A stretch of 35,484 nt of DNA from Kiritimatiellia bacterium (GTDB taxonomy: Bacteria > Verrucomicrobiota > Kiritimatiellia > RFP12 > UBA1067), in NCBI GenBank assembly GCA_024405265.1, contig JAKSOZ010000017.1:1-35484 (forward strand), written 5' to 3'. The translations under genes were made by a program, and so were the position numbers. Below the pieces are notes generated by a model. That model was not told where the DNA came from, searched no databases, and saw only the letters and a program-made list of their open reading frames with translations. Below are positions 1 through 35,484 of this stretch, piece by piece. How positions within the stretch are numbered: position 1 is the stretch's first letter; each line of letters starts with the position of its first letter.

Positions 1-41
1 CGCTTGCGCCTAAACGCTCTCTAGCCGAACCGAAACGCTCT
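1..41. repeat. Left copy of a 41-bp direct repeat found at both window ends
   Basis: Bases 1-41 match 35444-35484 in the same orientation at 40 of 41 positions; base 19 is C here and T in the other copy. The unit contains two ACGCTCT-type words, and a third similar word follows near 55-62. The mismatch argues against a simple assembly overlap of a circular molecule and favours a dispersed intergenic repeat at which the sequence was cut or the assembly stopped. The second part is inference. Confidence 0.85.
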
Positions 42-172
42 CAATCACTCAGCTCAACGCTCAACCTTGCGTCACTAGCCTCACCTACTTCTTCGGTGCG
101 TTTCTTTTGCCGCGCTGCGGCTATTCGCTCCTTTTGCGCTTCTCCTGAACGGAGTAGCTTAGTGGCGCGACC

Positions 173-297
173 CCCGCCGTCAGGCGGCCTCAGGCAAGAG
201 AAGAAATTACGAGAAATTATGGAAAGAAGGTCTGACCATCGTTTTTAAATTTCTCGTAATTTTACGTCTCGTATCTCCCGCCGCTAGGCGGTTCAGG
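173..297. repeat. Repeat block with GC-rich hairpins flanking a 15-bp inverted repeat
   Basis: Two near-copies of a 21-23 base unit of the form CCCGCCG-nnn-GGCGG-TCAGGC lie at 173-195 and 277-297. Each is itself a short hairpin (CCGCC/GGCGG). Between them is a perfect 15-bp inverted repeat, arms 204-218 and 248-262, with a 29-base loop. The whole block can be folded as one imperfect palindrome. It could be a small palindromic repeat element or part of an RNA; nothing identifies which. Confidence 0.65.
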
Positions 298-304
298 CTG
301 GAGA

Positions 305-511
305 GGGACGGAGCGGTGAGTGGCCTACACAGCGACGGCAAGGAAAGCATGCAACGACCCGATTTCGACTACCGGTTTTTCGCCAAGCGAAGCGGGTAAG
401 GCTTGCTAAGGAGCGAAAATGAAAGGTAGCGAAATCGATGTCGACCTTGCTTTCATTGCCGGGAATCGTGAAACGATTCAGCGAGTACAGCTACTCACCG
501 CTGCCGTCCCC
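305..511. repeat. Long imperfect palindrome (about 200-nt hairpin)
   Basis: Successive segments pair in nested order: 305-323 with 491-510 (one bulged base), 337-349 with 448-460 (12 of 13), 360-373 with 425-437 (one bulged base), 377-383 with 413-419 (perfect), and 385-388 with 401-404 near the tip. As RNA this forms a single long rod interrupted by internal loops. That architecture is shared by 6S RNA and by decayed inverted duplications. No family signature was recognised, so function is open. An ATG with a purine-rich AAGGAG upstream at 408-413 falls inside the tip, but the reading frame from it looks random. Confidence 0.6.
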
Positions 512-579
512 CGGAAGCACCTCCGCGTCGCAACAGCTACTCACCGCTTCGTCCCACGGAGGCACCTCATCGTCACAAA
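488..579. repeat. Imperfect 46-bp tandem repeat
   Basis: The unit starting CAGCTACTCACCGCT at 488 recurs at 534, with further matches through CGTCCC, GG-GCACCTC and CGTC. The first unit also supplies the outer right arm of the long palindrome 305-511, so the second unit is an extra copy of that arm. The 46-base period is not a multiple of three, which argues against coding. Confidence 0.65.
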
Positions 580-632
580 AAAAGATTTTTGTCAGACGAA
601 TAGTTAACCTGAGTGAACTTTCGCGAATCGCG

Positions 633-661
633 ACTTCGCCCAATGTTTATCGGGGTGAAGT
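633..661. repeat. Small hairpin
   Basis: ACTTCGCCC at 633-641 is nearly complementary to GGGGTGAAGT at 652-661, leaving a loop of about ten bases. No T-run follows on either side, so it is not an obvious terminator. It lies just upstream of the control region of the gene at 815. Confidence 0.4.
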
Positions 662-689
662 CGAGGTCGATCTCAAAAAGCAGCGGATT

Positions 690-715
690 TTTGCGTCACA
701 AAAATGTGACGCAAA
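690..715. promoter_or_regulatory. Perfect 11-bp palindrome, candidate operator
   Basis: The arms TTTGCGTCACA (690-700) and TGTGACGCAAA (705-715) are exact reverse complements around a 4-base AAAA spacer. A further ATGTGACA half-word follows at 715-722. The centre sits roughly 52 bases upstream of the predicted start of transcription for the gene at 815, a common place for an activator site. No T-run follows, so a terminator is unlikely. The protein that would bind is unknown. Confidence 0.5.
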
Positions 716-739
716 TGTGACACTTGATTTTCCGAAATA

Positions 740-748
740 TGAGATAAT
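740..748 (+). promoter_or_regulatory. Extended -10 promoter for the zinc-ribbon gene
   Basis: TGA-GATAAT at 740-748 is an extended -10 element. No good -35 was found at 17-18 bases; TTGATT at 724-729 is too close. The predicted start of transcription is near 755, inside the palindrome 748-787, which leaves a leader of about 60 bases before the ATG at 815. Confidence 0.45.
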
Positions 749-787
749 ATATGTATACGCTTTTAACACAAAGAAAGTATACATATA
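748..787. promoter_or_regulatory. Perfect 11-bp inverted repeat over the transcription start
   Basis: TATATGTATAC (748-758) and GTATACATATA (777-787) are exact reverse complements separated by 18 bases. The left arm overlaps the end of the -10 element and the likely start site, so a bound repressor would block the promoter. Alternatively the transcript would begin with a hairpin. The two arms lie about 29 bases apart centre to centre, nearly three helical turns, which suits a dimer pair. Confidence 0.5.
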
Positions 788-814
788 AAAGAAGATCAAG
801 AAAGGAAATATACT

Positions 815-1096
815 ATGAACGATAATAATGAAGAGCTGGTTCGACTCGCGAAGGATTTCCTTGCGCTCATTGAGAGGGCTAATAAAATCAACCGGAGCAA
901 GTACAAGGACTATAAGAAGCCTGCAGAGACGAAGAGGAAAGAGCTTCCGTCGGAAGACGAGAATGTGCCGCGTTGTCCGAAGTGTGGGGGCGTGATGGTT
1001 AAGCGTATGGCGAAGAAGGGTCCTATGGCCGGACATCCTTTCTGGGCCTGCACCGGCTATCCGAAGTGTAACGGAACCGCGAAGTGCGAGGAGTAG
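815..1096 (+). CDS. Small protein with a topoisomerase-type C4 zinc ribbon
   Basis: A 93-residue protein. Residues 1-45 are charged and helical-looking. Residues 53-85 carry CPKCGG near 54-59 and a second Cys pair (C-T-G-Y-P-K-C) about 20 residues later, with the G-x-F-W-A-C pattern typical of the zinc ribbons at the C-terminus of bacterial topoisomerase I. Stand-alone copies of this ribbon are known; they are thought to bind single-stranded DNA or to guide nucleases, but the exact job here is unknown. The start ATG has AAAGGAA at 801-807. It lies just before recA, and its stop codon overlaps the recA -35. Elaborate palindromes upstream suggest regulated expression. Confidence 0.85.
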   Translation: MNDNNEELVRLAKDFLALIERANKINRSKYKDYKKPAETKRKELPSEDENVPRCPKCGGVMVKRMAKKGPMAGHPFWACTGYPKCNGTAKCEE

Positions 1097-1123
1097 ACAT
1101 TGCTAGGGGAAATTTGATATAAT
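1094..1123 (+). promoter_or_regulatory. recA promoter
   Basis: TAGACA at 1094-1099 (5 of 6 to the -35 consensus) and TATAAT at 1118-1123 are 18 bases apart. TGA at 1115-1117 makes it an extended -10. The -35 begins with the stop codon TAG of the upstream zinc-ribbon gene. No recognisable LexA operator of the E. coli or Bacillus type was seen between here and the ATG. Confidence 0.8.
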
Positions 1124-1162
1124 AGCGAGACACGATTAAACAACGATCAAGAGGATTTCAGT

Positions 1163-2185
1163 ATGGCAAAAGCGAGCGAAGTCAAGACCGGTAATACTGC
1201 GTTAGACGCGGTAATGAGCCAAATTCGTAAAGAATTCGGCGAGATGTCGATCATGCGTCTTGGCGACAAGCAAGTGCAGGAAATCCCGGTTATCTCGACG
1301 GGAGCGCTCTCGCTTGACCTTGCGCTTGGTGTGGGCGGTCTTCCTCGCGGCAGAATCGTCGAATGCTATGGTCAGGAATCTTCGGGTAAGACGACGCTTG
1401 CTCTTCATGTCGTCGCGAACGCCCAGAAGAACGGCGGCCTCGCCGCGTTCATCGATGCGGAGCATGCCCTTGATCCGAATTATGCGCAGAAAATCGGCGT
1501 TAATCTCGATGATTTGATCGTTTCTCAGCCCAATAGCGGCGAGGAAGCGCTTACGATCTGCGAACAGCTCGTTAAGTCGGGAGCGTTTGACGTAGTGGTC
1601 GTCGACTCGGTCGCGGCGCTTACGCCTCAGGCGGAAATCGACGGAAACATGGGCGACTCGCACATGGGTCTTCAGGCCAGGCTCATGTCGCAGGCGATGC
1701 GTAAGCTTACCGCTACGATCGCGCAGACCAAGACCTTGCTTATTTTCACGAATCAGGTTCGCGACAAAATCGGCGTTATGTTCGGAAACCCCGAGACGAC
1801 GCCCGGCGGCAAGGCGCTTAAGTTCTATGCTTCCTGCCGTCTTCAGGTTCAGCGTATCGGAGCGATTAAGGATACGGCCAACGCGGTCGTCGGTAACCGC
1901 ACGCGAGTCAAGGTCGTGAAGAACAAAGTCGCGCCGCCTTTCACGGAAGCGGAGTTCGATATTCTTTATACCTGCGGTATTTCGTGGGAAGGTTCGGTTC
2001 TCGACGCGGCGCTTAATCGCGGCATTGTCGAGAAGCGCGGCAGTTGGATTTCTTTCGGCGACGAGCAGCTCGCGCAGGGTTCGCTCGGAACCATTCAGTA
2101 TCTTCGTGAGCATCCGGAGATTACGGAGCGAATCGTCGCACGCATCAAGGAAGCGCCGGCGAACGTAGTGACGAAGAAGAAATAA
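1163..2185 (+). CDS. recA: Recombinase RecA
   Basis: 340 residues, the usual RecA size. RecA forms filaments on single-stranded DNA, catalyses strand exchange and triggers LexA self-cleavage where an SOS system exists. Visible motifs are the Walker A loop GQESSGKTT at residues 70-78 (most RecAs have Pro where this has Gln), the catalytic region F-I-D-A-E-H-A-L-D near 97-104, Walker B VVVVD near 144-148, and the conserved T-N-Q-V-R (196-200) and T-T-P-G-G-K-A-L-K (212-220) DNA-binding loop region. The C-terminal tail is basic (V-T-K-K-K) rather than acidic. The start has AGAGGA eight to thirteen bases upstream. The stop codon is immediately followed by a tRNA gene. Confidence 0.98.
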
Positions 2186-2273
<88 letters not shown>

Positions 2274-2302
2274 TTAAGGCGGATTTCAGGTGCATTGTTA
2301 TT

Positions 2303-4147
2303 ATGGCGAATGATTACGCAGACAGTTCGATTAAGACTCTTGACCCGGTAACGCACATCAGAACGCGTCCCGGAATGTACGTCGGTGAGCCCGGTACGGG
2401 CGCGATGTACCACGATTGTATCTATATCCTCATGAAGGAAGTGATCGATAACTCGATAGACGAATTCGTGATGGGCGCGGGAAAGCGCATCGAAGTTACG
2501 GTCAATTACGATACGGGCGAAACTTCCGTTCGAGACTACGGGCGCGGTATTCCGCTCGGCAAGGTCGTCGATTGCGTATCTCAAATGAATACGGGCGGTA
2601 AATTCGATTCCGATTCCTTCCAGTTTTCCGCCGGTATGAACGGCGTTGGCACTAAGGCCGTCAATGCACTTTCGGAGTTTTTCGAAGTCAGGTCCTATCG
2701 CGACGGCGAATTCTCGGAAGCTTATTTCGAAGAAGGGCGCTTGAAAAGTCAGAAGCGCGGCAAAACCAAGACCAGCGAGCGTACGGGTACGTTCATTCGT
2801 TATAAGCCTGACGTCAAGGTCCTCAAGAACTTCAAAGTTCGTGAAGAGCATGTCGTTCGTCGTATGCGCATGTACGCTTACGTCAACGCGGGACTTTCGA
2901 TTACCTTGAACGGGCAGGAGATACTCTCTCAACATGGTCTCGCCGATCTTATCGCCGACGAAGCGCAATTCGAGAAGCTCTATCAGCCGTTTCATATCAA
3001 GACGAAGAACCTTGAGATAATCTTCACTCACACGAATCGTTTCGGCGAAGAGTATTATTCGTTCGTTAACGGTCAGTACACGACCGACGGCGGCACCCAC
3101 TTGACCGCGTTCAAGGAAGCGCTTACGAAGGCGCTTAACGAATACGACCCGAAGAAGAAATTCGATGGTGATGATATTCGCGACGGTCTTATCGGCGCGG
3201 TTTCGATTCGCATCATGAATCCGGTCTTCGAAGGTCAGACCAAGATCAAGTTCGTGATGAACGATATTCGAGCCGAGCTCGTTCAACAGATGAAGAAGGA
3301 GATCGAGACCGCGCTTCATCGTAGTCCCGCCGAAGCGGATAAGCTCATTTCGAAGATCGAGGAAACCGGCAAGATTCGCTCGCAGCTCAATACGATCAAG
3401 AAGCAAGCTCGTGAGCGTAGCCAGGCGACTCAAGTCCGCGTCAAGCAGCTCAAAGACTCGAAGAATCATCTGAAGCTCGATAAGCTCAACAAGAAGACCG
3501 GCAAGGCCGAAGGCGAAGAGACGATGATCTTCTTGACCGAAGGTCAGTCGGCGGGCGGCACCTTGGGTAACGCACGAGACGCGATGAATCAGGCCGTCTT
3601 TTTCCTCCGCGGCAAGCCGCTCAACACTTTCGGCGTCGGCAAGGAAGTCCTCTACAAAAATGAGGAGTTCTTCAACCTCATCAAGACCTTGGATATAGAA
3701 GATACGCTTGAACATCTTCGTTACGGTAAGATCATTTTCGCGACCGATGCCGATGTGGACGGGCTCCACATTCGAATGCTCTTAACGACGTTTTTCATGC
3801 GCTTTTATCGCCAACTTATTCTCGATGGCCGCGTCTTCATTCTGGAGACTCCGCTTTTCCGCGTCAGAAACAAGAAAGAGCAGTATTACTGCTTCTCGGA
3901 AGCGGAGAAACTGGCTGCGGAAAAGAAGTGCGGTAAGCTCTTCGAGACAACGCGCTTCAAGGGCCTCGGTGAACTCAACGCGAAGGAGTTCAAGGACTTC
4001 ATCGGTGAGGATATGCGCTTAACGCCGGTTACTTGCGCGGATGATATCGACGTCGAAAAGACGATCAAGTTCTATATGGGCTCGAATACGCCCGAGCGCA
4101 AGGACTACATTATGGATTCGCTCGTTTGCGACAGCTCGGAGTTCTAA
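2303..4147 (+). CDS. parE: DNA topoisomerase IV subunit B
   Basis: 614 residues, type IIA topoisomerase ATPase subunit. The GHKL ATPase domain shows E46-V-I-D-N50, D-Y-G-R-G-I-P near 78-84 and G-M-N-G-V-G-T-K near 111-118. The TOPRIM domain shows T-E-G-Q-S-A-G-G (most relatives have E-G-D-S-A), [10 protein letters not shown], and near the C-terminus R-F-K-G-L-G-E-L. With ParC it decatenates replicated chromosomes and relaxes supercoils. It lacks the large insertion of proteobacterial GyrB. Pairing and sequence style (see parC) favour topoisomerase IV over gyrase. parC follows three bases after the stop. An AGGTG lies ten bases before the ATG; no promoter was seen, so it may be transcribed from recA through the tRNA. 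Confidence 0.92.
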
Positions 4148-4150
4148 GCT

Positions 4151-6364
4151 ATGGCCAAGAAAAAAGATTTACCGCCGAGCATGTTCGACAACATGGACCT
4201 CTTTGCTGACCTCCCTAAGGGTGGTGAAGAAGCTCAAGAATCCAAGGAAGAAGAGACATCCACACTTCAATCTTCTACCTTCAACCCTCAACCTTCAGCC
4301 GATACCAAAGGTTTGACCGGTACGGGTCCGATGAAAGAGCTTTTCGATTTCAACTTCCGCCAGTATTCCGCGTACGTCATTTGTTCGCGTGCGATTCCGG
4401 CGATTGAAGATGGCCTAAAGCCCGTTCAGCGCCGAATCATGCACTCCTTGTGGGAGAAGGATGACGGGCGCTATACGAAGGTCGCGAACATCGTCGGTCA
4501 CGCGATGCAGTACCATCCTCACGGAGACGCGTCGATCGGTGACGCGATTTGCGTCCTCACGAATAAGCTCTGGGGTGAAGGGCGAGGTTATCTGATCGAT
4601 GGTCAAGGTAACTATGGATCGTTGTATACCGGCATGCCTCACGCGGCGACGCGTTATATCGAGTGTCGTTTGACGAAGCTTGCTCGCGAACATGTTTTCA
4701 ACAAAAAGACGACCACGTTCGTTCCGAACTACGACGGCAGAAAGGAAGAGCCGGTTTATCTTCCCTCGAAACTTCCGCTACTTTTGATGCTCGGCGCGGA
4801 CGGCATCGCGGTCGGTCTTTCGACGGCGATTCTTCCTCATAACTTCATCGAGCTTTTGGAAGCTGAGATCGCCGCGATTCAAAAGAAGCCGTTCCAACTT
4901 TTCCCCGACTTCCAGCTCGGCGGCATTATGGACGCGACCGATTATCAGGACGGTCTCGGGAAGGTCAAGGTGCGCGCCAGAATAGAAAAGGAAGATAAGA
5001 ACAAGCTTGTCATTACGGAGCTTCCCTGGGGCGAAACGACCGATTCGATCGCGGAATCGATAGAAGACGCGATCAAAAAGAAAAAGGTTCCGGTTCGTAA
5101 GATTCATGATCTCACTTCCAGCAAGGTTCGCATTGAACTCGAGCTCGCTACCGGAGAAAATCAGGAGAAGGCCATTGTAGCTCTCTACGCGTTCACGACC
5201 TGCGAAAAGTCGCTCTCATCGCGGCCGATCGTCTTGGATGCCGGTAGGCCTAAATTGATGACCGTAACCGAGATCATCAAGAAAAACGCCGAGCGTCTCA
5301 TGGATCTCACGAAGCGCGAACAGGAAATCCGCTTGGGCGAACTCGACGATCTTTATCATGCTCGCACCTTGGATCGTATCTTCATCGAAGAGCGCATCTA
5401 TAAGCGTATCGAAACCGAGAAGACGATGGAGGGCGTTAAAGAAGCGATCATCTCCGGCTTCAAACCTTTTATGAAAGAGCTCCGCCGCGGAGCGATTTCC
5501 GATGAAGATATCGAGCGTCTTCTCAAGCTTCAAATCCGCCGCATTTCTCAGTTCGACATCAATAAGAATCGCGAAGAGATCGAGGGAATCGAAAAGGAAG
5601 AGGCGGAGGTCAACGATAACCTCGTCCACCTTCGCGCGTTCGTGGTCAAGTACTTGAAGGCACTCATCAAGGAATACAAGGACAAGTATCCGCGTATCAC
5701 CAAGATCGAAGAGGGCGGCTTCAAGGAGGTCGACGTTCGCGCGATCACCGCGAGCGAGCTCACGATCAAGTGGGATAAGGAAAACCATTATATCGGTTCG
5801 GGTCTTAAGGGAGGCGACGAGATATTCAAATGCTCGTCGCTTGATGAGTTGCTTCTTATCTGGAAGGACGGTAGGTATAAGAAGGTTCAACCCGAAGACA
5901 AGATTTTCGTCGATAAGGATTTACTCGCGATCTTACGCTACAACCAAGAGAAGGATCGTGAAGATCTTGACTTCACCTGCGTCTACGAGGAAGGCTCTTA
6001 CGGGTTCAGCTATATCAAGCGCTTCAGATTCGGCGGCCTTATTCGTAATAAAGAATATCGGCTTACGCCTGAGAAGCCGAAGTCGAAGATTCTCTTTTTC
6101 CAGAAGGGTTGCCCCGATACGCTCTACGTGAAGTTCAAGCCCGCCAAGGGTCAGAAGATTCACCAGCAGTACTTCTTGCCGAAGGAGCAGGTCGATCGGG
6201 TGAATCGCGATACCGCCAAGCTCGAGAAGGGCGATGTCGTGCCGATTCGCACGGCCTCGACCAAGGGCAAGCAGCTAACCACGAAGCCGATCGCGCGCAT
6301 CTCGGGTTCGAAGCAATCGTGGTGGGATGAGAAGGAATCGCCCTCGAAGGGCATTCTCGATTAA
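4151..6364 (+). CDS. parC: DNA topoisomerase IV subunit A
   Basis: 737 residues. The breakage-reunion domain begins near residue 62 and carries D-G-L-K-P-V-Q-R-R-I, the D-D-G-R-Y-T-K-V-A-N-I-V-G-H and Y-H-P-H-G-D-A-S-I-G blocks, and the catalytic tyrosine Y169 in A-T-R-Y-I-E. The phrase A-V/I-G-L-S-T-A-I-L-P-H-N follows. A long coiled-coil region lies around 370-540. The C-terminus does not show the GyrA box Q-R-R-G-G-K-G, supporting ParC rather than GyrA. An unusual 60-residue N-terminal extension contains a pyrimidine-rich, almost G-free stretch (4265-4300) encoding S-T-F-N-P-Q-P. The stop codon overlaps the convergent stop of the rlu gene in TTAA. Confidence 0.92.
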   Translation: MAKKKDLPPSMFDNMDLFADLPKGGEEAQESKEEETSTLQSSTFNPQPSADTKGLTGTGPMKELFDFNFRQYSAYVICSRAIPAIEDGLKPVQRRIMHSLWEKDDGRYTKVANIVGHAMQYHPHGDASIGDAICVLTNKLWGEGRGYLIDGQGNYGSLYTGMPHAATRYIECRLTKLAREHVFNKKTTTFVPNYDGRKEEPVYLPSKLPLLLMLGADGIAVGLSTAILPHNFIELLEAEIAAIQKKPFQLFPDFQLGGIMDATDYQDGLGKVKVRARIEKEDKNKLVITELPWGETTDSIAESIEDAIKKKKVPVRKIHDLTSSKVRIELELATGENQEKAIVALYAFTTCEKSLSSRPIVLDAGRPKLMTVTEIIKKNAERLMDLTKREQEIRLGELDDLYHARTLDRIFIEERIYKRIETEKTMEGVKEAIISGFKPFMKELRRGAISDEDIERLLKLQIRRISQFDINKNREEIEGIEKEEAEVNDNLVHLRAFVVKYLKALIKEYKDKYPRITKIEEGGFKEVDVRAITASELTIKWDKENHYIGSGLKGGDEIFKCSSLDELLLIWKDGRYKKVQPEDKIFVDKDLLAILRYNQEKDREDLDFTCVYEEGSYGFSYIKRFRFGGLIRNKEYRLTPEKPKSKILFFQKGCPDTLYVKFKPAKGQKIHQQYFLPKEQVDRVNRDTAKLEKGDVVPIRTASTKGKQLTTKPIARISGSKQSWWDEKESPSKGILD

Positions 6365-7299
6365 AGGCGTGCCCAATCGGGAAAGGGCGTTTCGATTTTC
6401 ATTTCCGCGCCTGAGATCGGGTGACGGAATCTCGCGGCGAGGGCATGTAAAGCGTGCCCTCGCATGTTCTCCACCGCAAAGGCGCCATAGAGGCGGTCGT
6501 TGATTATGTGCATGCCGGCGAGCGCGAGCTGGGCACGAATCTGGTGCGTGACGCCGGTATAGATCGTCACTTCGAGAAGCGTACGTTCTTCGTTCTCTTC
6601 CATAGTGTGCGCGATCGGCGTGAAGCGAGTGACGGCGTGAAGCGCGCGGCACTTTTCCACTTCCGCGCGAGTCAGTCGATTGTGGCGTGAATCTATCATT
6701 CGACAGAACGGAAGGGTAGGATCGTGAATCAAATCATTTTCCAAAGTCCCTCCGACGGTGACGTTACCTTCAACGAGCGCGAGGTAAGTCTTCTCAACCG
6801 TTTGAGCGCTGAATTGGGCGCGCAGGGCCTCGAAAGCGGTCGCTGAGCGCGCGACGAGGACGAGGCCCGAAGTGTCTGCGTCGATACGATGAAGGGCGCC
6901 GGCCATTAGCGGAGCGTCGCCTAAGGCCTGACATTCCGGGTATTCGGCGACCACTCCGTTCATCAGCGTGGTCATTTCACGGCACGATAGCGGCTGAACC
7001 GGCATGCTCGGAGCCTTATCGAACGCCAGAAGGGCGTCGTCTTCAAAGACGCATTTCGGAGTTATCTCGGCATTAGGTTGAACTACGTTATCGTTCGCTT
7101 CCAATAAAAGGTTGACGGTTATCTTTTCGCCGCCTTTGAGTTTCAAGCCTTTTGAGGCGCGTCTTGAGTTGACCAAGATGTCGCCTGCTTCGATCGCCTC
7201 GCGGATGAACGCTTTCGAAGAAGTGGAGTAACGGGAAAACAAAGCGGCGTCCAATCGGGCGCCGCTAGTTTCGCTAATGAAGCTTTGATCTTTAATCAT
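6361..7299 (-). CDS. RluA-family pseudouridine synthase
   Basis: 312 residues. It isomerises specific uridines in rRNA or tRNA to pseudouridine. An S4-like RNA-binding domain spans about 10-65 (S-S-K-A-F-I-R-E-A-I-E-A-G-D-I-L-V-N). The catalytic block is L-H-R-I-D-A-D-T-S-G-L at 136-146 with D140 as the nucleophile; relatives usually read H-R-L-D-K-D-T-S-G. The later motif T-H-Q-I-R-A-Q-L-A is also present. RluD, RluC and RluA cannot be told apart from sequence reading alone. Its ATG lies inside the end of the small lipoprotein gene (8-base overlap), so it is the last gene of a minus-strand operon. It converges tail to tail with parC. Confidence 0.9.
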   Translation of the reverse strand: MIKDQSFISETSGARLDAALFSRYSTSSKAFIREAIEAGDILVNSRRASKGLKLKGGEKITVNLLLEANDNVVQPNAEITPKCVFEDDALLAFDKAPSMPVQPLSCREMTTLMNGVVAEYPECQALGDAPLMAGALHRIDADTSGLVLVARSATAFEALRAQFSAQTVEKTYLALVEGNVTVGGTLENDLIHDPTLPFCRMIDSRHNRLTRAEVEKCRALHAVTRFTPIAHTMEENEERTLLEVTIYTGVTHQIRAQLALAGMHIINDRLYGAFAVENMRGHALHALAARFRHPISGAEMKIETPFPDWARL

Positions 7300-7436
7300 A
7301 TCTATCCATGACCGAGGGAGCGATAGGGGCGATGCCCTCCCAGCTCTTGTTCGATGCCCACGGCAGGTCGCTGTCCTCGGCGGTGTCGGCTATACAACCG
7401 GCTATCATACCGAGGGCAAACGCCGCGAAGAACGCT

Positions 7437-7465
<29 letters not shown>
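7292..7465 (-). CDS. Small putative lipoprotein
   Basis: About 57 residues, or 54 if the ATG at 7456 is used. A hydrophobic signal segment is followed by the lipobox I-A-G-C, with the Cys at residue 24, and about 33 mature residues ending S-V-M-D-R-Y-D. No family was recognised. The gene starts inside the last codons of the upstream coiled-coil gene and ends 8 bases inside the rlu gene, so the three look translationally coupled. A longer reading frame exists upstream to 7633 but it lies wholly within the coiled-coil gene. The start is uncertain because no strong Shine-Dalgarno is visible. Confidence 0.65.
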
Positions 7466-10046
<2,581 letters not shown>

Positions 10047-10050
<4 letters not shown>

Positions 10051-10928
10051 GCCTTCAAAGAGGAGCATTCGGAATAGAATACAACTCCCGTCCGAAGGAG
10101 TCGGACTCGGGGGCGGTTATGCTCTTGTTGATCGTGATCGCCGTCATAGCTCTGATTTCCTTCGGAGTCAGCCTTTATCGTCGCGGCAAGGTCGACGCCG
10201 TCGAAGAAACCGCGCGTATCGAAGCCGAGGAATCGGTCTCGGTTCAGCAACCGATGGAGGTTGAGCGTTCCCTCGCGGAAGTACAGGAAGCGGAAGAAGA
10301 AGCGCTTTTGCCGCCGGCACCGGTGGTCGAGATCGATAAGTTCGGCAATCGTCCCGCGAAGGTGCGAAACTTGCTCATGCGCCTTGAGGAAGCGGAGAAG
10401 CGAAAGGATATCGAGATGGCCGTCTCAACGATCGAACAACTTCGTTCGATTCCCGGCAATCCCGTAGCCGATATCGATGACGCGCTTGCACGTCGCCTTG
10501 GGACTTTGAATGTCCTGTGGTTATTCGATCGTAATAACGCGCAATGGGTCAAAGAGGTGGTTGTTCGTAGCGGGTCGAACGCGAGTAGAATCGCCGCCGA
10601 AAACGGCGCGACGCTCGCTTCGCTAGAAAAGCTCAATGGCAATATCGACACTGTCTTTATCGGGCAGAAGTTGAAAGTCTTGGATCACCCGCGTTTCAAT
10701 CTGGTCATTCATCGTCGCTCACGTACTGCGGACCTTTCGTTGAATGGAAAGTTCTTCAAGCGGTATGATCTGGTTGATGAAGTGACAGGCAAGGACGGCA
10801 TGTACGAGGTGACGCCGCCATATCGACAGTTTTGGCGCGATCTTGGAACCATATTCCCGCGCGCTGATCGTATAGAGCTGGAAACGCTGATGCCTAAGGG
10901 GTCCAGCGTGATCATATCGGAGTTTTAA
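10047..10928 (+). CDS. Membrane-anchored LysM protein, possibly a remnant L,D-transpeptidase-like protein
   Basis: 293 residues. A transmembrane helix at about 23-43 is followed by an acidic linker (50-95), a helical stretch (100-165) and a LysM-like peptidoglycan-binding motif at about 169-211 (S-G-S-N-A-S-R-I-A-A-E-N-G, then F-I-G-Q-K-L-K-V-L). Residues 216-240 (F-N-L-V-I-H-R-R-S-R-T-A-D-L-S-L-N-G) resemble the first strands of a YkuD L,D-transpeptidase domain. The catalytic H-G and S-H-G-C motifs are absent, so enzyme activity is not expected. It probably holds the inner membrane to the wall or has a structural role. It overlaps yajC by 4 bases (ATGA), and queD starts one base after its stop. 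Confidence 0.75.
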
Positions 10929-10929
10929 G

Positions 10930-11343
10930 ATGATAATCGTTACCAAGACAGTCAAATTCGATGCCGCGCATATCTTAACGAATCATCAAGGTCTTTGCAA
11001 GAACCTGCACGGCCACACCTACCGCGTGGATGTATCCGTCTCCGGAGTCGAAGGCGAAGAACGCGATATGGTCATCGATTTCAAGGATCTGAAACACATC
11101 GCTAATGAACTTATTTGCAATAAGTTCGATCACGCGTTCATCTATAATACCGAGTCCGAGGGAGAAAGGGAGATCGCAGCGGTCGTCGAAAAGAACGGTA
11201 TGCGAACGGTCGCGATACCATTTCGTTCTACGGCGGAGAATCTCGCTAAACTCTTCTTTGAGACTTTGAAATCGAGAATCCCGACGTTATCGGCGATCCG
11301 CGTTTGGGAGACGGCCGATTCTTCAGCGGAGTACAAGCCTTGA
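10930..11343 (+). CDS. queD: 6-carboxy-tetrahydropterin synthase (QueD)
   Basis: 137 residues. It converts dihydroneopterin triphosphate to 6-carboxytetrahydropterin, an early step towards preQ0 and queuosine. The zinc ligands are H14, H27 and H29, with the catalytic Cys23 in the C-x3-H-G-H pattern. Later come F-D-H-A-F, S-T-A-E-N-L-A and the terminal W-E-T motif. The same operon carries Tgt and QueF, which supports a queuosine role over the related PTPS activity. QueC and QueE are not in this window. Confidence 0.95.
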   Translation: MIIVTKTVKFDAAHILTNHQGLCKNLHGHTYRVDVSVSGVEGEERDMVIDFKDLKHIANELICNKFDHAFIYNTESEGEREIAAVVEKNGMRTVAIPFRSTAENLAKLFFETLKSRIPTLSAIRVWETADSSAEYKP

Positions 11344-11900
11344 GAATCACCGGCGGAATATTCGGAGGAAGGAATCTACTTGTCCCTAAATCGGACCTCA
11401 TTCGTCCGACGCAGGATCGAGTGCGCGAGGCTCTTTTCTCGATTCTTCAGACGGAGCTTTCCGGTGCGAAGTTTCTTGATTTGTTCGCAGGTTCGGGGGC
11501 GGTGGGGCTTGAAGCCTTGTCTCGTGGAGCAAGTGCCGCCACCTTCGTTGAAGCGAACAAAAAGCATGCAGAGATATTGCGAAAGAACATCATGAGCTTT
11601 TCGAATGTCTCAAGCCGCTCGAACGTAATCGTAAAAGACGTATATTCCTATGTCGATAATTTCTCCGAATCCGATGGATTCGACATCGCCTTTGCCGATC
11701 CGCCATATGCTCTCGGTGAAGAAAAGGGCTACGCGCGCGTGCTTGATACGTTGAAAATACGAGGTGTTGTAAGGAACGGGGGGCTTTTCATTGCTGAAAT
11801 GACCGCTGTGCAGAAAGCGGAGGAAACTCCGGGTTGGGAACTTTTGCGAGACCGAACATATGGGAAGACCAGAATATGCATCTGGCGGAGAATAGGATAA
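11340..11900 (+). CDS. rsmD: 16S rRNA m2G966 methyltransferase RsmD
   Basis: 186 residues from the TTG at 11340. The SAM-binding motif [13 protein letters not shown] is at 47-59 and the catalytic D-P-P-Y at 120-123. The start was chosen because M-R-I-T-G-G is the typical family N-terminus, GGAG at 11328-11331 is eight bases upstream, and TTGA overlaps the queD stop by 4 bases. An earlier in-frame TTG at 11304 would add 12 residues unlike the family and lacks a ribosome site. It methylates guanine 966 in the small ribosomal subunit. Confidence 0.9.
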
Positions 11901-11922
11901 AGGTGAAAGGAGAAGGAGAAAA

Positions 11923-12387
11923 ATGAGAGATGATTTGGAGAATTTGAAGACGCTCGGTAAGACGACGGCGGCCTCGAAAGACTATGATCCGACGATGCTC
12001 GACGCATTCGCGAACAAACACCCGGAGCGTGACTACTGGGTAACGTTCACGGCACCCGAATTCACGACTCTTTGTCCGAAGACGGGGCAGCCGGATTTCG
12101 CGACTTTGACGATTCGTTATATTCCTAATGAAAGGCTCGTTGAATCGAAATCCCTGAAATTATATCTCTTCGGCTTCCGAAATCACGGCGACTTCCATGA
12201 AGATGTCATAAACGTGATTTATAACGATTTGAACAAGCTCCTCAAGCCCAAGTATATGGAAGTCTACGGAAAATTCGCCGCACGTGGCGGAATCTCCATC
12301 GACCCGTTCGTGAATGGAGGAGCGGGAGCAAAGTACAAGAAACTCGCCGAAACTCGCTTCAATGCGTGGAACGGTTGCCGCGACTGA
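11923..12387 (+). CDS. queF: NADPH-dependent 7-cyano-7-deazaguanine reductase (QueF)
   Basis: 154 residues, the short one-domain type. It reduces preQ0 nitrile to preQ1 amine, the base Tgt inserts. The nucleophile C51 in T-T-L-C-P-K-T-G, the acid D58, and the QueF signature E74-S-K-S-L-K-L-Y81 that binds NADPH are all present. A strong purine-rich ribosome site GGAGAAGGAG precedes the ATG. Only one base separates its stop from the ATG of the MurE/UDG fusion. Confidence 0.96.
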
Positions 12388-12388
12388 T

Positions 12389-14173
12389 ATGAATTTCTGG
12401 GGAATTACCGGTACGAACGGTAAGACCACGACGACGTGGATTCTTGCCGAATTCTTGAATGCCGCGCAGAATCGCAAGTGCGGTTATATCACGACGGTTG
12501 AAGTCTTTGACGGAGTTAAACGATTTTATACCGGATATACGACACCGCCCTTGAAACAGCTTCTTGAGATTTACGCTGCGATGGAGGCGAACGGTTGTAC
12601 GGATTGCGTGATGGAAGTTTCGAGTCATGCGATTCATCAAAATCGAACGGGAGACACCATCTTCGCCGGCGGAGCTTTTACCAATTTGAGCGAGGATCAT
12701 CTAGATTATCACAAGACGATGGAGGAGTATTTCCGAGTGAAATTCTCTTTTGCGGAGCGTATTGCCGCCTCGCGATCATCTTCGCCGTCCGATGGCAGGA
12801 AAGATTTTTCTCCATTCGTCGTGTGCATGGATGGCGGGTACGCAGAAGAGATGTTGGAGAAGTGCGGAACTTTGCCGCTTAATGTGATACCGGTTTCGTT
12901 TAAGCATCCGAGATTCGATTTGAAAGAACTTAAACTCGTCGGAGATTACAATAAGTCCAATGTGCTTGTAGCGGCCTCTCTCGCGGAGATGGCAGGGGTC
13001 GATCACGAAACGATTCAATCGGCAATATCGACGCTTGTTCCTCGTTGGGGAAGACTTGAGAAGGTTGATACTAAAGCCTCGGCTGACGTGTATGTTGATT
13101 TTGCGCACACTCCTGATGGCCTTGAAAAGGTTCTGAGAGCGGCGCGAGGTTTTACGAAGGGGAAAGTGGTTTGCGTGTTCGGCGCAGGTGGCGATCGTGA
13201 TGCCATGAAACGCCCCTTAATGGGCGAAGCGGCCGCGAAATTCGCCGATAAGATTATCGTAACTTCAGATAATCCGCGCTCGGAGGATCCAGAGGAGATC
13301 ATAAAGGCGATTCTCCCTCCTTTATATGCCGCTAACGCAAGTTTTGAGGTGGAGGTAGACAGAGCGGCCGCGATTTATATGGCGCTTGATAACGCGGAAG
13401 TCGGTGATACCGTGCTTATTTGCGGGAAGGGACACGAAACCACGCAGGAAATAAAAGGCGTGAAGTATCCTTTTGATGATAGAGAGATCGCGAGAGGATA
13501 TTTGCCGGTAAGAATGGAAAAAAGCTGGAAGCGAATGCTCGCAGGGGAATTCACCCGCGAGTATTTTAAGGATTTAACGGTTTTTGTTCGTGAAGAATAC
13601 AAGAAAGGTCCGGTATATCCGCCTGCCTCGCTTATCTTTAACGCCTTCGAGAAGACTCCGTTCGACAACGTAAAAGTTGTTATTATCGGGCAGGACCCTT
13701 ATCATGAAGTAGGGCAGGCACAGGGGCTTGCGTTTTATGTTCCTGAAAATATAAAGACCCCACCGTCGCTCCTGAATATCGCGAAGGAGCTTAAGAACGA
13801 TCTGGGTGGCTCGGGCAAGATTCCTGACCTCGTTAGATGGGCAGAAGGAGGTGTGTTATTATTAAACGCCACGCTTACCGTAAGAGCCGGCTCGGCCGGT
13901 AGCCATCAAGGAAGGGGTTGGGAAGTATTCACTGACGCGGCGATTAAGGCACTCAATGAAAAGAAGGAGTCCCTAGTGTTCATTCTTTGGGGAAGTTATG
14001 CTCAGCGGAAGGGGGCGTTTATCGATAGATCGCGTCATTATGTGATAGAAAGCCCGCACCCTTCTCCGCTTTCAGCTCATCGCGGTTTTTTCGGCTCAAA
14101 ACCTTTTTCTAAGGCCAATTCGTATCTTTGTTCAAAAGGCCTGGCTCCCATTGACTGGGACGCGGGAAATTGA
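12389..14173 (+). CDS. Fusion: N-terminally short MurE-like ligase + family-1 uracil-DNA glycosylase
   Basis: 594 residues in one frame. Residues 1-375 are a Mur ligase of MurE type: P-loop G-T-N-G-K-T-T at 8-14, H-L-D-Y-H at 104-108, the lysine expected to be carbamylated at K118, W-G-R-L-E near 220-224, and D-N-P-R at 294-297, the motif for adding meso-diaminopimelate. The N-terminal domain of about 100 residues that binds the UDP part is missing. Residues 376-594 are a full uracil-DNA glycosylase: G-Q-D-P-Y-H at 434-439, L-L-L-N-A-T-L-T-V-R at 490-499, H-P-S-P-L-S at 557-562. M376 (ATG at 13514) could be an internal start. The ATG at 12389 follows the queF stop; an ATG at 12314 would add 25 unlike residues. 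A fusion by indel or assembly error cannot be excluded. Confidence 0.88.
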   Translation: MNFWGITGTNGKTTTTWILAEFLNAAQNRKCGYITTVEVFDGVKRFYTGYTTPPLKQLLEIYAAMEANGCTDCVMEVSSHAIHQNRTGDTIFAGGAFTNLSEDHLDYHKTMEEYFRVKFSFAERIAASRSSSPSDGRKDFSPFVVCMDGGYAEEMLEKCGTLPLNVIPVSFKHPRFDLKELKLVGDYNKSNVLVAASLAEMAGVDHETIQSAISTLVPRWGRLEKVDTKASADVYVDFAHTPDGLEKVLRAARGFTKGKVVCVFGAGGDRDAMKRPLMGEAAAKFADKIIVTSDNPRSEDPEEIIKAILPPLYAANASFEVEVDRAAAIYMALDNAEVGDTVLICGKGHETTQEIKGVKYPFDDREIARGYLPVRMEKSWKRMLAGEFTREYFKDLTVFVREEYKKGPVYPPASLIFNAFEKTPFDNVKVVIIGQDPYHEVGQAQGLAFYVPENIKTPPSLLNIAKELKNDLGGSGKIPDLVRWAEGGVLLLNATLTVRAGSAGSHQGRGWEVFTDAAIKALNEKKESLVFILWGSYAQRKGAFIDRSRHYVIESPHPSPLSAHRGFFGSKPFSKANSYLCSKGLAPIDWDAGN

Positions 14174-14179
14174 TAAAAT
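14151..14179 (+). promoter_or_regulatory. hom-lysC promoter
   Basis: TTGACT (14151-14156) and TAAAAT (14174-14179) are exactly 17 bases apart. The TGA at 14171-14173 makes an extended -10 and is also the stop codon of the MurE/UDG fusion. The predicted start is near 14186, just before the ribosome site GGAGGT. Confidence 0.8.
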
Positions 14180-14205
14180 ACCAACATTTGGAGGTATTTT
14201 TCGAT

Positions 14206-15510
14206 ATGAAAGAAATCGGAGTCGGTATTCTCGGATTCGGTACGGTCGGTGCGGGCGTCGCCGATGGATTACTGCGTAATCGCGAGACGTTCGCGCAACG
14301 TCTCGGAGTCGATGTCGTTTTGAGAAAGATCGCCGACCTGGATATCACGCGTGATCGCGGAGTAACGATTCCGGAGGGAATTCTTACTACAGATGCTTCT
14401 TCCGTCATATCCGACCCTTCGATAGATATCATCGTTGAATTAATCGGCGGCATTGGAATCGCGAAGAAGTTTATTCTTGACGCCATTCGCGCGAAAAAGT
14501 CGGTTGTCACCGCCAATAAGAAGCTATTGGCCGAATGCGGTAGCGAAATTTTCGGCGCGGCCGGGGAGGCAGGTGTAGATATCTATTTCGGCGCGGCGGT
14601 TGGAGGCGGGATTCCGATTATACGTTCTTTGCGCGAAGGACTAGCCGGCAATGAGATCGAGTCGATCAAGGGTATTTTAAACGGCACGTGCAATTACATT
14701 CTTACGCGAATGGCTCGTGAAGGTGCCCGATTCGATGAAGTTCTTAAGGACGCGCAGCGACTTGGCTTCGCGGAAGCGGATCCGACGCTTGATATCGATG
14801 GTTGGGACACGGCGCATAAAGCCTCGATTTTGGCGTCGCTCGCGTACGGCTTCTTCATTTCTCCGCATGATTTTGAAGTTAAGGGTATTCGCGATCTTTC
14901 TACGGTCGATGTTACTTACGCGAAAGAACTCGGTTATTCGATTAAGCTTGTTGCTCATGTGAGTAGAGAAGGCGATGAAGTCGGCGTGCGCGTCAGCCCG
15001 ACCTTAGTCCCCGAGAATCACTTGCTCGCGGCGGTCAATGACGTTTTTAATGCGGTCTTGGTTCATGGTGATTTGTCCGACGATTTGATGTTTTATGGTA
15101 AGGGGGCCGGACGCGCCCCGACCGCCTCGACGGTTCTTGGAGATATAGGAGATATCGCGCGCAACATTTCCAACGGAGGTGCCAGATACAAAAGCGCGAT
15201 TTCTGTAGCCAACGAGGGTATATTGGCGCTTAAAGTACCGGCGAATAACGTTTCTTCGTTTTATGTTCGTATGATGGTCGAAGATCGTTGCGGTACGTTA
15301 GGCAAACTGACGACGATTTTCGGCGAGCATGGTGTTTCTATCTTGCAAGCGACCAGTCACAAGCAGCTTAAGGGCCATGAAGTCGAAGGCGCGATTCCGG
15401 TCGTAATTCGTACGCACAAGGCTTCGTCCGGCGCTGTAGATAGCGCGCTTGAAGAAATCGAATCGGCGGGCATCATTCGCGGCAAGGCCATAAAGATGTG
15501 CATGATTTAA
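14206..15510 (+). CDS. hom: Homoserine dehydrogenase
   Basis: 434 residues from the ATG at 14206, chosen because GGAGGT at 14190-14195 is ten bases upstream; an earlier ATG/GTG-type start at 14170 would lie in the promoter. The enzyme reduces aspartate semialdehyde to homoserine for threonine and methionine. The NAD(P)-binding loop G-I-L-G-F-G-T-V-G is at 7-15, the catalytic core G-G-G-I-P-I-I and K-G-I-L-N-G-T-C-N-Y is in the middle, and a C-terminal ACT domain (D-R-C-G-T-L-G-K-L near 360) is the usual site of threonine feedback control. lysC follows ten bases later, giving a two-gene aspartate-pathway operon. Confidence 0.95.
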   Translation: MKEIGVGILGFGTVGAGVADGLLRNRETFAQRLGVDVVLRKIADLDITRDRGVTIPEGILTTDASSVISDPSIDIIVELIGGIGIAKKFILDAIRAKKSVVTANKKLLAECGSEIFGAAGEAGVDIYFGAAVGGGIPIIRSLREGLAGNEIESIKGILNGTCNYILTRMAREGARFDEVLKDAQRLGFAEADPTLDIDGWDTAHKASILASLAYGFFISPHDFEVKGIRDLSTVDVTYAKELGYSIKLVAHVSREGDEVGVRVSPTLVPENHLLAAVNDVFNAVLVHGDLSDDLMFYGKGAGRAPTASTVLGDIGDIARNISNGGARYKSAISVANEGILALKVPANNVSSFYVRMMVEDRCGTLGKLTTIFGEHGVSILQATSHKQLKGHEVEGAIPVVIRTHKASSGAVDSALEEIESAGIIRGKAIKMCMI

Positions 15511-15520
15511 GGAGAAATCA

Positions 15521-16885
15521 ATGAAGGTATGTAAATTCGGCGGTAGCTCACTTGCGGATGCCGCGCAAATCAACAAGGTCATCGATATCGTTCTCGCGGA
15601 TCCTTCGCGTCGCATTGTCGTCGTCTCGGCACCCGGCAAGCGAAACGGCTCGGACACGAAGGTTACCGACCTTTTGATCGCGCTCGCCAAGGCGGCTCTA
15701 TCCGGTGCCAACGTTGATCGTGAATACGGAGCTGTTGTCGAACGTTATGCGTCGATCGCGCAAGATCTCCGTCTTGGAGATCAGATTACCAGAGAAATCG
15801 AAGACGATCTTAAGGGGCGTATCGCCGATAAGTCGAAGTTGACGGAAGACGAGTTCATGGATCTCATGAAGGCGGCCGGAGAGGATAATAATGCGAAGCT
15901 TATTGCCGCAGCATTTACCGCTCGCGGTCGCAAGGCGCGTTACGCGAGTCCGCGCGATACCGGTATGGTTCTTATGGGTGAACATGGCGATGCGCAGCTC
16001 GACCCCGAAAGCTACAAGACCCTGACCCGCGCTTTTTCGAACTTCGAGGGTATCGTCATTTATCCCGGCTTCTTCGGCTATACGAAGGAAGGAAAGGTCG
16101 CGACGTTCCCGCGCGGCGGTTCGGATATTACCGGCTCGATTCTCGCGGCGGCCGTTTGCGCCGATGTCTATGAGAACTTTACGGATGTCGATTCGGTCTA
16201 TCCTGCCGATCCTCGCCTCGTTCCCGAGGTCAAGGACGGCGAGGGTATCAAGACGATGACCTACCGCGAAATGCGTGAGCTCGCGTATGCCGGTTTCGGC
16301 GTTTTCAATGATGATGCGGTCATTCCTGCGGTCAAGGCGCGTATCCCGATCAATATTCGTAACACGAACCATCCTTCCGCGCCCGGGACGATGATTCAAC
16401 AGACTCGTCGCTCGGTTCCCGGTACGATTGTCGGCGTAGCCTCGGAAAGCGGGTTCGTGAACATCATCATCGACAAGTATCTCATGAACCGCGAGATCGG
16501 TTTCGGCCGCAAGGTTCTGACGATTCTCGAAGAAGAAGGGATCGGTTATGAACACATGCCTACCGGCATCGATTCCTTGTGCGTTATGGTCAAGGACAAG
16601 TTCATGCCCACCGAGGTCGAGAAGCGCGTCGTGAATCGCATCAAGAAAGAACTCAAGCCCGATTCGGTTTCGGTAGTTCACGATCTCGACGTCCTCATGA
16701 TGGTCGGCGAGGGTACGCGCTACGCGGTCGGTATGCTCGCCAAGGTGTCCAAGGCGCTCGCCGACGCGGGCGTCAGCGTCATGATGTTCAGCCAGGGCGC
16801 AAGCGAAGTAAGCTCGATGGCCGCAGTGAGAACTCAAGATCGTGAGAAGGCGGTTAGGGCGATTTATCACGCGTTCTTCGAGTGA
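15521..16885 (+). CDS. lysC: Aspartokinase
   Basis: 454 residues. It phosphorylates aspartate, the first step to lysine, threonine and methionine. The N-terminal kinase motif K-F-G-G-S-S is at 5-10, then V-S-A-P-G-K, and F-P-R-G-G-S-D-I-T-G-S in the middle. The C-terminus has two ACT-type regulatory modules (V-N-I-I-I-D-K and V-G-E-G-T-R-Y-A-V-G-M). It is a monofunctional enzyme separate from hom. Which end product inhibits it cannot be read from the sequence. GGAG lies nine bases before the ATG. Confidence 0.95.
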   Translation: MKVCKFGGSSLADAAQINKVIDIVLADPSRRIVVVSAPGKRNGSDTKVTDLLIALAKAALSGANVDREYGAVVERYASIAQDLRLGDQITREIEDDLKGRIADKSKLTEDEFMDLMKAAGEDNNAKLIAAAFTARGRKARYASPRDTGMVLMGEHGDAQLDPESYKTLTRAFSNFEGIVIYPGFFGYTKEGKVATFPRGGSDITGSILAAAVCADVYENFTDVDSVYPADPRLVPEVKDGEGIKTMTYREMRELAYAGFGVFNDDAVIPAVKARIPINIRNTNHPSAPGTMIQQTRRSVPGTIVGVASESGFVNIIIDKYLMNREIGFGRKVLTILEEEGIGYEHMPTGIDSLCVMVKDKFMPTEVEKRVVNRIKKELKPDSVSVVHDLDVLMMVGEGTRYAVGMLAKVSKALADAGVSVMMFSQGASEVSSMAAVRTQDREKAVRAIYHAFFE

Positions 16886-16907
16886 TATACACTTTTCGCC
16901 GATGATA

Positions 16908-16916
16908 TGATATAAT
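16908..16916 (+). promoter_or_regulatory. rsfS promoter (extended -10, close to start codon)
   Basis: TGA-TATAAT ends at 16916, ten bases before the ATG at 16927. Expected transcription start is about 16923, so the leader would be about four bases and has no room for a Shine-Dalgarno. A weak -35 (TACACT, 16888-16893) is at 17 bases. Confidence 0.7.
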
Positions 16917-16926
16917 ATAACCGAAT

Positions 16927-17247
16927 ATGACACCTAAAGAACAAGCAGAAGTCATCGCCAAGGCCCTCTCGGACCGCAAAGGCGAGGACGTCAAAATATA
17001 CGATGTGCGCGGTAAGAGCGCGCTCACCGATTTCTTCGTGGTCGCTACCGGCGCCGCGGCTCCGCACTTGAAAGCTTTGGTTGCGGAGTCTCAGGCAGTC
17101 ATGAAGGACGCGGGAGTCGCGAGCTATCGCACATCAGGGGATCCCGAAAGCGGGTGGATTGTAGTCGACTACATCGATGTGGTCGTCCACGTGTTTTCGG
17201 CGGAAGCGCGCGCCTATTACGCGCTCGAGAAACTTTGGACCAAGTAA
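16927..17247 (+). CDS. rsfS: Ribosomal silencing factor RsfS
   Basis: 106 residues, whole-length RsfS/Iojap domain. It binds L14 on the large subunit and blocks subunit joining during slow growth. Recognised by D-V-R-G-K-S-A-L-T-D-F-F-V-V-A-T-G, then G-D-P-E-S-G-W-I-V-V-D-Y-I-D-V-V-V-H-V-F and the ending Y-Y-A-L-E-K-L-W. The start lies directly after a strong -10, so the mRNA is probably leaderless. fabD follows 21 bases later. Confidence 0.95.
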   Translation: MTPKEQAEVIAKALSDRKGEDVKIYDVRGKSALTDFFVVATGAAAPHLKALVAESQAVMKDAGVASYRTSGDPESGWIVVDYIDVVVHVFSAEARAYYALEKLWTK

Positions 17248-17268
17248 GAAAAGGAGAATAAATTCACT

Positions 17269-18189
17269 ATGGCTAATTGCTGCATCTTTGCGGGCCAGGG
17301 AGCACAAGTACCCGGAATGGGCAAGGATTTCGCCGAGGCCGATGCCGAGGTAATGGGATTTTTCGATAAGGCCAATTCGGTTCTCGGTTTTGACCTTAAG
17401 AAGATTTGCTTCGAAGGCCCCGCCGAAGAGCTTACGAAGTCGAATGTTTGTCAGCCCGCCATCTTCGTGACGAGCTATGCCGCCTACACCGCGCTCAAGA
17501 AGGCGAAGGTCGTCGATTTCACTTGCGCCGCGGGTCTCTCGCTTGGCGAGTGGGGTGCGCTCTGCGCCGCGGGCGTTCTCGATTTCGATTCGACTTTGAA
17601 GGTCCTCGAAGCGCGTGGCCGCTTCATGCAGGAAGCTTGCGAAGCGACGCCTTCCGGGATGATCGCTATCGTCGGCGCTTCCGAAGCCCAGCTCAGCGAA
17701 CTTTGCGCGAAGACCGGTTGCACCGTCGCGAATATCAATTCCGCCGCGCAGCAGGTTCTCTCCGGCTCCAAGGATGCAATCGCTCAGGCCGCTACGGTCG
17801 CGAAGGAACTCGGCATCAAGCGCGCGATTCCGCTCGCTACCGCCGGCGGTTTCCACTCGCCGTTTATGCAGCCCGCTCGCGAGAAGCTCGCGCCGATTCT
17901 TGACGGCATCACGTTCAACGCTCCGAAGTTCCCCGTTCTTTCGAATGTTACGGGCAAGCCCCACTCGTCCGACCCCGGCGCCATCAAGGCGATGATGCTC
18001 GAACAGGTCACGGGCACGACGAACTGGGCTCAGGACGTTCTCACAGCGAAGGAAATGGGCGCTACGACTTTCGTCGAGTTCGGTCCCGGCAAGGTTCTCT
18101 CGGGCCTCGTCAAGAAGATCGATCCTTCGCTCAACGCTCTCAACGTCGCCGACCTCGCCTCTTTGGAAGCGACCGTCGCCGCGCTCTGA
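17269..18189 (+). CDS. fabD: Malonyl-CoA:ACP transacylase
   Basis: 306 residues. It moves malonyl groups from CoA to AcpP, supplying the elongation unit of fatty-acid synthesis. G-Q-G-A-Q at 9-13, the active serine S91 in G-L-S-L-G-E (bacterial FabD usually reads G-H-S-L-G-E), and the catalytic H196 in G-G-F-H-S-P-F-M are visible. AAAAGGAG precedes the ATG. fabG follows 26 bases later and acpP after that, so the set works together; fabH and fabF are not in the window. Confidence 0.95.
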   Translation: MANCCIFAGQGAQVPGMGKDFAEADAEVMGFFDKANSVLGFDLKKICFEGPAEELTKSNVCQPAIFVTSYAAYTALKKAKVVDFTCAAGLSLGEWGALCAAGVLDFDSTLKVLEARGRFMQEACEATPSGMIAIVGASEAQLSELCAKTGCTVANINSAAQQVLSGSKDAIAQAATVAKELGIKRAIPLATAGGFHSPFMQPAREKLAPILDGITFNAPKFPVLSNVTGKPHSSDPGAIKAMMLEQVTGTTNWAQDVLTAKEMGATTFVEFGPGKVLSGLVKKIDPSLNALNVADLASLEATVAAL

Positions 18190-18215
18190 TTTAGAACACT
18201 AAAAGGAACACAACA

Positions 18216-18980
18216 ATGGGTAATCTCACTGGTAAAGTTGCTATCGTCACCGGCGCCGCTCGCGGTATCGGTGCTGAAATCGCCAAGCGTCTCGCCAAGG
18301 ACGGCGCCGATGTCGCTATCTGCGACCTCAAGGCCGAATGGTGCGAAGAGACCGTCAAGGCCGTCGAAGCGATGGGCGTCAAGGCCATCGGTATCGGCGT
18401 TAACGTCGCTTGCTCCGCGGAAGTTGATCAATGCGTCAAGGAAGTCATCGCGAAGCTCGGCAAGGTCGACATCATGGTCAATAACGCCGGCATCACGAAG
18501 GATGGCCTTTTGATGCGCATGAGCGACGAAGATTGGGATGCCGTTCTTAACGTTAACCTCAAGGGCACCTTCCTCTTCACGCGCGCGGTCTCCCGCCCGA
18601 TGATGAAGAACAAGGATGCGGAAGGCAATCCTTGTGGCGGCTCGATCATCAACATCGCCTCGGTCGTCGGCATCATGGGTAACGCCGGTCAGGCCAACTA
18701 CACCGCTTCGAAGGGCGGCGTCATCGCTCTCACGAAGACCACCTCGAAGGAACTCGGCTCGCGCGCGATTCGTTGCAACGCGGTCGCTCCCGGCTTCATT
18801 CAGTCGAAGATGACCGACGTCCTTCCCGAGGAAGTAAAGCAGAATTACATGGCTCAGATTCCGCTTCGTAAGTTCGGTCAGGTTTCCGACATCGCCAATG
18901 CCGTCGCTTGGCTCGCGGGTCCTGAATCGGCTTACGTTACCGGTCAGATCATTTCCGTCAACGGCGGCATGATCGGCTAA
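18216..18980 (+). CDS. fabG: 3-oxoacyl-ACP reductase
   Basis: 254 residues, classic short-chain dehydrogenase. The NADPH motif T-G-A-A-R-G-I-G is at 12-19, N-N-A-G at 89-92, and the catalytic residues are N114, S149, Y162 and K166 (Y-T-A-S-K). It reduces 3-ketoacyl-ACP in fatty-acid elongation. AAAAGGAA precedes the ATG. The neighbours fabD and acpP support FabG over other dehydrogenases of this fold. Confidence 0.94.
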   Translation: MGNLTGKVAIVTGAARGIGAEIAKRLAKDGADVAICDLKAEWCEETVKAVEAMGVKAIGIGVNVACSAEVDQCVKEVIAKLGKVDIMVNNAGITKDGLLMRMSDEDWDAVLNVNLKGTFLFTRAVSRPMMKNKDAEGNPCGGSIINIASVVGIMGNAGQANYTASKGGVIALTKTTSKELGSRAIRCNAVAPGFIQSKMTDVLPEEVKQNYMAQIPLRKFGQVSDIANAVAWLAGPESAYVTGQIISVNGGMIG

Positions 18981-18993
18981 TGTAAATACCCCC

Positions 18994-19023
18994 TTTACAA
19001 GAACCACTAAAATATAGTAAAAT
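18994..19023 (+). promoter_or_regulatory. acpP promoter
   Basis: TTTACA (18994-18999) and TAAAAT (19018-19023) are 18 bases apart. The -10 sits in a small palindrome TAGTA-AAA-TACTA (19015-19027). The start would be near 19030, giving a leader of about 27 bases with AAGGAG. This allows acpP to be expressed more strongly than fabD and fabG. Confidence 0.7.
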
Positions 19024-19056
19024 ACTATCAATCCATAAACACAAGGAGTAAAAATT

Positions 19057-19308
19057 ATGGCAGGAAAGCTCGCAGATCGCGTTAAAGATATCATCGTTGA
19101 ACAGCTCGGCGTCAACGCCGAACAGGTTACCCCGGAAGCGTCGTTCATCGACGATCTCGGCGCTGACTCGCTCGACTCGGTCGAACTCATCATGGCGTTC
19201 GAAGAAGAGTTCGGCGCGGCCATCCCCGAAGAAGATGCTGAAAAGCTCACCTCGGTCGGTAAGGTCATCGATTACCTCACCTCGAAGGGTTACGGCGACG
19301 CTCAGTAA
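19057..19308 (+). CDS. acpP: Acyl carrier protein
   Basis: 83 residues, acidic. S38 in [10 protein letters not shown] receives the 4'-phosphopantetheine arm that carries growing acyl chains. AAGGAG sits about ten bases before the ATG. It has its own promoter and is followed by a strong terminator, fitting a short abundant transcript. Confidence 0.97.
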
Positions 19309-19334
19309 TTTGACGCGCTAAATCAAGCGAATCA

Positions 19335-19372
19335 AAGGGAGTGCTCTTAAAAGGGCGCTCCCTTCGCTTTTG
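19335..19372 (+). terminator. Rho-independent terminator after acpP
   Basis: A 14-bp stem, AAGGGAGTGCTCTT (19335-19348) with AAGGGCGCTCCCTT (19351-19364), contains only two G-T type pairs and is followed by CGCTTTTGT. The T-run also supplies the weak -35 (TTGTAT, 19370-19375) of the fusA promoter. Confidence 0.9.
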
Positions 19373-19398
19373 TATTATGCCGCAAAATTTGGTATAAT
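19370..19398 (+). promoter_or_regulatory. fusA promoter (extended -10, close to start codon)
   Basis: TTGTAT (19370-19375) and TATAAT (19393-19398) are 17 bases apart, and TGG at 19390-19392 gives an extended -10. The ATG at 19409 begins ten bases after the -10, so the expected leader is about four bases with no ribosome site. Confidence 0.75.
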
Positions 19399-19408
19399 AC
19401 TCTTACCT

Positions 19409-21481
19409 ATGAGTTCTGATTTATCTAAAGTACGCAACATCGGTATTGTCGCGCACATCGATGCGGGCAAGACCACCACTACCGAACGCATTCTTTTCTA
19501 TACCGGGAAGATTCATAAGCACGGCGACGTGCATGACGGTAACACGACCACCGACTTCATGATTCAGGAACGTGAACGCGGCATTACGATTCAGTCCGCG
19601 GCGATTTCCTGCGAGTGGGATGGTCACGCGATCAACATCATCGATACTCCCGGCCATGTCGACTTCACGATGGAAGTCGAACGCTCCTTGCGCGTTCTCG
19701 ATGGCGCGGTCTGTGTCTTCTGCGCGGTAGGCGGCGTCCAGCCCCAGTCCGAAACCGTCTGGCGTCAGGCCGATCGTTATAATGTCCCGCGTCTCGCGTT
19801 CGTCAACAAGATGGATCGCATGGGCGCCGATTTCGGTCGCGTCGTCGAAGAGCTCCGCGGAAAACTTAAAGCGAACGCATGCCCGATCGAGCTCCCTATC
19901 GGCAAGGAAGAGAATTTTACGGGCGTCATCGATCTCATCAACATGAAGTCGATCGTCTATGATGAAGCGACGGAAGGCAAGAAGTTCACGGTCGGCGAGA
20001 TTCCGGCGGAACTTAAGGACGACGCCGAAATGGCGCGCGTCGAACTCGTCGAAAAGGTCGCGGATCTCGATGAAGGCGTGATGGAAGCTTATCTCGAGAA
20101 CGGAGACCTTACCAAGGACGAGCTTATGGGCGCGATTCGTCGACTCGTCGTCGCGGGCAAGTTCGTTCCCGTTCTTTGCGGCACGAGCCTTCGCGATAAG
20201 GGCGTGCAACCGCTCCTTGACGCCGTTTGCGCGTTCCTTCCTTCCCCCGATGATCGTCCGCCTGTTACCGCTACCGATCTCAAGAGCGAAGCGAAGGTTG
20301 AGCGCAAGCAGAACGACTCCGAGCTCTTGACTTCGCTCGTCTTCAAGATCGCGACCGATCCTTACGTCGGTAAGCTCTTCTTCGTTCGCGTATACGGCGG
20401 CGTCCTCAAAAAGGGCGCGAACGCCTACAACCCGCGCACGAAAAAGCGTGAACGCATCATGAAGATCGTTCGTCTTTTCGCCGACGATCAGATCGAGGTC
20501 GACGAGCTTCACGCGGGTGATATCGGCGCTATCGTTGGCCTCAAGGAAGCGACGACCGGCGATACTCTCTGCGCGGAAATGAAGCCCTGCTACTTGGAAC
20601 GCATCACCGCCCCGCAGCCCGTCATGTTCATGGCGATCGAGCCGAAGAGCTCCGCCGACAAGGACAAGCTCGTCGAGTCGATGAAAGCGCTCGCGGCGGA
20701 AGACCCGACTTGCCAGTTCCGTGAAGACGAAGAGACGGGTCAGACGATTCTCTCCGGCATGGGCGAGCTTCACCTCGAAATCTTGGTCGACCGTCTCAAA
20801 CGCGAATTCAAGTGCGCGGCGAACGTGGGTAAGCCGATGGTCTCGTATGTCGAGACGATCACGACTCCGGCCCTAAAGAACTTCACCTTCGATCGTGAAC
20901 TCGGCGGCAAGCGTCACGCGGTCGAGCTTAAGATCGAGGTTCGGCCCTTGGAGCGCGGCAAAGGTCACCAGGTTTCGCTTTCTCGCGATTTCGTCAACAC
21001 GGTTACCGACAAGCATCTCCAAGAGTGCGTCACTCAGGGTCTCGAAGACGGCATCGCGACGGGCGTTCTCGCGCGTTATCCGATGACCGATCTTTCGGTC
21101 GAGTGTCTTTCCGCGACGATTATCGATCCCGAAGTCTCCGACGAAGTCGCGTTCCGCTCTGCGGCGATGATGGGCTTCAGAGAAGCCGCCGAAGCGGCGA
21201 AGCCCGAATTCCTCGAGCCGATTATGAAGCTTGAAATCACGACTCCGCCCGAATCGGTCGGTGAAGTCTTAGGCGACCTCAACGCTCGTCGCGGCAATGT
21301 TCTTAATATGGAACAGCGCGGCGATATGCAGGTCCTCTCGGCGCGCGTTCCCTTGGCGAAGCTCTTCGGCTATTCGACCGCGATTCGCTCTCTTACTAAG
21401 GGCCGCGCGGGTTATTCGATGGAGCCTGACATGTTTGAACTCGCTCCTCAATCGGTGCGTGAAGAAATCTTATCGAAGTAA
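19409..21481 (+). CDS. fusA: Elongation factor G
   Basis: 690 residues from the ATG at 19409; an earlier start at 19370 would place the coding region over the promoter. EF-G drives ribosome translocation with GTP. G1 [10 protein letters not shown] is at 15-24, switch I R-G-I-T-I near 58-62, D-T-P-G-H and N-K-M-D follow, and the domain IV/V regions are complete (M-E-P-D-M-F near the end). The gene stands apart from the str operon partners (rpsL, rpsG, tuf), so it may be the main copy relocated or a paralogue. pfp follows 15 bases later. Confidence 0.96.
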
Positions 21482-21496
21482 AAGGAGAGGGTACTT

Positions 21497-22684
21497 ATGG
21501 CGAAGAAGATGAATATGGTCATTGCCCAGTCGGGCGGTCCTTCGATGGTCATTAACGAGTCCTTGGTGGGCGCCGTTCTCGAAGCGCGCAAGTCCGCGAA
21601 AATCGGCAAGATTCTCGGCGCGAAGCACGGCATCCTCGGTATTCTCGGTAACGACTACATCGATCTTAAGAAGGTCAGCCCTAAGAAGCTTATGGCCATT
21701 GCCGAAACTCCTTCGAGCGCGCTTGGATCTTGCCGTAAGAAACCGAACGCCGATGATTGTAAGGCGATCTTCGAAGAGTTCAAGAAGCTCGATGTCGGAT
21801 ACTTCTTCTATATCGGCGGTAACGACTCCGCCGACGCGGCGCGCATCGTCGCCGAAGAAGCCGAGAAGGCGAACTATCCGCTCGTCGTTTACCATATCCC
21901 GAAGACGATCGATAACGACCTTCGCTCGTGCGATCATACTCCCGGCTTCGGCAGCGCGGCACGTTTCGTCGCTTCCGCGATCAAGGGCGATGATCTCGAT
22001 AACCGCGCGCTCGGCGGCGTCAAGATCGACATCATCATGGGTCGCGACGCGGGCTTTTTGACCGCGGCGAGTTGCCTCGCGCGTAACGCCGAGGACGACG
22101 GCCCTCACCTCATTTATCTCCCCGAGGTTCCGTTCACCTTGGAGAAGTTCGAGAAGGATGTCGAATGGGCGATGAAGAAGTACGGTCGCTGCGTCTGCGC
22201 GATTTCCGAGGGTATTCGCGACGAGAAGGGCGAATCGATCGGTGCCAAGTTCGCGGGTGGCGAAAAGGATTCTCACGGTAACGTCCAGATGTCCGGTACG
22301 GGCGCGCTCGGGGATTATCTTGCGAAGCACCTTAAATCGACCGGCAAAGTGACGCGAGTGCGTGCCGATACGTTCGGTTACCTCCAGCGCTCTTTCCCGG
22401 GTGTTGCTTCGAAGGTCGATCAGGCCGAAGCTTTTGCCGCGGGTCAGGCGGCTGTCGTCGCCGCGCTTAAGGGCGAGCTTACGAAGGGCACTATCGCCAT
22501 CGTGCGCGAAGAAGCGAAGAAGTACAAAGTCGCTTTCGCTCCCGTCCCGATTCAGAACGCCGCGAAGTTCACGCGCTCCGTTCCGAAGGAATATATCGCG
22601 AAGAACGGGCGCGACGTCACGCCCAAGTTCGTCGAATATGTGAAGCCGCTCGTGGGCGAGCTTCCGAAGTGCGAAATCTTCTAA
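21497..22684 (+). CDS. Pyrophosphate-dependent 6-phosphofructokinase
   Basis: 395 residues. It phosphorylates fructose 6-phosphate using PPi, a reversible glycolytic step typical of many anaerobes. G-G-N-D at 107-110 (ATP enzymes read G-G-D-G) and P-K-T-I-D-N-D at 135-141 (Lys where ATP enzymes have Gly) mark PPi use. M-G-R-D-A-G-F at 181-187 binds substrate. AAAGGAGAGGG precedes the ATG. It is cotranscribed with fusA to judge by the 15-base gap. Confidence 0.92.
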   Translation: MAKKMNMVIAQSGGPSMVINESLVGAVLEARKSAKIGKILGAKHGILGILGNDYIDLKKVSPKKLMAIAETPSSALGSCRKKPNADDCKAIFEEFKKLDVGYFFYIGGNDSADAARIVAEEAEKANYPLVVYHIPKTIDNDLRSCDHTPGFGSAARFVASAIKGDDLDNRALGGVKIDIIMGRDAGFLTAASCLARNAEDDGPHLIYLPEVPFTLEKFEKDVEWAMKKYGRCVCAISEGIRDEKGESIGAKFAGGEKDSHGNVQMSGTGALGDYLAKHLKSTGKVTRVRADTFGYLQRSFPGVASKVDQAEAFAAGQAAVVAALKGELTKGTIAIVREEAKKYKVAFAPVPIQNAAKFTRSVPKEYIAKNGRDVTPKFVEYVKPLVGELPKCEIF

Positions 22685-22697
22685 AAGGAAGAAAAGA

Positions 22698-23783
22698 ATG
22701 ATCGATTTCACCGAGAGCCAAAAGAAGACGATCGCGAATGCCTTAACCGCGCTTTCGCTTACGACCGTTTTCGCTTTCGTCGCTTTGATCGCGTATGGAG
22801 TTTTGAAACTCTTTTCGATCGCCTCGACCGCTTTGATCCCGGTGATAATCGGATTCTTCCTCGCGCTCTTCTTCAAGCCCTACTACGAGCTCTGGGTGAA
22901 GCTCGTCAAGAACCCGACGCTGGCCCTCATAATCATGCTCGCGTCGGTGTTCGTCCCGATTACGCTCATTATCTGGTACGCGGGCGCGGTCATAATCGAT
23001 CAGATCATCAACCTCATTCATCAAGGCCCGCAGCTTTTCGCTCAAGTCATCGCTTGGTTCAAGGTGACGTTTCCGCGTCTTAACGACCTCTTGGTCGAAT
23101 CTGGCTATAGTTACGATACTTTAGGCGATATCTTCTCGCAATATGGCGGGACGGCGCTTAAAGCGGGGACGAGTGCATTGAGGGCGCTTTCGGGCATCGC
23201 GTCTGTATTGGTCGCCTTGCTCTTCTTCGTCATCTTCACGATGTCGATGCCGCGTCAGGGAAGCGAAATCGCGAATGAACTTACTTTCATTAAGGACGAT
23301 ACTCGCAAGTTCATCGGAGAACAGCTTGATGTATTCGTTGATATCCTAGTTTCGTTCTTCCAGCGTCAGACGGTAATCTGCCTTATCGAGGGGTTGATGT
23401 ACGGAACCGGTTTCGCGCTCGTCGGGCTTCCCTACGGCTTTCTTATCGGCTTCGCGCTCGGAGTTCTTAACCTCATTCCGTTTTGCGGCACGATAATCTG
23501 CCTTCCGGTCGCGCTCCCGATCGCCTATTTCGCGCACGGCGGTTCGCTTACTCGCCTTATTCTCGTTCTTTCGGTTTGGCTTATGGGCCAATTCCTTGAC
23601 GGTTATTTTATCACGCCGAAGATTCAAGGCAACAAGACGGGGCTCGGCTACGCGGGCGTGATCTTCTCGTTCTTCTTCTGGGCGACGATACTGGGACCGC
23701 TTTTAGGGATGCTCCTCGCGATTCCGCTATCGGCGTTTTGCGTTATTCTTTATCGTGCGGTTAAAGCGAAATACTTGAAGTGA
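22698..23783 (+). CDS. AI-2E/PerM family membrane transporter
   Basis: 361 residues with about eight hydrophobic segments: two near 17-55, one near 73-95, and a cluster from about 165 to 355, separated by the usual amphipathic soluble stretch (100-165). P-F-C-G-T-I near 262 and G-Q-F-L-D-G-Y-F-I-T-P-K-I-Q-G are characteristic of the family. Members export small molecules or act as Na+/H+ antiporters; the substrate cannot be read. AAAAGGAAG precedes the ATG, and the stop overlaps the next start (TGATG). Confidence 0.88.
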   Translation: MIDFTESQKKTIANALTALSLTTVFAFVALIAYGVLKLFSIASTALIPVIIGFFLALFFKPYYELWVKLVKNPTLALIIMLASVFVPITLIIWYAGAVIIDQIINLIHQGPQLFAQVIAWFKVTFPRLNDLLVESGYSYDTLGDIFSQYGGTALKAGTSALRALSGIASVLVALLFFVIFTMSMPRQGSEIANELTFIKDDTRKFIGEQLDVFVDILVSFFQRQTVICLIEGLMYGTGFALVGLPYGFLIGFALGVLNLIPFCGTIICLPVALPIAYFAHGGSLTRLILVLSVWLMGQFLDGYFITPKIQGNKTGLGYAGVIFSFFFWATILGPLLGMLLAIPLSAFCVILYRAVKAKYLK

Positions 23784-25198
23784 TGAGACTTAAGTTCTAT
23801 TCGTTTCTCGTCAGCGTGTTTTTCGCGCTTGATGTTTTCGCGTCGGAAAAGCCCAATGTGATCTTCCTTCTGTGCGATGATCTCGGCTACGGGGACGTCG
23901 GTTACGCTTTTCAGAACAATCGCGCGGCTACGGGCAAGATCGCGATTTCGACTCCGGTAATCGACTCGCTTGCGACCGGCGGAACGATTCTTACCGATCA
24001 CTATTGCGCATCTCCGGTCTGTGCGCCCTCGCGCGCTTCGATCATTACCGGCAAGCTTACCGGAGATTGCTCCTTGCAGCATAACCAATTCGATAAGCCC
24101 ATTACCGAGACGACGACGATTGCTTCCGTCATGAAAGACGCGGGCTACGAGACGTACGCCGTCGGCAAGTGGGGTATCGGCGGCGGGGGCGAATCCGGAT
24201 ATCCCGTTCTCGCGCATCCTCTTGATCGAGGCTTCGATCACTACTACGGCTTTATGGATCATCGCGCAGGTCATACGTATTACCACTGGGATGGTTACTG
24301 GGGCCGCGCCTACATGGGCGTTTGGGAAGATCGAGAGAAGGCGACGGAAACGGCGGCAGGACGATACTCGACTGACGTTTTCATCGCTCGCGCGAAGAAG
24401 TACATCGAGTCTCAGCTCGAGGATATGGAGCGAAAGGATAATCCTTTTTTCATGTATCTCGCGATCAATACGATTCACGGTTCCGGACGTAATGACACGT
24501 CTTTGAGAAATACGAGTTCGCTTCATGTTCCGGGTGGAAAGTATGTCCGATCCACGGATGAGAACGGTAAGGTGATCTGGCCGATTCCTGAAGAGCCTAT
24601 AGATAATCGCAATACCTATATCAACCCCGAGTATCGTTCGTTTGAAGATCCGATGGCCCAGCGCTACGCTACCGGGATCACTCGCCTTGATGAGGCGCTC
24701 GGTGACCTCGTCGACTTCTTGAAGGCGAAGGGGATATTCGAGAATACGATCATCATCTTCACTTCCGATAATGGACCTGCCGCGGAATACGGCGCTCATC
24801 CGAATAAGTTCGGCTCCAACGGACCTTTCTCCGGCTATAAACGCGACGTCTTCGAAGGTGGTATGCGTGTCCCCGCTTTCATCAGCTGGCCCGCGAATCC
24901 CGCTGCCTGCGCCAAGACCGTTTGCGAGCCTTCGATTTCCGCTGATTGGCTAAAAGCTCTCGCTAAGCTCGGCGAAGATCCGACGTACGTTCCTATTCCC
25001 AAGTCCGGAAGAATCGAAACGATCTATAATTCCCCTTGCGGTAGCGAACTCAGTCGCGTCAAAAACGGTTGCGCCGGCTATCAGCAGTGGATGAAGCGCG
25101 AGGGCGATATCGTGACTCTTCAGGCCGGTGGTCGAGATAAGCCGCTTCAGCGCTATAACGTAAGGCTCGATCCTCATCAGGACAATCCGCTTAAATGA
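23783..25198 (+). CDS. Secreted S1-family sulfatase (Cys type)
   Basis: 471 residues from the ATG; a GTG three bases earlier is possible. A signal peptide covers about 1-20 (cut after F-A). K-P-N-V-I-F-L-L-C-D-D-L-G-Y-G-D carries the metal-binding Asp pair at 32-33. C80 in C-A-P-S-R-A would be turned into formylglycine by a maturase not found here. T-S-D-N-G-P supplies further metal ligands. Sulfatases of this kind remove sulfate from glycans. After about residue 395 the sequence departs from the usual C-terminal subdomain. It lies in a tightly overlapping operon; substrate unknown. Confidence 0.9.
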   Translation: MRLKFYSFLVSVFFALDVFASEKPNVIFLLCDDLGYGDVGYAFQNNRAATGKIAISTPVIDSLATGGTILTDHYCASPVCAPSRASIITGKLTGDCSLQHNQFDKPITETTTIASVMKDAGYETYAVGKWGIGGGGESGYPVLAHPLDRGFDHYYGFMDHRAGHTYYHWDGYWGRAYMGVWEDREKATETAAGRYSTDVFIARAKKYIESQLEDMERKDNPFFMYLAINTIHGSGRNDTSLRNTSSLHVPGGKYVRSTDENGKVIWPIPEEPIDNRNTYINPEYRSFEDPMAQRYATGITRLDEALGDLVDFLKAKGIFENTIIIFTSDNGPAAEYGAHPNKFGSNGPFSGYKRDVFEGGMRVPAFISWPANPAACAKTVCEPSISADWLKALAKLGEDPTYVPIPKSGRIETIYNSPCGSELSRVKNGCAGYQQWMKREGDIVTLQAGGRDKPLQRYNVRLDPHQDNPLK

Positions 25199-25866
25199 GA
25201 AACGAGCTCGACTTCGCGGCGATTAGAAAGCTACTCACGGAGGGGAATAAGGTTCTGCTCCTGGTACGCCACGCCGAGCGCACGAAAATCGACAATAACG
25301 ATCCGACTTTCGGAGAGGGGCTTCCGATCACCGAAAACGGCGTTAAGATGAGCGTCGACTTCGGCGCCGCGCTTAAAGGGGCGTGTGAAGAAGTAGAATT
25401 CCGTTCAAGTCCTTTAAGACGTACGCGTATGACGGCCGAAGCGATTGCCGAGGGTATGTCGATTGCGAAGCCTGAGATCGTCGAGGACGATTTGATCGGA
25501 AACGGCTCGGCTTTTTTCGCCGATCGTTATGAGGTTTTCGAGTTGTTCCGCGATCATCGTTTCTTCGAACACATGTTCGAATATCTCTCCGGCAAGCCTC
25601 AGCGCGGTTTCGCACCGCTTGAGACCGCGGCGGAGGCATACGAAAAGTACGTGATGAGCCTGTTCAAGTCGCGCCTTGGAATTTACGCGACTCATGACGT
25701 TTTCGTTGCGGCGTTCCTTACGGGGAAGAAGTCGTATGATTTCGACATCGAAACTTGGCCGCGATTCCTCGACGCGGCGGCTATCATAATCGCTCCCGAT
25801 GGGGAAAGAAGTTATGCGCTTTTGCGATCGGGGCTTTCGAACGATATCATGGGAGTCGGTAAATGA
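25195..25866 (+). CDS. Histidine phosphatase superfamily protein
   Basis: 223 residues. The phosphohistidine motif is R25-H26-A-E-R in L-L-V-R-H-A-E-R; S-S-P-L-R-R-T-R-M-T-A is the second arginine site near 91-101, and a later His in A-T-H-D-V fits the catalytic pocket. It probably hydrolyses a small phosphoester; it is not close enough to cofactor-dependent phosphoglycerate mutase to call it that. No signal peptide. It overlaps its neighbours by 4 bases at both ends. Confidence 0.8.
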   Translation: MRNELDFAAIRKLLTEGNKVLLLVRHAERTKIDNNDPTFGEGLPITENGVKMSVDFGAALKGACEEVEFRSSPLRRTRMTAEAIAEGMSIAKPEIVEDDLIGNGSAFFADRYEVFELFRDHRFFEHMFEYLSGKPQRGFAPLETAAEAYEKYVMSLFKSRLGIYATHDVFVAAFLTGKKSYDFDIETWPRFLDAAAIIIAPDGERSYALLRSGLSNDIMGVGK

Positions 25867-26585
25867 AGAAAGTGCTGTCGCTTTTAGCGTTCTTACTCTC
25901 CGCGCTCGTTTTTGCCGAGATGCCGAAGGGCTTTATCGACGATTACGAGAAAGCTCTTGAGTTGGCTAAGGCGGAGCACAAACTCGTTTTCGCCGACTTT
26001 ACCGGCAGCGATTGGTGTTTTTGGTGTCAGCGTCTTGATAGCGAGATTCTCTCTCAGGAGGACTTCCTGAAAGCCGCGACCAACAAGTTCGTTCTTCTCA
26101 TGATCGATTCTCCTCGCGATAAATCGATCTTGAGCGAGAAGGCGAAAGCGCAGAATCGTCCGCTTGCTCGTCGCTATAAGGTTTCACAATACCCGACCGT
26201 ACTCTTGCTGGATGAAGAAGGTAAGATCGTCGGAGAGACCGGTTTCGTCGGCGGGGGAGTTGAGAATTACCTGAAAGTTCTCGATGAGAAGGTCGCGGCG
26301 ATTCCGCATTTTCTGGAGTGGGTAAAGCCTTACGATAAACGCCTCTCCGAGTTCTACCGTCGAATGAATGACGGAATGAAAGAAGCCACGAAACTCGGTT
26401 CTTCGGCGGACGAAGGGCGTAGGCTTTTGGAGTATGCCGAGGAGCTTACGAAGATAATCGCCGAAGAGCGCGCGAAAGAAGTTCCGGAGTCGATCGCCGC
26501 GGTTCGCTCGAGCCGAATTAAGGCGAGCGAAGAAAGCGCGAGGAGTATGCGCGAGTTCGCGATCAAGAAAATCGGAAAGCGATGA
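25863..26585 (+). CDS. Exported thioredoxin-fold protein
   Basis: 240 residues. A signal peptide covers residues 1-18. The thioredoxin-like domain spans about 25-145 with W-C-F-W-C at 51-55 (C52 and C55) and the cis-proline in Y-P-T-V-L-L. The G-S-D-W-C-x-W-C form resembles DsbD-gamma/DUF255-like periplasmic proteins. Residues 155-240 are a charged helical tail. It probably acts in thiol redox in the periplasm; partner unknown. It overlaps the phosphatase and permease genes by 4 bases each. Confidence 0.82.
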   Translation: MKKVLSLLAFLLSALVFAEMPKGFIDDYEKALELAKAEHKLVFADFTGSDWCFWCQRLDSEILSQEDFLKAATNKFVLLMIDSPRDKSILSEKAKAQNRPLARRYKVSQYPTVLLLDEEGKIVGETGFVGGGVENYLKVLDEKVAAIPHFLEWVKPYDKRLSEFYRRMNDGMKEATKLGSSADEGRRLLEYAEELTKIIAEERAKEVPESIAAVRSSRIKASEESARSMREFAIKKIGKR

Positions 26586-27346
26586 TCGATTTGAAGAAAC
26601 ATCAATTCCTCTTCGAGGAACTCGTGAAGCGCGACTTCAAGAAGAAGTACAAACGCACCGTTCTCGGTATGGGATGGAGCGTTTTATCTCCGCTTTTGAT
26701 GCTCCTCGTGATGAAGCTCGTTTTCGGCGGGCTCTTCGCGAAGGACATTCCTCACTACACAACCTATCTTTTCTGCGGGCTTCTGATGTTTCAGTTCTTC
26801 TCCGAGTCGAGCGCGCTCGGCATGCGCTCGCTTATGGAGAACGCGGCGATCTTCTCGAAGATCAACGTTCCGAAATACCTCTTTCTCTTGGCGAAGAACG
26901 TTCAAGTCCTGATTAACTTCGCGTTGATCCTGGCGGTCTTCTTCGTATTCGCTTTAATCGATGGAATCGAATTCTCGTGGCGGTTGTTGCTCCTCCCTTA
27001 TCCTATCGTGACGCTTCTCGCGTTCAACATCGGAATCGGCTTCATTCTTTCTGCGCTCTTTATCTTCTTCAAAGATATCGATTACCTTTGGTCGGTCGCG
27101 CTTCAACTTATGATGTACGGTTCGGCGATCTTTTACCGAGTCGATGCGCTTTCGCCTTCGCTTCAGACTCTCTTCGCATACAACCCGATTTATCGTCATA
27201 TTGCTTATGTGCGCGAGCTGGTGATTGCAGGCTCGATTCCTTCTCCGAGCGCTCATCTGATTTTAGCTCTGATCGCGGCGACTACGTTCGCTCTCGGCGC
27301 GCTCGTCTATAAGCGAACCAATACGAAATTCTTGTATTATGTCTGA
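26582..27346 (+). CDS. ABC-2 type polysaccharide exporter permease (Wzm/TagG-like)
   Basis: 254 residues with six predicted membrane helices. The N-terminal amphipathic region F-E-E-L-V-K-R-D-F-K-K-K-Y-K-R-T-V-L-G and the L-G-x-x-W-x-x-x-x-P-L segment are typical of Wzm/TagG/RfbD permeases that export O-antigen or teichoic-type polymers. It works with the ATPase gene that overlaps it by 8 bases. No glycosyltransferases are nearby, so the exported polymer is unknown. Confidence 0.88.
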   Translation: MIDLKKHQFLFEELVKRDFKKKYKRTVLGMGWSVLSPLLMLLVMKLVFGGLFAKDIPHYTTYLFCGLLMFQFFSESSALGMRSLMENAAIFSKINVPKYLFLLAKNVQVLINFALILAVFFVFALIDGIEFSWRLLLLPYPIVTLLAFNIGIGFILSALFIFFKDIDYLWSVALQLMMYGSAIFYRVDALSPSLQTLFAYNPIYRHIAYVRELVIAGSIPSPSAHLILALIAATTFALGALVYKRTNTKFLYYV

Positions 27347-28103
27347 TAACCGAAAAGCGATGCTCAAGTGTGAAGGGGTCTCGGTCGGCTATCAGACCGG
27401 CGACTTCAAGTCGATTGGACTTAAAGAGTGGGCGGTTCGTCGGATTAAGGGGAATTATCGTGTCGAGAAATTCTGGGCCGATCGGGATATCTCTTTCGTT
27501 CTTAACGAGGGCGATATGCTCGGCATTATCGGAACTAACGGCGCCGGTAAGTCGACGTTACTTAAGGCGATCTCCGGCGTAATGGTTCCTAGCGAGGGTA
27601 AGATCATGCGCCGCGGGAAAATCGCCGCGCTGTTGGAGCTCGCTTCGGGTTTCGATTCTCAGCTGACGGTGAAAGAGAATACGTATCTTCGCGGCGCTTT
27701 ACTGGGGTATACCCGTAAGTTCATGGACGACACATATAAGCGGATCATCGACTTCGCCGAGCTCGAAGAATTCGAAGATCGTCCTTTCGCGCAACTTTCG
27801 AGCGGCATGAAGTCGCGCCTTGCATTTTCGATCGCTTCTTTGGTTCAGCCTGAGATATTGATCCTCGATGAAGTTCTGTCCGTCGGAGACGGCGCGTTTC
27901 GCGCGAAGAGCGAAGCGAAGATGAAAGAGATCATCAAAGGCGGCGCGACCACGATTTTGGTCTCGCACTCGATCCATCAAATCCGTTCGCTCTGCAATAA
28001 GATACTCTGGCTCGATCACGGTCGTCAGATATTGTTTACCGATGACGTTAAGTGCGCGTGTGATCGTTATGAGCGTTTTCTCGCGGGCGAGGAGACGATA
28101 TGA
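27339..28103 (+). CDS. ABC polysaccharide exporter ATPase (Wzt/TagH-like)
   Basis: 254 residues. Walker A G-T-N-G-A-G-K-S-T is at 65-73, the signature L-S-S-G-M at 153-157, Walker B I-L-I-L-D-E at 173-178 and the switch H210. The G-F-D-x-x-L-T-V-x-E-N block and the S-V-G-D after Walker B are typical of Wzt/TagH ATPases. It lacks the C-terminal carbohydrate-binding domain of long Wzt proteins, so export is probably not coupled to a terminal cap. It overlaps the next gene by 4 bases. Confidence 0.9.
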   Translation: MSDNRKAMLKCEGVSVGYQTGDFKSIGLKEWAVRRIKGNYRVEKFWADRDISFVLNEGDMLGIIGTNGAGKSTLLKAISGVMVPSEGKIMRRGKIAALLELASGFDSQLTVKENTYLRGALLGYTRKFMDDTYKRIIDFAELEEFEDRPFAQLSSGMKSRLAFSIASLVQPEILILDEVLSVGDGAFRAKSEAKMKEIIKGGATTILVSHSIHQIRSLCNKILWLDHGRQILFTDDVKCACDRYERFLAGEETI

Positions 28104-28966
28104 TCGGAACGCTTATCGTTCTCGCTGCGGTAGCTACCGGGGAGCCGACGGCGATCTCGACTCAAATCATGCTTGATCGCGCGGGCTTCTCCTGCAATTT
28201 CATCGACGGCGTCTGGGGACAAAAGTCTGATCGAGCGAGAGAGCTTTATGCTCTATCCGATATAAAGCCCTCCAGAGAACCGCTCTTCTGTACGGAAGAG
28301 GTGACCGAGGCTCAAATAGCTTCGCTCGTCAAAATCCCCGACTCGCCTCAAGAAAAGGCCGAGCTTGATCACATGGGCTACGAGTCGATCCGGGAGATGT
28401 ATTCGGAAAGAGGCCATGTTTCGCCGCGCTGTCTTGCGAGGCTTAATCCGCATATCACCGATTGGGATAATATAAAGGCCGGAACGAAGATAAAGATTCC
28501 GAATTTTCCTTCGATCGATGCGGATCTCGATTCTTGGCCTCGCAAGAAATACGATACGCGAGCGGAGGCGACGCTTATCAGGATTTCGCTTTCTCGTTAT
28601 GAAATAACCGCTTATGATGCTAAGGGTAAGATAATCGCCGCGTTCCCTTGCTCGATAGCGAAAGATAAAGCGAAGCTTCCGCCGCATGGTGAACTTAAAG
28701 TCGTCAATACCATCGCGAATCCGAACTACACTTATTCGGACGGCAAGGCGAAGCCGACGAAGTACATCTATTCACCGGGGCCGAATTGTCCGGTGGGAGT
28801 CGCCTGGATCGGGCTCAATCTATCGGGCTATGGAATTCACGGGACTCCCAAACCCGAGTCGATCGGCTCCTCCGAGTCGCACGGATGCTTTCGTTTATCT
28901 AACTGGAACGCCGCGCGACTTTATTCGATGGTCAAGGCGGGTACGAAGGTGATAGTGGAAGAGTAG
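28100..28966 (+). CDS. L,D-transpeptidase (YkuD) with peptidoglycan-binding regions
   Basis: 288 residues. Residues 1-14 are a short hydrophobic export signal. Residues 20-50 resemble a peptidoglycan-binding type 1 motif (M-L-D-R-A-G-F ... I-D-G-V-W-G), residues 105-135 a LysM-like unit (L-N-P ... I-K-A-G-T-K-I-K-I-P). The YkuD domain from about 157 to 288 carries H247-G-T and S260-H-G-C263-F-R-L with catalytic C263. It cross-links or anchors peptidoglycan through meso-DAP, matching the DNPR motif in the MurE part. It follows the exporter genes with a 4-base overlap. Confidence 0.93.
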   Translation: MIGTLIVLAAVATGEPTAISTQIMLDRAGFSCNFIDGVWGQKSDRARELYALSDIKPSREPLFCTEEVTEAQIASLVKIPDSPQEKAELDHMGYESIREMYSERGHVSPRCLARLNPHITDWDNIKAGTKIKIPNFPSIDADLDSWPRKKYDTRAEATLIRISLSRYEITAYDAKGKIIAAFPCSIAKDKAKLPPHGELKVVNTIANPNYTYSDGKAKPTKYIYSPGPNCPVGVAWIGLNLSGYGIHGTPKPESIGSSESHGCFRLSNWNAARLYSMVKAGTKVIVEE

Positions 28967-28977
28967 GAGAAAAGAAA

Positions 28978-29586
28978 ATGGAGAACTTCGGTCTTTATTT
29001 GGTGATCACGAATCCGACCGTCGGTTATGCCGAATGTGCGCGCGCGGCGGTTAAGGCCGGCGTTAAGATCATTCAACTTCGAATGAAGCATGTCTCTCGC
29101 GAAGAGATCATCGAAGAGGCGAGGAAGCTTCGCGAAATCACGCGCGGAACCGATACTGCGTTCATCGTTAACGACGATCCCGAAATCGCTGCGCTCGTTG
29201 AGGCCGATGGCGTACATGTCGGTCAGGGGGATATGAGTCCGAGCGAGGTAAGGCGCATGTACCCATCGCTTAAGATCGTAGGCTTATCTACCCATAATCT
29301 GGAGCAGGTGAAAGCTTCCTTATCCGAGCCGATCGATTACATCGGAGTCGGCCCCGTCTACGCGACGCCGACGAAAGACATTCCCGACCCGACTCTCGGC
29401 CCCGATACCGCTGCCGAAATGATTCGTTCGTCGAAGGTGCCTGCGGTCGCGATCGGAGGTCTCGATCTTGAAACCGTAAAGCCGGTTCTCGAGAAGGGCG
29501 CCAAGAACTTTGCGGTTGTGCGCGCGGTATGTAAGTCGACCGATCCCTACGGCGAAATCGTTAAGCTTAAAAGTTTGCTTAAGTAA
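28978..29586 (+). CDS. thiE: Thiamine-phosphate synthase
   Basis: 202 residues, a TIM barrel. It joins HMP-PP and thiazole phosphate to thiamine phosphate. I-I-Q-L-R-M-K near 32-38, V-N-D-D-P-E-I-A near 64-71, G-V-H-V-G-Q-G-D near 78-85, G-P-V-Y-A-T-P-T-K near 122-130 and A-I-G-G-L near 157-161 are visible; TenI-type relatives are a weaker alternative. AGGAGA precedes the ATG. No TPP riboswitch was recognised upstream; the gene sits at the end of the fusA-led operon. Confidence 0.9.
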   Translation: MENFGLYLVITNPTVGYAECARAAVKAGVKIIQLRMKHVSREEIIEEARKLREITRGTDTAFIVNDDPEIAALVEADGVHVGQGDMSPSEVRRMYPSLKIVGLSTHNLEQVKASLSEPIDYIGVGPVYATPTKDIPDPTLGPDTAAEMIRSSKVPAVAIGGLDLETVKPVLEKGAKNFAVVRAVCKSTDPYGEIVKLKSLLK

Positions 29587-29594
29587 ACTTTTTT
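29569..29594 (+). terminator. Probable rho-independent terminator over the thiE stop
   Basis: AAAAGTTTGCTT (29569-29580) pairs with AAGTAAACTTTT (29581-29592) with one G-T pair, and the T-run continues to 29594. The stem is AT-rich and the loop must open a few inner pairs, so it may be weak. It includes the thiE stop codon and ends just before the feo promoter. Confidence 0.55.
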
Positions 29595-29605
29595 CGCTTT
29601 CCCCC

Positions 29606-29635
29606 TTGACAAGCGGATGTTAGATATGGTAAACT
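29606..29635 (+). promoter_or_regulatory. feoAB promoter
   Basis: A perfect TTGACA (29606-29611) is 18 bases from TAAACT (29630-29635), with TGG just before it as in the other promoters here. GGTAAACTT occurs at the -10 (29628-29636) and again at 29659-29667, and AAGTAAACTT lies at 29581-29590. A repeated word over a ferrous-iron promoter could be a metal-regulator site, but no classical Fur box was recognised. Confidence 0.65.
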
Positions 29636-29671
29636 TCCCGCCGTTGTAAGTTATACGAGGTAAACTTTTAT

Positions 29672-29890
29672 ATGTCATTATCAGCAGTCAAAGCCGGCCG
29701 CAAGGTGAGAATCCTTAAAGTAGCCGGAGAAGAAGGGACGAAGAAGCGTCTTAATACGCTCGGTTTCGTCGCGGGTATTGTCATCACGGTCGTTCACGTT
29801 TCCACTGGGAATATGATTGTCGCGATCCACGATAGCCGTATCGCTATCAACTCCGAAGTTTCGGATAACGTTCTGGTGGAGGAAGTATAA
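29672..29890 (+). CDS. feoA: FeoA, ferrous iron transport accessory protein
   Basis: 72 residues, an SH3-like domain. G-x-x-x-K-K-R-L-N-T-L-G-F-V-A-G and the end S-R-I-A-I-N-S-E-V-S-D-N-V-L-V fit FeoA (usual R-L-x-x-L-G and A-L-x-x-x-x-A). It supports FeoB, probably at its cytoplasmic side. GAGG lies eleven bases before the ATG. Its stop overlaps the feoB start by one base (TAATG). Confidence 0.92.
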   Translation: MSLSAVKAGRKVRILKVAGEEGTKKRLNTLGFVAGIVITVVHVSTGNMIVAIHDSRIAINSEVSDNVLVEEV

Positions 29891-32031
29891 TGAAAATCGC
29901 GCTTGCAGGAAATCCGAATTGCGGTAAGACAACGCTTTTCAATGCCTTAACCGGCCTTAAGCAGTATGTCGGGAACTGGCCGGGTGTTACGGTCGAGAAG
30001 AAGGAAGGCGAACTTAAGGGCCACAAGGACGTCATTATCCAAGATCTCCCGGGTATTTATTCGCTCTCGCCCTATTCGCTCGAAGAAGTCGTCACTCGAC
30101 GTTACTTGATCGAAGAAAAGCCCGACGTGATTCTCAACATCGTCGACGGCACGAACTTGGAGCGCAATCTCTATCTCTCGACTCAGCTCGCCGAGCTCGG
30201 AATCCCGATGGTCATTGCCGTCAATATGATGGATCTCGTCAAGAAAGCGGGCGATAAGATCGATTTCGACTATATCGGCCGCGCTTTAGGTTGCCGCGTG
30301 GTCGGCATCAGTGCCCAAAAGGGCAAGGGGTGCTTAGATGCCGCGGAACATGCGATTGCCCAGGTCAAAAAGGCGAAAAAAGAAGCACCTCACTGCTTCA
30401 CCGGCTCGGTCGAACATGCTCTCGCCCACATCGAAGAGTCGCTCCAGGGTAAAGTTCCCGAAGAGGCGATTCGTTGGTACGCGATCAAGGTCTTCGAAGG
30501 CGACGGTAAGATCACGAAGACCATCGGTCTTGACGCGGATACGCTCTCGCACATTAAAGAACATATCGCCGATTGCGAACGAGAACTTGGGGATGACGCC
30601 GAAGCGATCATCACTCACCAGCGCTACGATTACATTCAGACCTTGCGTGACAAAGCCCACACTCGTCCGCGTCTCGGCGATATCTCGCTCTCCGATAAGA
30701 TCGACAAGTTCGTGACGAACAAGATTCTCGCTTTGCCGATTCTTTTCCTCGCTCTTGCCGCGATGTGGTTCTTGGCGGTCGAAGTCGGGGGCCTCGTGAC
30801 CGATTGGGCGAACGATGTCTTCCTTCCGAAAGTCGGCGAACTTCTCGTCGAGGCCTTGGAAAAGTCGAATGTCCACCCGACCTTGGTATCGATCATCAAC
30901 GACGGCGCGTGGGGCGGCGTTGCGACGGTGCTCGGCTTCGTGCCGATTATCTCGGTCATCTTTCTTGCGCTCTCGCTTCTCGAGGATTGCGGGTATATGG
31001 CGCGCGTCGCGTTTATCATGGATCCGATTTTCCGCAAGTTCGGCCTCTCGGGTAAGTCGATCATTCCGATTATCATCGGCAAGGGTTGTAGCGTCCCTGC
31101 GCTTATGGCAACGCGTGCGGTCGATAATGAGAAAGATCGTAAACTTCTCATAATGCTTGCGTCCTTCATTCCTTGCGGGGCGAAGACGGTCATTATCGCG
31201 ATGTTCACGACGATGTTCTTCCGCGACGCTTGGTATGTAGCTCCTATGATGGATGTGGTCGCGATTTCGATCATCATCTTAGCCGGTATCGCTTTCAAAC
31301 GGACCAAATACTTCCGCACTTCCTCGTCGGCTTTCGTGATGGAGCTTCCCGCTTATCACCTCCCGACCGTCAAAAATGTCGTGATTCACACTTGGGAGCG
31401 CGTAAAGGGCTATATCTTCAAGGCCGGAGCCGTGATTTTCCCCGCATGCGTACTTCTTTGGGCGATGATGCACTTCGATTGGAGCTTCAATCTCCTCGAA
31501 GATGAGGAAATCGGGTCGTCCATTCTCGCCTCGCTGGGAGGTGCCGTCGCTTGGTTCTTCGCGCCGCTCGGCTTTGGAACTTGGCAAGGCGCCGCGGCGA
31601 GTATTTCCGCGGAACTCGCGAAGGAGCAGGCCGTTGCGACTTTGGGTGTCGTTGCGGGCGGAGAAGAATCGATCGTAGCCTTATTCGGAACGATGTCGCC
31701 TTATCCTAAACTTGCCGCGCTTTCGTTCATGCTCTTCAATCTCTTCATCCCGCCTTGCATTGTAGCGGTTGCGACGACTTTCCGCGAAATGGGCTCGAAG
31801 AAGTGGGGCTGGGCGGCGGTCGGCTTCCAGCTCGCGGTCGGCTATACGCTCTCCTTATTAACGTATCAACTTGGTAAACTCTTTTACTACTTCGATATGA
31901 ATATTTCTTCCATAATCGTGCTTACTCTCCTCGTCGCGTCGGTAGCGTACTTTATCTACCGCCGCGTTCGTAAGGGAGGTAAGTGCTCATGCGGATGTTC
32001 CGGCTGCTCCGGTGAGAGCTGCTGTAACTAA
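29890..32031 (+). CDS. feoB: FeoB, ferrous iron transporter
   Basis: 713 residues. The N-terminal GTPase shows G1 G-N-P-N-C-G-K-T-T at 7-15, V-G-N-W-P-G-V-T-V, D-L-P-G near 54 and N-M-M-D near 117. Membrane helices run from about 275 onward, with G-Y-M-A-R-V-A-F-I-M-D and the I-G-K-G-C-S-V-P-A-L-M-A-T-R gate motif. The next core motif reads I-P-C-G-A-K-T-V where many FeoBs have a C-S-A-R-L-P pattern. The last 20 residues are a Cys-rich tail with six Cys (C-S-C-G-C-S-G-C then C-C), like the tails that may bind iron or act in FeoC's place. Confidence 0.95.
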   Translation: MKIALAGNPNCGKTTLFNALTGLKQYVGNWPGVTVEKKEGELKGHKDVIIQDLPGIYSLSPYSLEEVVTRRYLIEEKPDVILNIVDGTNLERNLYLSTQLAELGIPMVIAVNMMDLVKKAGDKIDFDYIGRALGCRVVGISAQKGKGCLDAAEHAIAQVKKAKKEAPHCFTGSVEHALAHIEESLQGKVPEEAIRWYAIKVFEGDGKITKTIGLDADTLSHIKEHIADCERELGDDAEAIITHQRYDYIQTLRDKAHTRPRLGDISLSDKIDKFVTNKILALPILFLALAAMWFLAVEVGGLVTDWANDVFLPKVGELLVEALEKSNVHPTLVSIINDGAWGGVATVLGFVPIISVIFLALSLLEDCGYMARVAFIMDPIFRKFGLSGKSIIPIIIGKGCSVPALMATRAVDNEKDRKLLIMLASFIPCGAKTVIIAMFTTMFFRDAWYVAPMMDVVAISIIILAGIAFKRTKYFRTSSSAFVMELPAYHLPTVKNVVIHTWERVKGYIFKAGAVIFPACVLLWAMMHFDWSFNLLEDEEIGSSILASLGGAVAWFFAPLGFGTWQGAAASISAELAKEQAVATLGVVAGGEESIVALFGTMSPYPKLAALSFMLFNLFIPPCIVAVATTFREMGSKKWGWAAVGFQLAVGYTLSLLTYQLGKLFYYFDMNISSIIVLTLLVASVAYFIYRRVRKGGKCSCGCSGCSGESCCN

Positions 32032-32054
32032 GTAAACACAAAGAAAGATAAAAA

Positions 32055-32852
32055 ATGAACTCAAAGTGCATGCTATACGCGTGCGCAGCAGCCACCGCTT
32101 TAGTTGGCTACGGCGTTCACGCGGAAGAAACGGAAGGGGAAGCGAAGCCGATTTCGGTCGAAGCTTCCGTTCAGGCGGACTCTCGTTACATAAGCTACGG
32201 CTTTTGCGACGACAAGAAGCCGATCTACACTCCGTCGGGCTCGATCACCTTGTATGATCACCTGACATTAGGTACCGAGGCGATTTTCGATCACCGCGGC
32301 AAATACTTGGAGCTCCATCCCGAGGCCGCCTTTACTTGGGTCTTTGATGCCGAGGAGTGGAATCTCCCGACGACGGTTGAGCTCGCGGTAGGCTATCAGT
32401 ACGAGTATCAGGCCCATGATGAAGATACTCAGTTCGTCACGGCCGGTATTGCGCTTCCCGATCTTTGGATCGAGCCGAGTTTCGTTTATGAACGCGACAT
32501 TATTCGCGACAACGGTACTTACCTGAGCCTCGAGCTTGGTCATACCTTTGAAATAACGGAGGATTTGACGCTTCGTCCCTCGATTGCCCAAGGCTTCGGT
32601 AATCGCGCTCGTGTTGCCGCTTATGCTTGCGATGACGACGGCGCGCTTGAAAAGGCGGCCTTGATGGATACGTGTGTAAAGCTCGAAGCGGAGTACGCGC
32701 TGACCGATTATCTTACGATCGGCGGCTACGTCGCTTACTCCGATTTCCTCCTCGCGGGTTCGTCGATGCGCGACTATGCGAAAACGTATAATGAAAGCGT
32801 TCACGATAGTTATAATTTCTTCGGTGGCCTTTCGGCAACGCTTACTTTTTGA
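32055..32852 (+). CDS. Outer-membrane beta-barrel protein
   Basis: 265 residues. A signal peptide covers about 1-23 (A-L-V-G-Y-G-V-H-A before E-E). The mature part alternates hydrophobic and polar residues in strands rich in Tyr and Thr (for example T-V-E-L-A-V-G-Y-Q-Y-E-Y, L-S-A-T-L-T-F) and ends in Phe, the usual barrel end. It resembles the loosely defined TorF/Gcw_chp porin-like group. It starts 24 bases after feoB without a visible promoter, so it may serve iron entry across the outer membrane; this link is inference. The ribosome site is weak. Confidence 0.78.
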   Translation: MNSKCMLYACAAATALVGYGVHAEETEGEAKPISVEASVQADSRYISYGFCDDKKPIYTPSGSITLYDHLTLGTEAIFDHRGKYLELHPEAAFTWVFDAEEWNLPTTVELAVGYQYEYQAHDEDTQFVTAGIALPDLWIEPSFVYERDIIRDNGTYLSLELGHTFEITEDLTLRPSIAQGFGNRARVAAYACDDDGALEKAALMDTCVKLEAEYALTDYLTIGGYVAYSDFLLAGSSMRDYAKTYNESVHDSYNFFGGLSATLTF

Positions 32853-32858
32853 TATAAT
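32850..32858 (+). promoter_or_regulatory. Promoter for the acyltransferase operon; start site meets GTG
   Basis: TGA-TATAAT at 32850-32858 is an extended -10 whose TGA is the stop codon of the barrel gene. The expected transcription start, seven bases on, is 32865, the G of the GTG start codon. No -35 match and no ribosome site are present. Confidence 0.65.
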
Positions 32859-32864
32859 GTAAGC

Positions 32865-33758
32865 GTGCAAGACAAGGCCGTTATTCGAGATAACTTCGAT
32901 TGGCGAATGCACTACTTCCGTGCGTTCGCCATTCTGAATATTATCGCCGTTCATTTTCTACACGAATTCGGGCGCGGCGACATCAAAGACGCGTGGTTTC
33001 AAAATTCGACCGTTTACTTCCTCTTGATCTCCGGCTATCTCTGCGAATATCTTAATTCCGATCTTCAAAAGTTCTCCGCCAAGAGGTACTACGTTAAGAA
33101 ACTTCAAAACGTGATCGCTCCCTATGTCTTCTGGTCGCTCGTTTTTTTGGCGACGCTCGGGGCGCTCCCGATTCACTTCTGGTACATCCCGTTCATTTCA
33201 ATCGTCTTTCTCTTTTCGCCCGTCCTTTTGCGCCTTAAGAATCGTGCGCTACTTATCGTTACCTCGATTTTCGCCGCGCTCTTCTTTATCTTCCCCAATC
33301 GTCCGATGGGGCTCGGAAGTTCCTTCGGCGAGTTCCTTAATCTCTACGCTCACTTCACGGTCTTTTATTTGCTTGGAATGCTCTACGCGAGGTTTAAGAA
33401 TTTACGGCTGAAGTGGGTTTATCCTTTCGCCGCGCTCTTCGCTTTTCTCTCCGCGTTCTATCCGATTGCAGTCGTCGGCTCGCTTCAGAAGCTCGCTTTC
33501 TCGATTCTCGTTTTGCCGCTTCTGGCGCTGATTCCGCCGCGCCTTAAAATTCTTGACTTGATTGCGAAATACTCTTTCGCGCTTTATTTCATCCACCTCG
33601 CGGTTTTACACGCGCTAGTTTACTTCTTACCTCCGAGCCTTATCGCTTCTCCCTGGTCGCTTTTCCTTTATATTCCTTATATCGCCTTTACTTTGGCGCT
33701 TTGCGTGGGGATGAAAAAGCTTTTTGCCCGTCATTCCCGTTTATTCTTGGGAGCCTGA
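32865..33758 (+). CDS. Acyltransferase 3 family membrane protein
   Basis: 297 residues with about nine to ten hydrophobic segments. The N-terminus R-M-H-Y-F-R-A-F-A-I-L-N-I-I-A-V-H-F matches the family opening with the membrane-embedded His, and G-Y-L then P-Y-V-F-W-S follow. These proteins transfer acetyl or other acyl groups to exported glycans or lipids. The GTG start coincides with the predicted transcription start, giving a leaderless mRNA; no downstream ATG with a ribosome site fits better. The 3D lipoprotein gene follows five bases after the stop. Confidence 0.82.
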   Translation: MQDKAVIRDNFDWRMHYFRAFAILNIIAVHFLHEFGRGDIKDAWFQNSTVYFLLISGYLCEYLNSDLQKFSAKRYYVKKLQNVIAPYVFWSLVFLATLGALPIHFWYIPFISIVFLFSPVLLRLKNRALLIVTSIFAALFFIFPNRPMGLGSSFGEFLNLYAHFTVFYLLGMLYARFKNLRLKWVYPFAALFAFLSAFYPIAVVGSLQKLAFSILVLPLLALIPPRLKILDLIAKYSFALYFIHLAVLHALVYFLPPSLIASPWSLFLYIPYIAFTLALCVGMKKLFARHSRLFLGA

Positions 33759-33763
33759 ACTCT

Positions 33764-34228
33764 ATGAAGCTTAAGATACTCCTCTTTCTGATCTTGACGC
33801 TGGGAGTTCTCGCGTGCTATACCGAGCGCGGCGCGAAGAAAAAGCGCCAAGCGAATTCGCAAGCCGGTGATAAGTCGCTTGTGATGGTAACGGGGTATTG
33901 CAACTGCGGAAAATGCTGCGGATGGAAGCGTAGCTGGTTCGGCTTCGGCGCTCCCGTCTATGATTATGGTAAGCTTAAGGGGAAGCCCAAGAAGGTCGGC
34001 ATTACCGCTACCGGTAAGAAGGCGAAAATGGGAACTATCGCGGCAGATCCGAAGGTGTTCAAGTTCGGAACGAAAATGACGATTCCGGGCTATGGCGAGG
34101 GCGTCGTCGAAGATATCGGCGGCGCGATCAAGGGTAAGCATATCGACCTTTGGTTCCCGTCGCATGAAGCGGCGAAGAAGTGGGGAGTTAAATATATCCC
34201 GCTTTCCAAACTTAATGTACGTAAATGA
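33764..34228 (+). CDS. 3D-domain lipoprotein
   Basis: 154 residues from the ATG at 33764, which has GGAG eleven bases upstream; a start at 33701 would lie inside the acyltransferase gene. The signal ends in the lipobox V-L-A-C with C18. Y-C-N-C-G-K-C-C-G-W at 45-54 and the three aspartates D95, D117 and D128 (A-A-D-P, E-D-I-G-G-A-I-K-G, H-I-D-L-W) define a 3D double-psi barrel, as in MltA and resuscitation-type wall enzymes. It probably cleaves or binds peptidoglycan strands at the outer membrane. Confidence 0.85.
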   Translation: MKLKILLFLILTLGVLACYTERGAKKKRQANSQAGDKSLVMVTGYCNCGKCCGWKRSWFGFGAPVYDYGKLKGKPKKVGITATGKKAKMGTIAADPKVFKFGTKMTIPGYGEGVVEDIGGAIKGKHIDLWFPSHEAAKKWGVKYIPLSKLNVRK

Positions 34229-34246
34229 TTAAAGGAGTGATATAAA

Positions 34247-35017
34247 ATGTTTTCTTTGCTTTTAGCGCTTATAACCGTCGTTCCCGGGAATAATATGCCG
34301 CTTATCGACGTGGAATTGGATGGTGTTAAAGCGACGCTCTTACTTGATACGGGAGCGAGTCATACCACGCTCGACTATGGGTTCGTCAAGACGGCGCTCC
34401 CGAATGCGCCTTTGCAGGAAATAGCGATTACCGGCTCGACGAATGTTGCCGTTGCGCCTAAACTCGTCGGCGTTAAAACGATTACCGTCGAAGGTATGAA
34501 GCTTGAGGGTGAGATGGTAATGACGATTGATCTGAGCCATCTTGGCACCGCGATAGGGCGACCTGTTCATGGTATTCTCGGCATGAATCATCTGGGGCTA
34601 TATCCCTCGATCGTCAGTCTCAAGAAGGGAACTGTCAAATGGAACCCGACAAAAGAGGAATTGGCGGGATTTCATCCGCTTATGGCGCGGAAGACCGGTA
34701 CGACTTTCGAAATCATGACGAAGACGCCTAACGGTAAATTTGCCGCGATGCTTCTCGATACCGGCTCGACTTTCACGTTCGTCACCCCCGACGTGTGGGA
34801 AGAAAGCGAAGAGAATATCGCTATGAGCGCGGCAGATGTCAACAAGAACGCGCAAATCGGCTACACGCGCGGTAAAAAAGGAGAACTTAATTTCGGACGT
34901 GGATTCAAGCTCGAACTGGCTCCTTTTATCTCTACGGATGGTAAAAGCCAAATCGGCTCGGATGTGCTTAAGGATATAGACATCTACTTAACTCCCGCGT
35001 CAGTATCCCTTCGATAA
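34247..35017 (+). CDS. Two-lobed retropepsin-like aspartic protease
   Basis: 256 residues. The first lobe has L-L-L-D34-T-G-A-S and its partner motif I-L-G-M-N at 110-114. The second has M-L-L-D171-T-G-S-T with the partner I-G-S-D-V-L near 235. Both catalytic aspartates are therefore present in one chain, a pepsin-like pseudo-dimer built of short retroviral-type lobes. A hydrophobic start (residues 1-12) could be an export signal. AAGGAGTGAT gives a strong ribosome site. Substrate unknown. It is the last gene of the acyltransferase-3D lipoprotein unit. Confidence 0.85.
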   Translation: MFSLLLALITVVPGNNMPLIDVELDGVKATLLLDTGASHTTLDYGFVKTALPNAPLQEIAITGSTNVAVAPKLVGVKTITVEGMKLEGEMVMTIDLSHLGTAIGRPVHGILGMNHLGLYPSIVSLKKGTVKWNPTKEELAGFHPLMARKTGTTFEIMTKTPNGKFAAMLLDTGSTFTFVTPDVWEESEENIAMSAADVNKNAQIGYTRGKKGELNFGRGFKLELAPFISTDGKSQIGSDVLKDIDIYLTPASVSLR

Positions 35018-35072
35018 TCGCATTGTACCACACGCGAGGTCGCTACCGATCAGCGCGGGACAACCCTTATGG

Positions 35073-35139
35073 GCCTTTACCTTGTGTCGGCGAATTAGGG
35101 GCGTGCAACGCGATTGCCTTTACCTTGTGACGGCGAATT
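35073..35139. repeat. 24-bp direct repeat, two copies 43 bp apart
   Basis: GCCTTTACCTTGTG-n-CGGCGAATT occurs at 35073-35096 and 35116-35139 with a single difference (T or A at position 15). The CGGCGAATT end of the second copy is also the outer arm of the palindrome 35131-35288. Confidence 0.8.
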
Positions 35140-35288
35140 TGGCCGCAACACGTGCTCCTGACTGATAAGAGCCTCGCTTTCGGCGTCTACGGGTTTCGAC
35201 AATCTTTAGATTAGTCTCGACCCGAGCCGCTTCAAGCGAGTCATCTTCTCAGTCTAGTCCGCTCGGCTGACGGCGGCCAAATTCGCCG
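35131..35288. repeat. Nested imperfect palindrome of about 158 bp
   Basis: Outer arms CGGCGAATTTGGCCGC (35131-35146) and its exact reverse complement (35273-35288) enclose a second pair, 35160-35184 with 35226-35254 (imperfect), and an inner hairpin at 35190-35224 (CGGGT...ACCCG, AATCT/AGATT). As RNA it would be a long rod with internal loops, like the one at 305-511, though the sequences differ. Confidence 0.65.
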
Positions 35289-35347
35289 CGCATGGCACCC
35301 TGGTCGAATTCGGCGAGATGCCGCTTCGCTTTCGGTCTCGCTCCCGT

Positions 35348-35376
35348 TCTTGAAGAGCGTTTCTCCCGGCTATAAT
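35348..35376 (+). promoter_or_regulatory. Promoter-like site in the right gene-free region
   Basis: A perfect TATAAT (35371-35376) followed by AGCG copies the recA -10 context. TCTTGA (35348-35353) is 17 bases upstream but a weak -35, and there is no TGn. If real it transcribes rightward out of the window, through the terminal repeat. Confidence 0.35.
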
Positions 35377-35443
35377 AGCGTCTATTCGCATCGCGATACT
35401 TCGTCGTCTTATCCGGCGTCCCGCCGTCCTTAACTCCTCGTCT

Positions 35444-35484
35444 CGCTTGCGCCTAAACGCTTTCTAGCCGAACCGAAACGCTCT
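35444..35484. repeat. Right copy of the 41-bp terminal direct repeat
   Basis: Matches bases 1-41 at 40 of 41 positions; T at 35462 corresponds to C at 19. The window ends exactly at the end of this match. Confidence 0.85.

Follow-up and report, generated by a model that had tools for sequence, protein, structure and literature searches.

The window (the whole 35,484-nucleotide stretch analyzed here) carries at positions 305 to 511 a long imperfect hairpin, probably a copy of a miniature, non-autonomous mobile DNA element that is approximately 150 to 280 bp in length and restricted to a single genus of gut Kiritimatiellae. Because the pairing of this hairpin is conserved in the manner of DNA hairpins, unlike that of RNA structures, it most likely represents a miniature mobile element and not a new RNA gene. 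Our best reading is that it would belong to a new, unusually long and elaborate type of miniature hairpin element comparable to REPINs and ERIC, a kinship that is one of kind, without demonstrated descent.

A single rod with a conserved core

Folding of both RNA and DNA, compared with shuffled sequences, resolved window positions 305 to 511 as one rod. With short flanks, the RNA fold reaches -120.2 kcal/mol (shuffled mean -82.5, sd 4.5, z -8.5), the reverse strand folded as RNA gives a z of -8.3, and the hairpin folded as DNA has an energy of -66.2 versus -32.4 for shuffled sequences (z -10.1). The initial annotation had described an imperfect hairpin of about 200 nt at these positions, with pairing far above chance, and both statements hold: no RNA or DNA shuffle was as stable as the native hairpin. 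A side stem-loop at 463 to 479 was missing from that description; in the seed alignment 96.7% of the cells of its helix are paired, and 8 of its 12 pairs have changes on both sides. The parts of the element and its immediate surroundings are as follows.

277 to 297, plus strand: short GC-rich palindrome CCGCCGCTAGGCGG, also present 5' of several other copies in this genome (copy comparison)
305 to 324, plus strand: outer stem P1, 5' arm; arm sequence varies among copies with pairing kept (fold)
325 to 335, plus strand: conserved internal-loop or junction segment CTACACAGCGA (copy alignments)
336 to 349, plus strand: stem P2, 5' arm (fold; compensatory changes)
355 to 373, plus strand: conserved core stem P3, 5' arm CGAC-C-CGATTTCG-A-CTACC; near-invariant genus-wide, including the unpaired C opposite AT
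374 to 424, plus strand: variable apical stem-loop (stem-loop at about 377 to 420), missing or different in other copies (alignments)
425 to 443, plus strand: core stem P3, 3' arm GGTAG-CGAAATCG-AT-GTCG; near-invariant
about 448 to 462, plus strand: stem P2, 3' arm (fold; covariation)
463 to 479, plus strand: side stem-loop GAATCGT-GAA-ACGATTC (fold; covariation)
480 to 487, plus strand: conserved junction segment AGCGAGTA (alignment)
about 490 to 511, plus strand: outer stem P1, 3' arm (fold)
533 to 560, plus strand: second copy of the P1 3' arm (ACAGCTACTCACCGCT...), an alternative partner for 305 to 324 (direct repeat D20, inverted repeat I3)

The palindrome at 277 to 297 probably belongs to the repeat unit. 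The copies share a common architecture, in which a variable outer stem (P1) is followed by a conserved junction, P2, the side stem-loop, the near-invariant core P3 (consensus GCGAC-C-CGATTTYG ... CRAAATCG-AT-GTCGC), and a variable apical region. Double changes occupy 91 cells of the seed alignment versus 29 after shuffling and at most 17 with slid partners, and the covariation score is 0.30 versus 0.13 in shuffled alignments and at most 0.11 in slid ones. Taken alone, covariation of this strength would normally count as strong evidence for an RNA.

Copies in the window's genome and across the genus

We searched the assembly to which the window belongs (1.7 Mb in 56 contigs, 77% complete) and recovered 7 full copies together with several truncated ones. 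A copy on contig C45 matches the window at 98% identity over 315 of 316 bases, and the remainder include several full copies at 76 to 78% identity and many partial ones. Several own-genome copies sit at contig ends, where repeats typically fall. Outer stems can be wholly different between copies yet still paired, as in two cases on contig C1 (GGAATGATTCGTT/AACGAATCATTCC and, elsewhere on the same contig, GGATGGCGAG/CTCGCCATC), and three loci (L014, L018, and L020) hold internal-deletion copies that retain the outer stem. The number of copies in this genome and in other genomes of the genus rules out a single-locus RNA gene. An inverted structure within a repeat family, which the initial annotation had offered as its alternative, turns out to be essentially right, with copies both dispersed and multiple.

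We scanned a pattern derived from the core over the GTDB contig collection and obtained 37 matching stretches, nearly all of them from ruminant-gut MAGs labelled Kiritimatiellae or Lentisphaerae. Matches in Methylosinus (L051) and Muribaculaceae (L070) lacked the other motifs of the family and were set aside as chance. Genome searches with a covariance model trained on 12 divergent copies found the element in 24 of 61 genomes belonging to the window's genus, a ruminant-gut group of Kiritimatiellae, with 1 to 11 matches each, and across a sample of the class just 1 of 108 genera was positive. This patchy presence is as expected for a mobile or frequently lost element. Carriage by phages or plasmids was rejected, with no match to the window copy in plasmid, phage, and viral collections.

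Association with an IS4/IS701-like transposon

In genome G004 (locus L042), and again on an independent contig (L049), a transposase gene lies between two outward-facing copies of the hairpin, each within terminal repeats of the transposon (CACCCTTATCCCACTTTT). The G004 transposase contains a Pfam DDE_Tnp_1 domain (E 3e-10), and the NCBIfam models nearest to it are IS701 and IS4, both under cut-off. Terminal inverted repeats are shared with the autonomous element in L042/L062, L049, and L068/L077, the last being a two-ended copy with a deletion, and many RGIG6350 copies finish in the same terminal repeat as the transposon.

These observations are what would be expected if the hairpins were remnants of IS4/IS701-like transposon ends, moved by that transposase alone as ordinary MITEs: the hairpin lies inside the terminal repeats at both transposon ends, relatives carry a deleted two-ended copy, and the RGIG6350 copies share the terminus. 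However, the terminal repeats were not seen at the window copy, at other copies in the window's genome, or at RUG-type or G008 solo copies, and homology among the RUG-type copies stops near the outer stem. The window's genome yielded no protein closely related to the IS4-like transposase, but this draft is 77% complete and its contigs break at repeats, and transposon-type repeats are often lost from incomplete assemblies. We therefore regard descent from transposon ends alone as possible but rather unlikely, and note that it narrows the miniature-element explanation without contradicting it, such that the probabilities of the two overlap.

Genomic context and a possible route of spread

Genes were called with a simple amino-acid-composition caller trained on the window, and 0 of 73 copies overlapped a called gene. 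In the RUG-type species cluster, 31 copies lie between two opposite-strand genes (-,-) versus 3 between same-strand genes (+,+), mostly 12 to 110 nt past a stop codon, whereas copies in the window's genome and in G008 mostly have the opposite orientation and lie after one gene and ahead of the promoter of the following one. The hairpin is missing from close species at two comparable orthologous spacers, the first following a gene that we take to be riboflavin-kinase-like from its translated tail and the second following what is presumably pgi; in G066 the hairpin in the post-pgi spacer starts a few bases past the stop codon. Neither a target-site duplication nor a precise end was visible at the solo-copy ends inspected. 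In comparisons of occupied and empty sites, which included no intact pair with homologous spacers, the spacers were too divergent for a duplication to be read. Clustering of neighboring genes gave the IS4-like transposase as the sole recurrent mobile gene, and a gene partner that travels with solo copies was rejected.

With respect to mobility, we infer that the element moves through a folded DNA strand and that its core is what is recognized. An enzyme would recognize the hairpin by its conserved core and junction, in DNA that is single-stranded or cruciform, and would move it mostly into spacers just past genes. If only copies with a well-formed hairpin go on spreading, pairing would persist in the lineage from which copies arise, and copies that have settled would decay. 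Candidate enzymes include the IS4-like transposase, a Y1/RAYT-type enzyme, or some other. A bolder proposal, which we offer tentatively and think more likely wrong than right, is that the family constitutes a class of miniature element not described before, which travels as one folded DNA strand, is recognized via a conserved three-way-junction core rather than its ends, inserts orientation-specifically just past stop codons, and is occasionally captured as an end module by DDE transposons.

Fixed orientation past stop codons could alternatively reflect a role in transcripts. The hairpin might act as a bidirectional transcription barrier or terminator, or as a stabilizer of mRNA 3' ends, in which case RNA from both strands must fold and G·U and A·C would be penalized alike. 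This would account for the symmetrical rarity of G·T and A·C documented below, for copies positioned 12 to 110 nt past stop codons, and for IS hairpins, which would shield both ends. We nevertheless consider it improbable: the outer stem lacks a trailing U-run both in the window and in the copy flanks listed, the sites are tandem gene pairs and not convergent ones, the conserved core is far larger than a terminator requires, and the single breaks seen in close copies look unselected. The family also provides a concrete setting for two questions: what mobilizes long palindromic repeats in little-studied gut bacteria, and why such repeats settle past stop codons.

Mismatch balance and a probable constraint on DNA

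RNA helices accept G·U and do not accept the complementary mismatch A·C, so selection on a single RNA strand should produce an excess of G·U. In the helices of 49 copies we counted 2,891 cells with Watson-Crick pairs, 37 with G·T, and 49 with A·C, which places G·U at about 1% of helix cells, while the positive control, RNase P taken from 30 genomes in this genus, had 2,781, 337, and 47 such cells, respectively. Given that differing insertion orientation among lineages could mask an asymmetry, we redid the count by lineage and oriented to neighboring genes. Across 63 copies the lineage-based count was 48 G·T versus 60 A·C, and with copies placed in transcript orientation relative to neighboring genes, G·U numbered 49 and A·C 42 (p = 0.53). 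G·U did not outnumber A·C significantly on either strand, nor when copies were read in the direction of transcription.

Among copies less than 3% apart, a single change breaks a pair in 12 cases and leaves a wobble in 9, with 0 clean doubles, and pairs of copies more than 25% apart contain 19,828 double changes versus 5,571 single breaks, counts that are mutually non-independent because they are pairwise; changes between distant families are mostly double and Watson-Crick. Single changes in RNase P are mostly wobbles at every comparable distance. Judged from these sequence comparisons, the pattern suggests that settled copies decay after insertion and that spreading lineages keep a Watson-Crick hairpin.

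The initial annotation had proposed looking for compensatory change in related genomes, and had named a lack of covariation together with scattered DNA copies as evidence against an RNA. Compensatory change is indeed strong and the scattered copies exist, but the covariation is of the DNA kind, without a G·U signature. A structured regulatory or catalytic RNA, whether a cis element or a small RNA transcribed from one strand and conserved for its RNA fold, would fit the very stable fold, the strong compensatory change with conserved unpaired bases, and the orientation fixed relative to neighboring genes in one species cluster. We view it as quite improbable all the same, as G·U, whichever strand is read and also in transcript orientation, is not in excess of A·C (the RNase P ratio being 7:1), most genomes of the genus do without the element, and Rfam holds no match. 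At a permissive threshold, window positions 1 to 1200 returned only chance matches, all below gathering scores, and five other element-bearing loci returned 0 matches at gathering score, in agreement with the earlier remark that no known RNA family was recognizable; 6S or another known RNA was rejected accordingly. The likeness to 6S RNA raised in the initial annotation extends to overall rod shape only, unlike 6S the element is multicopy and patchy, and the reading as a structured RNA of 6S-like shape found no support.

Arms homogenized by template switching in a functionless palindrome (quasi-palindrome correction) are similarly improbable: covariation is strictly Watson-Crick and strand-symmetric, and two double transitions separate rpsL-adjacent copies in L163 and L165, as such correction would produce, but it fits poorly by itself because the closest copies have single breaks with 0 clean doubles and because internal loops and bulges that correction would erase (the C opposite AT) are kept in aligned copies.

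Pipelines for RNA discovery would rate this family a convincing structured RNA from its strong covariation, yet the similar numbers of G·U and A·C mismatches point to a constraint on DNA. Comparison with RNase P provides a simple, general check that separates hairpin mobile DNA from RNA.

Comparison with known repeat families

Compensatory changes are common across REPIN hairpins, which are predicted to form in single-stranded DNA and for which a GI spacing of 71 bp was reported (PMC3116915). Like REPIN and REP sequences associated with a RAYT (TnpA-REP), the element described here is a dispersed extragenic palindrome with compensatory changes. REPINs are short inverted REP pairs with a variable spacer and conserved ends, whereas this element is variable at its ends and conserved in its inner core and junction, and it is 2 to 4 times longer than the 71-bp REPIN spacing. 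Y1_Tnp (RAYT) genes occur in 40 of 59 genomes of the genus; the same palindrome was not found beside the ten that we examined, which are flanked by other short palindromes or by none, and a RAYT-linked REP was rejected on this basis.

The ERIC/RU-1 and YPAL/RU-2 families are intergenic repeats of 127 to 168 bp that form long stable hairpins and are seen as MITE-like, with an unknown transfer mechanism; for ERIC, a TA target duplication has been reported (PMC2759123). Compared by description, the element resembles both as an intergenic repeat with a long stable hairpin and differs from ERIC in its conserved three-way junction core and in that an ERIC-type TA duplication was not seen. As with MITEs of DDE transposons of the IS4/IS701 type, related hairpins lie inside transposon terminal repeats and deleted two-ended copies exist; unlike MITEs, most solo copies, the window's included, are without terminal repeats.

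Other repeats and features near the hairpin

Window positions 285 to 770 are a composite of at least 2 repeats. The composite recurs nearly identically on C45, directly before a gene that we take to be RhuM-like, and the part at about 565 to 750 is also found alone on C36 (L021). Another dispersed repeat of about 250 to 300 bp (L014:560-861) has 24 matches in the window's genome, often at contig ends and upstream of the hairpin; as this is a separate repeat, a link through the sequence upstream of contig-end copies was rejected.

A further palindrome at window positions 199 to 266 has the center GGTCTGACC, and the same center is present at L018 and flanking a Y1_Tnp/RAYT-like gene on contig C2 (L225). 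From this recurrence it looks like the REP family of that RAYT, with variable arms and a fixed center.

In G008, loci L127 and L128 hold tandem pairs of elements approximately 400 bp apart, and ahead of each element stands a further palindrome of highly variable sequence (GCTCGCGCTGGAAT...ATTCACAAGCGAGC), with arms that vary between copies and are apparently still paired. Degenerate short tandem arrays of the type GATTAGAGTCGGTTAGGG adjoin several hairpins at RUG-type loci such as L151 to L161.

Finally, an 855-aa open frame on the minus strand (window 1202 to 3769) runs antisense to recA, a tRNA-like stretch after recA, and the start of the next gene and, though long, is most likely an accident of codon usage.
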